The position numbers and the translations under genes are program-made. A stretch of 64,000 bases of DNA from Rhodocyclaceae bacterium (lineage in GTDB: Bacteria > Pseudomonadota > Gammaproteobacteria > Burkholderiales > Rhodocyclaceae), in NCBI GenBank assembly GCA_018261935.1, contig JAGTRP010000013.1, positions 62,001 to 126,000 on the forward strand, read 5' to 3'. Shown piece after piece: positions 1-64,000 of the stretch (position 1 is its first letter; every line of letters starts with the position of its first letter). The notes beneath the pieces were generated by a model. That model was not told the origin of the DNA. It saw only the letters and a list, made by a program, of their open reading frames with translations, and ran no database searches.

Positions 1-1094
1 CCGCCATGGTCGAGGCCGCCCGGTCTCCCTGCGCCCTGGAATACGATCTCGACTCCGGCGGCCGTGGCGACCGGGACGACCTGGTTTCCCCCCTGCTGTC
101 CGAAATCATCGGCTGCGAGGCGGCTACCGTGGTGAACAACAACGCCGCCGCCGTACTGCTGGCCCTGAATGCCCTGGCCCAGGGCAAGGAAGCCGTGGTT
201 TCCCGGGGCGAGCTGGTGGAAATCGGCGGCGCCTTCCGCATCCCCGACGTCATGCGCCGGGCCCAGGTGAAGCTGGTCGAAATCGGCACCACCAATCGCA
301 CCCACGCCAAGGACTACGAGGAGGCCATCGGCCCGAAGACCGCCCTCCTCATGAAGGTGCACACCAGCAACTACGCCGTCACCGGCTTCACCAAGGCGGT
401 GGAGGAAGCCGAGGTGGCGAGGATCGCCCACGCCCACGGCCTGCCCTTCCTGGTGGACCTGGGAAGCGGGACGCTGGCCGACTTCGCCGCCCACGGGCTG
501 CCCGCCGAGCCGACGCCCCAGGAGGCCCTGGCCGCCGGTGCCGACATCGTTACCTTCTCCGGCGACAAGCTCCTGGGCGGTCCCCAGGCTGGGCTCATCG
601 CCGGCCGCCGGGACTTGATCGCCAAGATCAAGAAAAATCCCCTCAAGCGGGCCTTGCGGGTGGGCAAGACCACCCTGGCCGCCCTCGAAGCCACTCTGCG
701 GCTCTACCGGGACCCGGATCGCCTGGCCGAGCGCCTGCCCACCCTGCGCCTCCTCACCCGGCCAGTGGCCGACATCGAGGCCGCCGGCCGGCGCCTCGCC
801 CCGGCCCTCCAGGAAGTGCTGGGAGAGAGCGCCACGGTGACGCTGGAAGCCTGCGCCAGCCAGATCGGCAGCGGCGCCCTGCCGGTAGAGCGCCTGCCCT
901 CGGCGGCCCTGGTGGTACGGCCCCAAGCCAAGCGCCCGGGTAAGGCCCTCCTGGCTCTGGAGACCGCCCTGCGGGGCCTGCCGGTGCCGGTCATCGGCTA
1001 TATCCGGGACGACGCCCTGTGGCTGGATCTGCGTTGCCTGGAGGCGAAGGATGAGGCCCTCCTGGCGGTCCAGTTTTCCGGCCTGGCGCCATGA
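1..1094 (+). CDS. selA: L-seryl-tRNA(Sec) selenium transferase, 5' end outside the window
   Basis: SelA is a PLP enzyme that converts seryl-tRNA(Sec) into selenocysteinyl-tRNA(Sec) using selenophosphate. The frame is open from the first bases, so the N-terminus lies upstream; about 364 of the usual 460-470 residues are visible. The fold-type I region is clear: [17 protein letters not shown], then [12 protein letters not shown], then the cofactor lysine motif [14 protein letters not shown] (Lys codon at 567-569). The stop codon overlaps the selB start (ATGA), so selA and selB are translationally coupled. The ATG at position 6 is internal to the protein and should not be taken as the start. Identity is very secure. 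Confidence 0.97.
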
Positions 1095-2989
1095 TCGTCG
1101 GCACCGCCGGCCACATCGACCACGGCAAGACCACCCTGGTGAAGGCCCTCACCGGGGTCGATTGCGACCGCCTGAAGGAAGAGAAGTCCCGGGGCATCAC
1201 CGTCGACCTGGGCTACGCCTACACGCCCCTGCCGGACGGCGGCATCCTGGGCTTCATCGACGTGCCGGGGCACGAGAAGCTCATCCACAACATGCTGGCC
1301 GGCGCCACCGGCATCGACTTCGCCCTCCTGGTGGTGGCAGCCGACGACGGCCCCATGCCCCAGACCCGGGAGCACCTGGAGATCATCGAACTCCTGGGCA
1401 TCCGCCAGGGCGCCGTGGCCCTCACCAAGATCGATGCCGTCGGGCCGGAGCGGCTGGCGGCGGCGACGGCCGAGGTGAACGCCCTCCTGGCCGGTACGGG
1501 CCTGGCCGGGGCGCCGGTGTTCCCGGTGGCCGCTACCACTGGCACCGGCGTTGCCGAACTGCGCGCCCATCTCGACCGGGCGGCCGCCGCCCGCGGGGAA
1601 AAGGCCGTCAGCGGCAACTTCCGCCTGGCGGTGGACCGTGCCTTCACCCTGAGCGGCGTCGGCACCGTGGTCACCGGCACTGCCTTCTCCGGCCGGGTCC
1701 GGGCCGGGGACCAACTCCTCCTGTCGCCGCCGGGCAAGGCGGTGCGGGTCCGCAGCCTGCGGGTCCAGGACCGCGCCGCCGAGGAAGGGCGGGCGGGGGA
1801 GCGCATCGCCCTCGCCCTGGCCGGCATCGAGAAGGCCGAGGTGGAACGGGGCATGTGGGTCCTGGCTCCGGCCCTGCACCAGTCGGCGGGGCGCTTCGAT
1901 GCCCGCCTGCATGTCCTGGCCGGGCAGCCGCCCCTCAAGCATTGGACCCAGGTCCATGTCCATCTCGGGGCCGAGGATGTCCTCGGCCGCATCGCCCTCC
2001 TCGAAGGCGACGAGCTGCCCCCCGGCGCGGCCGGCCTGGCCCAGATTACCCTGGAGCGGGAAATTGGCGCCGTCGCCGGCGACCGCCTCATCCTGCGGGA
2101 CGCCGCTGCCCGCCGCACCCTGGGGGGCGGGCGCGTCCTCGACATCTTCCCCCCCACCCGCCACAAGCGCAGTCCCGAACGGCTGGCCATGCTGCAGGCC
2201 CTGGCCGACGACAACCCGGCAACCGCCCTGGGCCTGGCCGCCGACCGCCAGCCGGCGGGGGTGGATCTGGGCCGCTACGCCGCCAACCGCAATCTCTCCC
2301 CGGACGAACTGGCGGAACTCTGTTCCCGGCTGGCGCTGACCACCGTCGCCGGGATCGGCTTTTCCTCCGGCCGCTGGCGGGAATTGGCAGACAGGCTGCT
2401 GGCGGCCCTGGCCGCCGAACACGAACGCGCCCCGGACATGCCGGGGGTCGAGCGCGACCGCCTGCGCCGTCTCACCCTGCCGGCCCTGGCCCGGCCCGCC
2501 TTCGACATCCTGGCCGAGCAGCTGCTGACAGACGGCCGCATCGCCCGCAGCAACGCCTGGCTCCACCTGCCCGAACACCGGGTCCAGCTCGACGCCGGCG
2601 ACCGGGACCTGTGGCTGACCCTGAAGCCCCTCCTCGACGCCGCCCCCTACAACCCGCCCAGGGTGCGGGACGTGGCCCGGGCTACCGGCATCGGCGAAGA
2701 TCGCGTCCGCACCCTCTTCAAGCGGGTGGCCCGCTTCGGCGAAAGTTATCCGGTGGCCCACGACCATTACTTCACGGCCGCCGCGGTGGCGGACCTCGCC
2801 CACCGGGTTGCCGGCCTCTGCGACCGGGACGGCATCGCCCGGGCCGCCGCCCTGCGGGACGAGATCGGCGGCGGGCGCAAGGTCGCCATCCAGATCCTCG
2901 AATTCTTCGACCGCATCGGCTACACCCGGCGGGTCCGGGACAACCATGTCCTGCGCGGCGAGGCCGGCCGGGGGATAGAATTCTTATGA
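1091..2989 (+). CDS. selB: Selenocysteine-specific elongation factor SelB
   Basis: SelB is the EF-Tu-like GTPase that carries Sec-tRNA(Sec) to UGA codons marked by a SECIS hairpin. The 632-residue product has the G1 motif GHIDHGKTT at residues 7-15, the switch region [12 protein letters not shown]3 [13 protein letters not shown] and G4 LTKID, followed by EF-Tu-like domains 2 and 3 and C-terminal winged helices that bind the SECIS RNA. Length is normal for bacteria. It starts inside the selA stop codon. selC lies 645 bases downstream, so both protein factors and the tRNA are close together; SelD and any selenoprotein must lie elsewhere. Confidence 0.97.
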
Positions 2990-3044
2990 CGACAACTTGA
3001 TGCCGCCGGCGCGGTCAGATCGCATGCCCCCCCAGGAGACGACA

Positions 3045-3569
3045 ATGCATTCCAGAATCCCGAACAAGATGCTGCATGCCGCCGCTTTCGCCGCCCTGCT
3101 CTCGGCCTGCGCCACCACGCCCCCCGGGGGCGTCTCCGCCAAGCTCGAACCGCGCTCCGGCAGCGCCGTGACCGGCACCGTCACCTTCACGCCGGTCGGG
3201 GAAAACACCCGTGTCCAGGCCGATGTCCGGGGGCTGACGCCGGGCGAGCACGGCTTCCATGTCCATGAGGCAGGCGACTGCAGCGCCCCGGACGCCAGCA
3301 GCGCCAAGGGCCACTTCAACCCCGCCGGCAAGGCCCACGGCCACTACACCGCCGCCGACCATCACGCCGGCGACATCCCCAACCTGATCGCGGACAAGAA
3401 CGGCAACGCCAGGTACGACATGGAAGTGCCCCGCCTCCACCTCGCCACCGGCCCCGTCGGCATCATCGGCCGCAGCATCGTCGTCCATGCCGATCCGGAT
3501 GACTACAAGTCCCAGCCCGCCGGCAATTCCGGCAAGCGGGTTGCCTGCGGGGTGATCGTGAAGCGCTGA
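3045..3569 (+). CDS. sodC: Cu/Zn superoxide dismutase, probable lipoprotein
   Basis: This enzyme dismutates superoxide in the periplasm. The start at 3045 is chosen because AGGAG precedes it by 6 bases and it gives a compact lipoprotein signal ending in the lipobox LSAC at about residue 19; an in-frame ATG at 2997 would add 16 unlikely residues. The copper and zinc ligands are visible: HVH in GFHVHEAGDC, His in GHFNP, the AHGH and HHAGD histidines with the zinc aspartate, and VVHADPDDY near the end. GDC and VACGV supply the structural disulfide. The mature part has normal SodC length. It sits between selB and selC, an unusual place for it. Confidence 0.93.
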   Translation: MHSRIPNKMLHAAAFAALLSACATTPPGGVSAKLEPRSGSAVTGTVTFTPVGENTRVQADVRGLTPGEHGFHVHEAGDCSAPDASSAKGHFNPAGKAHGHYTAADHHAGDIPNLIADKNGNARYDMEVPRLHLATGPVGIIGRSIVVHADPDDYKSQPAGNSGKRVACGVIVKR

Positions 3570-3576
3570 GTTTCCC

Positions 3577-3599
3577 GGCGCGGGCACCACGCCCGCGCC
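3577..3599 (+). terminator. Stem-loop after sodC
   Basis: A perfect 9-bp GC stem (GGCGCGGGC / GCCCGCGCC) with a 5-base loop lies 8 bases after the sodC stop and 36 bases before selC. It has no U-run, so it may end or stabilise the selAB-sodC transcript rather than act as a classical intrinsic terminator. Confidence 0.45.
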
Positions 3600-3634
3600 A
3601 TTCCGGGTTATCCTCACAGCCCGGCGCAACAGAC

Positions 3635-3730
3635 GGAAGAGATCGTTCCCCGGTGGGACGGCCGGTCTTCAAAACCGGCGGGGCTCGTCAGACGAGCCTT
3701 GGTAGGTTCGACTCCTGCTCTCTTCCGCCA
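3635..3730 (+). tRNA. selC: tRNA-Sec (anticodon UCA)
   Basis: This 96-nt gene encodes its own CCA end. It shows the features specific to bacterial tRNA-Sec: an 8-bp acceptor stem (GGAAGAGA with TCTCTTCC), an extended D stem, the anticodon loop CTTCAAA with TCA at 3669-3671, a long variable arm (GGGGCTCGTCAGACGAGCC) and the T-arm GGTTCGACTCC. It resembles E. coli selC closely in layout. It decodes UGA as selenocysteine with SelB, and its presence beside selAB shows that the organism makes selenoproteins. Confidence 0.98.
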
Positions 3731-4560
3731 ATCACCATCCACCGCGTTCCGATAATGTCCGAAACCCCTAGAACTCCTGGTTTTCGGTAAATCGTCATCC
3801 GGGCCGTTCCAATATTTCCCTATTGCATCGGAAGTCCTATTTGAGCCTCGGCATCAAGGCTCTGTGCTGGATGGCTTTAACCTGCTGCGATACAATATTG
3901 CATTCCGATGGCATTAAACAATGATTGCCAAGTGTTAGATATTAGTTAGGCGGTAATGCAAGTGTCTATTTCATGTCTTAAGTGTAAAGCTCTTGGAGCG
4001 GTAATCGCAGTTGCCTTGTTGAATGGCTGTGCCTCTACCAGCCAACCAACAATAACTGGTCAAGGCACATACGCCGTAACTGTGGATAGTGCCCCTGATG
4101 GGGTATCTGCTCACGAATATGCCTATCGCGTAGGAGTTGAAACGTGTGCTTCTCGCGGGAAAAACGTTCGGTTGGCAAACAAATCGTCCACTAAAGAATT
4201 GCCCACCAGGACGTGGTTTGGCATGGAGGCAAGGACTAATATTACTTTCCAATGTGTATGAAGCGCCAATCCGCACCAGGAATGCGGATATGGCGCAGCC
4301 TTGGGCCCAGGAGTTAATGCCAGCCTTGCGGGCCCGGCAGGGCCTGCTCTCTCCGTCAGCATCCCCAGCCCGCCTCCCCTCGCTGTCGGAAATTTTTACA
4401 TTCCGCCGCCGCATCAAAATGGGATAGGCCGCTGTCAAACCCGTCAATGACCATGGCACGCCGGGCGCCTGTTGCGATGGGAATTGCCCGAAACCCCGCC
4501 AAAGCCGTCGGAATTTATTACAGTAAGCTCGTAGCCGGCCCGGCAGCCATATCTAATTGA
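3731..4560. other. A+T-richer patch immediately 3' of selC
   Basis: Base composition changes visibly right after the tRNA: runs such as TACAATATTG and ATATTAGTTAGG contrast with the GC-rich DNA on both sides. Apart from the small lipoprotein gene at 3956-4261, I see no gene in this stretch; 4262-4584 holds only scattered short frames. selC is a classic integration site for genomic islands, so this could be a remnant of one. I found no integrase and no duplicated tRNA 3' end. Confidence 0.4.
3956..4261 (+). CDS. Small putative lipoprotein of unknown function
   Basis: The 101-residue product begins with a hydrophobic signal segment ending in the lipobox LLNGC, followed by STSQPT, so an outer-membrane or periplasmic lipoprotein is likely. 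The remainder is polar with two further cysteines (ETCASRG and FQCV at the C-terminus) that could pair. I recognise no family. AGGCGG lies just before the ATG, and TACAAT at 3891-3896 could be a -10 element. Codon and base use are A+T-richer than in the neighbouring genes, which suggests acquired DNA. The signal peptide supports its being a real gene. Confidence 0.6.
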   Translation: MQVSISCLKCKALGAVIAVALLNGCASTSQPTITGQGTYAVTVDSAPDGVSAHEYAYRVGVETCASRGKNVRLANKSSTKELPTRTWFGMEARTNITFQCV

Positions 4561-4584
4561 CTGATTATTTGGCACTTCTACCGG

Positions 4585-4600
4585 TGGCACCGTCTGTGCT
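4585..4600 (+). promoter_or_regulatory. Sigma-54 (RpoN)-type promoter of the PEP-CTERM gene
   Basis: The sequence TGGCACcgtctgTGCT matches the -24/-12 consensus TGGCACR-N4-TTGCW, with the GG and GC dinucleotides spaced exactly as required; only the R and the first T of the -12 element differ. The predicted start of transcription is near 4611, leaving a leader of about 30 bases before the ATG at 4642. PEP-CTERM genes in exopolysaccharide-forming betaproteobacteria are known to be RpoN-dependent through PrsK/PrsR. Confidence 0.65.
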
Positions 4601-4641
4601 TATGGGGAGTCGATTTCCACCGTCCTCGAAGGAGAGCATCG

Positions 4642-5280
4642 ATGAACAGCGTATTGCGGCAAACCACCCTGGCCGTGGCGGCCCTCGTCTCCATGGCTGC
4701 CGCTCCCATGGCCCAGGCGACCGTCTTTTCCATTACGGATACCGCCTTCGTTCCCGACGGCGGCTACGGCAAGCACCATTGCCAGAAGCGGAATACCCTG
4801 CTCGATGTGCGCTTCGATACCTCCGGATTCTCGGCGCAGACTTTCTCCCTCGATAGGGTCGGCGCTTCCAGGACCTTCGACTTCGGCACCGTCGATCTGA
4901 AGGAGCCCGATGCCTGGGGCTGCATCGATGTCGGCGGAATCCGCAACCTCGACGTGCTGGCTGCCCTCACTTTCTCCGACCCCGTCGGCATGAGCTCGAC
5001 CGTAAAGGTTTTCGGCCACGGCGCGCCCCACATCGGCCCGGCCAACGACCCGGACGTGGGCTATGTCCTCACCTGGAAACCGACCCTGGTGCATTTCGGA
5101 GACCGGGGCCTGTTCGAGATCAGGCTCTCCAACCTCTTCTTCTACGAAACCGGCCCCTTCAAGACGGAAACCGCCACCATCACCCTGAAACGGGGGGAGG
5201 TGCCGGAGCCCGGTACCGTGGCCCTGTTCGGCCTAGCCCTCGCCGGCATCGGCCTGACCAGGCGCAGGCGCGCCCCGTGA
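4642..5280 (+). CDS. PEP-CTERM sorting domain protein
   Basis: This is a secreted protein of 212 residues. It has an N-terminal Sec signal (about residues 1-27, ending AQA) and a textbook C-terminal sorting signal: VPEPG, then a transmembrane helix, then RRRR at the very end. In this family an exosortase cuts at the PEP motif during export, typically for biofilm or floc matrix proteins. The central part (KHHCQKRN, WGCIDVGG) has two cysteines and no domain I recognise. GGAG precedes the ATG. The exosortase and polysaccharide genes are not in this window. It appears to be transcribed alone from the sigma-54-type promoter upstream. Confidence 0.9.
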   Translation: MNSVLRQTTLAVAALVSMAAAPMAQATVFSITDTAFVPDGGYGKHHCQKRNTLLDVRFDTSGFSAQTFSLDRVGASRTFDFGTVDLKEPDAWGCIDVGGIRNLDVLAALTFSDPVGMSSTVKVFGHGAPHIGPANDPDVGYVLTWKPTLVHFGDRGLFEIRLSNLFFYETGPFKTETATITLKRGEVPEPGTVALFGLALAGIGLTRRRRAP

Positions 5281-5302
5281 CGCACCGGGGTCGGTGGGGA
5301 GC

Positions 5303-5698
5303 CTAGCGCGAGGCCGCGCTGAACTCTCCATCGATGTAGTACCAGCGCCCGCCTTCCCGCCGGAAACGGCTGGTCTCGTGCAGGCGCTGGCCCCGCCCGC
5401 CGACCCGGTAGCGGGCGACGAATTCCACCAGGGCATGGTCGTCGTCGAGGGGCTGGTGGCGCTTCACCTCCAGCCCCAGCCATTTGGGCGCCGGCTCGCC
5501 GGCCAGGTCCAGCTTTTCGGGCCGGGTGGCCGGGTCCCAGGTGGCGAGCAGATAGTCTTCCAGCCCCAACACGTAGGCACTGTAGCGGGAGCGCATGAGG
5601 GCTTCCGCCGTCGCCGCCGGCAGCCCGCCATGGGCGGGGCCGCAGCAGGCGGCGTAGGCCTTGCCGCTGCCGCAGGGGCAGGGGTCCGCCGCCTTCAC
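5303..5698 (-). CDS. YchJ-family protein with SEC-C zinc motif
   Basis: The 131-residue product belongs to the UPF0225/YchJ family. The N-terminal SEC-C motif CPCGSGKAYAACCG (residues 7-20) is a zinc-binding knuckle, followed by the typical ALMRSRYSAYVLG and an NTF2-like alpha/beta body ending RWYYIDGEF. Cellular role is unknown in this family. It starts with GTG overlapping the rdgC stop (GTGA), so it is coupled to rdgC as the last gene of that run. Confidence 0.88.
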   Translation of the reverse strand: MKAADPCPCGSGKAYAACCGPAHGGLPAATAEALMRSRYSAYVLGLEDYLLATWDPATRPEKLDLAGEPAPKWLGLEVKRHQPLDDDHALVEFVARYRVGGRGQRLHETSRFRREGGRWYYIDGEFSAASR

Positions 5699-6600
5699 TG
5701 GGCTTCGATGATCTCGCCGCCCAGGGCCTCCAGGAGGTCGGGCAGGAAGCGGGCGAGTTCGCCGGTCATGAGGGCGAAGTCGGCATCGAACTGCTCGTCC
5801 GCCACCTCGGCGTTCTTCTCGGCCTCTTCCTTGAGGAGGTCGAGGAAGGTGAGGCGCTTGATTTCCAGCTTCTCGGTGAGGATGAAGGAAATGCGGTCGG
5901 CCCAAGTGAGCGCCAGGCGGGTCGGCAGCTTGCCGGATGCCAGGTGGTCCTTGACGTCGCTGCCTTCCAGGGGGTGGCGGACGTAGCGCACGGCGGCCTT
6001 CTCCTCCCCCACCGCCTTGAGTTCGCAATCCCGGTCGATGGTAAAGCCCGCCGGGCCTTCGCCGGAGGCCAGCCAGTCGGCCATGGCCGAGGTCGGGGAA
6101 AGCTGGGTCTTGACCAGGGCGAGGGGGAAATCGTCCAGGGACCAGCGCAGGTGCTCGAGGACCTCCTCGGCCTTGGCCGGGCTGGCGGCGTCCACGCACA
6201 GCCAGCCGGCGGCGGGATCGGCCCAGACGAAGGTCTTGCGCCGCCGGGTGAAGGCCCGGGGCATCAGTTCCTCGGCCACCCGTTCCCGCAGCTCCTTCAT
6301 TTGCTTGCGGCCCGGCTTGTAGCCCTGCTGGGCTTCCATTTCCTCGGCCCGCTCCTGGGCCACCTGGTTGACGACGGAGGACGGCAGGAGGCGCTGCTCC
6401 ACCGCCAGGGCGAAGAGCCACTGCCGGTTGAGGCTGTGCACGAGGGCACCGTCGCCCCGGGGAGAGACCCAGCCCCGGGAGAGGGGCTCGTTGCTCGGGC
6501 AGGGCACGAAGGGGCCGCGGCCCAGCTGCTCCTCAAGGGCAGCCAGGTCGATGTTCCAGGGGGTGGGCAGGCGGTAGATCTGCAGGTTTCTGAACCACAT
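5695..6600 (-). CDS. rdgC: Recombination-associated protein RdgC
   Basis: RdgC forms a ring-shaped dimer on double-stranded DNA and limits RecA access to DNA ends and replication forks. The product (301 residues, family norm about 300) begins MWFRNLQIYRL and contains the conserved blocks CPSNEPLSRGWVSP, RKTFVWADP and DFPLALVKTQLSPTSAMADWL. The helical C-terminus is rich in Glu and Leu. It is co-directional with a small unknown gene upstream and with the YchJ-like gene that overlaps its stop codon. Confidence 0.95.
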   Translation of the reverse strand: MWFRNLQIYRLPTPWNIDLAALEEQLGRGPFVPCPSNEPLSRGWVSPRGDGALVHSLNRQWLFALAVEQRLLPSSVVNQVAQERAEEMEAQQGYKPGRKQMKELRERVAEELMPRAFTRRRKTFVWADPAAGWLCVDAASPAKAEEVLEHLRWSLDDFPLALVKTQLSPTSAMADWLASGEGPAGFTIDRDCELKAVGEEKAAVRYVRHPLEGSDVKDHLASGKLPTRLALTWADRISFILTEKLEIKRLTFLDLLKEEAEKNAEVADEQFDADFALMTGELARFLPDLLEALGGEIIEAQ

Positions 6601-6610
6601 TCGTTTTTTC

Positions 6611-6886
6611 TCAGAAGAGGGTGTTGACCACGCAGCGGTCGCGCTGCACGAGGGCTTCCAGGCCTTTCAGGGCTTCGACGGTGGAGCCGTGCTTCCCGGC
6701 ATAGGCGAGGAATTCCTCCAGGGCCAGGGGGAGGGGATGGTCGCTGTCGGTCCACTCGGCCTCGAACTTTTCCCGGGTATAGCGGCTGGTCCCCAGCCGG
6801 CCGGGCTTCAGGGCCACCAGCCGGACGTTCTTCCCATCGTGGCGGATGACGATGGCTCTCATGCCTTGGGAGTTGGAGACTAGCAT
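6611..6886 (-). CDS. Conserved small protein of unknown function
   Basis: This 91-residue reading frame lies 10 bases upstream of rdgC and is probably in the same transcript. It has no signal peptide or membrane segment; the N-terminus (MRAIVIRHDGKNVRLVALKPGRLGTSRY) looks like a beta-rich fold and the C-terminal half is helical. The start could also be the internal Met at residue 9. I do not recognise the family. The frame is more regular than its antisense alternatives, which supports it being a gene. Confidence 0.6.
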   Translation of the reverse strand: MLVSNSQGMRAIVIRHDGKNVRLVALKPGRLGTSRYTREKFEAEWTDSDHPLPLALEEFLAYAGKHGSTVEALKGLEALVQRDRCVVNTLF

Positions 6887-7060
6887 TGCTTACATCCTGA
6901 ATCAGTCGCGGGCGAGAGTGTAGCGGTTTTTGCGGGACTGCAGACTTGACCCTGTGATCCCCTTGCCGAGCTTATGCGTCCCTCCGGTCAAAACCGTATG
7001 TTCCGGCCAGCCTATGGAATCTAATCTTTCAAGATTGTCGACTGTGAAGGAGAACGCATC

Positions 7061-8461
7061 ATGGGCCAGATTGACCAAGCGGCCTGGCAGGCCTTTCAAG
7101 CGGATTTGAGAGGAGAAGCAATCGTGCCGGGAGATCCCGGTTACGACCAGGCGCGGACGGTGTGGAACGCCATGATCGACCGGAAACCGGCTGCCATCGT
7201 GCGCTGCCGTGGTACGGCCGATGTCATCCAGGCGGTGAATTTTGCCCGACAGCAGAATCTGCTCCTTGCGGTCCGGGGTGGCGGACACAATATTGCCGGC
7301 AATGCCGTCTGCACCGATGGCCTGGTCATCGATTTCTCTGCGATGCGTTCGGTGCAGGTCGATCCACAAAGCCGCCGGGCCTATGTCGAACCCGGCGCCA
7401 CGCTGGCGGACTTCGACCACGAGGCCCAGGCTTTCGGGCTTGCGACGCCGCTGGGGATCAACTCCACCACGGGGGTTTCAGGACTGACACTGGGCGGTGG
7501 ATTCGGCTGGCTCACCCGCAAACACGGCCTCTCCATCGATAACCTGATCTCGGCGGAAGTGGTGACAGCCGATGGGCAGCGCATCATGGCGAGCCGCACC
7601 GAGCACCCGGACCTGTTCTGGGCCTTGCGCGGCGGGGGTGGAAATTTCGGCGTGGTCACCCGATTCGAGTTTCAGCTCCACCCGGTAGGCCCCGAGGTGC
7701 TCGCCGGACTGATCGTTTTTCCCTTCGCCGACGCCCGTAGGGTACTGGAGCAATATCGGGCCTTCGTGCAGACCATGCCCGACGAACTTTGCGTCTGGGC
7801 CTTGCTGCGCCCCGCCCCGCCGCTGCCCTTCCTGCCGGTTGAAGTTCACGGCCAGCCGGTTGCGGTGCTGGCGGTTTGCCATGCGGGCGATCCGGCCGAC
7901 GGCCAACGCCTGATTGCACCGCTGCGCAGCTTCGCCAAAGCCCACGGCGAGCATCTGGGCATGATGCCTTACCGGTCATGGCAGCAAGCCTTCGACCCGC
8001 TGCTCACGGCCGGCGCCCGCAATTACTGGAAGACCCATAACTTCACCCAACTCGCCGACGGAGTACTGGACACCATCCTCCAATATGCAGGCCAGCTGCC
8101 TTCGGGCCAATGCGAGATCTTCATTGGCCTCCTGGGCGGCGCGGCCGGCCGGATCGCGCCGGATGCCACGGCCTACACTCAGCGGGACGCCTTGTTTGTG
8201 ATGAACGTACATGCCCGCTGGGATTCTCCCGGGCAAGACGCGGCGTGCAGGGACTGGTCGAGAAACATCTTCCGCGAAACGGAGCGCTACGCCAGCGATG
8301 GCGCCTACGTGAATTTCCTCACCGAAGACGAGGCGGCGCGGGTAGCGTCGGCTTATGGGAGCAATTACGTCCGCCTGGCTCATATCAAGAGCCTTTACGA
8401 TCCAGGCAACACCTTCCGCGTCAATCAGAACATCGCCCCGAGTTCATCGTCGCCCCCCTGA
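7061..8461 (+). CDS. FAD-binding oxidoreductase, berberine-bridge-enzyme type
   Basis: The 466-residue protein combines a PCMH-type FAD domain (about residues 45-215) with a C-terminal BBE segment (YVNFLTEDEAARV ... YGSNYVRLAHIKSLYDPGNTF). RGGGHNIAGN supplies the histidine that usually carries FAD covalently. The second attachment cysteine of bicovalent members is absent; GVSGLTLGGGFGWL stands in its place, so a single covalent link is likely. Family members oxidise sugars, phenolics or alkaloid-like substrates; the substrate here cannot be told. GGAG precedes the ATG. No signal peptide is visible. It is transcribed alone. Confidence 0.88.
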   Translation: MGQIDQAAWQAFQADLRGEAIVPGDPGYDQARTVWNAMIDRKPAAIVRCRGTADVIQAVNFARQQNLLLAVRGGGHNIAGNAVCTDGLVIDFSAMRSVQVDPQSRRAYVEPGATLADFDHEAQAFGLATPLGINSTTGVSGLTLGGGFGWLTRKHGLSIDNLISAEVVTADGQRIMASRTEHPDLFWALRGGGGNFGVVTRFEFQLHPVGPEVLAGLIVFPFADARRVLEQYRAFVQTMPDELCVWALLRPAPPLPFLPVEVHGQPVAVLAVCHAGDPADGQRLIAPLRSFAKAHGEHLGMMPYRSWQQAFDPLLTAGARNYWKTHNFTQLADGVLDTILQYAGQLPSGQCEIFIGLLGGAAGRIAPDATAYTQRDALFVMNVHARWDSPGQDAACRDWSRNIFRETERYASDGAYVNFLTEDEAARVASAYGSNYVRLAHIKSLYDPGNTFRVNQNIAPSSSSPP

Positions 8462-8563
8462 GCCACGGCCCGCTGGCAACCCAGGTTCTGGTCTGCATTG
8501 CCACCTGCCCCCGCGAGCCCAGCCGCCCGGCGATTCACGCTAGAATGCGGCGAGGAGGTTTCC

Positions 8564-9007
8564 ATGAATCTGGAATGGTGGCAGTGGGTGGTGGGCGGCA
8601 TCGTGCTGGTGATCGCCGAACTGGCGGTGCCGGCCTTCTTCATCATCTGGTTCGGGCTCGGCGCCCTGCTGGTGGGCGTGGTCATGTTCCTCGCCCCGGC
8701 CCTGACCACCACCGCCCAATTGAGCCTGTGGATGGTCGCCTCGGTGGCCATGGTCATCCTCTGGTTCCGCATCTTCAAGGCGAGCTATTACAAGACCCGC
8801 ATCGGCAGCGCCGGCGGGGAGGCCATCGGCGAGATCGGCCTCCTGGTGGGAGCGATCGCGCCCTTCGAGCGCGGCCGGGTGCGCTTTCAGCGCCCGGTGC
8901 TGGGGGCCGAGGAGTGGGAGTGCCTGGCCGAGACCGCCATTGCCGCCGGCGAGCGGGTCAAGGTGGTGGCCATCGAAGGCAGCTTCCTGAAGGTGGCCAA
9001 GGTCTGA
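8564..9007 (+). CDS. NfeD-family membrane protein
   Basis: The short NfeD form of 147 residues has an N-terminal block of two or three membrane helices (residues about 7-30, 33-50, 54-72), followed by a soluble OB-fold NfeD domain (GEIGLLVGAIAPFERGRVRF ... GERVKVVAIEGSFLKV). A strong ribosome site (GAGGAGGT) fixes the start. Such proteins partner with SPFH proteins, and the gene is followed 22 bases later by the paraslipin gene. Together they are thought to organise membrane microdomains or quality control. Confidence 0.9.
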   Translation: MNLEWWQWVVGGIVLVIAELAVPAFFIIWFGLGALLVGVVMFLAPALTTTAQLSLWMVASVAMVILWFRIFKASYYKTRIGSAGGEAIGEIGLLVGAIAPFERGRVRFQRPVLGAEEWECLAETAIAAGERVKVVAIEGSFLKVAKV

Positions 9008-9029
9008 TTTCGAAAACAGGAGAAAATCC

Positions 9030-9890
9030 ATGGATGCAGGTCTGGTCATCGTCATCGCGCTGCTGGTCTTCCTCGCCGTCACCCTGGCCAAGGGGGTGCG
9101 CCTGGTCTCCCAGGGGGAGGAATGGATCGTCGAGCGCCTGGGCAAGTACTACCGCACCATCACCCCGGGCCTCAATATCCTCATCCCCTACCTGGACAAC
9201 GTGGCCTACAAGCTCATCACCAAGGACATCATCCTCGACGTCCAGGAGCAGGAAGTCATCACTCGGGACAACGCCGTCATCCTCACCAACGCCATTGCCT
9301 TCGTGAAGGTGACGGACCCGGTGAAGGCGGTCTACGGGGTCACCGACTTCGCCGAGGCGATCCGCAACATGATCATGACGACCCTGCGCTCCATCGTAGG
9401 CGAAATGGAACTGGACGCGGCCCTTTCCTCCCGGGACAAGATCAAGGCCCGGCTGCGGGAGAGCATCGCCGACGAGGCGGTGGATTGGGGCCTCACCGTG
9501 AAGTCGGTGGAAATCCAGGACATCAAGCCTTCCCCGTCCATGCAGAAGGCCATGGAATTGCAGGCTGCCGCCGAGCGGGAAAGGAAGGCGGCGGTGACCA
9601 AGGCCGAAGGGGCAAAGCAGGCCGCCATCCTGGAGGCCGAAGCCCGGCTGGAGTCGGCCAAGCGCGATGCCAACGCCCAGGTCATGCTGGCGGAAGCCTC
9701 GGCCGAGTCCATCCGGCGGGTAACGGCGGCCATCGGCGACCAGCCCGGGCCCATGCTTTTCCTCCTGGGCGAGAAATACATCGCTTCCCTGGAAAAGCTC
9801 GGCCAGGCGCCCAGTTCCAAGCTGGTGGTGATGCCCGCCGACCTCCAGGAGACCCTGCGCGGGCTTATTGGAAGGTTCGGCAAGGGCTGA
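9030..9890 (+). CDS. qmcA: SPFH/Band 7 paraslipin (QmcA-like)
   Basis: The 286-residue protein has one N-terminal membrane anchor (residues 2-22), the stomatin/prohibitin SPFH domain (EEWIVERLGKYYRTITPGLNILIPYLD through VDWGLTVKSVEIQDI) and a long Ala/Glu/Lys coiled-coil (about 170-225) used for oligomerisation. It is paired with the NfeD gene as in many bacteria. It probably forms large membrane-bound rings, with roles in membrane protein quality control. Length and motif order are typical for QmcA/YbbK. Confidence 0.93.
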   Translation: MDAGLVIVIALLVFLAVTLAKGVRLVSQGEEWIVERLGKYYRTITPGLNILIPYLDNVAYKLITKDIILDVQEQEVITRDNAVILTNAIAFVKVTDPVKAVYGVTDFAEAIRNMIMTTLRSIVGEMELDAALSSRDKIKARLRESIADEAVDWGLTVKSVEIQDIKPSPSMQKAMELQAAAERERKAAVTKAEGAKQAAILEAEARLESAKRDANAQVMLAEASAESIRRVTAAIGDQPGPMLFLLGEKYIASLEKLGQAPSSKLVVMPADLQETLRGLIGRFGKG

Positions 9891-9912
9891 TAGCCGCCCC
9901 TGACGCGGCCCA

Positions 9913-10009
9913 CCGGAGGGCGGGGCGTTCCTGGAGCCGGGCGAGGACTGTCCGAGCCCCGTCAGGGGCGAGTTCCGCAGCCCGGCGGAGGGAATGCCCC
10001 GCCCGACGC
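9913..10009. repeat. Palindromic element, copy 1
   Basis: A nested hairpin runs from 9918 to 10004: GGGCGGGGCGTTCC pairs with GGAATGCCCCGCCC, GCCGGGC pairs with GCCCGGC inside it, and GCCCC/GGGGC closes the tip. The core and the flanks (CCGGAG before, GACGC after) recur in copy 2 at 21849-21946. Several differences between the copies occur on both arms and keep pairing. It fills the gap between qmcA and the gcvH-like gene, with no reading frame of its own. Confidence 0.85.
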
Positions 10010-10034
10010 CCCAACCCCCGGCCGCCGTGAGAAA

Positions 10035-10478
10035 ATGGCTGCCATGGCACACAAACCTTTCCGCGGCGCCATTCCCGACGACCGCCTCTATTGCTCGCGC
10101 CACGATATGTGGGTCCAGGAAAAGGATGGCGAAGTCCTGATCGGGGCCACCAGTTTCGGCATCTTCCTGGCCGGCGAAATCATCGCCTTCACCGCCAAGC
10201 CCAACGGTGCCGAAGTGGAGATCCACCGGGGCATGGGAACGGTGGAGTGCCGCAAGACGGTGCTCGCCGTCCACTCCCCGCTTTCCTTCAAGCTCGTGGA
10301 AGGCAACGAGGTGGCGGAGTCGAGGCCCAAGCTCATCAATATCGACCCCTACGGCACCGGCTGGATGGCCCGAGGCCAAGCCATGGCCTGGCTGGCCGAA
10401 CGGGAAAGGCTGCTCGATGCCGCCGCCTATCGGCTGCATGTGTTGTCGGTCGAGCCGGGTGCGCGCTTTGACGACTGA
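10035..10478 (+). CDS. Glycine cleavage H-protein-like (lipoyl carrier-like) protein
   Basis: This 147-residue protein aligns with GcvH: RLYCSRHDMWVQEKDGEVLIGATSFGIFLAGEI corresponds to the N-terminal part, and ECRKTVLAVHSPLSFKLVEGNE to the ESVK lipoylation loop, so the acceptor lysine appears retained, with a cysteine two residues before it. The end motif LINIDPYGTGWM is also typical. No gcvT or gcvP lies nearby, so this is an orphan H-like protein. A second ATG at 10044 is an alternative start. Its stop overlaps the start of a DsrE-like gene, suggesting coupled translation and a shared role, perhaps a lipoyl-linked sulfur relay (inference). Confidence 0.75.
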   Translation: MAAMAHKPFRGAIPDDRLYCSRHDMWVQEKDGEVLIGATSFGIFLAGEIIAFTAKPNGAEVEIHRGMGTVECRKTVLAVHSPLSFKLVEGNEVAESRPKLINIDPYGTGWMARGQAMAWLAERERLLDAAAYRLHVLSVEPGARFDD

Positions 10479-10851
10479 AGTCCGGGGGCTGGCCCTGCTC
10501 CTCTGGTCGGCGACGCCGGAGCGCCCCCAAATCTGCGTGACGCCCTTCATCCACGCCCTGGCCGCCCGGGCCCTGGACGCGGAAGTGGAAATCCATTTCG
10601 CCGGCCCCGCCGTCCGGCTCCTGGTGGCCGGCGTCGCCGACCATCTCTATCCGACTCCGGAGCGGGAAAAATCACTGCTCGCCTTCATGGCGGAAGCCAG
10701 CGCCGCCGGCGCCGCCTTCTTCGCCTGCAGCATGGCCCGGGCCGCCTTCGTGGCCGGGGGCGAGAGCCTCATCCCCCAGGCCAGGGCGGCCGGCGCCACG
10801 ACCTTCGTGGCCCGCAGCCTCGATCCGGCCTGGCGGACGCTGGTCTTTTAG
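10459..10851 (+). CDS. DsrE-like small protein
   Basis: The product is about 130 residues. It has a DsrE/F-type alpha/beta layout: [29 protein letters not shown], then [14 protein letters not shown], then the segment [16 protein letters not shown], whose cysteine sits where sulfur-carrying cysteines occur in this fold, and a closing [10 protein letters not shown]. The start is uncertain: GTG at 10459 or TTG at 10468, both overlapping the upstream gcvH-like gene. The stop overlaps the convergent trmB stop by four bases. Assignment to the DsrE superfamily rests on fold pattern only. Confidence 0.6.
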
Positions 10852-11552
10852 CGCTTCCGGAAAATCACGTCCCAGACGCCGTGGCCGAGCTTCAGGCCCC
10901 GGTTCTCGAACTTGGTCAGGGGCCGGTAGTCGGGCCGCGGGGCGAAGCCGTCGGCGGTGTTTTCCAGGGTCGGCTCGCCGGAGAGGACTTCCAGCATCTG
11001 CTGGCCGTATTCCTCCCAATCGGTGGCGCAGTGGAAATAGCCGCCGGCCTTCAGGCGGCTGGAGAGGAGCGCCACGAAGGGCGGCTGGATGAGGCGGCGC
11101 TTGTTGTGGCGCTTCTTGTGCCAGGGATCGGGAAAGAAGACGTGGATGCCGGAAAGGCTCCCCTCCGGCAGCATGTCCCGCACCACTTCCACGGCATCGT
11201 GCTGGCAGATGCGCAGGTTGGCGAGGCCCTTTTCGGCGATGAGCTTGCAGAGGGCGCCGACGCCGGGGGTATGCACCTCGACTCCCAGGTAGTCGTTCTG
11301 AGGACAGGACTCGGCGATCTTCGCCGTGGTCTCCCCCATGCCGAAGCCGATTTCGAGGATTTTCGGGGCGCTGCGGCCGAACACCGCTTCCAGGTCGATG
11401 GACTGGGGGGCGTACTCGATGCCCACCTTGGGCATCATGTCGGCGTAGAAGCGCTCCTGGGCCTGGGACATGCGGCCCATGCGGCGGACAAAACTCTTGA
11501 TGTGGCCGTGCTCTTCCCCGGACCGGCCTTCGGTGTAGACGCCTTCGCTCAT
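10848..11552 (-). CDS. trmB: tRNA (guanine-N7)-methyltransferase
   Basis: TrmB methylates G46 in the variable loop of tRNAs. The SAM-binding site is [11 protein letters not shown]; the family signature [16 protein letters not shown] and the closing [16 protein letters not shown] are intact. The product has 234 residues from the ATG at 11552; a longer frame from TTG at 11570 would overlap thiG and is less likely. It is the last gene of the minus-strand run argS to trmB and starts 8 bases after the thiG stop. Confidence 0.95.
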
Positions 11553-11559
11553 TTGCCGC

Positions 11560-12342
11560 TCACTTGCCAATAAGCCCGGTGGTCGGGGAGGAAGGATCGG
11601 CGGAATAGAGCTTGCGGGGCATGCGGCCGGCCCGGTAGGCCTCGCGGCCGGCCTCGACGCCCTTCCGCATGGCGCTGGCCATGAGGATCGGGTCCTGGGC
11701 GTGGGCGATGGCGGTATTCATGAGCACGCCGTCGCAGCCCAGTTCCATGGCAATGGTAGCGTCCGAGGCAGTGCCGACGCCGGCGTCCACGATGACCGGC
11801 ACCTTGGCCTGATCGATGATGAGGCGCAGGTTCCAGGGATTGAGGATGCCCATGCCGGAGCCGATCAGCGAAGCGAGCGGCATGACGGCGACGCAGCCGA
11901 TGTCCTCCAGCATCTTCGCCTGGATAGGATCGTCGGAGCAGTAGACCATGACCTGGAAGCCTTCCTTCACCAGGGTCTCGGCGGCTTTCAGGGTTTCCGG
12001 CATGTTGGGGAAAAGGCTCTTGGGGTCCCCCAGCACCTCCAGCTTGCACAGGGCGTGGCCGTCCAGGAGCTCCCGCGCCAGGCGCAGGGTGCGCACCGCG
12101 TCATCGGCGGTGTAGCAGCCGGCGGTGTTGGGCAGGATGGTGAATTTGGACGGGGGCAGGGCGTCCAGCAGGTTGGGCTGGCTGGGGTCCTGGCCGATGT
12201 TGGTGCGGCGGATGGCGACGGTGACGATCTCGGCGCCGGAGGCATCGATGGCGGCGCGGGTCTCGGCGAAGTCCTTGTACTTGCCGGTGCCGACCAGCAG
12301 GCGGGAGGAATAGGCCTTGCCGGCGATGGTGAGTTGGTCCAT
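11560..12342 (-). CDS. thiG: Thiazole synthase
   Basis: ThiG builds the thiazole ring of thiamine from DXP, dehydroglycine and ThiS thiocarboxylate. The 260-residue TIM barrel shows the expected blocks: [58 protein letters not shown] and [29 protein letters not shown]. It lies 17 bases after thiS, the sulfur carrier that it uses. No TPP riboswitch is visible ahead of thiS. A downstream trmB is common in betaproteobacteria. Confidence 0.97.
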
Positions 12343-12359
12343 GGGGGTCTTTCTCCGGA

Positions 12360-12563
12360 TCAGCCGCCGCCGACGGCGACGACGATTTCCAGCTTGTCGC
12401 CGCTTTCGAGCGGCGTGGTGGCGTGTTGGCTCTTGGGGACGATCTCGCCGTTTCTTTCCACGGCGATGCGCTTGCCGGTCAGGCCCAGCTCGTCGGTGAG
12501 GCCGGCGACGGTCAGCCCGGCGGGAAAACGGCGGGTTTCCCCATTGACGGTGATTTCTAGCAT
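12360..12563 (-). CDS. thiS: Sulfur carrier protein ThiS
   Basis: The 67-residue ubiquitin-like protein ends in VAVGGG; the terminal Gly-Gly is adenylated and thiocarboxylated to donate sulfur to the thiazole. The other family features, [23 protein letters not shown] and L-SGDKLEIV, are all present. It is directly upstream of its partner thiG. The genes that activate it (thiF or moeB) are not in this window. Confidence 0.95.
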
Positions 12564-12567
12564 CGGA

Positions 12568-13341
12568 CTATTTTAACAAGCCCCGGGGCTTTCTCGGGGC
12601 TCCAACGAAAAGCCGGTCATACAGCCAGTTGGGCATCAGGCGCAGTACCTTCGCGACGAAGCCCATCTGCCAGGGGATGACCGTGTAGCTCGTCCCCCGT
12701 TCGATGGCTCGCGCGAAGCGCCGGGCCGCCTCGTCGGCGGGGAGCAGGAAGGGCATGGGATAGGGATTGACGGCGGTCATGGGCGACTCGATGTAGCCGG
12801 GAGCGATGGTCACCACCTTGATGCCCCGGGGCCGCATTTCCAGGCGCAGGCTTTCCAGGTAGGTAATGGCCGCGGCCTTGGAGGCGGAATAGGCCTCCGC
12901 CCCGGGGAGGCCGCGGATGCCGGCCACCGAGGCGATGCCGACCAGCCGCCCGCCGGGCCCGGCCTTTTCCATGGCCGGAATGAAGGGGGCAAAGGTGGCC
13001 GCCATGCCGAAGACGTTGATGTCCATGATGCGGCGGAAGGCTTCCAGGTCCTCCTCGCATTCGGTGAGGGTGCCGGCCGAGACCCCGGCGCTGGCGACGA
13101 CGATGTCGGGGGCGCCAAAGCGGGCCAGGAAGTCGGTAGCGGCGGCATGGAGGGCCGGGGCATCCGAGACGTCCAGGGGGTAGCAGGCATGCCCGCCGCC
13201 CAGGCGCTCGGCCAGGGCCTCCAGGACCGGCCGCCGGCGGGCCGCCAGCCCGAGGACGGCGCCCCGGCCAGCGTAGTAAACGGCAAGCGCCTCGCCGATG
13301 CCGGACGAGGCGCCTGTGATGAAGACCCGAAGTTGGCTCAA
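12568..13341 (-). CDS. SDR-family NAD(P)-dependent oxidoreductase
   Basis: The 257-residue classical short-chain dehydrogenase has the TGASSGIG cofactor loop at residues 10-17, ASAGVSAGT, the catalytic Ser in GIASVAGI and the YSASK tetrad residues. PGYIESPMTAVNPYPMPFLL follows the active site, and a hydrophobic C-terminus (QMGFVAKVLRLMPNWLYDRLF) may touch the membrane. The substrate is unknown; similar proteins act on lipids or ketones. It is packed between dsbA (5 bases) and thiS (5 bases). Confidence 0.9.
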   Translation of the reverse strand: MSQLRVFITGASSGIGEALAVYYAGRGAVLGLAARRRPVLEALAERLGGGHACYPLDVSDAPALHAAATDFLARFGAPDIVVASAGVSAGTLTECEEDLEAFRRIMDINVFGMAATFAPFIPAMEKAGPGGRLVGIASVAGIRGLPGAEAYSASKAAAITYLESLRLEMRPRGIKVVTIAPGYIESPMTAVNPYPMPFLLPADEAARRFARAIERGTSYTVIPWQMGFVAKVLRLMPNWLYDRLFVGAPRKPRGLLK

Positions 13342-13345
13342 AAGC

Positions 13346-13996
13346 TTATTTCTTGGCCTTCTCTGCCCTGGCCTTGGCGATCAGCTTGTCGGCGATAGCC
13401 AGGGTGTCGTTGAAGTCCTTGCCGGTGACCAGGTACTTGCCATCCACGGCAAGGGCCGGAACCCCCCGGACGCGGTAGAGCTGGGTCATCTGCTCGGCGC
13501 GCTTGACCTTGCTCATGACCCCGAAGGACTTGTAGGCCTCGTCGAATTTCCGGGCATCGACGCCCATGCTCGCCACCCACTCGGCCCGGGTTTTTTCATT
13601 TTCGAGCTTGATGCCGCGCTCATGGATGGCCTTGAACACTTCGCCATCGAGCCTGGCCAGTTGCCCGGTCGACTCCAGGGCGTACGACATGGGCGCCAGC
13701 ATGGCGAAATAGGAATTGAAGCTGACCGGCACCTTCTTGAAGGTCACGTCGGCCGGCAGCTTGGCGGCCCAGGCGCTCACCAGCGGATTGAAGTCGCTGC
13801 AGTGGGGGCAGCCGTAGGAGAAGAACTCGGTGACCTCGATCTTGGCCGGGTTGTCGGTCGGCTGGGCCGGCTCGATCACGGTGTAGTCCTTGCCGGCGGT
13901 CTGGGCACAGGCAGGGAGGCCGATGGCCAGGACGGCGCCCATGGCAAGAAGAGACTTCAGGGTACGGCTGACGAAACTGCGACGTTCAATCTGCAT
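13346..13996 (-). CDS. dsbA: Thiol:disulfide interchange protein DsbA
   Basis: This periplasmic oxidase introduces disulfides into exported proteins. A signal peptide covers about residues 1-32 (arginine-rich n-region, ending PACAQ). The active site CPHC lies in EFFSYGCPHCSDF, the cis-proline loop is GVPALAV, and the helical insertion typical of DsbA lies between them. The 216 residues are normal. It starts 2 bases after the SPOR gene stop, so both belong to the argS-led run. The DsbB partner is not in the window. Confidence 0.93.
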   Translation of the reverse strand: MQIERRSFVSRTLKSLLAMGAVLAIGLPACAQTAGKDYTVIEPAQPTDNPAKIEVTEFFSYGCPHCSDFNPLVSAWAAKLPADVTFKKVPVSFNSYFAMLAPMSYALESTGQLARLDGEVFKAIHERGIKLENEKTRAEWVASMGVDARKFDEAYKSFGVMSKVKRAEQMTQLYRVRGVPALAVDGKYLVTGKDFNDTLAIADKLIAKARAEKAKK

Positions 13997-13998
13997 AA

Positions 13999-14646
13999 CT
14001 ACTCCTTCTTGACTAGTGAGGCGTCGATTCCGGCTTTGGCCAGTTCAGAGCGCACCTTGTTCACTTCTTCGATCCGGTTGTAGGGTCCCAGTCGAACACG
14101 GTAGAAAGTCTTGTCCTGCACCATCACCTGCTGTACCGACGCCTCTACGCCCATTAACGCCAGATTCGCCTTCAGGTTGTCAGCATCGTTCGGCTTGGTG
14201 AAGGAACCGGCCTGCAGGAAGATGGGCTGCTTGCTTTCTTCCTTCTTGGCTTCCTCTTTCTTCGGTTCGTCCTTCTTCGCCTCTTCCTTCTTGGCGTCTT
14301 CCTTCTTCGCCTCCTCTTTCTTGGCCTCGGCGGCCGGCTTGCCGCCGGGCACCGCGTCCGTCTTGCCGGGGAGGATGTCGTAGAACTGGAAGCGCTTCTC
14401 CGGCACCGGGTCCCCCGGCTTGCCGGGCAGGGCCATGGGCTGGGCCGCCGTGCCGCTGGCGGCCGCCATCTCGGCCCTGGGGAGCGGCAGATTCTTGTTG
14501 AAGGGCATCGGCGCCTTGTTCATGTACCAGACGACCCCCGCCGCGATCCCTACCCCCAGCACCAGGCCGATGAACATGCCGATCAGGGTGCCGCCCCGGG
14601 ACTTGGCGGCCGGTGCGGATCTCCTGGGTTTCATATCGCGACTCAT
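13999..14646 (-). CDS. SPOR domain membrane protein
   Basis: The 215-residue protein is built like FtsN: a short basic cytoplasmic tail, one membrane helix at about residues 20-42, a periplasmic linker, and a C-terminal SPOR domain (about 140-213: PIFLQAGSFTKPNDADNLKANL ... FYRVRLGPYNRIEEV) that binds denuded septal peptidoglycan. The linker holds six to seven tandem repeats of the type KKEEA/KKEDA (about residues 108-138), a flexible charged stretch whose DNA is prone to repeat-number change. It sits 9 bases behind argS, a common arrangement in betaproteobacteria. A cell-division role is likely. Confidence 0.9.
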   Translation of the reverse strand: MSRDMKPRRSAPAAKSRGGTLIGMFIGLVLGVGIAAGVVWYMNKAPMPFNKNLPLPRAEMAAASGTAAQPMALPGKPGDPVPEKRFQFYDILPGKTDAVPGGKPAAEAKKEEAKKEDAKKEEAKKDEPKKEEAKKEESKQPIFLQAGSFTKPNDADNLKANLALMGVEASVQQVMVQDKTFYRVRLGPYNRIEEVNKVRSELAKAGIDASLVKKE

Positions 14647-14655
14647 TTGCGCTCC

Positions 14656-16419
14656 TTACATGGACTCAGGACAGCTTACCCCAAGAATGCTCATGCCGGT
14701 CCGGATCACCTGCCGCACTGCCGCGGCCAGGGCGACCCGGGCGCCCTTGAGGGCGGCGTCGTCCACCAGCATGCGCTCGGCGTTGTACCAGCCGTGGAAC
14801 TCGCCGGCCAGATTCTTCAGGTAGAAGGCGATCTGGTGGGGAGCCAGGTCCTTGGCGGCGGCTTCGATCATGTCCGGGAATTCGGCCAGCAGGTTGGCGA
14901 TGGCCAGTTCCCGCTCGGCGGACAGGCAGCCGAGATCGGCCTGGAGCAGATCGGCCTCCTTGCCGCCCCACTGGTTCAGCACCGAGCAGATGCGGGCGTG
15001 GGCGTACTGGATGTAATAGACCGGGTTCTCGTTGGTCTGGCTCTTGGCGAGGTCCAGGTCGAAATCCAGATGCTGGTCCGACTTCCTGAGGGCGTAGAAG
15101 AAGCGGCAGGCGTCGTTGCCCACTTCGCCGCGCAGCTCCCGCAGGGTGACGAATTCGCCGGAGCGGGTGGACATGGAAGCCTTCTGGCCGTTGCGGTAGA
15201 GGACCGCGAACTGGACCAGGGCCACGTGCAGCTTGTCGGCATCCAGGTCGAGGGCCTGGATGGCGCCCTTCACCCGGGGGATGTAGCCGTGGTGGTCGGC
15301 GCCCCAGATGTTGATGACCTTGTCGAAGCCCCGCTCGTACTTGTTGAGGTGGTAGGCGATGTCGGAGGCGAAATAGGTGTAGAGGCCGTTTTCCCGCTGC
15401 ACCACCCGGTCCTTCTCGTCGCCGAAGTCGGTGGACTTGAACCACTTGGCGCCATCCTGGACGTAGAGATGGCCCTGCTTTTCCAGCAGATCGACGCAAC
15501 GGGCCACCAGGCCGGTGTCGTAGAGGGACTTCTCGGAGAACCAGAGGTCGAAATGGACCCCGAATTCCTCCAGGTCGTCGCGGCAGTCGGCCAGCTGCTC
15601 GGAAAGGGCATGCTGGTGCACATAGGCCCAGTCGGGGCCCAGGAGGTCCTTGGCGTTCTGGATCAGGGCGTCGAGGTGCAGCTCCCGCTGGCTCTTGGCC
15701 TCGTCGTCGCTGCGGCCGGCCTCGGGCAGGCCCGGGGTGCCCACCAGCACCGCCTCCGCCGGCCGGACGTACTTGACGCCGTGGGCGTCCATCACCTGGT
15801 TGGCCATGGCGCGGACGTAGTCGCCCTGGTAGCCATTGGGTGGGAAAGGCACGGCGACGCCATTCAGTTCCAGGTAGCGCAGCCAGGTGGAAACCGCCAG
15901 GATGTCCATCTGGCGGCCGGCGTCATTGACGTAGTATTCCCGGGTGACATCCCAGCCGGCGTAGGAAAGGAGGCTGGACAGGCTGGCGCCGTAGGCGGCG
16001 CCGCGGCCGTGGCCGACGTGAAGCGGACCGGTGGGGTTGGCGGAGACGAACTCCACCTGGACCTTCTGCTTCCCGCCCGCGGTGGAACGGCCGAAATTCT
16101 CGCCCGCCTCCAGCACGGCCTTCACCACCGCCGTCTTGGCTGCCGGGTCGAGGGTGAAGTTGATGAAGCCGGCGCCGGCCATCTCGGCCTTGGTCACCAG
16201 GGGAGAGACCGGCAACTCGGCCAGGAGCTGCTGGGCGATGTCCCGAGGATTCTTCTTCAGGGCCCGGGCGAGCTGCATGGCGAGGTTGGTGGCGAAATCG
16301 CCGTGGGAAGCGTCCCGGGGACGCTCGAGCAGGATGGGGGTGTCGGCCGCGGCCGGCGCGACGCTGGCCAGGGCCTGCTGGAGCAGGGCGGTCAGCTGGG
16401 ATTTGACGTCTTGGGCCAT
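14656..16419 (-). CDS. argS: Arginyl-tRNA synthetase
   Basis: This class I synthetase charges tRNA-Arg. It has 587 residues from the ATG at 16419 (family norm about 580). An N-terminal additional domain contacts the D-loop; the HIGH signature appears as HVGH in SANPTGPLHVGHGRGAAYG, as usual for ArgRS, and the KMSKS region is replaced by SMSTRSGEF, also normal for the family. The anticodon-binding C-terminal domain ends GVSCPESM. It leads the minus-strand run argS-SPOR-dsbA-SDR-thiS-thiG-trmB. Confidence 0.97.
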   Translation of the reverse strand: MAQDVKSQLTALLQQALASVAPAAADTPILLERPRDASHGDFATNLAMQLARALKKNPRDIAQQLLAELPVSPLVTKAEMAGAGFINFTLDPAAKTAVVKAVLEAGENFGRSTAGGKQKVQVEFVSANPTGPLHVGHGRGAAYGASLSSLLSYAGWDVTREYYVNDAGRQMDILAVSTWLRYLELNGVAVPFPPNGYQGDYVRAMANQVMDAHGVKYVRPAEAVLVGTPGLPEAGRSDDEAKSQRELHLDALIQNAKDLLGPDWAYVHQHALSEQLADCRDDLEEFGVHFDLWFSEKSLYDTGLVARCVDLLEKQGHLYVQDGAKWFKSTDFGDEKDRVVQRENGLYTYFASDIAYHLNKYERGFDKVINIWGADHHGYIPRVKGAIQALDLDADKLHVALVQFAVLYRNGQKASMSTRSGEFVTLRELRGEVGNDACRFFYALRKSDQHLDFDLDLAKSQTNENPVYYIQYAHARICSVLNQWGGKEADLLQADLGCLSAERELAIANLLAEFPDMIEAAAKDLAPHQIAFYLKNLAGEFHGWYNAERMLVDDAALKGARVALAAAVRQVIRTGMSILGVSCPESM

Positions 16420-16447
16420 TGATTTTTGGCGAAAAAGCAAAAGGCGG

Positions 16448-16453
16448 ATTATA
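16448..16453 (-). promoter_or_regulatory. Probable -10 element for argS
   Basis: A perfect TATAAT on the minus strand lies 29 bases upstream of the argS ATG, giving a leader of about 20 bases. No convincing -35 hexamer is seen at 16-18 bases. Confidence 0.45.
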
Positions 16454-16578
16454 CGGCATGGTCTTCGGCTCCTGACCTCCAGGCACGGAAATCCCGGAGC
16501 ACCCCTCTTATCTTCGCCGCCCTTTGCCAAAAGGGGGATTGTGCGTAGACTTGTCCGTTTTGTTCCGGGCCTCTCGCC

Positions 16579-18099
16579 GTGCGCCTATTCCGCCTCCTGA
16601 AAATCGCTTCCGTCGCCAGCCGTTATGGGCTGGACGAGATGGTGCTGGAACACGAGCCTTCCGGCCGCCTGGTGCAGATCGCCAACGCTCTGCAGTTCTG
16701 GCGCGATCTTTCGGCCCCCCGGGCAGTACGGCTGCGCCTGGCCCTGGAAGCCCTGGGACCCATCTTCGTCAAGTTCGGCCAGGTGCTGTCCACCCGCCGG
16801 GATCTCATGCCGACGGACATCGCTGACGAGCTGGCCCGGCTCCAGGACCAGGTGCCGCCTTTCAGTTCCGAACTGGCTTTAGCCGAGATCGAGAAGGCCT
16901 ACGGCCGGCCGGCGAGCGCGGTCTTCGCCGAATTCGACCCGGTGCCGGTGGCTTCCGCTTCCATCGCCCAGGTCCACCTGGGCCGCCTGCGGGAAGAGGA
17001 CGGCGGCCAAGAGGTGGCGGTCAAGATCCTGCGCCCCGGCATGGAAAAGGTCATCGCCCACGACCTGGCGCTCCTCGACTCCTTTGCCCTCCTGCTGGAA
17101 AACCTCTGGGCCGACGGCAAGCGCCTGAAGCCCCGGGAGGTGGTGGCCGAATTCGCCAAGTACCTGTACGACGAGCTGGACCTCATGCGGGAGGCCGCCA
17201 ACGCCTCCCAGCTGCGGCGCAACTTCGCCGACTCCGACCTCCTCATCGTGCCGGAAGTCTATTGGGACTGGTGCACCTCCACCGTCATGGTCATGGAGCG
17301 CATGTACGGCACCCCCATTTCCCAGCTGGATGCCCTGCGGGCCCAGGGCGTCGATCTCAAGCGGCTGTCCGCGGCCGGGGTCGAGATTTTCTTCACCCAG
17401 GTCTTCCGGGACGGCTTCTTCCATGCCGACATGCACCCGGGCAACATCTTCGTCGCCGCCGACGGGCGCTACATCGCCCTCGACTTCGGCATCGTCGGGA
17501 CCCTCACCGACCTCGACAAGGATTACCTGGCCCAGAATTTCCTGGCCTTCTTCCGCCGCGACTACAAGCGGGCGGCCGAGGCCCACATCGAATCGGGCTG
17601 GGCCCCGGCCGATACCCGGGTGGACGAGTTCGAGGCCGCCATCCGGGCCGTCTGCGAACCCATTTTCGACCGTCCCCTGAAGGAAATCTCCTTCGGCCGG
17701 GTGCTGCTGCGCCTGTTCCAGACCTCCCGCCGCTTCAATGTCGAAATCCAGCCCCAGCTGGTGATGTTGCAGAAGACCCTCCTCAATATCGAAGGACTGG
17801 GCCGCCAGCTCGACCCCGACCTGGACCTCTGGGTCACCGCCAAACCGTTCCTGGAACGCTGGATGGGCGAGCAGGTGGGATGGCGCGGCCTGCTGCGGAC
17901 GCTGAAGCACGAAGCCCCGTACCTGGCCCGCACCATGCCCCAGCTGCCGCGGCTGGTGCACCAGGCGCTGGCCCGCCCGCCGGCCTCGGACCTGGGGCCG
18001 ATCGTCGATCAACTGGTCCGGGAACAAAGGCGCCAGAACCGCTGGCTCATGCTCATGGTCCTCTTGCTGGTCTTCCTGACCGTCCTCCAGCTGAGCTGA
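16579..18099 (+). CDS. ubiB: Ubiquinone biosynthesis protein UbiB (ABC1/ADCK kinase-like)
   Basis: UbiB is an atypical kinase/ATPase needed for ubiquinone production, held at the inner membrane. The 506-residue product starts with GTG. The KxGQ motif is [14 protein letters not shown], the alanine-rich loop is [11 protein letters not shown], the catalytic part contains [12 protein letters not shown] and the metal-binding [10 protein letters not shown]-terminal hydrophobic helix ([16 protein letters not shown]) anchors it. The usual partners ubiE and ubiJ lie about 37 kb away, so the common ubiE-ubiJ-ubiB operon is split here. Confidence 0.96.
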
Positions 18100-18103
18100 A
18101 GCC

Positions 18104-21100
18104 ATGCCGTCCAGCATCACCCTCGACGCCATCAGCGCCACTGACATCGCCCGCTGGCTGGGCCAGGCGGAAATCCGCAAGGGCCAGGGCTACCTGGACC
18201 GCGTCAGCGACATCGACCTGCGCCCCGACACGGTCACTGCCCGGGTCCAGGGCACCGCCCGCCAGCCCTATCGGGTCCAGATCCGGCTCGTGCAGCTGCC
18301 GGAGGGCAGCTTCCTGCACAACAGCTGCACCTGCCCGGTGCGCACCGGCTGCAAGCACGTGGCCGCCACCCTCCTGAAATCCATCGAGACACGCGAGGAA
18401 AAGGACTACATCAACCCCGGCGTGCTGTCCTGGATCGCTGACCTGAAGAGCCTGGCGACGGCGGTGGAAAAGGCCAAGAAGCCCCGCCAGACCAACCTTC
18501 GCCTCCTTTATGTCCTGGACCCCGGCAATCTCGGCAAGCACTGGCGCCTGCACCTGGTCAAGGGCCGGGAAGCCAGCGGCGGCGAGAACTGGCACAACGT
18601 CGAAAAGGCCCTGGTTTCCCCGCCCCAGTTCGTCAGCGAGGACGACCTGCCCCTGCTGCGCCTCATCCACGGCCTGAAGCGCGGCTACGACGGCTACAGC
18701 GGCTTCTACTGGCAACTGGAGGGCAACCGGGCCGAACAGGTCCTGGCGGGCGCCCTGGCCACTGGCCGCTTCTATCTCGGGGAACCCTGGTACTCGCCCC
18801 TGACCGCCGGCGAACCCCGGCCCGGACAGGTGGACTGGAAGCCCGACAGCAACGGCCGCATCCGCCCCTTCCTGTCGGCCACGCCCTGGGCCGAGCGCAT
18901 CGCCGTGCTCGAAAAGCCTTGGTATGCGGACGTGGAGCGCGGCGAGCTGGGCCCACTGGAGGGCGCCGGCAACCCGGCGGTCCTCGCCCGCCTCCTCGCC
19001 CTGCCGCCCCTGTCGCCCCAGGAGGCCAAGCTGGTGTCCGGGGTCCTGGCCGAGGTCGCCCCCGACCTGCCCCCGCCCAGCAGCCGCCAGGAGAGCCTGC
19101 GGGTGATCGACGAGGCGCCCCGGCCGATCATCGAACTGGGCTCCTTCGAAAGCGACGGCATGGAGGCCTGGGAAGGCTATCCGGCCTCCTTCGGCAGCCT
19201 GGAGTTCGATTACGCCCGGGTCAGCTTCGGCTACGACGAATTCGAATTTCCCGCCGGCCACGCTCCTGAATTCCTGCGCCGCCGGGACGGCGAACTGGTG
19301 CGCCTGCAGCCCCGGGCGGAAGATGAAAAGCGCTGGCTCCACCAGCTGGCCAGCGCCGGCTTGAAGCGCTTGGACATGAACCGCTTCTACGCCTGGGAAA
19401 AGCCGGAGGGTGCCCTCTACAGCTTCGCCCGCCCGGAAGTCTGGCCCGGCTTCATGGAGCAGGGTGTGTCGGCGCTGCAGGACGCGGGCTGGGAGGTGCG
19501 CTTTCCCAAGCATTTCCGCCACCATTTCCTCGACGTGGACGGCTGGGAAGCCGACCTGCGGCCCAGCGACAGCGGCTGGTTCGATCTCGACATGGGGGTG
19601 GTCGTCGAGGGCCAGCGGGTGCCCCTGGCCCCCATGCTGGCCAACCTCTTCCGTACGAGCCCGGACTGGCTGGACGCCGGCCGCCTGGCCGACATCCCCG
19701 ACGATCGCCGGGTCGAGCTGCTGACGCCCCTGGGCTTCCGGGTCCGGGTGGAAGCCGGGCGCATCAAGCCCCTGGCCCGCACCCTGATCGACCTCTTCGA
19801 CGGCTACAAGGACGGGCCCCTGCGCCTTTCCGCCTTCGACGCCACCCGCCTGGAAATCCTGGAGGACCGCAGCCGCTGGCAGTTCCGGGGCGACGCTGCC
19901 ATCCTGGAGCTGGCCGAGCGCCTGAAGCAGAGCCAGGGGGTGACCCCCATCGACCCGCCCGCCAGCTTCACCCTGGCGCTGCGCCCCTATCAGCGGGAGG
20001 GCCTGGCCTGGCTGCAGTTCCTGCGGGAACACGCCCTCTCCGGCATCCTGGCCGACGACATGGGCCTCGGCAAGACGGCCCAGGCCCTGGCCCACATCCT
20101 CCTCGAGAAGGAGGCTGGCCGCCTGGACCGGCCGGCCCTGGCGATCCTGCCCACCTCCCTCATTTTCAACTGGGTCCAGGAAGCCGAGCGCTTCGCCCCC
20201 GGCCTGCGGGTCCTGAGCCTGCACGGCCTGGACCGCAAGTCCCGCTTCGAGGAAATCCCCGGCCACGACCTGGTGCTGACCACCTACCCGCTCCTCTGGC
20301 GGGACGGCGAGCAACTGGCCGAGCACGAATACCATCTCCTCATCCTGGACGAGGCCCAGACGGTGAAGAATGCCGCCAGCCGGGCCGCCACCGTGGTCCG
20401 CAAGCTCAAGGCCCGGCACCGCCTGTGCCTGACCGGTACGCCCCTGGAAAACCACCTGGGGGAGCTGTGGTCCCAGTTCGACTTCCTGCTCCCGGGCTTC
20501 CTCGGGGACAGCAAGCAGTTCACCCGGCGCTGGCGGACCCCCATCGAGAAGCAGGGAGACGTCCTGCGGCGCCAGCTCCTGGCCCGGCGCATCAAGCCTT
20601 TCATCCTGCGCCGGCGCAAGGAGGACGTGGCCCAGGAGCTGCCGCCCAAGACCATCATCGTCAGGAGCGTCGAACTGGAGGGCGGCCAGCGGGATCTCTA
20701 CGAGACCGTGCGCGCCGCCATGGACGCCCGGGTCCGGGACGAGATCGCCCGCCTGGGGTTCCGGCGCAGCCAGATCGTCATCCTCGACGCCCTCCTGAAG
20801 CTGCGCCAGGTCTGCTGCGACCCCCGGCTCCTGCACACCGCCGCCGCCCAGCGGGTGAAGGAGCGGGCCAAGCTGGAAATGCTCATGGGCATGCTGCCGG
20901 AACTGGTGGAGGAAGGCCGGCGGATCCTGGTCTTTTCCCAATTCACCAGCATGCTGGACCTCATCGAGCCCGAACTGAAGAAGGCCGGCATCGCCCATGT
21001 GCGCCTGGACGGCGGCACCGCCGACCGGGCCGACGTGGTGGGCCGCTTCCAGGCCGGCGAGGTGCCCGTCTTCCTGATCAGCCTGAAGGCCGGCGGCGTC

Positions 21101-21379
21101 GGCCTCAACCTCACCGCCGCCGACACCGTCATCCACTTCGATCCCTGGTGGAACCCCGCCGTGGAAAACCAGGCCACCGACCGGGCCCACCGCCTGGGCC
21201 AGGACAAGCCGGTCTTCGTCTACAAGCTGGTGGTCTCCGGCAGCATCGAGGAGCGCATCCTGGCCCTGCAGGAAAAGAAGGCGGACCTCGCCACCGGCAT
21301 CCTGTCCGAGGACGCCACCGTCACCGCCAAGTTCGGCGAAGGCGACCTGCAGGCGCTCCTGGCGCCGCTGCCCCTGTAG
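18104..21379 (+). CDS. SNF2-family helicase with SWIM zinc finger
   Basis: The 1091-residue protein has an N-terminal SWIM-type zinc finger (CTCPVRTGCKHVAATLL, about residues 76-92), a long middle domain (about 100-610) and a C-terminal SNF2 ATPase. Motif I is DDMGLGKTAQAL, motif II is DEAQ in LILDEAQTVKN, motif III is CLTGTPLENHLGELWSQFDFLLPG, and the helicase C part contains VFSQFTSMLDLI, SLKAGGVGLNLTAADTV and QATDRAHRLGQ. It resembles bacterial RapA/HepA-like DNA translocases of unknown target. It begins 4 bases after ubiB. A 1045-codon antisense frame here is a GC-rich shadow. Confidence 0.93.
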   Translation: MPSSITLDAISATDIARWLGQAEIRKGQGYLDRVSDIDLRPDTVTARVQGTARQPYRVQIRLVQLPEGSFLHNSCTCPVRTGCKHVAATLLKSIETREEKDYINPGVLSWIADLKSLATAVEKAKKPRQTNLRLLYVLDPGNLGKHWRLHLVKGREASGGENWHNVEKALVSPPQFVSEDDLPLLRLIHGLKRGYDGYSGFYWQLEGNRAEQVLAGALATGRFYLGEPWYSPLTAGEPRPGQVDWKPDSNGRIRPFLSATPWAERIAVLEKPWYADVERGELGPLEGAGNPAVLARLLALPPLSPQEAKLVSGVLAEVAPDLPPPSSRQESLRVIDEAPRPIIELGSFESDGMEAWEGYPASFGSLEFDYARVSFGYDEFEFPAGHAPEFLRRRDGELVRLQPRAEDEKRWLHQLASAGLKRLDMNRFYAWEKPEGALYSFARPEVWPGFMEQGVSALQDAGWEVRFPKHFRHHFLDVDGWEADLRPSDSGWFDLDMGVVVEGQRVPLAPMLANLFRTSPDWLDAGRLADIPDDRRVELLTPLGFRVRVEAGRIKPLARTLIDLFDGYKDGPLRLSAFDATRLEILEDRSRWQFRGDAAILELAERLKQSQGVTPIDPPASFTLALRPYQREGLAWLQFLREHALSGILADDMGLGKTAQALAHILLEKEAGRLDRPALAILPTSLIFNWVQEAERFAPGLRVLSLHGLDRKSRFEEIPGHDLVLTTYPLLWRDGEQLAEHEYHLLILDEAQTVKNAASRAATVVRKLKARHRLCLTGTPLENHLGELWSQFDFLLPGFLGDSKQFTRRWRTPIEKQGDVLRRQLLARRIKPFILRRRKEDVAQELPPKTIIVRSVELEGGQRDLYETVRAAMDARVRDEIARLGFRRSQIVILDALLKLRQVCCDPRLLHTAAAQRVKERAKLEMLMGMLPELVEEGRRILVFSQFTSMLDLIEPELKKAGIAHVRLDGGTADRADVVGRFQAGEVPVFLISLKAGGVGLNLTAADTVIHFDPWWNPAVENQATDRAHRLGQDKPVFVYKLVVSGSIEERILALQEKKADLATGILSEDATVTAKFGEGDLQALLAPLPL

Positions 21380-21389
21380 GGCCCGGCCG

Positions 21390-21416
21390 CGGGCGGCGGG
21401 AATGCCTTGCCGCCCG
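21390..21416 (+). terminator. Stem-loop after the SNF2 gene
   Basis: An 8-bp stem (CGGGCGGC / GCCGCCCG) with an 11-base loop lies 10 bases behind the stop. No U-run follows, so termination is only possible. Confidence 0.35.
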
Positions 21417-21473
21417 TTCGAGGGAAAAGCGATCTACAATGCCGGCCCGAATCACCACTCTTTGCAACACATC

Positions 21474-21815
21474 ATGACTGCCACTCTCCCCTGCCCCCAA
21501 TGCGCCATGGAAAACACCTATCCGGACGGCGACAACTACGTCTGCGCCGACTGCGGCCATGAATGGCCCATGCAGGCGAACGCCGAGGCCGACGACGACG
21601 GCGAGCGGGTGATCAAGGACGCCAACGGCAACGTGCTGTCCAACGGCGACTCCGTAGTCCTGATCAAGGACCTGAAGGTCAAGGGTTCCTCCATCACCCT
21701 CAAGGTCGGCACCAAGATCAAGGGCATCCGCCTGGTGGACGGCGACCACGAGGTGGACTGCAAGACGGACGCCGGCAACATCATGTTGAAGGCCTGCTAC
21801 CTGCGCAAGGCCTGA
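21474..21815 (+). CDS. yjdM: Zinc-ribbon protein YjdM (PhnA family)
   Basis: The 113-residue protein has an N-terminal zinc ribbon (LPCPQCAMENTYPDGDNYVCADCGHEW) and the conserved body VIKDANGNVLSNGDSVVLIKDLKVKGSS ... KIKGIRLVDGDHEVDCK. It was long named PhnA for a supposed role in alkylphosphonate use, which is not supported for this form. The ATG at 21474 is chosen because the family starts just before the first zinc cysteines; an upstream ATG at 21402 would add 24 unrelated residues. Confidence 0.93.
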   Translation: MTATLPCPQCAMENTYPDGDNYVCADCGHEWPMQANAEADDDGERVIKDANGNVLSNGDSVVLIKDLKVKGSSITLKVGTKIKGIRLVDGDHEVDCKTDAGNIMLKACYLRKA

Positions 21816-21848
21816 AGACCCAAGCCCTCCGCCACCTCCGGTCTCAAA

Positions 21849-21946
21849 CCGGAGGGTGGGGCGTTTGAGGAGCCGGGCGAGGACTGTCTGAGGGAGCGCA
21901 GCGACCGAGTTCCGCAGCCCGGCGGAGCAAATGCCCCGCCCGACGC
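21849..21946. repeat. Palindromic element, copy 2
   Basis: Same structure as copy 1 at 9913-10009. The outer stem GGGTGGGGCGTTTG (from 21854) pairs with CAAATGCCCCGCCC (to 21941), and the inner GCCGGGC with GCCCGGC. Where copy 1 has CC/GG pairs in the outer stem, this copy has TG/CA, so pairing is conserved while sequence is not. The tip differs entirely. It lies between the convergent yjdM and cinA-like genes. Confidence 0.85.
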
Positions 21947-21975
21947 GCAACAGACATCGAGCCGGCCGCCCTGAA

Positions 21976-22491
21976 TCAGGCCAGCCGCGTATCCTCCAGC
22001 CGTTCCAGCAGACCGAGCAGGACCTGGCGCACCGATTGGGCCCGCACCGCTTCCCGGTCACCGGCGAAACGGGCCGTCTGGGCTTCGCAGCCGCCGTCCC
22101 GGGCAGCCCAGGCGAAGCACACCATCCCCACCGGCTTCTCCGGCGTGCCCCCGCTGGGACCGGCGATGCCGGTGATAGCCACGGCCCAATCCGCCCGGCT
22201 GTGGGCCAGGGCCCCCTGGGCCATGGCCCGGGCGGTGGCTTCCGAAACGGCGCCGTGGCGCTCCAGGGTGGTCGATGCCACCCCCAGCATGTCCACTTTG
22301 GCGGCATTGGAATAGGTGACGAATCCCCGGTCGAACCAGCTGGAGCTGCCGGCGATGGCGGTGACGCACTGGGCCACCCAACCGCCGGTACAGGATTCCG
22401 CCGTGGCCAGCTGTTCGCCGCGGGCGAGCAGGCTTTCCCCCAGCTTGGCCGCCAGGGCTTCCAGATCGGTCTGGCTTATCCGAGGATCCAT
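21976..22491 (-). CDS. pncC: CinA C-terminal family protein (nicotinamide-nucleotide amidohydrolase)
   Basis: PncC converts NMN to nicotinate mononucleotide in NAD salvage. The 171-residue protein consists of the stand-alone CinA C-terminal domain: ATAESCTGGWVAQ holds the catalytic serine region, followed by FDRGFVTYSNAAKVDMLGV, VSEATARAMAQGAL and AITGIAGPSGGTPEKPVG. Length is typical. The start at 22491 overlaps the pgpA stop by 16 bases, so it is the last gene of the rib-thi-pgpA run. Confidence 0.93.
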   Translation of the reverse strand: MDPRISQTDLEALAAKLGESLLARGEQLATAESCTGGWVAQCVTAIAGSSSWFDRGFVTYSNAAKVDMLGVASTTLERHGAVSEATARAMAQGALAHSRADWAVAITGIAGPSGGTPEKPVGMVCFAWAARDGGCEAQTARFAGDREAVRAQSVRQVLLGLLERLEDTRLA

Positions 22492-22961
22492 TTCAGGACG
22501 GCGATGACTACCAGGGTGTAGAGGCCGGCGATGACGTCGTCGGTCATGACGCCGAAGCCGTTTTTCACGTGCTGGTCGAACCAGCGGGCAGGCTGCGGCT
22601 TGGTGATGTCGAAGAGGCGAAAAAGGCAGAAGGCCGCCAGTTGCCACAGGAAAGCGGGCGGGGTCAGGAGCAGCACTCCCCAGAAAGGGACGATCTCATC
22701 CCAGACAATGCTGCCATGGTCCGGTTCCCCCAGGGCCTCGCCGGTTTTCTGGATGACCCAGATGCCCCCCAGGTAGGCCACCGCCAGCAGGATGCCGAAC
22801 TGCAGGTCGCTGAAATGGGGCTTGATGAGGAGGTAGGTCAGCCACGCAAAGGCGGTGCCGACGGTTCCCGGTGCCCACATGGACAGGCCGCTGCCGCAGC
22901 CGCAGGCAATGAAATGGGCCGGGTGGGCGAAGAGGAATTTGAGGGACGGGGGCTTAGCCAA
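22476..22961 (-). CDS. pgpA: Phosphatidylglycerophosphatase A
   Basis: PgpA removes the phosphate from phosphatidylglycerophosphate, the last step to phosphatidylglycerol. The product of about 161 residues shows GSGLSMWAPGTVGTAFAWL, the metal-binding WDEIVPFWGVLL, RLFDITKPQPARWFD and GFGVMTDDVIAGLYTLVV, with several membrane helices. The best start is TTG at 22961, which overlaps the thiL stop; no ATG or GTG lies at a better place. Coupling to thiL is common in proteobacteria. Confidence 0.9.
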   Translation of the reverse strand: MAKPPSLKFLFAHPAHFIACGCGSGLSMWAPGTVGTAFAWLTYLLIKPHFSDLQFGILLAVAYLGGIWVIQKTGEALGEPDHGSIVWDEIVPFWGVLLLTPPAFLWQLAAFCLFRLFDITKPQPARWFDQHVKNGFGVMTDDVIAGLYTLVVIAVLKWILG

Positions 22962-23949
22962 AGTGGTCGTAGCCCCGATGGTCGAAGTCGATAGGCTTGC
23001 CGTCGGGATCGTACACCGTGACGCTGCCGGCCTCGCCGGCGACGGCGTTCCAGTCCTCCAGGGTGAAGGCGGCGCCCGGCGCCCGCAGGGTGCCGATGTG
23101 CCAGAGGGGCAGCTCCAGCTCGGCAGCGATCTTCCCGATGGCCAGGTGCTGTTCGGGGGAAGCGGTGAAGCACAGCTCGTAGTCGTCGCCGCCCGCCAGC
23201 TGGCAGTCGAGGGCGAGGGCCCGGTCGATGCCCTTGGGCAGGTGCGGCAGCTGGACGAGCTGGACGACGGCGGCCAGCCGGGAACGCTCGGCGATGTGGC
23301 CGAGGTCGGCCAGGAGCCCGTCGGAAACATCGATGGCGGCGTTGGCCACCCCCACCAGGGCGTTACCCAGGGCCACCCGCGGCCGGGGCTTTTCCAGGGC
23401 AGAGAGGCAGAGCCGGCGCCAGGGTTCGGGGAGGTCCACCTTGCCCTTGAGATGGGCGAGGCCGAGGGCCGCGAGGCCGGGGCGGCCGGAGACCCAGATG
23501 TCGTCGCCGGCCTTGGCGCCATCGCGGCGCAGGGCTCGGCCCGGGGCCACTTCGCCCAGGGCGGTGATGCAGAGATTCAGGGGACCACGGGTGGTGTCGC
23601 CCCCCACCACGTCCACCCCGTAGGCGGCGGCGCAGGCGAAGAAACCTTCGGCGAAGGCGGCAATCCAGGTCTCGTCGGCCTCCGGCAGGCTGCCCGCCAG
23701 CAACGCCCAGCGCGGCCGGGCGCCCATGGCGGCGAGGTCGGAGACATTGACCGCCAGGGCCTTCCAGCCGAGGTTCTTCGGATCGGTATCGGGCAGGAAA
23801 TGGGTGCCGGCCACCAGCATGTCGGTGGTGACCGCCAGTTCCAGTCCCGGAGAGGGCTGCAGGAGGGCGCAATCGTCCCCCGGTCCGAGGACGGCCGACG
23901 GCGTCGGCCGGGAAAAATACTTCCCGATGACCTCGAACTCTCCCGGCAT
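22954..23949 (-). CDS. thiL: Thiamine-monophosphate kinase
   Basis: ThiL phosphorylates thiamine monophosphate to the active diphosphate. The 331-residue protein shows GPGDDCALL for ATP/Mg binding, TTDMLVAGTHF, AVNVSDLAAMGARP, GGDTTRG and AIDVSDGLLADLGHI, followed by AGGDDYELCF. All metal-binding aspartates are present. Its ATG overlaps the nusB stop, and its own stop overlaps the pgpA start. Confidence 0.96.
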   Translation of the reverse strand: MPGEFEVIGKYFSRPTPSAVLGPGDDCALLQPSPGLELAVTTDMLVAGTHFLPDTDPKNLGWKALAVNVSDLAAMGARPRWALLAGSLPEADETWIAAFAEGFFACAAAYGVDVVGGDTTRGPLNLCITALGEVAPGRALRRDGAKAGDDIWVSGRPGLAALGLAHLKGKVDLPEPWRRLCLSALEKPRPRVALGNALVGVANAAIDVSDGLLADLGHIAERSRLAAVVQLVQLPHLPKGIDRALALDCQLAGGDDYELCFTASPEQHLAIGKIAAELELPLWHIGTLRAPGAAFTLEDWNAVAGEAGSVTVYDPDGKPIDFDHRGYDHFG

Positions 23950-24416
23950 TACCGGGACTGCCGCTTGGCTTCGACCTCCGCCGGCCGGATTTCCGCCGCC
24001 AGCTTGTCGAGGACGCCGTTCACGTACCGGTGGCCATCGGTGCCGCCGAAGGCCTTGGCCAGTTCGATGGCCTCGTTGATGACGACGCGGTAGGGGGTTT
24101 CGGGGTGGTGCACCAGCTCGAAGGCGCCGATGAGGAGGATGCAGGCCTCGATGGGGGAAAGATCCGCGAAGGGCCGGTCGATATGGCTGGAAATCTGAGC
24201 CGACAGGACCTCTTGCTGGGCCAGGACGCCGCGCACCAGGCGCAGGCAGAACTCCCGGTCGGCCTTGGCGAACTCGTCCTGGTCCTGTAGCTGGGCTTCG
24301 ATGGCGGCTTCGTCGTTACCGCCCACCCGCCACTGGTACAGCCCCTGCAGGGCGAACTCCCGGGAACGGCGGCGGGCCGACTTGGGAGGGGGAGCTTTCT
24401 TTGCTGCTTCAGTCAT
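23949..24416 (-). CDS. nusB: Transcription antitermination factor NusB
   Basis: NusB binds NusE and boxA RNA in the antitermination complex of rRNA operons. The 155-residue all-helical protein has SRRRSREFALQGLYQWRV at the start, RPFADLSPIEACILLIGAFEL in the middle and YRVVINEAIELAKAFGGTDGHRYVNGVLDKL near the end. It starts at the last base of the ribH stop and ends at the first of thiL, the usual ribH-nusB-thiL arrangement. Confidence 0.96.
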   Translation of the reverse strand: MTEAAKKAPPPKSARRRSREFALQGLYQWRVGGNDEAAIEAQLQDQDEFAKADREFCLRLVRGVLAQQEVLSAQISSHIDRPFADLSPIEACILLIGAFELVHHPETPYRVVINEAIELAKAFGGTDGHRYVNGVLDKLAAEIRPAEVEAKRQSR

Positions 24417-24889
24417 TATTCAGTCATCGCTTTCAGGAGATTGGCCATTTCCACCGCCGCCTGGGCGCAATCGGCGCCCTTCTGCTGCATGCGGGCCAGG
24501 GCCTGGTCGTCGTCTTCGCAGGTCAGGATGCCGTTGGCGATGGGCACGCCGGTGTCGAGCTGGACTTCCATGATGGCCCGGCAGGAATCGTTGGACACCA
24601 CTTCGAAGTGGTAGGTCTCGCCACGGATCACCGCCCCCAGGGCCACCAGGGCATCCACCGTGCCGCTCTGGGCCAGGGTTTGCAGGGTGAGGGGGATTTC
24701 CAGGGCGCCGGGGACGGTGGCGATGGTCATGTCGGCATCGGCCACGCCCAGGCGCTTCAATTCGGCCACGCAGGCCGAGAGCAGCCCTTCGCAGACATCC
24801 TGGTTGAAGCGGCTCATGACGATACCGACCCTGAGGCCGGCACCCTTCAGGTTCTGGTCGTATTCGTAGATATTGTCGAAGCGGGGCAT
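24416..24889 (-). CDS. ribH: 6,7-dimethyl-8-ribityllumazine synthase
   Basis: RibH condenses the ribB and ribD products into lumazine. It has 157 residues with [49 protein letters not shown] and [17 protein letters not shown]. The active-site histidine lies in the GETYHFEV block. It follows ribBA after one base and overlaps nusB by one base. Confidence 0.96.
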
Positions 24890-24890
24890 A

Positions 24891-26003
24891 TCAGAGCTCG
24901 GTAGGAGAGGGGACGAAACCGGTGACCTCCAGGTCGAAGCCGGTCATGGAAGGCATCTTGCGCGGGCTGGAGAGGAGCCGCATCTTGGTGACCCCCAGGT
25001 CCCGCAGGATCTGGGCGCCAATGCCGTAGGTGCGGGGGTCCCACTTCGGCTGGGCGCGGGGTCCCTTGCTGGTCAGTCGGTTCAGGAGGGCTTCCCCGTC
25101 CTCGGGCCGGTGCATGAGGACGATGACGCCGTGGCCGTTCCTGGCCAGGGCGGCCTGGGCCTCGTCGATGGAGAAAGCCTGGGGCTTGCTACCGGGATCG
25201 AGGAAGTCGAGGACCGACAGGGGCTCGTGGACCCGCACCAGGGTCTCGCCGCCGGCCGGGATGGTGCCCTTGACCAGGGCCAGGTGGGTGGCGCCGGAGG
25301 CCCGGTCCACATAGGCGTGGAGATTGAATTCGCCATGGGCGGTGGCCACCGGCTTGACCAGCACGCGCTCCACCAGGGTCTCGGAGGCCGCCCGGTAATG
25401 GATGAGGTCGGCGATGGTGCCGATCTTGAGGCCGTGCTCCTTGGCGAATTCCAGGAGCTGGGGCAGGCGGGCCATGGTGCCGTCGTCGTTCATGATCTCG
25501 CAGATGACGGAGGAGGGCTCCAGGCCGGCCATGCCCGCCAGGTCGCAGCCGGCCTCGGTGTGGCCGGCCCGCACCAGGACCCCGCCGGGGCGGGCCATGA
25601 TGGGGAAGACGTGGCCGGGCTGGACGATATCGTCGGCGGTGGCATTCTTGGCAACCGCCACCTGCACGGTCCTGGCCCGGTCGGCGGCGGAAATGCCGGT
25701 GGTGACGCCTTCGGCGGCCTCGATGGAGACGGTGAAGGCGGTGCTGAGGGGGGCCTTGTTGTCCCGGGCCATCTGGGCGAGGCCGAGTTTCTTGCAGCGT
25801 TCCTCGGTGAGGGTCAGGCAGATGAGGCCGCGGCCGTACTTGGCCATGAAATTGATGGCTTCGGGGGTGACGTGTTCGGCGGCGATGACGAGGTCGCCCT
25901 CGTTCTCGCGATCCTCCTCGTCCACCAGGATGACCATGCGCCCGGCCTTGAGCTCGGCGACGATTTCCGCAGTGGAAGAAATGGCGGGATTATTGGTTGG
26001 CAT
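24891..26003 (-). CDS. ribBA: 3,4-dihydroxy-2-butanone 4-phosphate synthase with degenerate GTP cyclohydrolase II-like domain
   Basis: The N-terminal half (about residues 1-205) is a complete Rib[40 protein letters not shown] and [17 protein letters not shown]. The C-terminal half follows RibA in outline (LVRVHEPL ... [23 protein letters not shown]) but lacks the three zinc cysteines of the C-x-G-D...RCDCG block and the RGIGL loop, so GTP cyclohydrolase II activity is improbable. This resembles the RibB-X type known in some proteobacteria, and a separate RibA is expected elsewhere. No FMN riboswitch is visible upstream. Confidence 0.93.
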
Positions 26004-26092
26004 GTCAGCTTGGCAGAGGGAGAGATCCAGAATTGGTTATTTTCGCACGGCGGAGCGACCAGCCGCCATAACTCGAAGGAGGCGGGCCGGCT

Positions 26093-26422
26093 TCAGGGAG
26101 CCGCTATCCGCCCCAGGGCCTCGGCGATGGCGGCGGCGTCGGCCGGCCTCACCAGGCGGGCGATTTCCTGGCCGTCCTTGAGAAAGACCAGGGTCGGCCA
26201 CAGCTTGACGGCGAAGGAACGCCCCAGGGGACGCCCCTTGCCGTCCTCGACCTTGAGGTGGCGCACCGCCGGATAGCCGGCCAGGGCGGCCGCCAGCAGG
26301 GGCTGGGCGGCGGCGCAGTGGCCGCACCAGGGGGCGCCGAACTCGACGAGGGTTGGTCCTTGAAGGGCGTCGATCTCGGCCCGGGAGGGCTCAACGCTGG
26401 CAAAGGCGGTGTTGAAGGTCAT
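26093..26422 (-). CDS. Thioredoxin-like protein
   Basis: The 109-residue thioredoxin fold has CGHC in FGAPWCGHCAAAQPLL (about residues 32-38) and the cis-Pro region LWPTLVFLKDGQEIARLVRP. There is no signal peptide, so it is cytoplasmic. It lies between ribE and ribBA, where no role in riboflavin synthesis is known; it may simply be co-transcribed. Compared with canonical TrxA the motif is APWCGHC rather than AxWCGPC. Confidence 0.9.
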   Translation of the reverse strand: MTFNTAFASVEPSRAEIDALQGPTLVEFGAPWCGHCAAAQPLLAAALAGYPAVRHLKVEDGKGRPLGRSFAVKLWPTLVFLKDGQEIARLVRPADAAAIAEALGRIAAP

Positions 26423-26444
26423 GGCAACAGGTCGGGCGTCGCGC

Positions 26445-27044
26445 TCAGGCGGCGTCCTGGTCGGCGCTCAGCAGGCGCTCGCAGTAGCGGGCGATGAGGT
26501 CCACCTCGAGGTTGACCTTGCTCCCCGGCTGGAGGTGCCTGAGGGTGGTCATCTCCAGGGTATGGGGGATGAGGTTGATGGTGAAGTCGTCGCCCTCCAC
26601 CGTGTTGGTGGTGAGGCTGACGCCATTGACCGTCACCGACCCCTTCCTGGCGATGTAGCGGCTCAGTTCGGCCGGGGCGCGGATGGCCAGGAGGCGGTTG
26701 TCGCCGACGGGGTCGAAGCGCAGCACCTCGCCGACGCCATCCACGTGGCCCGACACCAGGTGGCCGCCCAGGCGGTCGGCCAGGCGCAAGGCCTTCTCCA
26801 GATTGATTTCGCCGGGGGCGTCGAGGCCCACCGTGCAGCGCAGGGTCTCCGGGGAAACATCAACCATGAAGCGGGGGCCGTCGATGGCCACCACGGTCAG
26901 GCAGACGCCGTTATGGGCGATGGAGTCGCCCAGCTGGACATCCTCGAGGCCCAGGCCGCCGGATTCGACGGTGAGGCGGTAGCCTGCCTCGCGGGGGGTG
27001 AGATCGGTGATGCGGCCGACGGCGGCGATGATTCCGGAAAACAT
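26445..27044 (-). CDS. ribE: Riboflavin synthase, alpha chain
   Basis: RibE dismutates two lumazine molecules to riboflavin. The 199-residue protein has two similar lumazine-binding barrels: MFSGIIAAVGRI ... QLGDSIAHNGVCLTVVAI (1-97) and HLVSGHVDGVGEVLRF ... GSVTVNGVSLTTNTVEGDDFTINLIPHTL (98-190). It heads the minus-strand run toward ribBA, ribH and nusB. nrdR and ribD, usually upstream, are absent here; the divergent livK gene occupies that side. Confidence 0.95.
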   Translation of the reverse strand: MFSGIIAAVGRITDLTPREAGYRLTVESGGLGLEDVQLGDSIAHNGVCLTVVAIDGPRFMVDVSPETLRCTVGLDAPGEINLEKALRLADRLGGHLVSGHVDGVGEVLRFDPVGDNRLLAIRAPAELSRYIARKGSVTVNGVSLTTNTVEGDDFTINLIPHTLEMTTLRHLQPGSKVNLEVDLIARYCERLLSADQDAA

Positions 27045-27100
27045 GGGCTTGGGCTGAATGCAATCAGGGGAAAGGGAGGACCAATGTTACCACGCCGGCT

Positions 27101-27128
27101 TTGACCGAATCGGTTGCGGGAATACAGT
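27101..27128 (+). promoter_or_regulatory. Candidate sigma-70 promoter for livK
   Basis: TTGACC (27101-27106) and TACAGT (27123-27128) are spaced by 16 bases and lie 45 bases upstream of the livK ATG. Both hexamers fit the consensus at 4-5 of 6 positions. Confidence 0.45.
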
Positions 27129-27172
27129 GTTCACAGTAGGGTTTTAGCTTTACAAAAAACCGGAGGAGACCC

Positions 27173-28312
27173 ATGAAGAAGACCCTGCTCGCCGCCCTGC
27201 TGTCGGGCCTGGCCACCGCCGCCCTGGCCGACATCAATATCGGTGTCACCCTGTCCGCCACCGGCCCTGCCGCCTCCCTCGGCATCCCGGAAAAGAACAC
27301 CATCGACCTGATGCCGAAGACCATCGCCGGCCAGAAGGTCAACTACATCGTCCTGGACGACGCCTCCGACACCACCTCCGCCGTCAAGAACGCCCGCAAG
27401 CTCATTTCCGAGCACAAGGTGGACATCCTCCTCGGCTCCACCACCAGCCCCAACTCCCTGGCCATGATCGACGTGGCCGCCGAGGGCGAGACGCCGATGA
27501 TTTCCATGGCCGCCGCCGCCCGCATCGTGGAACCCGTCGACGCCAAGAAGAGCTGGGTGTTCAAGACCCCCCAGAACGACGCCCAGATGTCTACCGCCAT
27601 CGTCGAGCACATGACCAACAGCAATGTGAAGACGGTGGCCTACATCGGCTTCTCCGACGCCTACGGCGAAGGCTGGTCCAACGAATTCTCCAAGATCGCC
27701 GAAGCCCGCAAGCTCAAGCTGGTGGCCAACGAGCGCTTCAACCGCACCGACACTTCGGTCACCGGCCAGATCCTCAAGATTCTCGCCGCCAAGCCCGACG
27801 CCATCCTCATCGGCGGCTCCGGCACCCCCGCCGCCCTGCCTGAGAAGGCATTGAAGGAAAAGGGCTTCAAGGGCCTCATCTACCAGACCCACGGCGTCGC
27901 CAATGCCGACTTCCTGCGGGTCTGCGGCAAGGATTGCGAAGGCACCTTCCTGCCCGCCGGCCCGGTGCTGGTGGCCAACCAGCTGCCCGCCGACCACCCG
28001 GTGCGGAAGTCGGCCCTGGAATACGTCACCAAGTACGAAGCCGCCCACGGCAAGGGCAGCGTCTCCACCTTCGGCGCCCACGCCTGGGATGCCGGCCTCC
28101 TGGTGGCCGCCGCCGCCCCCGTGGCCCTGAAGAAGGCCCAGCCGGGGACCAAGGAATTCCGCAAGGCCCTGCGGGACGCCCTGGAAAACATCAAGAACCT
28201 GCCGGCCGCCCACGGCGTTTTCAACATGAGCGCCGGCGACCACCTGGGCTTCGACCAGCGCGCCCGCGGCATGGTCAAGATCGAAGGCGGCGCCTGGAAG
28301 CTGGTGAAGTAA
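27173..28312 (+). CDS. livK: ABC transporter substrate-binding protein, branched-chain amino acid type
   Basis: This periplasmic binding protein of the HAAT class has 379 residues with a clean Sec signal (MKKTLLAALLSGLATAALA). The mature part has the type I periplasmic fold: INIGVTLSATGPAASLGIPEKN, YIVLDDASDTTSAVKNARKLI, DILLGSTTSPNSLAMID. The ligand may be a branched-chain amino acid, an amide or an aromatic acid; it cannot be told from sequence. GGAGGAG precedes the ATG. It leads livH, the livM-livG fusion and livF. Confidence 0.92.
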   Translation: MKKTLLAALLSGLATAALADINIGVTLSATGPAASLGIPEKNTIDLMPKTIAGQKVNYIVLDDASDTTSAVKNARKLISEHKVDILLGSTTSPNSLAMIDVAAEGETPMISMAAAARIVEPVDAKKSWVFKTPQNDAQMSTAIVEHMTNSNVKTVAYIGFSDAYGEGWSNEFSKIAEARKLKLVANERFNRTDTSVTGQILKILAAKPDAILIGGSGTPAALPEKALKEKGFKGLIYQTHGVANADFLRVCGKDCEGTFLPAGPVLVANQLPADHPVRKSALEYVTKYEAAHGKGSVSTFGAHAWDAGLLVAAAAPVALKKAQPGTKEFRKALRDALENIKNLPAAHGVFNMSAGDHLGFDQRARGMVKIEGGAWKLVK

Positions 28313-28330
28313 GCATCTGATCGGCTGGGG

Positions 28331-28365
28331 AAAAAGGGCGGGCGTGCTACACTCCCGCCCCTTTT
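28331..28365 (+). terminator. Hairpin with U-run between livK and livH
   Basis: A 7-bp stem GGGCGGG/CCCGCCC with an 11-base loop is followed by CTTTTC and preceded by AAAAA. It probably ends most transcripts after livK, so that the binding protein is made in excess over the membrane and ATPase subunits. Confidence 0.6.
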
Positions 28366-28384
28366 CCACCGCCTGCATTCGCCC

Positions 28385-29425
28385 ATGGATCTGCAGATTT
28401 TCCTGCTCCTCGGCCAGGACGGCATCACCAGCGGCGCCGTCTATGCCCTCCTGGCCCTGGCCCTGGTATTGGTGTTCGCCGTCACCCGGGTCATCTTCAT
28501 TCCCCAGGGCGAATTCGTCGCCTACGGCGCCCTGACCCTGGCGAGCCTCCAGGCCGGCAAGGTGCCCGGCACCGTCTGGCTGCTCCTGGCCGCCGGCAGC
28601 GCCGTAGCCGTCCTCGACGGCATCCGCTACCTGCGGGAAGGCCGCTACGGCAAGCTGCCGCCCCTCGTCATCTTCAACGTCGGCCTGCCCCTGGCCGCCG
28701 CCGGCGCCCTCCTCGTGGTGCCCCCCGACAGCCTGCCCCTGGCGGCCCAGGTGGCCCTCGCTCTCGCCCTGGTCATCCCCCTCGGACCCATGCTCTACCG
28801 CCTGGCCTTCCAGCCCTTGGCCAGCGCTTCCGTCCTGGTGCTCCTGATCGTCTCGGTCGCGGTGCACCTGGCCCTCACCGGCCTCGGCCTCCTCTTCTTC
28901 GGCGCCGAGGGTTCCCGCACCCCGGCCTTCACCGATATCAGCTTCGAGCTGGCCGACACCCCCCTCCAGGGCCAGACCGTCCTGGTGGTGCTGGCCTCCG
29001 CCGTCCTCATCGCCGGGCTCTATTTCTTCTTCGAGCGCACCCTCTACGGCAAGGCCCTGCGGGCCACCGCCATGAACCGCACCGGGGCGCGCCTGATGGG
29101 CATCTCGTCCAGCATGGCGGGGAAATTGTCATTTACCCTGGCCGCCGCCATCGGCGCCTTCTCCGGCATCCTCATCGCCCCCATCACCACCATCTACTAC
29201 GACTCGGGCTTCCTCATCGGCCTGAAGGGCTTTGTCAGCGCCATCATCGGCGGGCTGGCCTCCTATCCGATGGCGGCCTTCGGCGCCCTCCTGGTGGGGC
29301 TGCTGGAATCCTATTCGTCCTTCTGGGCCAGCGCCTACAAGGAGGTGATCGTCTTCACCCTGATCATCCCGGTGCTGCTCTGGCGTTCCCTCACTTCCCG
29401 CCACGTCGAGGAGGAGGAAGAGTGA
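28385..29425 (+). CDS. livH: ABC transporter permease LivH type
   Basis: The 346-residue inner-membrane permease starts QIFLLLGQDGITSGAVYALLALALVLVFAVTRVIFIPQGEF, the typical LivH entrance, and ends with FGALLVGLLESYSSFWASAYKEVIVFTLIIPVLLWRS. It is about 50 residues longer than E. coli LivH because of an extra segment around residues 63-115 that includes two additional hydrophobic stretches. The last residues HVEEEEE are acidic. The stop overlaps the start of the fused livM-livG gene. Confidence 0.92.
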   Translation: MDLQIFLLLGQDGITSGAVYALLALALVLVFAVTRVIFIPQGEFVAYGALTLASLQAGKVPGTVWLLLAAGSAVAVLDGIRYLREGRYGKLPPLVIFNVGLPLAAAGALLVVPPDSLPLAAQVALALALVIPLGPMLYRLAFQPLASASVLVLLIVSVAVHLALTGLGLLFFGAEGSRTPAFTDISFELADTPLQGQTVLVVLASAVLIAGLYFFFERTLYGKALRATAMNRTGARLMGISSSMAGKLSFTLAAAIGAFSGILIAPITTIYYDSGFLIGLKGFVSAIIGGLASYPMAAFGALLVGLLESYSSFWASAYKEVIVFTLIIPVLLWRSLTSRHVEEEEE

Positions 29426-31182
29426 TCCGCCACCTGCCCCTCCTCGCCTTCATCGCCCTCCTGGCCGCAGGGCCGGCGGTGCTGCCGGAATTCACGGTCA
29501 CGCTGCTCAACTACATCGGCCTCTACGCCATCGTCGTGGTCGGCCTCGTGCTCCTCACCGGGGTCGGCGGCCTCACTTCCTTCGGGCAGGCGGCCTTCGT
29601 CGGCCTCGGGGCCTACGCCACGGCCTACCTGAGCACCGCCCATGGCCTCTCGCCCTGGGCCACCCTCTTCATCGGGCTGGCCATCACCGGCGCCGTGGCC
29701 CTGGGCCTGGGCTTCATCACCCTGCGCATGGGCGGCCACTACCTGCCCCTGGGCACCATCGCCTGGGGCATCAGCCTCTACTTCCTGTTCGGCACCGTGG
29801 AATTCCTGGGGGGCCATACCGGCATCACCAGCATTCCGACGGTGTCGGTTTTCGACTGGGAGATGAAGTCGGGCCGGGAGTTTTATTACCTCATCTGGGG
29901 GGTGGTGCTGCTCGCTATCCTGGCCGTCCGCAATCTCCTGGACTCCCGCCAAGGCCGCGCCATCCGAGCCTTGAAGGGCGGCGCCGTCATGGCTGAGGCC
30001 ATGGGGGTGAATACACCCCGGGCCAAAATCGTCATCTTCCTCATCGCGGCGCTGCTGGCCAGCGTCTCCGGCTGGCTCTACGCCCACCTGCAGCGCTTCG
30101 TGAACCCGACGCCCTTCTCCCTGACCCAGGGCATCGAGTACCTGTTCATGGCGGTAGTGGGGGGCATCGGCCACGTCTGGGGCGCCGTCATCGGCGCCGG
30201 CCTCATCACCATCCTGAAGCAATGGCTCCAGGACCTCCTGCCCCAGCTCCTCGGCCAGAGCGGCAATTTCGAAATCATCGTCTTCGGCTTCGCCATGGTG
30301 CTGGTGCTGCAGCGGGCCCGCAACGGCCTCTGGCCGGTCATCATGAAACTGGCGCCACGGAGCCGCCGGCAGGACGCCATTCCCCAGGGCGAGCCCCTGG
30401 CCCGCCGGACGCCCGCCGCCACCGGCACGGCGCTCCTGGAAGTCCGGGACGTGACCAAGCGCTTCGGCGGCCTGGTGGCCAACCAGAACATGAGCCTCAC
30501 CGTCCGGGCCGGCGAGGTGATGGCTCTCATCGGCCCCAACGGCGCGGGCAAGAGCACTCTGTTCAATTGCATCTCCGGCGTGAACCCCGCCACCGAGGGC
30601 GAAATCCGCTTCCTGGGCGAACAGGTGGAGCGGCTGGCATCCCGGGGCATCGCCCGCCGGGGCATGAGCCGGACCTTCCAGCACGTGCGCCTGCTGCCCC
30701 AGATGTCGGTGCTGGAGAACGTCGCCATCGGCGCCCACCTGCGCGGCAACAAAGGCGTAGCGGCGGCCGCCCTGCGCCTGGACCGGGCCGAGGAGCAGCG
30801 CCTCCTGGCCGAAGCCGCCCGCCAGATCGAGCGGGTGGGCCTCGCCGAGCATATGTTCGACCCGGCCGGCAGCCTCGCCCTGGGCAAGCAGCGCATCGTC
30901 GAGATCGCCCGGGCCCTGGCCTCCGACCCCTGCCTGCTGCTCCTGGACGAACCCGCCGCCGGACTGCGTTACCTGGAAAAACAAGCCCTCTCGGAACTGC
31001 TGCAAAGGCTGCGCTCGGAAGGCATGGGCATCCTGCTGGTGGAGCACGACATGGATTTCGTCATGGGCCTGGCCGACCGGGTGGTGGTGATGGAATTCGG
31101 CCAGAAGATCGCCGAGGGCCTGCCGGTGGAAGTGCAGCAGAATCCCCGGGTGCTGGAAGCCTACCTGGGAGGCGTGGAATGA
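29422..31182 (+). CDS. livM-livG: Fused ABC transporter permease and ATPase (LivM-LivG)
   Basis: One 586-residue chain carries a LivM permease (about residues 1-310: GGLTSFGQAAFVGLGAYA, ITLRMGGHYLPLGTIAWG, AVVGGIGHVWGAVIGAG) and, after a short linker, a LivG ATPase (about 335-586). The ATPase has Walker A GPNGAGKS, the Q-loop region SRTFQHVRLLPQMSVLENV, a signature GSLALGKQRIVEIARAL that departs from LSxGQ, and Walker B LLLLDEPAAGL. The fusion is read through with no internal stop. It starts in the livH stop and overlaps livF (ATGA). Confidence 0.93.
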   Translation: MIRHLPLLAFIALLAAGPAVLPEFTVTLLNYIGLYAIVVVGLVLLTGVGGLTSFGQAAFVGLGAYATAYLSTAHGLSPWATLFIGLAITGAVALGLGFITLRMGGHYLPLGTIAWGISLYFLFGTVEFLGGHTGITSIPTVSVFDWEMKSGREFYYLIWGVVLLAILAVRNLLDSRQGRAIRALKGGAVMAEAMGVNTPRAKIVIFLIAALLASVSGWLYAHLQRFVNPTPFSLTQGIEYLFMAVVGGIGHVWGAVIGAGLITILKQWLQDLLPQLLGQSGNFEIIVFGFAMVLVLQRARNGLWPVIMKLAPRSRRQDAIPQGEPLARRTPAATGTALLEVRDVTKRFGGLVANQNMSLTVRAGEVMALIGPNGAGKSTLFNCISGVNPATEGEIRFLGEQVERLASRGIARRGMSRTFQHVRLLPQMSVLENVAIGAHLRGNKGVAAAALRLDRAEEQRLLAEAARQIERVGLAEHMFDPAGSLALGKQRIVEIARALASDPCLLLLDEPAAGLRYLEKQALSELLQRLRSEGMGILLVEHDMDFVMGLADRVVVMEFGQKIAEGLPVEVQQNPRVLEAYLGGVE

Positions 31183-31937
31183 AGCATCCCCATCTGCACG
31201 AGCACGAGACCATCCTGGAAGTGAAGGATCTCTGCGTCGCCTACGGCAAGGTGGAGGCCCTGCACGGGGTGAACCTCACCATCCGCCGCGGCGAGATTGC
31301 CACCGTCATCGGCCCCAACGGCGCCGGCAAGACGACGCTGCTTTCCGCCCTGATGGGCCTTTTGCCCGCCACCGGCGACATCGTCTACATGGGCCACCCC
31401 CAGGGCCGCGGCCGGGAGGTGGAGCACCTGGTGCGCCAGGGCATGACCCTGGTGCCGGAAAAGCGCGAGCTCTTTGCCGAGATGAGTGTCGAGGACAACC
31501 TGCTCCTGGGTGCCTTCGACCGCTACCGCAGCGGCCACCGGGACCACCTGGAGACCATGGAGGAGGTGTTCGAGATCTTCCCCCGCCTGGAGGAGCGCAA
31601 GGCCCAGGCCGCCGGCACCCTCTCCGGCGGCGAGCGCCAGATGCTGGCCATGGGCCGGGCCCTGATGGCCAAGCCCCGGCTCCTGATGCTGGACGAGCCG
31701 AGCCTCGGCCTCGCCCCCCTCATCATCAAGGAAATTTTCCGGGTCATCGCCGAATTGAAGGAGACCGGCGTCGCCATCCTGCTGGTCGAGCAGAACGCCC
31801 GGGCCGCCCTGCAGGTGGCGGATTACGGCTACGTCCTGGAGACCGGCGAGATTTCCCTGGCCGGCCCGAGCAAGGAACTGGCGGCCGACCCGCGGGTCAT
31901 CGAAAGTTATCTGGGGCTGGGGCACAGGCAGCGCTGA
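31179..31937 (+). CDS. livF: ABC transporter ATP-binding protein LivF type
   Basis: The 252-residue ATPase has Walker A GPNGAGKTTLL, signature TLSGGERQMLAMGRAL, Walker B LLMLDEPSLGL and the H-loop replaced by LLVEQNARAAL, as normal in LivF. MKHPHLHEHE at the start is a histidine-rich leader not usual in the family. It closes the liv cluster and starts within the stop codon of the livM-livG gene. Confidence 0.95.
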   Translation: MKHPHLHEHETILEVKDLCVAYGKVEALHGVNLTIRRGEIATVIGPNGAGKTTLLSALMGLLPATGDIVYMGHPQGRGREVEHLVRQGMTLVPEKRELFAEMSVEDNLLLGAFDRYRSGHRDHLETMEEVFEIFPRLEERKAQAAGTLSGGERQMLAMGRALMAKPRLLMLDEPSLGLAPLIIKEIFRVIAELKETGVAILLVEQNARAALQVADYGYVLETGEISLAGPSKELAADPRVIESYLGLGHRQR

Positions 31938-31968
31938 GGCTGACTCCCCGGCTACCGGGGGAACTGCC

Positions 31969-32361
31969 GTGATCTTCCGCTGGCTCGCCGACCTGGTGGT
32001 CGTGCTGCACCTGTCCTTCGTGTTGTTCGTGGTCCTCGGCGGGCTGCTGGCCCTGGGCCGGCCCCGGATCGTCTGGCTCCACCTGCCGGCACTGGCCTGG
32101 GGCGTCCTGGTGGAATGGGCCGGCTGGATCTGCCCCCTGACTCCCCTCGAACAATGGCTGCGCCTGCAGGCCGGGCAAACCGGCTACGGCGGCGACTTCG
32201 TCGGCCATTACCTGCTGCCGCTGCTCTATCCGGCCGGACTCACGCGCTCAACCCAGTGGCTCCTCGGCGCCCTGGTGCTGGCGGTCAATGGCGCGGTTTA
32301 CGCGCTCCTCATCCGGCGCCGGGGGCGTCTTCTCCCACCGCCTGGCCGAAGGCGAGCATGA
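31969..32361 (+). CDS. DUF2784 family membrane protein
   Basis: The 130-residue protein has four hydrophobic helices (about residues 6-28, 32-50, 72-92, 98-118) and the family pattern ADLVVVLHLSFVLFVVLGGLLAL ... EWAGWICPLTPLEQWLR. It starts with GTG. Function is unknown. Position 31 bases behind livF makes co-transcription possible but there is no reason to link the functions. Confidence 0.85.
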   Translation: MIFRWLADLVVVLHLSFVLFVVLGGLLALGRPRIVWLHLPALAWGVLVEWAGWICPLTPLEQWLRLQAGQTGYGGDFVGHYLLPLLYPAGLTRSTQWLLGALVLAVNGAVYALLIRRRGRLLPPPGRRRA

Positions 32362-32686
32362 CCCGCACCCGCATGGCGGCCACCAGGGGATTGTCGGCGA
32401 TGGCCACGTGGCGGCGGCCGCAGTCGGCGATCCACACGTCGCCGCAAGCCTGCAGCGAGATGCGGTGGCGGAGGATGATGGGACCGGCGATGCGCCAGTC
32501 CGAGGAAGGAGCGTAGAGGTAGGAACGCTCCGGCGTCGATGCGACCCGGATCGATCCCTGGGCATCGATCTCGTAGGTCCGGCCGTCATCCGCTTGGAAA
32601 AAGAAGATGTCCTCGGCCTTGGCGACCCAGTAATCGAGCTCGGGGGGCAACAGGAGATCGACACTCTTCCTGGCCGGACTATTCAT
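32309..32686 (-). CDS. DUF2591-like protein
   Basis: The 125-residue protein carries the arrangement SSDWRIAGPIILRHRISLQACGDVWIADC ... NPLVAAMRVRVMLAFGQAVG, which matches my memory of DUF2591 proteins of phages and prophages (SxDWxxGGPIIxRxxI and PLxAAMRxxVxxxxG). No other phage genes are near. The ATG at 32686 is chosen because residues upstream are low-complexity. Its 3' end overlaps the DUF2784 gene on the other strand by about 50 bases. Confidence 0.6.
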   Translation of the reverse strand: MNSPARKSVDLLLPPELDYWVAKAEDIFFFQADDGRTYEIDAQGSIRVASTPERSYLYAPSSDWRIAGPIILRHRISLQACGDVWIADCGRRHVAIADNPLVAAMRVRVMLAFGQAVGEDAPGAG

Positions 32687-32748
32687 GGTGATCACCCCCG
32701 ACAGGGTTGGCGGAGGCCGCTGCCGGGCAGCCCCTCCGCCCGAAGCAC

Positions 32749-33231
32749 TCAACAGCCGTGCTTGTTGTAATTGCCGTGCTTGTGGTGGCCCTTCTTCTTG
32801 CCGCGGCAGCCATGGTCGTCGTCCTCGTAATAGCGTTGGCCGCCGTAGTGGCCGCCCGCCACCGCCACGGGTGCCGACCGCGAACTTGACTTGGTGAGCG
32901 CCTCGCCGATGGCCGATCCGGCGCCAGCGCCGATGCCGGCCCCGATCACCGCATTGCCGCTTTTCTGGCCCACCGCCGCCCCGGCGGCACCGCCGACCGC
33001 GCCGCCGACCACGGCACCGGTCTTGCCCCGGCCGTCATTGCCGATGGCGGCTCCGCTGGCGCCGCCCACGGCGCCGCCGATGACCGCCCCGTTCTTGCCA
33101 CCCACCGACTGCCCGAGAGCGGCGCCTGCCGCTCCCCCCAGGGCACCGACGATCCCGGTCTTCAACTCATCGGCGCCGGCGGCGCCGATCACCAGCCATG
33201 CTGCCGCAGCAGCCACCCAGCGATAGTTCAT
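32749..33231 (-). CDS. Exported glycine-zipper protein
   Basis: The 160-residue protein has a signal peptide (MNYRWVAAAAAWLVIGAAGA) and a run of glycine-zipper repeats from about residue 28 to 100 (GGAAGAALGQSVGGKNGAVIGGAVGG and similar), a pattern found in proteins that insert in or stiffen membranes. The C-terminal tail is rich in Gly, His, Lys and Tyr and ends CRGKKKGHHKHGNYNKHGC, a possible metal-binding end. AAGGAG precedes the ATG. The function is unknown. It is followed by the DUF2591-like gene. Confidence 0.75.
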   Translation of the reverse strand: MNYRWVAAAAAWLVIGAAGADELKTGIVGALGGAAGAALGQSVGGKNGAVIGGAVGGASGAAIGNDGRGKTGAVVGGAVGGAAGAAVGQKSGNAVIGAGIGAGAGSAIGEALTKSSSRSAPVAVAGGHYGGQRYYEDDDHGCRGKKKGHHKHGNYNKHGC

Positions 33232-33342
33232 TCCTTGCTCCTTCTCTGCTTTTGTCTCGGGGCAAGCGCCTTGCTGGGGCATGACCCCTCCCTGGCGCTC
33301 CAGGGCCATTCTGCGTCAGGGAGCGGCCAACCGCAACCGGGA

Positions 33343-35349
33343 TCAGCGGCCAGGGCCGGGCTGGCCGTGGCCATGCCCCCCGGGGCGGGCATCCCGGGGC
33401 GCCCCCGCCGGGGGCTGGCCCCGGGGGGCTTCCATGGCCGGCCGCGGCGGAGTCGGGGGCACTGCCATCACCGGAGGAGGCGCGGGAACCTCCATGCGGC
33501 CCGGTATCCCGGCCGGCCCACGGGGGTGCTGTCCCCGCCATTCCGAAGCATTCCGGTGGACCGGGGGCGGAAGACCGGCAGGGGAAGGGACAATGACCGC
33601 CTGCCCCGGGTGGGGACGGGAAGACTCCCGGCTCTCCACCCGGGGGTTATGGGGCATGGGATTGGAAACCGCCCCGGGTGGGCCCGGCCGGGGTTGCGCC
33701 GGCTGCGGACGAAGGACTTCCACCGTCCTGGATGATGGATGGACGGGCACACCCTGGGACGGCAGATGGGTCGGCTGCCTTGGCCCCTGGGGCGGGACGG
33801 GCAGGGTCTGCATGGGAAGCCGCCGATCCTCGCGCCGCGGGCCGTGGGGCGAAGCGTCCGCAGGGCGCGGCAGCGCGGGAGTGGCGGCCCCAACCACCGG
33901 CGCACCGGGCACGGTCCCCGGGGGGCGCTGGACAGGAGCCGGCTGGCCGCTGCCGAATCCCCCGTTAGGCGGCCGGCCTCCCCCGGGCCGGGCCGTGAAC
34001 TGTCCCGGCTGTGTCCTGAACGCCTCGGGTCGCGGCCTGAGGGCCTGGCGAGCCGGCGGCAGCCAGGCGGTGCCCGGCGCCCGGGAGCTGACCGGCGCCT
34101 GGGCCAGTTGCCGCCGGTCCGGGGGGCGTGCCAGGGCGGGGGTGATGGGACGGCCGCTGCGCACTGCGGTAGCCGGCACGACTGTCACGGCCGGGGCCAC
34201 CCGGCGATTTAGGAACGGCTGGTGGTGCCGGGGGTCGTGCAGCGCCTGGTCGATGACGGCGGCGCGGTGGACATGGGCGTGGTTGATTCGGCGCACATAG
34301 GCCGGGGAGGCAGAATAGGCAGGAAGGAATACTTCCTGCGGCGCCAGGGGGAACCAGCCGACTGCCGGCGCGCTGCCGAATCCGAAGCTGATGCTCCAGC
34401 CGGGACTGCCGATCCAGGCCACCAAGGCGGGGGCATAGACCGGCCGGGCAACGTAGGTCCCCGGCAGCCAGGCCCAGCGGTTACCGATGAAGAGCCAGCG
34501 CCCGTAATGGAAGGGAGCGAAGCCCCAGGGCGCCGCGTCCACCCAGGTCCAGCCCCAGGGCGGCACCCAGGCCCAGCGGCCGTAGCGGTAGGGAGCCCAG
34601 TCCACCGGAACGCTGCGGGGATACCAGACGGTGCCGTAATCCGCCACGGCGCCCCAGTCGCCGTAGGCGTCCAGGTCCTCGTAGCCGGTCATCTGGGGCG
34701 AGACGTAGTGCCGGGCCAGGGGAGCGCTGCCGGCGGCATCCCGGGCATCGGCCCAGGCGTCGAAGGCGTCCGGGCGCAGGTCGTCGAAGCCCCAGCCGCC
34801 ATCGCTATAAAGGACCGCCTGCTGCCCGGCCGGGACGGTCACGCCACTGCCGGCGCGGTAAACATGGGCACTGCCTTCCCGGCTCGAAACCCGGGTGTCG
34901 CCTGTGCCTTGGTCGAAATCAACGCGGTAGCGGCCGGGGCCATCGAACTGGATGCGGCCCGCCGCCGTGCCGATCTCGATGTCGTCGGCCTGGTCGCGAT
35001 CCCGGACAGTGACGGCAAGGCTGCCCTGCTGCACCTGCACAGCGATGCGCTGGTCGTCGACAGTGGTGAAATCGACCTGGCTGTCGCCGGCCAGGCGGAA
35101 AGCGCTGGAGCCGATCTGCACTTCGGCCCGCCCGTCATCGCCGGTGGCGAGAATGGCGCCGCTGCTGATGGGCCAGTTGTAGGCGGCGGGGCTGTCCGCA
35201 TCCTGTCCATTGATCCGGAAGGTGACCGTCCCTTCAGTCAGGCTGAGGCGACCGACCCGGGCCGGCGGGTCGGCGGCGGCCGAAAGCGGCCCCAGCATCG
35301 CCGCCAGGACGGCCAGACACCAAACCCTACGCAATAGCCCCAGCACCAT
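33343..35349 (-). CDS. FecR-like/DUF6600 exported protein with long proline-rich tail
   Basis: The 668-residue protein is exported (signal MVLGLLRRVWCLAVLAAMLGPLSAAA). A FecR-like beta domain covers about residues 30-160 (GRLSLTEGTVTFRING ... GARVEVQIGSS-type repeats). A Trp/Tyr/Gly-rich DUF6600 region follows (about 220-370: YPRSVPVDWAPYRYGRWAWVPPWGWTW). The last 270 residues are low-complexity Pro/Arg/Gln/Gly and probably disordered. The start at 35349 has AAGGAAG at good spacing; an upstream ATG at 35370 is less favoured. Role unknown, probably in the envelope. Confidence 0.78.
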   Translation of the reverse strand: MVLGLLRRVWCLAVLAAMLGPLSAAADPPARVGRLSLTEGTVTFRINGQDADSPAAYNWPISSGAILATGDDGRAEVQIGSSAFRLAGDSQVDFTTVDDQRIAVQVQQGSLAVTVRDRDQADDIEIGTAAGRIQFDGPGRYRVDFDQGTGDTRVSSREGSAHVYRAGSGVTVPAGQQAVLYSDGGWGFDDLRPDAFDAWADARDAAGSAPLARHYVSPQMTGYEDLDAYGDWGAVADYGTVWYPRSVPVDWAPYRYGRWAWVPPWGWTWVDAAPWGFAPFHYGRWLFIGNRWAWLPGTYVARPVYAPALVAWIGSPGWSISFGFGSAPAVGWFPLAPQEVFLPAYSASPAYVRRINHAHVHRAAVIDQALHDPRHHQPFLNRRVAPAVTVVPATAVRSGRPITPALARPPDRRQLAQAPVSSRAPGTAWLPPARQALRPRPEAFRTQPGQFTARPGGGRPPNGGFGSGQPAPVQRPPGTVPGAPVVGAATPALPRPADASPHGPRREDRRLPMQTLPVPPQGPRQPTHLPSQGVPVHPSSRTVEVLRPQPAQPRPGPPGAVSNPMPHNPRVESRESSRPHPGQAVIVPSPAGLPPPVHRNASEWRGQHPRGPAGIPGRMEVPAPPPVMAVPPTPPRPAMEAPRGQPPAGAPRDARPGGHGHGQPGPGR

Positions 35350-35484
35350 GACAAGCTTCCTTTGCCGCATCCCTCGGACAGGATGCCGTATGCCCCATTG
35401 GACTGCGGCGACGGTCCGGCAATCCGGCCAAGGTTTTTCAGAATGTATCCGGCGGCACCGGATAAACCGCAACCCAGCCGCTCT

Positions 35485-36828
35485 TCATCGACCCGATGAA
35501 GCAGCCTCAGGCCTTGGTGACAAAGTGCCCTTGGCCGCTTGCTTCACCTTCCGGTTCTCCGAATGCTTCACGGCGACGTAGGTCCCCCAGCCGATGAGGC
35601 CCATCCCGGCCATGAATGCCCCGTAGGCGATTGGCCAGGGAATGCCCTGGGTCATCATCGAAAACTCCGACATGCCGCCAACCCCGGCCAGGATGTTGAT
35701 CGGCATGAAGACCACGCCGAATACGGTCAGCTGGCTCACCCGCTTGTTCTGGTTGATGTTGATGAAGCCGATGGTGGCATCCATCAGGAAGTTGATCTTG
35801 TCGAACAGGAAGGCGGTGTGGCTGTTGAGGGACTCGATGTCGCGCAGGATCTGCTTGGCATCCTCCAGCTGGCTTGGCGACAGGGTCTTGCGGCGCATCA
35901 GGAAGGAGAGGGCGCGCTGGGTGTCCAGGATGTTGCTCCGGATGCGCCCATTGAGGTCTTCTTCTTCCGCAATGTCCGCCAGGATGGCCGCGGCCTCCTG
36001 GTCACTCATCGTCTCGCTCAGTACCTGATGGCCCACCTTGCCCAGGGTGTGATAAATATCCTCCAGGGAATCGGCGGAATACTCGACATCCGCCCCATAG
36101 AGGTCGAGCAGCAGGTCGTAGCAGTCGGACACGTACCCCGGTTGCGTGCGGGCCCGGCGGCGTTGCAGACGAAAGACCGGGAGCTTCTCGTTGCGGATGG
36201 AGAACAGGATGCCCCCGTGCAGGATGAACCCGACCGGCACGCTGCGGGAATTGCCCTCGCGGTCCAACAGGAAATTGGAGTGCAGGTGGATTTCACCGTC
36301 TTCCTCGACATGGAAGCGCGAACTGACCTCCAGGTCGGTCGCCTCGCCGGGATCGGGCAATTGCAGCCCAAAATACTCGCCAATATAGGTGCGCTCGGCC
36401 TTGGAAGCGTTGAGCAGGTCGATCCAGATCGGACGAATGCCCTCCAAGTCCTTGCGGCCGCTGATGGCCACCTGCCGGAGCCGGCCATCGACCAGTTCGA
36501 AGGCGTTCATCTGGCTTTCGGCAAAATCGGGCTCCCGATTTCCGGCCAACTGTTCCCGGAGTGCGTCCGAAACTTCCCACAGGATGTCGTTCTCCCGCTC
36601 TGCCGGGATGCGTTTCCAAAGCAGCTTGGCCCCCTCGATCGGCAAGGCTTCAAGGATGCCCCCGATTTCCCCGGCCGGCAGTTTCGCCACCAAAGCCTCC
36701 AGTTCGGCCATGTGCTGCCGATGGACCAGGGTTTCGACAATGGCCTGGCGGGGCATGTTCTGGTCATGAACCATGCCCTCGATCAATTTCTGCTTGTGGA
36801 GCAGCTCGGTGATGGCGTTAAGCGACAT
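35485..36828 (-). CDS. CorA-like divalent cation transporter with MgtE-N-like leader
   Basis: The C-terminal part is a CorA-family channel: long stalk helix (SQLEDAKQILRDIESLNSHTAFLFDKINFLMDATIGFININQNKRVSQL), TM1 (LTVFGVVFMPINILAGVGGMSEF) and TM2 (WPIAYGAFMAGMGLIGWGTYVAV). The selectivity motif GMN after TM1 reads GMS here. The first about 100 residues (MAELEALVAKLPAGEIGGILEALP ...) resemble the superhelical MgtE N domain that senses Mg. Length is 447 residues against about 316 in E. coli CorA. The ATG at 36828 has AGGTGG upstream. The transported ion is uncertain. Confidence 0.82.
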   Translation of the reverse strand: MSLNAITELLHKQKLIEGMVHDQNMPRQAIVETLVHRQHMAELEALVAKLPAGEIGGILEALPIEGAKLLWKRIPAERENDILWEVSDALREQLAGNREPDFAESQMNAFELVDGRLRQVAISGRKDLEGIRPIWIDLLNASKAERTYIGEYFGLQLPDPGEATDLEVSSRFHVEEDGEIHLHSNFLLDREGNSRSVPVGFILHGGILFSIRNEKLPVFRLQRRRARTQPGYVSDCYDLLLDLYGADVEYSADSLEDIYHTLGKVGHQVLSETMSDQEAAAILADIAEEEDLNGRIRSNILDTQRALSFLMRRKTLSPSQLEDAKQILRDIESLNSHTAFLFDKINFLMDATIGFININQNKRVSQLTVFGVVFMPINILAGVGGMSEFSMMTQGIPWPIAYGAFMAGMGLIGWGTYVAVKHSENRKVKQAAKGTLSPRPEAASSGR

Positions 36829-36882
36829 GTTGCGCCACCTGCTTTGCATTCCGGATCATCGTATCCCCATGGGCCATGGCGT

Positions 36883-38241
36883 TCAGAACTCGGCGTGGAA
36901 CCGCATGGCGAAAAAGTTCGCCGGTCCCCGGTCGGCGTTGTAGGCGGGGTTCCCCATGCGCTGATAGTCGGCGGTCAGGAAGACGGCCTTCCAGACATTG
37001 AGGCTGTAGTAGGTCTCGACAACCTGCTCGGGGCGGTAACGGAGGGCGCCGTCGCCGATGAAGAAGGAGATGCCGCCCGCTTCCAGGTAGCGGCGGCGGT
37101 CCTTGGAGATTGTGTTGCGCAGGTAGCCGATGCCCACCGTGTCCCGGGCCCGTCCCCAGGCAGCCCCTTTGAGGGCGAAGCCCGTCCCCAGGGAACCGTC
37201 GGTTTCGGTGAAGGCATAGGTTTCGGTGCGGCCATCGGCCTTCATGGCGCGCAGGAAGAAGCCCAAGTTGTCGGTGATCGCCTGCTCGACGTTGATCCCC
37301 ACCCCATATTTGATTTTCTCGTCATTGCGCACGGCGAAAATGGCCTGCCGGTCGGCGGCGGGATAGGCGTTCAAGTAGTCGAGGGCATCCTTGAAGCTGG
37401 CCAGGTTCGCCCGGTTGCGCCAGCCGAGAAGCCGGACCTTGCCGGGCTGCCCCGCCAGGGTGTGGCTATGCTCGACCTCGACCTGGTCGCCGTAGTGCTT
37501 CCCGATCCGATAATCGATGGGCAGCATATTGGGCTCCTTCGGGCCGGTCATCCGGCCGAAGCGGAAGGCCCAGTCATCCTGATACCACTCGGCCGCGAAT
37601 CCCCAGCCGAATCCCCGGGCGTCGGCGGCATAGTCGTAGGAGAGGGGGGCCATGAAGCCGGCGTTCATGAAATGGACGCGGGGGTCCTTGGCGTAGGCGT
37701 TCTCGTCGAACACATCCAGGGTCGAAAAGTTGCCGACCGTCAGCACGATGCGGTTCTTGTCCACGGTGCCCGCCATCTGGTTCAGGTCGGCTTCGATCTT
37801 TTCGTCGCCCCCGCCCAGGCCCCAGGTCTGCCGCAGGAACAGCCGCTGGCGATAGGGCTTGGGGTTGGTGCCGGCGGTGCGGGTCAACTCGCCGTTGGTG
37901 AAGCCGGCGCTGCCGCTCAGGCCGGAGAAAGGCACCCCCTGGGTAACCTCGGGGTTGAGGTACAACTCGCCGCCCTGCCAGGACCGGAACCCCAGATAGG
38001 CCGTCGCCGTGGCCGTGTAGCTCTGCTCCTTCCCGGCATCGAGGCTGTTCTGGCCGCTGTATCGGGCGTGCATGGCCGGCTTTTTCTGCCAGGCGTAGGT
38101 GGTCTGGAAGCGGGCCGTCCAATCCTCGTGATCTTCCGGCTGGGCGTAGCCAGAGAGGGATGCCACCAGGCCAAGGCACAAGGCGGCGATCTTCATGGGC
38201 GAAAACGCCACACCAAGGCGGCCGGGAAATCGAAAGCGCAT
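36883..38241 (-). CDS. OprB-like carbohydrate-selective porin
   Basis: The 452-residue outer membrane protein is predicted to form a beta barrel. After a long signal region (MRFRFPGRLGVAFSPMKIAALCLGLVASLSGYAQ) come alternating aromatic strands such as WTARFQTTYAWQKKPA, RLFLRQTWGLGGGDEKIEADLNQMAG and, at the end, YYSLNVWKAVFLTADYQRMGNPAYNADRGPANFFAMRFHAEF, closing with Phe as usual for porins. The ATG at 38241 has AGGGAG upstream. Substrate not known; OprB relatives take up sugars. Confidence 0.82.
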   Translation of the reverse strand: MRFRFPGRLGVAFSPMKIAALCLGLVASLSGYAQPEDHEDWTARFQTTYAWQKKPAMHARYSGQNSLDAGKEQSYTATATAYLGFRSWQGGELYLNPEVTQGVPFSGLSGSAGFTNGELTRTAGTNPKPYRQRLFLRQTWGLGGGDEKIEADLNQMAGTVDKNRIVLTVGNFSTLDVFDENAYAKDPRVHFMNAGFMAPLSYDYAADARGFGWGFAAEWYQDDWAFRFGRMTGPKEPNMLPIDYRIGKHYGDQVEVEHSHTLAGQPGKVRLLGWRNRANLASFKDALDYLNAYPAADRQAIFAVRNDEKIKYGVGINVEQAITDNLGFFLRAMKADGRTETYAFTETDGSLGTGFALKGAAWGRARDTVGIGYLRNTISKDRRRYLEAGGISFFIGDGALRYRPEQVVETYYSLNVWKAVFLTADYQRMGNPAYNADRGPANFFAMRFHAEF

Positions 38242-38755
38242 GGTCTGCTCCCTGAATAGTGGAAGCGGGCACCCCATGCAGCCTTATGCGAGGACACTTT
38301 GCTGCAGGCGGCCAGACAATCGCCCCCCGGATCGGTGCCGAAAATCGGCCCGGACTGGGGATTGCCTTTGTCGCTCAATCCCGGCCGAGCCGAAGCCGGA
38401 CAGGACAAGCAACCAACCTGCAAATCGTTTGAGGATGAGGAGGAAAGCCGGCTGACCGGCCTTCGACACCGCTTCCCGCTCCGGGCGAGATAGCGGCAGG
38501 GGAACTGCGCGTTATCTTGCCGAGAGTTCGTTCGTCAATGGGACGAACCGACAACTGTCACTCGAACAAGGGCCCACAGGGGGTCTCCGCGAAATGAAAA
38601 CGGGCGGATTCTGGGGCGGAATGTTACGAAAGTAAAGTGACAGATCGGTTACCTGCCGAGATGCTCCGGAAATCACTGAAGCAATCCCTGCGCGATGGCC
38701 AATGCACCGCGGATAACCATCCCCGTAACGGCCGCCGCCCCGAACGACGGGGAAG
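38242..38755. other. Non-coding stretch of 514 bases with one operator-like inverted repeat
   Basis: No reading frame here looks like a gene. It holds the upstream region of the porin gene and the downstream region of the response regulator gene. A perfect 7-5-7 inverted repeat GTTCGTC-N5-GACGAAC lies at 38530-38548. Behind the response regulator a short CCCCG/CGGGG hairpin (38738-38752) could mark its transcript end. Confidence 0.5.
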
Positions 38756-40444
38756 CTAGACGCCGGCTTCGACCTGGTTCCGCTTCGCCACTTCGGCGTA
38801 GAGCTCCCGGGCCGAAGCCACCTTGGGGCTGTTGCGGTCCTTTTGCTGGGCCCGCTGCAGGTAGCGCAGCCCCCGCTCGGCCAGGTCGCCCTCCCAGCCC
38901 TTGCGGTCGAGAAGGGTGAAAATGGCCTTGGCGGCGTTCACCAGGAATTGCAGGTTGGGGACCTGGTCGGCCGCCTGGCCGAGGAGTTCCACCGAGCCCT
39001 CCAGGTCGCCGGCCCGGGCCGCCAGCACGCCCCGGTTGTTGAGCTCGACGATCTCGGCGCTCACCTGTTCGAGGAGGGCCTTGCCGGCGTCCCCCTGGCC
39101 GGTCTTTTCGAAGACGCTGGCGATGTGTTCGATGAGGTTGGCATCCTCGTTGTTCTCCGCCGCCACCTGCCGCATGATCTGCTGCGCCGCTTCCGGCTTG
39201 CCGCTGGCGAAACAGGCATGGGCCAGATCCACCGTCAGGCGCTGGGAAACGGCCTTGCCGCCGACATCGGCGTTCTCCCTTTCCAGCTCCTGGCGCAGGG
39301 TCAGGGCCTGGTCCACGAGCTGCAGGGCCTTTTCCGCGGCGCCTTCCGCCTGCAGGCAAAAGCTTTCCACCACCAGCCCGGCCATCTCGGCCTCCTTGTC
39401 GCCCCGCCAGTCCCGCCGCAGGTCGCCCACCACCTTGCGGGCGCCGGCCACGTCGCCCTTCTCCACCAGGACCCGGGAGAGGTTGCCGAAGTCGTCCACG
39501 GTCTTGAGGGAGGAGCCGCGATGGCGCTCCAGCACCTTGCCGTAGGCCTTTTCGGCGGCCAGCAAATCCTTGTTGCGGGCCGCGATGTCGCCCACCAGGC
39601 GCTGCCGCACGGTGTTATTGGGGGACACCTCGGCAGCCCGCTGCAGGGACGCCTGGGCGGCATCCAGCCGGTTCTGGGCCTGGTGCACCTCGGCCAGAAA
39701 ATCGTAGGCCGCCAGGAACTGAGGGGCATCCGCGGTCACCTCGTGGGCGAGCCTTTCCGCCTCCTCCAGGTTGCCGCCCTCCTTGAGGGCCGTCGCCAGC
39801 CCCATCTTGGCCCAGGGCACCACCTTGGCGGCCAGCACCTGGCGGTAGACCGCCTCGGCCTCGGGGTCCCGGCCCAGGGTATGCAGCAGCTCGCCCTTGA
39901 AGCGCAGGGCGTCCAACATGTAGGCCGGCTGCTGCTCGATGACCTGGTCGCAGGCGGCAATAGCCTCCTGCAGGATGCCCTTCTCGATCTGCTGGTAGAC
40001 CCGGCGCAGCACGTGCTTCTTGTAGATGGCCTTGACCAGCCGGCCCTGCAATTGCTCGGCGGTGAAGGGCTTGATCAGGTAGTCGTCGGGAGCCAGCTCG
40101 GCCAGGGAAACCACGTTGCTGTAGCCGCGCTCGGCGGTGATGATGATATAGACGGTGGAGAGGGGAATGAGGTGGGCGAGCCTCAGTTCCTCCAGGAGCT
40201 GCTGGCCGTCGCGGCCATCGTCCAGGATGAAATCCGAGAGGACGACGTCGAAGCGGTGGTTATTGACCTGGCGGATGACCTCGGCGGAGGTGCCGGCGCC
40301 ATGGACCGCCGTCACCCCCAGGGCGGACAGCATGATGCGCAGGGAATCCCGGGCCGGCGGGTGGCGGTCGACGATGAGCACCCTCTTGGTGGCGAGAGAT
40401 TGCTGCAGGACCCGCAGCATCTCTTCGTTTTTCAGGGCGTCCAT
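38756..40444 (-). CDS. Response regulator with TPR output region
   Basis: The 562-residue protein has a receiver domain at about residues 18-140: VLIVDRHPPARDSLR, phospho-acceptor Asp in DVVLSDFILDD, Thr in IIITAERGY and Lys in YLIKPFTAEQL. The rest is a series of tetratricopeptide-like helical pairs (for example EEAERLAHEVTADAPQFLAAYDFLAEV and QNRLDAAQASLQRAAEVSPNN) to the end. There is no DNA-binding or enzymatic domain, so output is probably by protein contact, as for chemotaxis- or motility-type scaffold regulators. No histidine kinase gene is adjacent. Confidence 0.9.
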   Translation of the reverse strand: MDALKNEEMLRVLQQSLATKRVLIVDRHPPARDSLRIMLSALGVTAVHGAGTSAEVIRQVNNHRFDVVLSDFILDDGRDGQQLLEELRLAHLIPLSTVYIIITAERGYSNVVSLAELAPDDYLIKPFTAEQLQGRLVKAIYKKHVLRRVYQQIEKGILQEAIAACDQVIEQQPAYMLDALRFKGELLHTLGRDPEAEAVYRQVLAAKVVPWAKMGLATALKEGGNLEEAERLAHEVTADAPQFLAAYDFLAEVHQAQNRLDAAQASLQRAAEVSPNNTVRQRLVGDIAARNKDLLAAEKAYGKVLERHRGSSLKTVDDFGNLSRVLVEKGDVAGARKVVGDLRRDWRGDKEAEMAGLVVESFCLQAEGAAEKALQLVDQALTLRQELERENADVGGKAVSQRLTVDLAHACFASGKPEAAQQIMRQVAAENNEDANLIEHIASVFEKTGQGDAGKALLEQVSAEIVELNNRGVLAARAGDLEGSVELLGQAADQVPNLQFLVNAAKAIFTLLDRKGWEGDLAERGLRYLQRAQQKDRNSPKVASARELYAEVAKRNQVEAGV

Positions 40445-40574
40445 CCCGCTCCACGGCTGTTATTTGATGTAATCGCGACAAATTACGTCATCTTTCCGGG
40501 CTGGACAAGGCGGTGCGGTTCGTCAGCCGGTTGCCGGAAAGTCTCCCGATGCCGGTGAACATGGGGGATTCCTG

Positions 40575-40601
40575 TTGTTTTTCAGCCCCCTGACGTAAAA
40601 T
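40575..40601 (+). promoter_or_regulatory. Possible promoter for mnmG
   Basis: TAAAAT at 40596-40601 is a good -10 match 50 bases ahead of the mnmG ATG; TTGTTT at 40575-40580 is a weak -35 with a 15-base spacer. Confidence 0.3.
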
Positions 40602-40650
40602 CCGCCTTTCGATTCCGCGCCGCAGCAACCCCCGCTTCACTCTGGACACC

Positions 40651-42537
40651 ATGCTCTTTCCCACCCGTTTCGATGTCATCGTCGTCGGCGGCGGTCATGC
40701 CGGCACCGAGGCTGCCCTGGCGGCGGCCCGGACGGGCGCCAAGACCCTGCTTCTGACCCACAACCTGGAAACCCTGGGGGCCATGAGCTGCAACCCCTCC
40801 ATCGGGGGCATCGGTAAGGGCCACCTGGTGAAGGAAGTGGACGCCCTGGGCGGCGCCATGGCGGCGGCCACCGACGAGGGCGGCATCCAGTTCCGCATCC
40901 TCAATGCCTCCAAGGGGCCGGCGGTACGCGCCACCCGGGCCCAGGCCGACCGCCTCCTGTACAAGCAGGCCATCCGCACCCGGCTGGAAAACCAGCCCAA
41001 TCTCACCGTCTTTGCCCAGGCCTGCGACGACCTGCTGGTGGAAGGGGACCGGGTCACCGGCGCCGTCACCCAGCTCGGCATCCGCTTCGAGGCCCCGGCC
41101 GTGGTCCTCACCGCCGGCACCTTCCTGAACGGCCTCATCCACGTCGGGCTCTCCAATTACACCGGCGGCCGCATGGGCGACCCGCCGTCGGTCTCCCTGG
41201 CCGCCCGCCTGAAGGAACTGAAGCTGCCCCAGGGGCGGCTGAAAACCGGCACCCCGCCGCGGCTGGACGGCAAGACCATCGACTACTCGGCCATGACGCC
41301 CCAGTACTCGGACGAGCCGATGCCGGTCTTCTCCTTCCTGGGCCGCCCGGAGCAGCACCCGGCCCAGCTGCCCTGCTGGATCACCGAGACCAACCCGCGC
41401 ACCCACGACATCATCCGCGCCGGCCTGGACCGCTCGCCCATGTACACCGGGGTCATCGAGGGGGTCGGGCCGCGCTACTGCCCGTCCATCGAGGACAAGA
41501 TCCACCGCTTCGCCGGCCGGGACAGCCATAACGTCTTCCTGGAGCCCGAGGGCCTGACCACCCACGAGGTGTACCCGAACGGCGTCTCCACCTCGCTGCC
41601 CTTCGACGTCCAGCTCGCCCTGGTGCGCTCCATCAAGGGCCTGGAGAACTGCCACATCCTGCGCCCCGGCTACGCCATCGAGTACGATTTCTACGATCCC
41701 CGGGGGCTCAAGAATTCCCTGGAGAGCAAGGCCATCCGCGGGCTTTTCTTCGCCGGCCAGATCAACGGCACCACCGGCTACGAGGAAGCCGCCGCCCAGG
41801 GGCTGCTGGCCGGGGCGAACGCCGCCCTCTACGCCCAGGAGCGCGACGCCTGGTGCCCGCGCCGGGACGAGGCCTACCTGGGGGTGCTGGTGGACGACCT
41901 CATCACCCGGGGCGTCTCCGAGCCCTACCGGATGTTCACCAGCCGGGCCGAATATCGCCTCTCCCTGCGGGAAGACAACGCCGACCTCCGGCTCACCGAA
42001 ACCGGGCGCCGCCTGGGTTTGGTGGACGATGTCCGCTGGGACGCCTTCTGCAGGAAGCGCGACGCCATCGCCCGGGAGCAGGAGCGGCTGAAATCCACCT
42101 GGGTCAATCCGGCCACCCTGGCGGCAGAGGATGCCACCCGGGTCCTGGGCAAGCCCATCGAGCACGAATACAACCTCTTCGACCTGCTGCGCCGCCCGGA
42201 AGTGAGCTACGCCGCCCTCATGACCCTGCCCCAGGCCGGCGAAGCCCTCGCCGATCCCCTGGCCATCGAGCAGGTGGAGATCCAGGCCAAGTACCAGGGC
42301 TACATCGACCGTCAGGCCGAGGAAGTCTCCCGGGCCGCCGCCTACGAGGACACCCCTCTGCCTGCCGACCTCGACTATGCCAAAGTGGCTGGCCTCTCCA
42401 ACGAGGTGCGCCAGAAGCTCGCCCAGCACCGGCCCCAGACCCTGGGCCAAGCCTCCCGCATCCAGGGCATCACGCCGGCGGCCATTTCGCTGCTCCTCAT
42501 CCACCTGAAGCGCCTCGGGCTCTCCCAAGCCGCATGA
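40651..42537 (+). CDS. mnmG: tRNA uridine-5-carboxymethylaminomethyl modification enzyme MnmG
   Basis: MnmG (GidA) works with MnmE to modify wobble U34 of certain tRNAs. The 628-residue flavoprotein shows the FAD site [48 protein letters not shown], the [20 protein letters not shown] block and the helical C-terminal MnmE-binding domain. Length is standard. It heads the mnmG-rsmG-parA-parB run; the three downstream starts all overlap the preceding stop. Confidence 0.98.
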
Positions 42538-43151
42538 ACGACACCCAACTTGCATCGGGCCTGACCGCCCTCGGCCTGGATTTGCCCACCGATGCCCAGG
42601 AGAAGCTCCTGGCCTACCGGGACCTGCTCCTCAAGTGGAACCGGACCTACAACCTCACCGCCCTGCGGGACCCGGAACAGGCCATTTCCCATCACCTGCT
42701 GGATTCCCTCGCCATCCTGCCGTGGATCCGGGGCGACAGCCTCCTCGACGTGGGCAGCGGCGGCGGCCTGCCCGGCATCCCGCTGGCCATCGCCCGGCCC
42801 GATCTGCAGGTGACCCTGGTGGATGCCGTGCAGAAGAAGGCCACCTTCCTCCAGCAGGCGGCCATCGAACTGGAGTTGCCCAATGTGCGGGCGCTGCACG
42901 CCCGGGTCGAAGAAATCTCGGGGCAGTTTTCCCAGATCACCTCCCGGGCCTTCGCCGAACTCGCCGACTTCACCCGCCTCACCCGCCACCTGCTGGCCGC
43001 CGACGGGCACTGGCTGGCGATGAAGGGAGTGCGGCCGGAAAACGAAATCGCCGCCCTGCCGGCCGACGTGCAGGTCGAGGCCATCGAGCCCCTGACGGTG
43101 CCGGGGCTCGCTGCGGAACGACATTTGATCATTTTGAAAGCCGGGGCATGA
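42534..43151 (+). CDS. rsmG: 16S rRNA (guanine527-N7)-methyltransferase
   Basis: RsmG (GidB) methylates G527 of 16S rRNA; its loss gives low-level streptomycin resistance in other bacteria. The 205-residue protein has [28 protein letters not shown], the SAM motif [30 protein letters not shown] and [12 protein letters not shown]. Its ATG overlaps the mnmG stop (ATGA) and its stop overlaps the parA start. Confidence 0.97.
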
Positions 43152-43909
43152 AAGTACTCGCCATCACCAACCAGAAAGGCGGCGTCGGCAAGACGACGAC
43201 GGCGGTGAATCTCGCCGCCTGCCTCGCCGCCCAGGAGCAGCGCGTCCTGCTCATCGATCTCGACCCCCAGGGCAACGCCACCACCGGCTGCGGCATCACC
43301 AAGAAGGACGCCCTGCCCACCGTCTACCAATTGCTCCTGGGCATGGCGAGCCTCAGCCAGGTCTGCCTCAAGACGGAATTCGCCTTCGACCTGCTGCCCG
43401 CCAACCGGGAACTGGCCGGCGCCGAGGTGGAGCTCATCGACATCCCGCACCGGGAATACCGCCTGAAGAATGCCCTCCAGGCCGGCCACGGCACCTACGA
43501 CTACATCCTCATCGACTGCCCCCCGGCCCTCAACATGCTGACCGTGAACGGCCTGGTGGCTTCCGACGCCGTCATCATCCCCATGCAGTGCGAGTACTAC
43601 GCCCTGGAAGGCCTCTCGGACTTGGTGGAAACCCTGCGCAAGATACGAACCCATCTCAATCCCCGCCTGGAGATCGAGGGCCTGCTGCGCACCATGTACA
43701 ACCCGCAGAGCACCTTGACCCAGCAGGTGTCCAGCGAGCTGGAGAGCCATTTCGGGCAGAAGGTCTATCGCACCCTCATCCCCCGCAACGTCCGCCTGGC
43801 CGAGGCCCCTTCCTACGGCAAGCCGGTCATCGCCTTCGACAAGGGTTCGAGGGGCGCCCAGGCCTATTCGGCCTTGGCGCAGGAAATGTTGGAAAGGGCC
43901 ATAGCATGA
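43148..43909 (+). CDS. parA: Chromosome partitioning ATPase ParA
   Basis: This Walker-type ATPase moves the origin region by acting on ParB-parS complexes. The 253-residue protein has the deviant Walker [15 protein letters not shown] (residues 10-23), [38 protein letters not shown] and [14 protein letters not shown]. It is the chromosomal type without an N-terminal DNA-binding domain. Overlaps rsmG upstream and parB downstream. I found no canonical parS palindrome in the window. Confidence 0.96.
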
Positions 43910-44760
43910 TCAAGATGAAGGGACTCGGCCGCGGCCTCGACGCCCTGCTTTCCGGCAGCGACACCAAGGGCAGGGACGAGCAACGCAACCTGCCGGTGGA
44001 GCGCCTCAAGCCCGGCAAGTACCAGCCCCGCACCCACATGGACGAGGCCTCCCTGGCCGAACTGGCGGCATCCATCCAGGCCCAGGGGGTGATGCAGCCC
44101 ATCCTGGTGCGGGCCATCGACCCGACGCCGGGGGCCGAACGCTACGAGATCGTCGCCGGCGAACGCCGCTGGCGGGCAGCCCAGATTGCCAACCTCACCG
44201 AAGTGCCGGTCCTGATCCGGGCCATTCCGGACGAGCAGGCCCTGGCCATGGCGCTCATCGAGAATATCCAGCGGGAGAACCTCAACCCCCTGGAAGAGGC
44301 CATGGGCCTGCAGCGCCTCATCGACGAATTCGGCCTCACCCACCAGCAGGCAGCCGACGCCGTCGGCCGCTCCCGCCCGGCCGCCTCCAACCTGCTGCGG
44401 CTGCTCCAGCTCACCGCTCCGGTCCAGGACCTGCTCATGGAAGGCCAGCTCGACATGGGCCACGCCCGCGCCCTGCTGCCGGTGCCCGGCGCCACCCAGG
44501 TCCAACTCGCCCAGCGCATCGTCCAGAAGGGCTTGTCGGTGCGGGAAGCCGAGCGCCTCGTCCAGCATCTCCTCAATCCGCCCAAGGCGGCACCCGAGAA
44601 GCCCGTCGATCGGGATCTACTGCGCCTAGAGGAGGAACTTTCGGACAACCTGGGCGCCGTGGTGGCCATCCGCACCAACAAAAAGGGGGCCGGCAAGGTC
44701 ACCATCGAATTCGGCAGTCTCGACCAGCTGGACGGGCTTCTGGGGCACCTGCGCGCGTAA
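43906..44760 (+). CDS. parB: Chromosome partitioning protein ParB
   Basis: ParB is a CTP-dependent clamp loaded at parS. The 284-residue protein starts [14 protein letters not shown]-like (actual [10 protein letters not shown]), followed by the ParB/Srx core with the CTP/arginine patch [14 protein letters not shown] and [14 protein letters not shown], the helix-turn-helix [26 protein letters not shown], and the C-terminal dimer domain [18 protein letters not shown]. Its ATG overlaps the parA stop. The Met at 43915 is an alternative start. Confidence 0.96.
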
Positions 44761-44824
44761 TGCGTTGCACCAGGCGTAATCCCTGATTCATATGGGGAAA
44801 ACCCGCTATTTGTGCATCGCAAAA

Positions 44825-44853
44825 TTGACTCTTCTATAAGACACTGGTAAAGT
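44825..44853 (+). promoter_or_regulatory. Probable promoter of the ATP synthase operon
   Basis: TTGACT (44825-44830) and TAAAGT (44848-44853) are spaced by 17 bases in an A+T-rich gap between parB and atpI; the TTG start of atpI follows 26 bases later. Confidence 0.5.
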
Positions 44854-44879
44854 CGCTCGGTTTTTGATCGAGGCCTGTC

Positions 44880-45236
44880 TTGCACCCGCAAGTAAGCTGG
44901 ATTCTCAGCCGCCAAGCGGCATTGGTAATCGCCCTGGCGCTGGCCGCCTGGGGCTTCGCCACTGCGAATGAGGCAGTCTCGGTCTTGATCGGGGGATCAA
45001 TCGGCGTCGTCGCCAACTTCGGCTATGTGCTGCGGGCGATGCGAATGACGCCGAAGACCGACCCGGTAAATGTTTACCGGGCGCAGGCCGCAGGCGAGGG
45101 GTTTAAATTCCTGCTCACGCTCATCGGCTTCGCCCTTGTGTTTTTGGAGTACAAGGAAGTGGCGGTCCTGCCGCTCTTTCTTGGCTATGCATCAACCTTC
45201 GTCATCTTTTGGATGGCACTGCTGAAAAAACGCTAG
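44880..45236 (+). CDS. atpI: ATP synthase subunit I
   Basis: AtpI assists c-ring assembly. The 118-residue protein has four membrane helices (about residues 10-28, 34-54, 77-92, 94-113) and the family stretch [19 protein letters not shown]. The start is TTG at 44880 with GAGG 7 bases upstream; no ATG near the N-terminus fits. It opens the atp operon and lies 17 bases before atpB. Confidence 0.9.
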
Positions 45237-45241
45237 GCTGA

Positions 45242-46054
<813 letters not shown>

Positions 46055-46108
46055 GAGTTTTTGTAGTTTCCTTTCAACTTTAACCCGCAACAAACCTACC
46101 TTTACTGA

Positions 46109-46381
<273 letters not shown>

Positions 46382-46418
46382 TCCGCGCGCCTGAACCCTT
46401 TTTTACCAGGAGGTTAGC

Positions 46419-46889
46419 GTGAACATCAACGCTACACTGATTGGCCAGGCTATCTGGTTTGCGCTCTTCATCTGGATCACGATGAAGTATGTTTGGCCGC
46501 CGCTGCAAAAGGCGATGGCCGACCGTCAAGCGCAGATCGCTGAAGGCCTGGCTGCGGCTGAACGCGGCAAGAACGAGCAGGAGATCGCTGCCAAGCGCTC
46601 CGCCGAAACCCTGCGCGAAGCCAAGGGCAAGGCCGCCGAGCTGGTCGCCCAAGCCGAAAAGCGTGCGCAGCAGATCATCGAGGAAGCCAAGGGCGCTGCC
46701 AAGGTTGAGGCCGACAAGGTCGTCGCCGGCGCCAAGGCGGAAATCGACCAGGAAGTCGAACGTGCGAAGCAGCAACTGCGCGAGCGCGTCGCCGAACTGG
46801 CGGTTGCCGGTGCCGAGAAGATCCTGCGCAAGGAAATCAATGCGTCCGTGCATGGCGACATGCTGGGCGCCCTGAAACAGGAACTGTAA
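46419..46889 (+). CDS. atpF: ATP synthase F0 subunit b
   Basis: Subunit b is the peripheral stalk. The 156-residue protein has one N-terminal membrane helix ([34 protein letters not shown]) and a long Ala/Lys/Glu coiled-coil. The start is GTG with AGGAGG upstream. It ends 4 bases before atpH. Confidence 0.96.
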
Positions 46890-46893
46890 GCCC

Positions 46894-47430
46894 ATGGCTG
46901 AATCCGTCACTATCGCCCGTCCTTACGCCGAAGCCCTGTTCCGGGTGGCGAAGGAAAGCGGCGCTCTGGCCAAGTGGTCCGGGCAGGTCGCTCTGCTCGC
47001 CCAAGTGGCCGCCAGTCCCGAGGCCCAATCGGCCATCGGCGATCCCAACGTGGCGGCCCCGCAACTGGTCGACCTTTTCCGGTCTGTCTGCGGTACGGCG
47101 ATAGATGCGGAGCTGTCGAACTTCATCCAGCTGCTGGCTGACAATGACCGTCTGGGGCTGTTGCCCGAAATCGGCGCTTTGTACGAAAGCTACAAGCAAG
47201 CCGAAGAAGGCACCAGGCAGGCCGAAATCCATTCGGCCTTCCCCCTCGACGACGGCCAGGTCAAGGCTCTCGTGCCCCAGCTCGAAGCCTATTTCAAGAC
47301 CAAGCTGGAAGCGTCGGTCAAGGTTGATCCCGAACTCATCGGCGGGATCAAGGTACTGGTCGGCGACCAGATGCTGGATGCTTCAGTCCGCGGCAAGCTC
47401 GACGCCATGGCTACGGCGCTGAACCACTAG
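46894..47430 (+). CDS. atpH: ATP synthase F1 subunit delta
   Basis: Delta links the stalk to the F1 head. The 178-residue protein begins with the typical TIARPYAEALFRVAKESG, has the FIQLLADNDRLGLLPEIGALYE block in the middle and a C-terminal VKVDPELIGGIKVLVGDQMLDASVRGKLDAM. Normal length and position. Confidence 0.96.
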   Translation: MAESVTIARPYAEALFRVAKESGALAKWSGQVALLAQVAASPEAQSAIGDPNVAAPQLVDLFRSVCGTAIDAELSNFIQLLADNDRLGLLPEIGALYESYKQAEEGTRQAEIHSAFPLDDGQVKALVPQLEAYFKTKLEASVKVDPELIGGIKVLVGDQMLDASVRGKLDAMATALNH

Positions 47431-47439
47431 GAGAATTTC

Positions 47440-48978
47440 ATGCAGTTGAATCCTTCCGAAATTTCTGAACTGATCAAGAACAAGATCCAGAACCTGCAGG
47501 GCGCGTCGGAAGTGCGCACGCAGGGCACGGTCGTTTCCGTGACCGACGGTATCTGCCGCGTCCATGGCCTGCAAGACGTCATGCAGGGCGAAATGCTGGA
47601 ATTCCCCGGCAACACCTTCGGCATGGCGCTGAACCTCGAGCGCGACTCCGTCGGCGCCGTTGTTCTTGGCGAATACGAGCACATCTCCGAAGGCGACGTG
47701 GTCAAGACCACCGGCCGCATTCTGGAAGTTCCCGTCGGCCCCGAGCTGCTGGGCCGCGTTGTGAACTCCCTGGGCCAGCCCATCGACGGCAAGGGCCCGA
47801 TCAATGCCAAGCTCACCGACAAGATCGAAAAGGTCGCCCCGGGCGTTATTTGGCGTAAGTCCGTTTCCCAGCCGGTCCAGACCGGTCTGAAGTGCGTGGA
47901 CTCCATGGTGCCCGTCGGCCGCGGCCAGCGCGAACTGATCATCGGCGACCGCCAGACCGGCAAGACCGCCGTCGCTGTCGACGCCATCATCAACCAGAAG
48001 GGCAAGAACCTCTTCTGCGTCTATGTCGCTATCGGCCAGAAGGCTTCCACCATCGCCAACGTGGTGCGCAAGCTGGAAGAGCACGGCGCGATGGAATACA
48101 CCATCATCGTCGCCGCCTCCGCTTCCGAATCCGCTGCGCTGCAGTACATCGCCCCCTACTCCGGCTGCACCATGGGCGAGTACTTCCGCGACCGCGGCCA
48201 GGACGCCCTGATCATTTATGACGATTTGACCAAGCAGGCCTGGGGCTACCGTCAGGTTTCCCTGCTGCTGCGCCGTCCGCCGGGCCGTGAAGCCTACCCG
48301 GGCGACGTGTTCTACCTCCACTCCCGCCTCCTGGAGCGCGCCGCTCGCGTTTCCGAAGCTTGGGTCGAGAAGCTGACCAATGGCGAAGTCAAGGGCAAGA
48401 CCGGTTCGCTGACCGCTCTCCCCGTGATCGAAACCCAGGCCGGCGACGTGTCCGCCTTCGTTCCGACCAACGTCATCTCTATTACCGACGGCCAGATCTT
48501 CCTGGAAACCGACCTCTTCAACGCCGGTATCCGTCCCGCCATCAACGCCGGTATCTCCGTGTCCCGCGTCGGTGGTGCCGCCCAGACCAAGCTGATCAAG
48601 AAGCTTGGCGGCGGTGTCCGTCTGGCACTCGCCCAGTACCGTGAACTGGCTGCCTTCGCGCAGTTCGCTTCCGATCTGGACGAAGCGACCCGCAAGCAGC
48701 TGGAGCGTGGCCGCCTGGTGACCGAGCTGATGAAGCAGCCCCAGTACTCCCCCATGAGCATCTCCGAAATGGCCGTCACGCTGTACGCGGCCGACAAGGG
48801 CTACTTCGACGACGTCGAAGTCAAGCGTGCTCTGGAGTGCGAAAAGGCCATGATCGGCTACCTGAAGGCCAACTGCGCCGACGTCATGGAAACCATGGAG
48901 TCCAAGGCTGACCTCGACGGCGAAACCGAGAAGAAGCTCGCCGCCGGCATTCAGGCTTTCAAGAGCAGCTGGGCCTAA
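47440..48978 (+). CDS. atpA: ATP synthase F1 subunit alpha
   Basis: The 512-residue non-catalytic nucleotide-binding subunit has P-loop [13 protein letters not shown], the signature [17 protein letters not shown] and [47 protein letters not shown]. It is complete and typical. It lies 17 bases before the broken atpG. Confidence 0.98.
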
Positions 48979-48995
48979 TCAGGTAGGAGAACGCC

Positions 48996-49726
48996 ATGCC
49001 TAGCGGCAAGGAAATTCGCAACAAGATCAAGAGCGTCGAAAACACGCGCAAGATCACCAAGGCCATGGAGATGGTGGCCGCATCCAAAATGCGCAAGGGA
49101 TTCTCATCACCTCCGACAAGGGCCTGTGCGGCGGCTTGAACAGCAACGCACTGCGTCTCGTGGTCGGCAAGATGAAGGAATGGGACGCCGCCGGCATCAA
49201 GACCAGCGCCACCTGCATCGGCAACAAGGGCTTCGGCTTCATGCAGCGGGCCGGCGTCAATGTCGTCTCCCACGTTGTGGGCATGGGCGACACGCCGCAC
49301 CTGGAAAAGCTCATCGGGCCGGTGAAGGTTCAGCTCGACGCCTACATGCGCGGTGAAATCGACGCCCTCTACATCGTCTATACCCGCTTCATCAATACGA
49401 TGAAGCAGGAGCCGGTGATCGAACAGCTTCTTCCCCTCTCCGGGGAGGAAGTCGGTTCCGCCAGGACCAAGTGGGATTACGTCTACGAGCCGGAAGCCAA
49501 GTCGGTCATCGACGACCTGCTCATCCGCTACGTCGAAGCGTTGATCTATCAGGCTGTGGCCGAAAACATGGCCTCCGAGCAGTCTGCCCGGATGGTGGCC
49601 ATGAAGTCCGCCTCCGACAACGCCAAGAACGTCATCGGTGAATTGAAGCTGGTCTACAACAAGGCCCGCCAGGCCGCGATTACGAAGGAACTTTCGGAAA
49701 TCGTGAGCGGCGCCGCCGCCGTGTGA
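48996..49726 (+). pseudogene. atpG: ATP synthase F1 subunit gamma, internal deletion and frameshift
   Basis: The gene starts normally: a ribosome site (GTAGGAG), ATG at 48996, and codons for [19 protein letters not shown] through ASKMRK to Lys34 (49097). The next in-frame codons give [13 protein letters not shown] and a TGA at 49137-49139, a 47-residue product. From 49100 a different frame continues the real protein, [20 protein letters not shown] through to EIVSGAAAV and the TGA at 49724-49726. Against E. coli gamma, residues 35-76 and one base of codon 77 are missing, about 127 bp, which explains the frame change. The lost part belongs to the N-terminal shaft helix. Neighbouring atp genes look intact, so this is either an assembly error or a recent loss. 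Confidence 0.9.
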
Positions 49727-49733
49727 CGCGTAG

Positions 49734-51161
<1,428 letters not shown>

Positions 51162-51186
51162 CGCGGTACCAGTTTAGGAGCCAGTC

Positions 51187-51612
51187 ATGGCAATTTCTGT
51201 TCATTGTGACGTCGTCAGCGCGGAAGAGCAGATCTTCTCCGGCATCGTCGAATTCGCCGTTTTCCCCGGCGAAGCCGGCGAGCTGGGGATCATGCCTCAC
51301 CACACGCCGCTGCTGACCCGCATCAAGCCGGGCACCATCCGGCTGAAGGTGCCGGGCCAGGCGGACTACGAGCTGGTGTACGTGTCCGGCGGCATGCTGG
51401 AAGTGCAGCCCGACATGATCACCGTGTTGGCCGACACCGCCATCCGTGCCCACGACCTGGACGAAGCCAAGGCCCTGGACGCCAAGAAGCGGGCCGAGGA
51501 AGCCCTGGCCAACCGCCAGGCCGAGGTGGACTACGCCGCGGCCGAAGCGGAGCTGGCCCAGGCCATCGCTCAGCTGCAAGCCATCCAGCGTCTTCGGAAG
51601 CACACGCACTGA
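51187..51612 (+). CDS. atpC: ATP synthase F1 subunit epsilon
   Basis: Epsilon couples gamma to the c-ring and inhibits ATP hydrolysis. The 141-residue protein has the N-terminal beta barrel ([46 protein letters not shown]) and a C-terminal helical hairpin ([22 protein letters not shown] ...). It closes the atp operon, with a terminator 21 bases downstream. Confidence 0.96.
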
Positions 51613-51632
51613 GTCCGGAAGTCTCGGACAGC

Positions 51633-51661
51633 AAAAAGGGCAGCCTCGGCTGCCCTTTTTT
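51633..51661. terminator. Intrinsic terminator of the atp operon, probably bidirectional
   Basis: A 7-bp stem GGGCAGC/GCTGCCC with loop CTCG is flanked by AAAAA on the left and TTTTTT on the right, so it has a U-run when read in either direction. It separates atpC from the convergent thiolase gene. Confidence 0.9.
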
Positions 51662-51691
51662 ATTCACCCATCAATTTTTGGCCACTGCGCC

Positions 51692-52876
51692 TCAGATCAT
51701 TTCGAGCGCCAAGGCGATCCCTTGTCCGCCTCCGATGCACAGGGTCACGATGCCCCGCTTCAGGCCATCGCGCCGCATCGAATGCAATAGCCGCGTGGCG
51801 AGCACGGCACCGGACGCCCCGATCGGATGGCCATGGGCGATCGCACCGCCTTCGACATTCACCACTTCCTGTGCGAATCCCAATTCCCGGGTGCAAGCAA
51901 TCGCAATTGCCGCAAAGGCCTCATTGACCTCGACGCGGTCCACATTACCAGTCTGCCACCCCGCCCGCTGCAGGGCCTGCCGCACCGCTGGTACGGGACC
52001 GATGCCAAAGAATCCCGGCTCGACAGCCGCCACGCCATAGGCGACCAGCCTGGCCATCGGCTTCAGGCTGTTGGCCTCGGCGAAGCTCCGTTCGGCTACG
52101 ATCATCGCTGCAGCGGCGGTGTTCAATCCGGGCGAATTTCCGGCGGTGATCGTGCCGTCCTTGCGGAAGGCCGGTCTTAGCTTGGCAAGCGATTCGGTGG
52201 TGGTCTCCGGCCGGTTATGCTCGTCCTTGGCGAACAGTTCGGGCCCCTTGCGTCCCTTGACCTCCACGGGGACGATTTCGGCATCGAACTTCCCGGCCGC
52301 TTGGGCAGCCGCGAAGTTCCGCTGGGAGCGCAGGGCCCAGCCATCCTGGTCGCTACGGCTGATCCCGTACTTGGCGACCAGATCCTCGGTATGCCAACCC
52401 GAATGCTGGCCCGAAAAGGCGTCATTCAACCCATCGAGCAGCATGCTGTCGAACAGGGTGACATCCCCCATGCGCGCCCCCCAGCGGCCCTGAGGCATCA
52501 GGTAGGGCGCCATGTCCATGTTTTCCATGCCGCCGGCGATGGCGCAATCGGTGTAGCCGGCGAGGATTTCGGCCGCTGCCGAGGCGATGGCCTGGGCGCC
52601 CGATCCGCATACGCGGTTGACCGTCATTGCCGGCACCGCAACCGGCAGTCCGCCGCCCACGGCCGCCTGGCGTGCCGGGTTCATCTTGCTGCCGGCCTGG
52701 ATCACCTGCCCGAGGACGACGGATTGCACCTTCTCCGTAGCCAGCCCGGAGCGCTTAAGAACCTCGCGGATTGCGACAGCGCCCAGCTCGGTCGCCGGCG
52801 TGCCTTTCAGGGTGCCACCATAGGTGCCGATGGGGGTACGGACCGGGTTGCACAGGACAACTTCACGACTAGCCAT
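51692..52876 (-). CDS. Acetyl-CoA acetyltransferase (thiolase)
   Basis: The 394-residue thiolase has the acyl-accepting cysteine in VNRVCGSGAQAIASAA (about residue 88), GGMENM, the histidine in GGAIAHGHPIGASGA and the second cysteine in TLCIGGGQGIALALE. It forms acetoacetyl-CoA or cleaves beta-ketoacyl-CoA; polyhydroxybutyrate synthesis or beta-oxidation are both possible. The ATG at 52876 has GGAGA upstream. It stands alone, without phaB or phaC nearby. Base use is a little less GC-rich than in its neighbours. Confidence 0.95.
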   Translation of the reverse strand: MASREVVLCNPVRTPIGTYGGTLKGTPATELGAVAIREVLKRSGLATEKVQSVVLGQVIQAGSKMNPARQAAVGGGLPVAVPAMTVNRVCGSGAQAIASAAAEILAGYTDCAIAGGMENMDMAPYLMPQGRWGARMGDVTLFDSMLLDGLNDAFSGQHSGWHTEDLVAKYGISRSDQDGWALRSQRNFAAAQAAGKFDAEIVPVEVKGRKGPELFAKDEHNRPETTTESLAKLRPAFRKDGTITAGNSPGLNTAAAAMIVAERSFAEANSLKPMARLVAYGVAAVEPGFFGIGPVPAVRQALQRAGWQTGNVDRVEVNEAFAAIAIACTRELGFAQEVVNVEGGAIAHGHPIGASGAVLATRLLHSMRRDGLKRGIVTLCIGGGQGIALALEMI

Positions 52877-53085
52877 GATCGTCTCCTTCAAGGTTGAAGC
52901 TGTGCGAAAACCTTGCAATTCGCCCTCTGTGCGAATTTACAGCACACAAACCCTATGGATTAGGAGCACAAAGGCTCTTGAACACAGCTTCCTGGACTGG
53001 AAAAGTCCCATTGGTCTCGATAGACAACGGGGGCCGCAAAAGGTGCGGGAGCGGCAGCCGACGCATTCGCCGGCCCCGTCGCAGC

Positions 53086-53658
53086 CTAGCCCAGGCCGTT
53101 CAGCCGCTTTTCCAGCCGCTCCGCATCGGCCCTCAAGGCCTCGATTTCGGCACCCAGGCGCACAACTTCCCGCTTCGAGGCCACCAGCCCGGATTCTTCG
53201 CTCAGGTACTCCGCTGTATTGGCGACGAGATTGGCGGCCGCCTGCTTCTGCCAGCCAAAAAATGCCTGGCCGGCGCGGGCCAGGCGGTGGGCGGCGATGT
53301 CCCCGACCACCTTCGACAAATCTTCCTCCACATCCCAGCGCAGGTTGCGGAAGACGAAGGCCAGGGTTTCCGTGAAGTCGGCGGCGCCGGACAGCCGAGC
53401 GGCGGCAAAGATGGATTGGCGGTCGAAGAGCAGCCGGAAGGGCGCATCCGCCGGCAGTTCGATGGTGACTGCGGGAGCTTCGCCGCCGATCTGTTCCAGG
53501 CGGCGGAAATAGCCTTCGCCATCCACCGCCAGGTCCAGCCGGACCGGCCCGCCCACCAGGCGCGCGTGCTGGCCGGCGAAGGGACGCAGCCGTTCCCGCG
53601 CCCAGCCTTCCCCCGCCAGCAGATGATTTAGGGCGGCGACCGCCCCGCGCGCCAGCAT
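53086..53658 (-). CDS. ubiJ: Ubiquinone biosynthesis accessory factor UbiJ
   Basis: UbiJ binds ubiquinone intermediates through an SCP2 domain and organises the Ubi complex. The 190-residue protein has the SCP2-like N-terminal part (LNHLLAGEGWARERLRPFAGQHARL ... FRLLFDRQSIFAAARLSGAADFTETLAFVFRN) and a C-terminal coiled-coil (EVVRLGAEIEALRADAERLEKRLNGL) as in E. coli. Its ATG shares one base with the stop of the Tim44-like gene. ubiE is two genes upstream. Confidence 0.88.
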   Translation of the reverse strand: MLARGAVAALNHLLAGEGWARERLRPFAGQHARLVGGPVRLDLAVDGEGYFRRLEQIGGEAPAVTIELPADAPFRLLFDRQSIFAAARLSGAADFTETLAFVFRNLRWDVEEDLSKVVGDIAAHRLARAGQAFFGWQKQAAANLVANTAEYLSEESGLVASKREVVRLGAEIEALRADAERLEKRLNGLG

Positions 53659-54536
53659 CAGTTGAGCTGCTGGATGCCGGCTACCTGCCAGCCGCGGCCG
53701 CCGTCGGCAGGCTTGACCAGGTTCCAGACTTCGTCGAAGGCCTCCACCGGGCCGTTCTTCTCTTCCCGGATGGTGCCGTGGAAACGGACGCTGGCGATGT
53801 GCCGGGCAGGCTCGCTCACCACTTCGAGGACTTCCGCTTCCAGGGCGATCACGTCGGTTTGCTGGGCAGCGCCGCGGCGATCGTCCATGTCGAGCTTGAT
53901 CTCGGCGAACATTTCCGGCGTGGTGAATTCCCGGATATCCTCCAGGTTGCCGGCGTCGTTGGCGGCCTGGAGGCGCAGGAAATTGACCTTGGCGATGCGC
54001 AGGAAGCCCTCGGTGTCGAAATCGGCCGGGACATTGCGCGCGATCGGCGCGAAGCTCCTGGCTTCGCTGCCGCCCTCGGGCTGGAAGCGGCTCTCTGGCG
54101 CGGTGGCCGGGGCCATGGCGGGTCCGCCGACGCCCGCATATTGCAGGGGCTCCTGGGCCGGCTGCGGCTGCTGGCGGCGGAAGATCAGCTTGAAGACGAA
54201 GACCGCCGCCATCACCAGCAGCAGGATCATGACGAAATTGCCCAGCCCCTCGCCCATGCCGAAATGGGAGAAGAGGGCGGCCAGGCCAATGCCGGCGGCG
54301 AGGCCGGCCAGGGGGCCCAGCCAGTTGCGTTTCTGGGGCTGGGCCGCGGCGGTCTGGGGCGGGGTGGCCTGCTGGGCCGGCGCCGCCTGCTGGGGCGCCG
54401 CCTGGCGCTGCTGGGTCACCGATTCCCGCTGCATGCCGCGGGAGGCGCCGCCGCCCAGCCGCTTGGCTTCGGCGTCCTGCACTGTGATCCCCAGGGCGAG
54501 GAGGGCGGCACAGGCCATCATCAGGATTTTCTTCAT
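53658..54536 (-). CDS. Tim44-like domain membrane protein
   Basis: The 292-residue protein has a signal peptide or first helix (MKKILMMACAALLALGITVQDAEA), a Gln/Ala/Pro-rich linker (about 35-68), two more hydrophobic stretches (GPLAGLAAGIGLAALFSHFG, FVMILLLVMAAVFVFKLIF) and a C-terminal Tim44/MRPL45-type domain from about residue 160 (FDTEGFLRIAKVNFLRLQAANDAGNLEDIREFTTPEMFAEI ...). Function in bacteria is unclear. Placement between ubiE and ubiJ suggests a membrane role tied to that run, but this is only context. Confidence 0.87.
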   Translation of the reverse strand: MKKILMMACAALLALGITVQDAEAKRLGGGASRGMQRESVTQQRQAAPQQAAPAQQATPPQTAAAQPQKRNWLGPLAGLAAGIGLAALFSHFGMGEGLGNFVMILLLVMAAVFVFKLIFRRQQPQPAQEPLQYAGVGGPAMAPATAPESRFQPEGGSEARSFAPIARNVPADFDTEGFLRIAKVNFLRLQAANDAGNLEDIREFTTPEMFAEIKLDMDDRRGAAQQTDVIALEAEVLEVVSEPARHIASVRFHGTIREEKNGPVEAFDEVWNLVKPADGGRGWQVAGIQQLN

Positions 54537-54556
54537 GGTCTCTCCTTCGAAGAGGG

Positions 54557-55294
54557 TCAGAACTTGTAGCCGCGGTGCAGGGCCACCACACCGAAGCTCA
54601 GGTTGAAATATTCGACTTTCTCCAATCCGGCCTCTTCCATCATGGCCTTGAGCTCTTCCTGGCCCGGGTGCACCCGGATGGACTCCGACAGGTAGCGATA
54701 GCTGTCCTCGTCATTGGTCACCAGCTTGCCGATCCGGGGAATCACCTGGAAGGAGTAAAAGTCGTAGAGGGGAGCCAGGGGTTTCCAGACATGGGAAAAC
54801 TCCAGCACCAGCAGGCGGCCACCCGGGCGCAGGACGCGCCGCATTTCGGCCAGGGCCTTGTCCTTGTGGGTCATGTTGCGCAGGCCGAAGGCCACCGTCA
54901 CGCAATCGAACCAGTTGTCCGGGAAGGGCAGCTTCTCGGCGTCGCACTGGGTCGCCGCCACCGGGTAGCCGCGATCCAGGAGGCGGTCCCGGCCCCGGGT
55001 CAGCATGGCGTTGTTGATATCGGTGAGCCACACCTGGCCGCTCTTGCCGACCTTCTTGGCGAAGGCCAGGGAGAGGTCGCCGGTGCCTCCCGCCACGTCC
55101 AGCACCCGGGAGCCCTCGCGGATGCCGCTGCGCTGGATGGTGAAGGCCTTCCAGAGCCGGTGCATGCCGCCGGACATGAGGTCGTTCATGAGATCGTAGC
55201 GGCTGGCCACCGAATCGAAGACGTCGGCGACGCGCTGGGCCTTTTCATGCTCGGCGACCGTCTGGTAGCCGAAATGGGTCTTGTTGTCTGACAT
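54557..55294 (-). CDS. ubiE: Ubiquinone/menaquinone methyltransferase UbiE
   Basis: UbiE performs the C-methylation step of ubiquinone (and menaquinone) synthesis. The 245-residue protein has [25 protein letters not shown], the SAM site [39 protein letters not shown] and [12 protein letters not shown], ending [13 protein letters not shown]. The ATG at 55294 fits; the frame runs further upstream only by chance. It starts 4 bases after the DUF971 gene. Confidence 0.96.
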
Positions 55295-55298
55295 GGTT

Positions 55299-55721
55299 TC
55301 AGTGATGGTGACCGCAGCCGCCCTTGGCGGCTGGCTTGGTGCTGGTGTCAAGGTCGCGGGAAAGGCCCTGGGCTTCGAGCGCCTGCAGGTACTGCTGCCA
55401 GAGCTCGTCGCGGTGGACGCCCAGGTTGTGGAGGAGATCCCAGGAATAAATGCCGCTGTCGTGGCCGTCGCTGAACACCAGCTTGATGGCGTAGGTGCCC
55501 ACCGGCTCGATGCCTTCGATGGCCACATCGCGCTTTCCGGTCTGCAGCGTTTCCTGCCCCGGTCCATGGCCGCGGGCCTCGGCAGAAGGCGTGAACACCC
55601 GCAGGAACTCGCAGGAAAGCTCGAAGCGCTCGCCGCTCTCATAGGCCAGTTCCAGGGTGCGGGACTGCTTGTGCAACTTGATGTCCGTCGGGATCGGCGT
55701 GTCTTTTTCGATGCCTGCCAT
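55299..55721 (-). CDS. DUF971 protein (gamma-butyrobetaine hydroxylase-like N-terminal domain)
   Basis: The 140-residue protein matches the DUF971 pattern: [36 protein letters not shown] ... [26 protein letters not shown]. The C-terminus ends KGGCGHHH, a possible metal-binding tail. Related proteins occur next to ubiE in many proteobacteria and similar folds have been linked to iron-sulfur or quinone metabolism, but no function is established here. It probably heads the ubiE run. Confidence 0.9.
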
Positions 55722-55784
55722 GGTCTCCTCCAGTAGGGAAGCGCTAGTGTACCGTACTCCCGCCGGGTGCCGCGACGGGATGGA

Positions 55785-57377
55785 TCAAACGGTTTCGAAG
55801 CTGACCCGCTCGAAATCCATCCCCCGCTGCAGGAGATTTTTCACCCGCACCCGCCACAGGCCGCCGGCATGGATTTCGAACACCCGGCTGGCCTGGTAGG
55901 TGCCAGTGGGCAGAAGGAGGCAGCCCTTGTCCGCCAGGCCGGCCACCGGCGACAGGAGGAAACCCCGCACAAAGGGTTGCTCCCGCTCCTGCCCCGAACC
56001 CTGCATCCGTACTGCCACCCCGGCGGGCAGCCCGGGCAGCACGGCCACCCCCGCCACCAAACCGCCGCTGTGCTCCTGCATGAGCCAGGTCGAGTATCCC
56101 AGCAGGAACTTGCCCCCGTCCGGGGGGCAGAGCGCGAGGAGCTGGCCGTGGGACATCTTCTGGCCGGCCATGGAGCGGGCTAGGCGGAAGCCGTTGGCGG
56201 AGTGGTTGATCACATCCCAGGAGTCCACGTCGTAGTCCTCGTCCGGCCGGAAGCAGGGGCGCTGGCCCGGGACATTGCGTTCCCGGAAGGAAAAGGCCAG
56301 GGCGAACTCGTCCCGGGAGTACGTATTCCCCACCAGGGGTTGTTCGAAGGGCCGTCCGGAAACAAAGAAATGGCTGGCCTCGAAGCCGGTGCACACGCGG
56401 GCTGTCCCCGATGTGGCGAAGCGCCGGAACCGGCGGGCCGCCGCCAATTGGCTCCAGGGCCGCACCAGCTGCTCCAGGAGGGCGATGACATGGCTCGACC
56501 GCTCCTCACCCAGGCCCAGTCGGGTAGCCGAGACCTTCTGCCGCAGTTCCTTGAGCACGTTGCCGACTTTGGCGGCCAACCGGGAAGTATCGAGACGGCG
56601 CCGGTCGACTCCCTCGGGCCGGCCTTCCTCCAGGGGGTGCAGCCCGGCATCCCGGGTCAGTTCGACGACGTAGGGAGGCGACTCACCGTCCGCCAGGTGC
56701 TCCACCGATACCAGGGGAGCCCACAGGCCGGCCCAGCGCCGGATCAGGTTGATGTCCCGGACGGTATGGCTGTAGGGGCTGGCCACCTCGATCAGGAGGG
56801 AGGCCACGTAGGCCGCGCTGCAATGGGTCGTGGAATCGTCGCCGCCATTGGCTACCGGAGTCGTGGCCACCCCCAGTTGCTCGGCAGCCTCGTAATAGCC
56901 GTGGAGATCGAGCCAGACGCCTTCGGGCAGCTCCCGCCGGGCCCGGTAGTGTTCGAGGATGATCATCCCGGTGCCGTGCAGGGAACGCTGCAGGATGGTG
57001 GCACGCCGGCCGCCGTAGCCGGGATCGCCGGGGCTGGCCGGGTCCCGGGCGGCACAGAGGGCGTAGGCCTTGATCAGCTTGTGCCAGGTGGCCACCACCC
57101 GCTGGAAGATCCGGTCTTCCAGCTCCCCGAGCACCAGGGGCTTGTCATGGCACCTGCGGGCCAGTTCCTCCTGGACGAAGGCCAGGGGCCCCCGTAGATG
57201 CTCCAGCAGGGCCATGGACCCGGCATGGTCCAGGGGCGCCGCCAGGAAGTTGTCCAGGAACTGATTGATCTGCTCGTTCGCCACCGAAGGGTTGGCCAGG
57301 GGCAGGCGGGATATGTAATCCATGCCCGCCTGTAAATCGCGAAAGCCCAGCAAGAGCGGCGGCAGGGTTGGAAACAC
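55785..57377 (-). CDS. Large protein with PilZ-like C-terminal motif, possible cyclic di-GMP receptor
   Basis: The 530-residue protein is cytoplasmic and helical for its first about 300 residues, with no domain I recognise. In the second half RRFRRF (RxxxR) is followed at a distance by NHSANGFRL, which fits the PilZ pattern [D/N]xSxxG, so cyclic di-GMP binding is possible. The start is GTG at 57377 with GGAGACGAG before it. It follows the HIT gene by 21 bases. Confidence 0.6.
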
Positions 57378-57398
57378 GGCCTCGTCTCCAGTTAATTG

Positions 57399-57815
57399 TC
57401 ATACCAGGGACAATACACGACTGACGGCAGCTTGCAACTGGGCGTCGTCCACCGCCGGGCGCGGAATCACCTCTTCCCGCTGCACCTTGCCCCAGATGGG
57501 GTCAGGGAAATGGCGGTCGTCCCGCCAGCGCGGAATGACGTGCCAATGCACATGGGGCGTCATGTTGCCGAGGCTGGCGACATTCACCTTGTCCGGGGCA
57601 AAAAGCGCCCGCACCACTGACTCGACCCCGAACACCACAGCCATCAAGTATCGCCGCTCTTCCGGGGTGAGATCGGTCATCTCCCGCACGTGACGGTTCC
57701 AGATCACCCGGCAGAAGCCGGGATAATGGGGATCGGCGATCCGCACCACGCGGCAGTCCGCCGACTGCCAGAGCACCGTTCCCCCCGGGGTGTCGCACAA
57801 CTCGCATACAGCCAT
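57399..57815 (-). CDS. HIT family nucleotide-binding protein
   Basis: The 138-residue protein has the histidine triad HVHWHVIPR (about residues 88-96) and an N-terminal CELC pair. Members hydrolyse nucleotide phosphoramidates or Ap4A-type dinucleotides. The strand pattern before the triad (CRVVRIADPHYPGFCRVIWNRHVREMTDL) is typical. Preceded by a short gap and the giant dehydrogenase terminator; likely its own promoter there, not identified. Confidence 0.92.
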   Translation of the reverse strand: MAVCELCDTPGGTVLWQSADCRVVRIADPHYPGFCRVIWNRHVREMTDLTPEERRYLMAVVFGVESVVRALFAPDKVNVASLGNMTPHVHWHVIPRWRDDRHFPDPIWGKVQREEVIPRPAVDDAQLQAAVSRVLSLV

Positions 57816-57856
57816 CTGTTTCCTCTTTTTCGTGAAAGCCTGCGGACCAACAGGCG

Positions 57857-57882
57857 AAAAAAAAGGGGCGTTGCCGCCCCTT
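57857..57882 (-). terminator. Intrinsic terminator of the giant dehydrogenase gene
   Basis: Read on the minus strand, GGGGCG-GCAA-CGCCCC is followed by eight T residues, 8 bases after the stop codon. Confidence 0.9.
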
Positions 57883-57888
57883 CCTGGC

Positions 57889-60800
57889 TTAGAGCAGGAC
57901 CCTTTCGATCCCGCCGCTGTTGGCCTTGGAGACGTATTCCGCCATCCAGTTCTCCCCGAGCAGGTGCTTGGCCATTTCCACCACGATGTAGTCGGCCTTG
58001 ATGCCGCCGGCGTCGTCCTCGTAGCGGCTAAGACCCTGCAGGCAGGCGGGGCAGGAGGTCAGGATTTTGACATCGCCGTGGAAACCCTCGGCCTGCAACC
58101 GCCCGACGCCTTTCTCGATCTCCTCCTGCTTCCGGAATTTCACCTGGGTGGCGATATCCGGGCGGGCATAGGCGAAGGAGCCCGAATCGCCGCAGCAGCG
58201 GTCGGACAGGGGTACCGGCTGGCCCATGAGTTGGTTGGCCACCTGCAAGGGGGCATAGGTCTTCATGGGGGTATGGCAGGGGTCGTGGTACATGTAGCGG
58301 GTGCCATTGACCCCCTCCAGCTTGACGCCCTTTTCCAGCAGGTACTCGTGGATGTCCAGGAGCCGGCAGCCCGGGAATATCTTCTCGAACTCGTACTTCT
58401 GGAGCTGATCCATGCAGGTGCCGCAGGATACGATCACCGTCTTGATGTCCAGATAGTTCAGGGTGTTGGCCACCCGGTGGAAGAGCACCCGGTTGTCGGT
58501 AGTGATCTTCTGGCCCTTGTCCTGTTCCCCGGCCGCCGTCTGGGGATAGCCGCAACAGAGGTAGCCCGGCGGCAGCACGGTGGTGGCGCCGATGTCGTAG
58601 AGCATGGCCTGGGTAGCCAGGCCCACCTGGGAGAAGAGCCGCTCGGAGCCGCAGCCCGGGAAATAGAAGACGGCATCCGATTCCTCGGTGGTCTTCCTGG
58701 GATTGCGGATCACCGGAATGACCGTATCGTCCTCGATATCGAGCAGGGCCCGGGAGGCACGCTTGGGCAGGTTGCCGGGCATGGGCCGGTTGAGGAAGTG
58801 GATGACCTGGGCCTTGACCGTCGGGCGGCCGACGGTAGCCGGCGGATGGACGCGGGTTTCCCGCACCATCCCGATTCCCTTGGCCAGCCGGTAGGCCAGG
58901 CGCTGGGCCTTGAATCCCCAGTTCATCATGGCGGTACGCATGAGCTTGATGGTGGCCGGGTCCTTCAGGCTCAAGAAAGCCATGGAGACCGCCGTCCCGG
59001 GTACGAAGCGCTTCTTGTCCTGCTCCCGCAGGAAATTGCGCATGGCCACCGAGACATCGCCGAAGTCGATATCCACCGGGCAGGGCTTCACGCAGCGGTG
59101 GCAGACCGTGCAGTGGTCGGCCACGTCGTTGAACTCGTCGAAGTGCTGCAGGGAGATGCCGCGCCGGGTCTGCTCCTCGTAGAGGAAAGCCTCGATCAGG
59201 AGCGAAGTGCCGAGGATCTTGTTCCGCGGCGAGTAGAGCAGGTTGGCCCGGGGCACGTGGGTGGAGCACACCGGCTTGCATTTGCCGCAGCGCAGGCAGT
59301 CCTTGATCATGTCGGAAATGTGGCCGACTTCGGACTGCTCCATGATCAGGGATTCGGTGCCCAGCAGGCTGAACGAGGGCGTGTAGGCATTGGTGAGGTC
59401 GCCGCCGGGCATGAGCTTGCCCTTGTTGAAGCGGCCCTCCGGGTCCACCTTCTGCTTGTAGGCCCGGAAGGGGGCGATCTCGTCTTCCGACAGGAATTCC
59501 AGCTTGGTGATGCCGATGCCGTGCTCGCCGGAGATGACCCCGTCCAGGGAGCGGGCCAGGTGCATGATGCGCTCCACGGCCCGGTTGGCCGTCTGCAGCA
59601 TCTGGTAATTGTCCGAATTGACCGGGATGTTGGTGTGCACGTTGCCGTCGCCGGCGTGCATGTGGAGCGCCACGAACACCCGGCCCCGCAGCACTTCCTT
59701 GTGCAGGGCTTCGATGCGCTCGACGATGGGGCGGTAGAAGACGCCGTCGAAAATGGTCTCGAGCAGGGGCTTCAGCTCCGTCTTCCAGGACACCCGGACG
59801 GAGTAGTCCTGGAGGCGGTGGAAGAGCCGCGGCTCGGCGGCCCGGTTGGTCAGCTCCCCGGCCTGGACGCCGAATTCGGCGAAACGGGCCTCGGCCTGGG
59901 CCAAGGGCAGGTCCAGGTTGTCCAGGAGCCACTGCCAGCGGGCGCGCACCGCGGCCACGGTGTCGAGGGCCGCCTGGCGGCGGTCGCCGATGAGGACGTC
60001 CTTGTCCAGGGCCACGTCGCCGGCATGCAGCGGCAGCTCGCCGGAGAGGAACTCCGTGAGGGCGTCGCAGAGGTCGAGCTTGTTGCGGATGGAAAGCTCG
60101 ATGTTGATGCGCTCGATGCCGTCGCAGTAGTCGCCCATGCGGGGCAGGGGGATCACCACGTCCTCGTTCACCTTGAAGGCATTGGTGTGGCGGGAGATGG
60201 CGGCGGTGCGGGAACGGTCGAGCCAGAATTTCTTGCGGGTTTCCGGGGTGACGGCGATGAAGCCCTCGGCGGCGCGGGCGTTGCACATGCGCACCACCTC
60301 GCTGGCGGCGGCCATCACCGCATCCTCGTCATGGCCCACCAGGTCGCCGATCAGCACCATCTTCGGGCGGCCGTGGCGCTTGGCCTTGGTGGCGTAGCCC
60401 ACCGCCTTCACGTAGCGCTCGTCCAGGTGCTCCAGGCCGGCGAGCTGGACCCCGGCGGCATGGCCGGCGCCCCCCGGCTTGAAGTAGTCGGTGATCTCGA
60501 CGATGGCGGGCACCGCTTCCCGCACCTGGCCGAAGAACTCCAGGCAGACGGTGCGGGTGATGGGCGGCATCTTGTGGAGCACCCAGCGGGCGGCGACGAT
60601 GATGCCGTCGGTGCCTTCCTTCTGGACGCCGGGGACGCCCCCCAGGAACTTGTCGGTGACGTCCTTGCCCAGGCCCGTCTTGCGGCAGGCGGCGCCGGGC
60701 AGGGCGAGGATTTCCTCGGCCAGGAGCTTCTTGCCGCTGGGGTCGAAGCGCTTGAGGCGGAACTCCACCTTCTCCTGCTCGTGGATCTTGCCGAAATTGT

Positions 60801-61767
60801 GCTTGAGGCGCTCCACCTCCAGCCAGTTGCCGTCCGGCGTGACCATCTTCCACCAGGCCAGGTTGTCCAGGGCGGTGCCCCAGAGGACGGCCTTCTTGCC
60901 GCCGGCGTTCATGGCGATGTTGCCGCCGATGCAGGAGGCGCTGGCCGAGGTGGGGTCCACCGCGAAGACGCGGCCCGCCGCCGAGGCGGCTTCGGACACC
61001 CGGTCGGTGACCACGCCGGCGCCGGTGCGGATGGTGGCATAGGGCTGGTCGTGGCCGGGGAGGACGGTCTGTTCCACCGGCCCGATGCCGATGAGCTTCT
61101 CGGTGTTGATGACCGCCGAGTAGGGGCTCAGGGGCACGGCGCCGCCGGTGTAGCCGGTGCCGCCGCCCCGGGGAATGATGGTGAGCCCGGCCTCGATGCA
61201 GCCCCGCACTAGGGGCCCGATCTCTTCCTCGGTATCCGGGGTCAGCACCACGAAGGGATATTCGACGCGCCAGTCGGTGGCGTCCGTCACATGGGAGACC
61301 CGGGCCAGGCCGTCGAAGCAGATGTTGTCCTTGCGGGTGTGCTTGCCGAGGACGCGCAGGACCTTGCGGCGCAGTTCCAGGGTTTCGCCGAAATGGGCGG
61401 CGAAGCGGTCCACCGCCTCATGGGCCGCGGCCACCAGGCGCTTGACCTTGGCGGCCCGTTCCGGGTCCTCGCCCTCGGTGGCCTCCCGGCGCTTTTCCAC
61501 TTCCCGCAGGCGATGGCGCAGGGCCTCCACCAGGGCATCCCGGCGCTCCCGGTTGGCCAGCAGGTCGTCCTCCAGGTAGGGGTTGCGCTGCACCACCCAG
61601 ATGTCCCCCAGGACTTCGTAGAGCATGCGGGCCGAGCGGCCGGTGACCCGTTCCGCCCGCAGTTCGTCCAGCACGCGCCAGTTGTCGGCGCCGAGCAGGC
61701 GAATGACGATTTCGCGGTCGGAAAACGAGGTGTAGTTGTAGGGGATTTCGCGCAAGCGGGCAGTCAT
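57889..61767 (-). CDS. FAD-linked dehydrogenase fused to iron-sulfur/CCG domains (DUF3683 type)
   Basis: The chain of about 1292 residues combines an N-terminal DUF3683-like leader ([21 protein letters not shown]), a GlcD-type FAD domain (about 170-370: [25 protein letters not shown]), an FAD-oxidase C domain, two 4Fe-4S motifs ([11 protein letters not shown] and [12 protein letters not shown]) and two CCG domains of the HdrB/GlpC type (PGCGSE ... CCGYPQT; DPCHTP ... CCGDSG). It probably oxidises a 2-hydroxy acid such as D-lactate or glycolate and passes electrons to quinones. The start at 61767 gives [14 protein letters not shown] at 61785 is an alternative. Confidence 0.9.
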
Positions 61768-61864
61768 GGCGGCAGCCGGGTCCATCAAAAGAGTAATTTT
61801 ATCGTATTGCGACGCAACACGCGGACGGACATAGACTGGGCGGGGTAAGGTAAGTTCAGGCGGG

Positions 61865-62281
61865 CTATGCCGCCTGGGCCACCAGCCAGTAGCGCAGGAA
61901 CTTCCCCGCCGCCATGAACAGGCAGCAGGGCAGCCAGTGCAGGCGCAGCCAGCCGGCTGCCAGGCACAGGGCATCGCCGACGATGGGCAGCCAGGACAGG
62001 AGCAGGATGGGGCTGCCCCAGCGCTCCACCTTATCCCGGTGGGGCAGATTATCCAGCCTCCGCCACTTGGGGAGCACCCGTCCGCCCCACCAGGAGGTCA
62101 TGGCCCCGGCGGTATTGCCCAGGGTGGCGAACATCACCGCCGGCCACAGCTCGGCCGGATGCTGGCGCAGGAAGACCCACAACAGAGCCTCCGAACCGCC
62201 CGGCAGCACCGTCGCCGAAAGAAAACTGGCCGCCAGAAGGCCCCAAAGCCCTGTTCCGGCCGTGACGTCAACCCACTCCAA
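61865..62281 (-). CDS. YqaA/DedA-like small membrane protein
   Basis: The 138-residue protein has four hydrophobic helices and the YqaA pattern [24 protein letters not shown] ... [15 protein letters not shown] ... [19 protein letters not shown]. It belongs to the SNARE-associated/DedA superfamily, whose larger members act in membrane lipid transport. It is divergent from ilvA. Function of the small form is unknown. Confidence 0.88.
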
Positions 62282-62291
62282 CCTTTAGAAT
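62262..62291 (+). promoter_or_regulatory. Candidate sigma-70 promoter for ilvA
   Basis: GTGACG (62262-62267) and TAGAAT (62286-62291) with an 18-base spacer lie 25 bases upstream of the ilvA ATG and overlap the start of the divergent yqaA-like gene. Confidence 0.4.
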
Positions 62292-62316
62292 CCTGTTTTG
62301 CCCAGAGGAAAGCACC

Positions 62317-63837
62317 ATGCACCCGGATTATCTCCAAAAAATCCTCAACGCACAGGTTTACGACGTCGCCATCGAATCGCCCCTCGAACTGGCCGGCAAC
62401 CTGTCCGCCCGGGCCCACAACCGCATCATCCTCAAGCGCGAAGACCTGCAGCCGGTGTTTTCCTTCAAGCTGCGGGGCGCCTACAACAAGATCGCCAGCC
62501 TGTCGCCCGAGAAGCTGAAGCGGGGCGTCATCTGCGCCTCCGCCGGCAACCACGCCCAGGGGGTCGCCCTGTCGGCCAAGAAGATCGGCTGCCGGGCGGT
62601 CATCGTCATGCCCACCACCACCCCCAACATCAAGATCGACGCGGTCAGGAGCCGCGGCGGCGAGGTGGTGCTGGCCGGCGAGTCCTTCGACGAAGCCTGC
62701 GCCCATGCCGTGGAACTGGAAAAGGCCGAGAAGCTCACCTTCGTCCATCCCTTCGACGACCCCGACGTGATCGCCGGCCAGGGCACCATCGGCCTGGAGA
62801 TCCTGCGCCAGCACTCCCGCCACGACGGCCCCATCCACGCCGTCTTCTGCGCCATCGGCGGCGGCGGCCTGGCGGCCGGGGTGGCGGCCTACATCAAGCG
62901 GGTGCGGCCGGAGGTGAAGGTGATCGGGGTCGAGACCTTCGACGCCGACGCCATGGCCCGCTCCATCAAGGCCGGCCACCGGGTGCGGCTGGACCAGGTG
63001 GGCCTCTTCGCGGACGGCACGGCGGTGAAATATGTCGGCGAGGAAACCTTCCGCCTGTGCCGGGAATACCTGGACGACATCGTCCTGGTGGACACCGACG
63101 CCATCTGCGCCGCCATCAAGGACGTCTTCGAGGACACCCGCTCCATCCTGGAACCCTCCGGGGCCCTGGCCGTGGCCGGCGCCAAGGAGTACGCCCGCCA
63201 GTACAAGCTCAAGGACAAGAACCTGATCGCGGTGACCTCCGGCGCCAACATGAATTTCGACCGCCTGCGCTTCGTCGCCGAGCGCGCCGAGGTGGGCGAG
63301 CAGCGGGAAGCCGTCCTGGCCGTGACCCTGCCGGAAAAGCCGGGGGCCTACAAGAAGTTCCTTTCCCTCATCGGCCAGCGCAGCATCACCGAATTCAATT
63401 ACCGTTTCCATGACCCGCGGCAGGCCCACGTCTTCGTCGGCGTCCAGGTGGCCAACCGGCAGGAATCCACCAAGCTGGTGGAACAGCTGAAAAAGCACGA
63501 TTACCCCACCCTGGACCTCACCGACGACGAGATGGCGAAGCTCCATATCCGCCACATGGTCGGCGGCCACGCCCCCCACGCCGACAACGAGATCCTCTAC
63601 CGCTTCGAGTTCCCGGAGCGCCCCGGGGCCCTCATGAACTTCCTCGCCCAGATGAGCGCCGGCTGGAACATCAGCCTCTTCCATTACCGCAATCACGGGG
63701 CCGATTACGGCCGGGTGCTGGTGGGGATACAGGTGGCGCCGGAGGAGAAGGGGGAATTCAAGAACTTCCTGAAGAACCTCGGCTACGCCCATTGGGACGA
63801 GACGGACAACCCGGCCTACAAGCTGTTCCTGGGCTAA
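62317..63837 (+). CDS. ilvA: Threonine ammonia-lyase, biosynthetic
   Basis: IlvA deaminates threonine to 2-oxobutanoate, the first step to isoleucine. The 506-residue protein has the PLP lysine in VFSFKLRGAYNKI (about residue 55), ASAGNHAQGVALSA, the glycine-rich phosphate loop CAIGGGGLAAGVAAY, and two ACT-like regulatory domains at the end (about 330-500, e.g. FPERPGALMNFLAQM), so feedback control by isoleucine is expected. No leader peptide or attenuator is visible upstream. Confidence 0.97.
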   Translation: MHPDYLQKILNAQVYDVAIESPLELAGNLSARAHNRIILKREDLQPVFSFKLRGAYNKIASLSPEKLKRGVICASAGNHAQGVALSAKKIGCRAVIVMPTTTPNIKIDAVRSRGGEVVLAGESFDEACAHAVELEKAEKLTFVHPFDDPDVIAGQGTIGLEILRQHSRHDGPIHAVFCAIGGGGLAAGVAAYIKRVRPEVKVIGVETFDADAMARSIKAGHRVRLDQVGLFADGTAVKYVGEETFRLCREYLDDIVLVDTDAICAAIKDVFEDTRSILEPSGALAVAGAKEYARQYKLKDKNLIAVTSGANMNFDRLRFVAERAEVGEQREAVLAVTLPEKPGAYKKFLSLIGQRSITEFNYRFHDPRQAHVFVGVQVANRQESTKLVEQLKKHDYPTLDLTDDEMAKLHIRHMVGGHAPHADNEILYRFEFPERPGALMNFLAQMSAGWNISLFHYRNHGADYGRVLVGIQVAPEEKGEFKNFLKNLGYAHWDETDNPAYKLFLG

Positions 63838-63941
63838 TAAGGGCCGGATATATCTTATTCAGGATCGAGTCTTTTGCAGCATTAGGCCTTAGGCATAAAC
63901 TCCGGTCTTTACGGTATCAATCGTCTTGATCGGAGGCTTGA

Positions 63942-64000
63942 ATGCGACCATCCCTTCTCTCCCTGCGGTCGGCCGGCGCCCTGGCGCTGCCCTCGGCCGA
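63942..64000 (+). CDS. Start of a further gene, cut by the window end
   Basis: ATG at 63942 follows GGAGG by 6 bases and opens a frame reading MRPSLLSLRSAGALALPSA up to the last base. The first residues look like the beginning of a signal peptide. Nothing more can be said about the product. Confidence 0.55.
   Translation, partial: MRPSLLSLRSAGALALPSA

Follow-up and report, generated by a model that had tools for sequence, protein, structure and literature searches.

Two structured hairpins in the window

The window analysed here is a 64,000-nt stretch of a Rhodocyclaceae genome (contig offset 62,000) and holds two copies of a large stacked hairpin. Copy 1 follows an SPFH/stomatin-like open reading frame (ORF) and precedes a small one, and copy 2 lies between two convergent ORFs (Table 1). 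Covariance-model matches coincide exactly with two hairpins, of 87 and 88 folded nt, that an earlier note had read from the letters. The core with a variable gap is matched exactly twice in the window, against 0.00 expected from shuffles.

The differences between the copies are as that note described. CC/GG at the inner end of the outer stem in copy 1 becomes TG/CA in copy 2, and the tip loops are wholly different. A change given there as G-C to U-G is seen as C-G versus U-G, further out in the outer stem. Folding of the + strand beats all 200 shuffles for both copies (z -3.8 and -4.6), and that of the - strand is hardly better than in shuffles (z -0.6 and -1.3).

Elsewhere in the window, a selenocysteine tRNA (3635-3726, +; Rfam RF01852, 72.8 bits) stands behind two long + ORFs (3-1094 and 1091-2989) whose lengths would fit SelA/SelB, making them candidates by length.

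Table 1. The two hairpin copies, their parts and their neighbours in window coordinates
Feature	Position	Strand	Basis
Copy 1 (97 nt)	9913..10009	+	covariance-model match, 102.3 bits; alignment
Copy 1 neighbour, SPFH/stomatin-like ORF	9030-9890	+	
Copy 1 neighbour, small ORF	10035-10478	+	
Copy 1 outer stem, 5' arm	9918..9931	+	14 pairs with 9991-10004
Copy 1 outer stem, 3' arm	9991..10004	+	pair counts
Copy 1 inner stem, 5' arm	9936..9942	+	pairs with 9980-9986; pair counts
Copy 1 inner stem, 3' arm	9980..9986	+	pair counts
Copy 1 invariant core, 5' strand GAGGACTGTCCGA	9943..9955	+	invariant in 27/27 copies except YY; kept in other genera
Copy 1 variable tip stem-loop	9956..9969	+	pair counts
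Copy 1 invariant core, 3' strand GAGTTCCGCA	9970..9979	+	alignment; other genomes
Copy 2 (98 nt)	21849..21946	+	covariance-model match, 110.5 bits
Copy 2 neighbour, convergent ORF	21402-21815	+	
Copy 2 neighbour, convergent ORF	21976-22647	-	
Copy 2 outer stem, 5' arm	21854..21867	+	pairs with 21928-21941; pair counts
Copy 2 outer stem, 3' arm	21928..21941	+	pair counts
Copy 2 inner stem, 5' arm	21872..21878	+	pairs with 21917-21923; pair counts
Copy 2 inner stem, 3' arm	21917..21923	+	pair counts
Copy 2 invariant core, 5' strand GAGGACTGTCTGA	21879..21891	+	core search; alignment; other genomes
Copy 2 variable tip GGGAGCGCAGCGACC	21892..21906	+	alignment; pair counts
Copy 2 invariant core, 3' strand GAGTTCCGCA	21907..21916	+	alignment; other genomes

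A family with variable arms and a constant core

The core pattern occurs at 28 places in the 4.06-Mb genome and its reversed control at none. When 27 of the genome's copies were used to train a covariance model, it recovered 28 full ones (97-120 bits) and one diverged inverted pair. By alignment, the unit is 96-98 bp long with the ends (A)CCGG and GACGC(GC), and it stacks an outer stem of 14 pairs, an inner stem of 7, a short GGA/TCC stem of 3 and a variable tip.

Across the 27 aligned copies, 96.4% of the paired cells are indeed paired and both-sided changes appear in 10 of the 30 pairs. The covariation score is 0.200; shuffles give 0.088 and slid controls 0.024-0.066. The outer stem is 97.9% paired with double changes at 5 of its 14 pairs, and the tip has them at 4 of 6.

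The arms and the tip vary around a constant internal-loop core, GGCGAGGACTGTYYGAG-[tip]-CGAGTTCCGCAGCC. Its part between the inner stem and the tip, GAGGACTGTYYGA plus GAGTTCCGCA, is invariant in the 27 copies save two pyrimidines, and the 28th full copy has a single core change (GAGAACTGT). The tightest constraint is on the unpaired core and not on the stems, a feature that the earlier note had not singled out.

Occurrence in other genomes

Outside this genome, the pattern ACTGTYYGAG-N4-34-CGAGTTSCGCAGCC matched at least 120 stretches. The matches listed are mostly from Betaproteobacteria (Dechloromonas, Azonexus, Thauera, Azoarcus, Niveibacterium, Gallionella, Sideroxydans, Methylotenera, Neisseriaceae). 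Nitrospirales (Nitrospirota), Bacteroidota, Marinobacterium, Haliea, Barnesiella and other metagenome-assembled genomes are also among them; such taxonomy may be wrong for single contigs, though the title given to Barnesiella sp. An22 is that of an isolate, and two or more copies occur in several carriers.

Among 140 distinct hairpins from these genomes, each letter of GGCGAG, which lies just 5' of the searched pattern and was not demanded by it, is kept in 138-139. The helix-3 pair, formed by the base before ACTGT and its partner, is G-C in 112, C-G in 26 and mismatched in 2. The tips comprise 79 different sequences, and their pairs include 32 G-T versus 11 A-C. The earlier note's reading hinged on further copies and on pairing conserved among relatives, and both are found.

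The window element has no Rfam match at E<=1 and six related loci have none at the gathering score, so membership in an Rfam RNA family was rejected. It is likewise unmatched among plasmids and phages, and one Variovorax megaplasmid matches a sister subfamily. A limited open-access literature search by the core sequence gave nothing relevant, which cannot prove the family undescribed.

Genomic context

With neighbouring genes called by a codon-usage script, 27 copies have both neighbours called and lie between convergent (15), co-directional (11) or divergent (1) genes. The convergent share compares with 12-14% of the window's intergenic regions (P ~1e-7, the background being one 64-kb window). 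The left edge falls 15-42 nt past a stop codon in 21 copies, mostly 19-23 nt. The co-directional copies are 6 sense and 5 antisense, hence show no strand bias, and neither window copy has a U-tract or terminator-like site or qualifies as an intrinsic terminator. An RNA function is therefore not supported by location alone.

Hairpin pairs and their cargo in relatives

In relatives, hairpins also stand in pairs. Those within 3 kb of each other point outward (divergent) in 30 of 35 cases, inward (convergent) in 4 and in tandem in 1. The spacers fall into two classes of 159-309 bp and 886-1658 bp, and reach 2.8 kb in the genus of G019. Long spacers contain one or a few genes that differ each time and are mostly of lower GC than the locus.

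The cargo matches defence-type families (RelA_SpoT domain/PDC-S33, DUF2971/PDC-S31, DUF4145/PD-T7-4 and PDC-S67) as well as Mrr_N, an ion channel, DUF4062 and an alpha/beta hydrolase; many cargo genes have no family match. A divergent pair also surrounds a DUF2971/PDC-S31 gene on a viral contig from IMG/VR (L245, 9043-10271); phage or prophage DNA may thus be another vehicle for these units.

At an ahpF-like locus, G019 has a hairpin pair around a weakly DUF4238-like gene, its sister G065 lacks both the hairpin and the gene in a flank 94% identical, and in G064 a pair encloses another insert of 1 kb, with other genes. The pairs and their contents vary among sister species, which does not demonstrate excision or insertion directly.

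The cargo pairs form a sister subfamily with different outer arms, to which the solo copies would be similar in movement only by extension. The paired elements carry extra conserved outer parts, GGGGTCGCC and then a second hairpin type CTTTTTCTTGGCGAAGCAAGAAAAAG, that the window copies lack. The second hairpin TTACTTTTTCTTGGCGAAGCAAGAAAAAGTGACT together with GGGGTCGCC was observed in the outer flanks of the hairpin pairs (L145, L148, L150, L178, L209, L210, L232); it is a dispersed motif of its own, matched to no named family.

One interval between divergent hairpins in G019 (L087, 1729-4022) contains attC-like sites recognised by eye, e.g. TAACCCGGCAGTCC...CGGTTAGCTCTACGTTGGGC, and single-gene cassettes, one for a potassium-channel-like protein.

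Search for a mobiliser and for element ends

The RAYT association suggested by the earlier note fails. The Y1 transposase (Y1_Tnp, PF01797) has no match in the window's genome, a draft of 42 contigs with a possible gap, nor in three other carriers (G019, G025, G030), and the GTAG tag is absent. RAYT was rejected as the mobiliser, and its absence from four carriers makes it unlikely as a general one.

No recurrent neighbour family at the loci examined is recognisable as a transposase or common mobiliser, and the largest protein clusters beside the hairpins are spurious frames of the hairpin itself. Insertion at complements of the left arm was also set aside: three copies have 9-nt complements, but the mean, 5.1, barely exceeds the 4.7 of random DNA (P 0.04).

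The integron integrase IntI is present in 10 of 11 carriers versus 26 of 50 non-carriers (Fisher P 0.017), a weak association since IntI is common in the order and the carriers were detected with a strict model. It offers only a lead to the mobiliser. Two integron integrases in the window's genome exceed the curated cut-off, and both lie close to the end of a contig (L273, G000:C1:342444-343388; L274, G000:C37:282-1226).

Outer inverted repeats of ~20 bp with 3-bp direct repeats, TAA or TTA, flank 2 of the 28 copies (L014 and L021), and several other copies keep the outer repeat at one end. Most copies have no target-site duplication. A parent transposon sharing the outer repeats was rejected, as the copies themselves are the sole matches in the genome.

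Change between sister species

Copy number changes sharply within the genus of G025, with 17 and 19 copies in two species (G025 and G062) and 1 each in G061 and G063. Two sites that carry a copy in both G025 and G062 have none at the corresponding orthologous position in G061, and the first is empty also in G063; the empty sites are too diverged for exact boundaries, and loss is possible at any single one.

Seven orthologous copies of G025 and G062, with flanks 88-96% identical, differ at 1-15 of 98 positions in arms and core. Four of their tips are replaced wholesale by another self-complementary tip (e.g. CCCGAAGGG for CGAGCGTAGCGAG), one is partly changed and two are the same. Conversion among copies or re-copying of tips contributes to the compensatory changes. 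As whole tips are replaced as units, this part of the changes should not be counted as many independent selected events. The earlier note had taken the paired changes as the signature of selection for a hairpin; such changes are present, but point-by-point selection need not explain them all.

Discussion

The likeness to REP/BIME or MITE families that the earlier note drew holds in kind: the element is dispersed, extragenic, near stop codons, favours convergent genes, shows compensatory changes and forms inverted pairs in relatives. In the wide sense it is REP-like, with 28 intergenic copies near gene ends and inverted pairs, one of them in this genome.

The GTAG REPs are palindromes of 20-40 bp beside a GTAG/GTGG tag (PMC3733652), and RAYT genes sit between two inverted REPs (PMC2817692, PMC3733652, PMC3116915). 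Like these and REPINs, the present hairpins are multi-copy palindromes that lie outside genes but close to their ends, with inverted pairs and compensatory changes, and a RAYT between inverted REPs resembles cargo between two hairpins. Unlike them, the unit here is 98 bp long with stacked stems and an invariant internal-loop core, and lacks both the tag and a genomic RAYT.

The CGTC REPs have stems of 8-9 bp starting with AT, loops of 4-5 nt and a CCA tail (PMC3733652). They occur in several phyla with no dedicated transposase and form dimers in opposite orientation (Di Nocera et al., PMC3733652). All three latter features recur here, as does CGTC near the element's 3' end on the - strand, whereas stems of 14+7+3 pairs and a variable tip do not fit the CGTC definition. 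Di Nocera et al. noted untagged palindromes as an open class (PMC3733652). The window family fits this class best.

Two cargo-carrying systems are also comparable. Mobile insertion cassettes are MITE-like units with transposase-less genes between two inverted copies, as in the cargo pairs; here, however, each end is a large structured hairpin whose unpaired core is conserved, and outer repeats and duplications are lacking in most copies.

Integron attC sites are recognised by structure as a folded single strand, with a hypervariable tip and R'/R'' boxes GTTRRRY / RYYYAAC. The present family shares the folded strand, the hypervariable tip and small cargo genes often of defence type, but where a cassette has a single attC, a unit here has two divergent hairpins, and there is no array. 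Reading by eye finds no GTTRRRY box in either window copy.

On balance, the family is probably a ~98-bp non-autonomous REP-like mobile DNA element, the folded strand of which is read by a trans-acting enzyme. We infer that it is mobile, that the folded + strand is recognised by way of the core and that the enzyme is supplied in trans. The hairpin would form when the + strand becomes single-stranded, as on the lagging strand or in conjugation or repair. A putative recombinase or transposase would then read the unpaired core, not the arms, and may move either a hairpin on its own or whatever DNA two divergent hairpins enclose. The window copies would be solo members of a Rhodocyclales-type subfamily, presumably tolerated owing to their landing sites, which lie right behind stop codons and for the most part between convergent genes.

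A bolder version, to which we lean less, sees the hairpins as the termini of an undescribed cassette-like class of mobile elements, in which an enzyme moves almost any short DNA, often defence genes, between two divergent structured hairpins that share a folded core, with the window solos being its minimal form. This is conceivable but rather doubtful.

It is unlikely that the hairpin spread as a 3'-UTR RNA element that, once transcribed, ends or protects mRNAs by Rho-linked termination or by blocking 3' exonucleases. Its start soon after stop codons would suit such a role, as would the far better folding of the + strand and the excess of G-T over A-C in tips, which favours folding of one strand. 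Single-stranded DNA fits the one-strand folding too, though, the co-directional copies show no strand preference, the window copies have no U-tract or terminator-like tail, and the divergent pairs around cargo are left unexplained.

Less likely still is a MITE of a DDE transposon, whose ends would be recognised at the outer terminal inverted repeats (TACGGCTTCCAACAAGTAACC), with the hairpin merely filling the interior. L014 and L021, with TACGGCTTCCAACAAGTAACC at both ends and their direct repeats, look the part, and several other copies retain one such end; most copies, both window copies included, lack these repeats, no parent transposon turned up, and the conservation sits in the inner core. 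Old immobile chromosomal hairpins, such as protein-binding or nucleoid sites whose likeness is maintained through gene conversion and through template switching at palindromes, would account for the swapped tips of otherwise similar orthologues and for a tip repertoire common to different loci, but are very improbable as conversion makes no copies at new sites and the sister species differ from 17-19 copies to 1.

As to the mobile element read through its core, a folded stretch of ~30 nt stays near letter-perfect across phyla in changing surroundings, which points to one widespread unnamed recogniser. The core is a simple search key for collecting hairpin pairs and finding the enzyme, and the sister species with 17-19 versus 1 copies make the search for it directly testable. 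If integron cassettes are bounded by such hairpins, as may be the case at L087, this would link both systems. If the hairpin pairs move genes, they would provide a second, integron-like route for the spread of small defence cassettes.

Follow-up and report, generated by a model that had tools for sequence, protein, structure and literature searches.

The F-type atpG gene of a Rhodocyclaceae bacterium is broken within the stretch of DNA analyzed here (the window, 64,000 nucleotides of contig JAGTRP010000013.1, assembly GCA_018261935.1). On the plus strand of window positions 48996-49726, the gene is intact up to Lys34, breaks between 49098 and 49099, and resumes in the -1 frame. On balance, the shortened atpG is more plausibly a fault of assembly or consensus, or a captured minority variant, than a fixed loss, and the break is no settled property of the lineage.

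Position, size, and frame of the break

The frame starting at ATG 48996 encodes 34 good gamma residues (codons 1-34, 48996-49098, plus strand), followed by 13 unrelated residues and a stop codon at 49137-49139, so that the run-on ORF ends at 49139. The remainder of gamma can be read in the -1 frame, beginning at 49100 and ending with the stop at 49726 (plus strand); it matched PF00231 with 242.8 bits over profile positions 68-285. At the junction (49098-49099), a total of 130 or 133 nt is absent relative to relatives, corresponding to 43-44 codons and to a length of 3n+1, and a blastn gap was observed against 104 of 104 measurable loci. The alignment places the break after the MRK codons and before ILITSDKG; aligned against relatives and E. 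coli gamma, the gene lacks residues 35 to about 78. The Pfam ATP-synt model, when applied separately to the two atpG ORFs, covered profile positions 2-32 and 89-285, while a six-frame PF00231 search of the own genome gave gamma pieces at profile positions 3-32 and 68-285. A single open frame over the whole PF00231 profile was not present, the gene being left as two pieces in different frames. The frame break after Lys34, as described in an earlier note made from the letters of the window, is thus borne out by ORF reading, blastn, and Pfam, and its figure of about 43 codons, lost up to about residue 78, agrees with the present count. The deletion that it described is there, but its size is 130 or 133 nt (104 measurable loci) instead of about 127 bp.

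The 3' piece could first start at TTG 49136; this codon shares bases with the TGA of the 5' piece, and an AAGGG is located 13 bases upstream of it. Reinitiation at this TTG would yield a protein devoid of everything N-terminal to it. This overlap of start and stop, together with the AAGGG, might be taken to support a rescued rotor, in which reinitiation or -1 frameshifting would supply gamma in two pieces or short of 43-44 residues. The AAGGG at 13 bases is, however, farther from the start than a usual ribosome-binding site, and such an arrangement was found in none of the 104 measurable relatives. Rotation in vitro has been reported for thermophilic F1 from which the 50-residue N-terminal helix of gamma was removed entirely (PMC4052266), which also favors rescue, but the residues lost here extend past that helix: by its length of 50 residues (PMC4052266), residues 35 to about 78 represent its end and the following stretch. 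Since ATP synthesis should require high torque (PMC4052266), a useful F-type synthase would not be expected from the broken atpG, and we consider a rescued rotor very improbable. The earlier claim that frameshifting could not repair the gene is right as regards the missing residues; the claim of no functional rotor is slightly too strong in view of the rotation of the thermophilic F1.

The rest of the F-type operon

The F-type ATP synthase operon is located on the plus strand from atpB at 45254 to the end of atpC at 51612, with the gene set atpBEFHAGDC. The other structural genes, which look intact according to the earlier note, match almost the entire length of their NCBIfam models (atpI was outside the scan): the three Fo genes atpB (subunit a, 45254-46054, NF004477, 357 bits, profile 9-268 of 268), atpE (subunit c, 46118-46381, NF005363, profile 2-79 of 80), and atpF (subunit b, 46419-46889, NF004411, profile 1-156 of 156), and the F1 genes atpH (delta, 46894-47430, NF004402, profile 1-179 of 179), atpA (alpha, 47440-48978, TIGR00962, profile 2-500 of 503), atpD (beta, 49752-51161, TIGR01039, profile 2-462 of 462), and atpC (epsilon, 51187-51612, NF001847, profile 3-138 of 139), all on the plus strand. 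The atpD ORF was read from TTG 49752, but ATG 49758 is the likelier start. Elsewhere in the window, a tRNA-Sec gene was identified at 3635-3730, and therefore the organism probably makes selenoproteins.

Comparison with related loci

Window positions 48896-49800 were compared by blastn with a total of 110 related loci (30 from the genome search and 80 named; the two sets may overlap). Except for one locus without a match, all were matched (109 of 110), and both flanks of the break were resolved in 104, the other five lacking one flank or both. The deletion was shared by none of these 104 measurable loci, and the gap was present in every alignment across the site. The missing length was 133 nt against 61 loci, 136 against 13, 139 against 12, 130 against 10, and of other size against eight; it was 3n+1 in 103 of the 104. 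The value of 130 nt was observed against some of the closest loci (L036, L041, and L042). The best-matching named loci belong to Dechloromonas, Azonexus, Accumulibacter, and their relatives; the own C-part is 87% identical (query residues 72-286) and the N-part 97% identical (1-35) to gamma of an Azonexus MAG (L036). An ancestral deletion shared with relatives is rejected, as none of the 104 measurable loci carries the gap; this is the comparison with close relatives that the earlier note had proposed. Among the relatives, gamma of Dechloromonas MAG SSB2 (L040:4761-5642) has an altered C-terminus and one undetermined residue, and its odd C-terminus is probably a sequencing error.

The survey was extended to an order-wide sample of 300 genomes, of which 290 gave a gamma match. 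An in-contig break of gamma was detectable in two of the 290, the own genome included, as judged from the best E-values among the matches listed; breaks near gene ends could be missed in this survey, and many genomes gave two to four gamma matches. The second case is G297 (C113:6741-7590; L151 and L154), in which gamma is split into two overlapping frames within one contig, and no second gamma match was found in that genome. Contig ends account for several other defects: gamma of G299 is spread over two contigs, that of G126 stops nine bases from a contig end, and that of G194 is apparently truncated by the end of its contig, no downstream flank being present at the locus. No gamma match was obtained for G276, G115, and G275 in the sample of 300, nor for G011, G015, and G023 in a sample of 61 genomes. 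In G023, atpD begins at base 63 of its contig, indicating loss of gamma at the contig end, and only distant ATPase matches were found in G011 and G015.

Selection on the surviving segments

The ratio dN/dS was estimated by the Nei-Gojobori method against 10 loci chosen for closeness among the 80 named loci, each gene being counted if tblastn covered 95% (10 loci for gamma and for atpD, eight for atpA, seven each for atpF and atpB, and six for atpH). For the gamma C-part, the ratio was 0.101 between the own sequence and the 10 relatives and 0.088 among the relatives; the corresponding pairs were 0.040 and 0.053 for the gamma N-part, 0.054 and 0.052 for atpA, 0.045 and 0.035 for atpD, 0.283 and 0.239 for atpH, 0.197 and 0.173 for atpF, and 0.350 and 0.262 for atpB, the largest gap of the seven. 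The own ratio was thus slightly higher in six of the seven comparisons, but the test is coarse and this excess would not be read as decay, because dS is near saturation and, for atpB, the own dN is below that among relatives. Accordingly, no clear sign of relaxed selection was detected on the surviving gamma segment by dN/dS against 10 relatives. An old or established pseudogene is rejected, the gene having a single break with the rest open and constrained. The loss must therefore be very recent or not real.

Other gamma genes in the genome

A second atpG elsewhere had been offered in the earlier note as one way out. When the full gamma of a relative was used as query against the own genome, just the two known pieces were matched as F-type gamma, and a 48-residue query for the missing segment gave two chance-level matches (E 0.24 and 1.07); both a second F-type gamma and a relocated missing piece are rejected on these searches. 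A second gamma gene does exist, G000:C16:145776-146594 (PF00231, 91.7 bits), the only other gamma in the genome. It is located on a different contig, as the last gene of a second ATPase operon (L114:3960-10143). This operon has the order beta, epsilon, one small gene of the ATPase_gene1 type, a, c, b-delta (fused), alpha, and gamma; its neighbors are a gene for an RND efflux pump (ACR_tran) on one side and, on the other, one for a P-type ATPase that carries a heavy-metal-binding domain. The best scores for its beta, b-delta, and gamma were obtained with "alternate F1F0" models; because all seven such models matched below their curated cut-offs, the operon is, as judged from these matches, probably a divergent member of the N-type ATPases. 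The main function of N-type ATPases is presumed to be ATP-driven ion pumping (PMC11738941), and that of Burkholderia pseudomallei has been proposed to pump protons efficiently at the expense of ATP, alongside a normal F-type synthase (PMC5376962). Belonging to such a divergent operon, the second gamma is no spare part and does not restore the F-type enzyme.

In the sample of 61 genomes, a second full-length or near full-length gamma was found in six besides the own (G018, G030, G041, G046, G051, and G056), which need not all be N-type; G036 was left out, its second match being a contig-end fragment. All six keep an intact F-type gamma. G126 also has a second gamma, beside its F-type gamma cut by the contig end.

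Assembly quality and origin of the break

On the favored reading, which includes the assembly or consensus error offered in the earlier note, the living lineage most likely has an intact F-type atpG, and the shortened copy comes from an assembly or consensus fault or, alternatively, from reads of a minority variant that entered the consensus of a probable metagenome bin. An origin from such a bin is hinted at by the failure to match 16S and 23S rRNA in the own assembly, which was scored 100% complete. Missing rRNA is common in short-read bins; it is weak evidence here, as the same searches were positive in nine and 10 of 14 control genomes.

As to further frame breaks, a frameshift at about 74326 divides a paaK-like gene for phenylacetate-CoA ligase (G000:C16:73666-74968; L142:13666-14968), the two pieces matching TIGR02155 at positions 1-209 and 211-410, so that at least one further frameshift is present in the 328 kb of the own genome sampled. 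No Ns were found in the 328 kb read. A first frame-scan model (19 calls) was discarded, having been trained partly on antisense ORFs. A second model gave 15 candidate switches, most of which are probably artefacts of stop-codon scoring at overlapping genes. Rescoring of 111 adjacent same-strand ORF pairs led to 16 being reported, one with strong support (the paaK-like gene); since it called the 5' piece of atpG non-coding and so missed atpG itself, short pieces are missed and the frameshift count is a lower bound.

The fault or captured variant is favored by several observations together: none of the 104 measurable loci shares the gap, the other scanned F-type genes are intact, the gamma C-part is without clear decay (0.101 versus 0.088), the genome scored 100% complete gave no 16S or 23S match, in-contig breaks of this kind occur in assemblies as in G297, and the 328 kb hold the paaK-like frameshift. 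In addition, the heme-copper oxidase family PF00115, which also includes nitric oxide reductases, was matched four times, suggesting that the organism is a respirer, for which loss of the F-type enzyme would be costly. On the other hand, a rate of one additional frameshift per 328 kb would not stand out, and that frameshift may itself be real; no Ns interrupt the 328 kb, and the rRNA evidence is weak. Repeat collapse is the usual cause of assembly deletions, but it is unsupported here because, in the three relatives inspected, both ends of the missing segment had 0 bp of microhomology to the flank. A short-read assembler also normally needs reads carrying the junction.

The rival explanation, which corresponds to the strain without ATP synthesis by this complex in the earlier note, is that the deletion is real and inactivated the gene very recently in the clone or population that was sequenced; we regard it as less likely, though to be taken seriously. 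The F-type enzyme would then be dead or uncoupled, and the cells would be sustained by substrate-level phosphorylation and possibly by the N-type ATPase; culture growth or drug pressure could favor such a deletion. In line with such a loss are the lack of microhomology around the junction, as judged from three relatives (0 bp), which leaves no explanation by repeat collapse, the presence of two acetate-kinase-family genes, and the probable N-type operon, in which every core subunit is represented. Against it stand the respiratory look of the genome with its four PF00115 matches, the low likelihood of a population-wide null in such a gene if the source is a bin, and the six of six other two-gamma genomes (sample of 61) with an intact F-type gamma. 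In the case of a fault or captured variant, the lesson would be that even with a completeness score of 100%, a genome may show a key gene as dead. With a real deletion, the strain would offer a natural test of the N-type ATPase as a synthase without the F-type rotor; that the deletion is real and that a respiratory bacterium makes its ATP in this way is, however, very unlikely.

Comparison with known systems

In the titles and abstract openings of the literature on N-type ATPases and on atpG mutants or pseudogenes, no case was found of a bacterium in nature that combines a deletion of F-type atpG with an N-type operon. Under aminoglycosides, E. coli gains atpG changes including frameshifts (PMC5867336, PMC12416847), and the atpG knockout of the Keio collection, employed in PMC5867336, is able to grow, both of which make a real loss conceivable; the plain knockout, however, was without gentamicin resistance, the effect being tied to altered gamma structure and not to simple loss (PMC5867336). 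The present gene resembles those E. coli mutants in having a frameshift or deletion in atpG, but the mutants are experimentally evolved clones with known ancestors, whereas the present case is known from an assembly sequence.

The gene order of N-type ATPases is beta, epsilon, X, X, a, c, (b-delta), alpha, and gamma (PMC11738941). The second ATPase operon of the own genome is close to the ProAD N-type ATPase described there, both in gene order and in the presence of the b-delta fusion, but differs in that a single small gene separates epsilon from a, as against two in ProAD (PMC11738941). The broken atpG itself is similar to the gene for the F-type gamma subunit (PF00231; NCBIfam NF004144, TIGR01146) with respect to its operon slot between atpA and atpD, but is different from it in the absence of 130 or 133 nt and the change of frame, as a result of which no single full protein is encoded.
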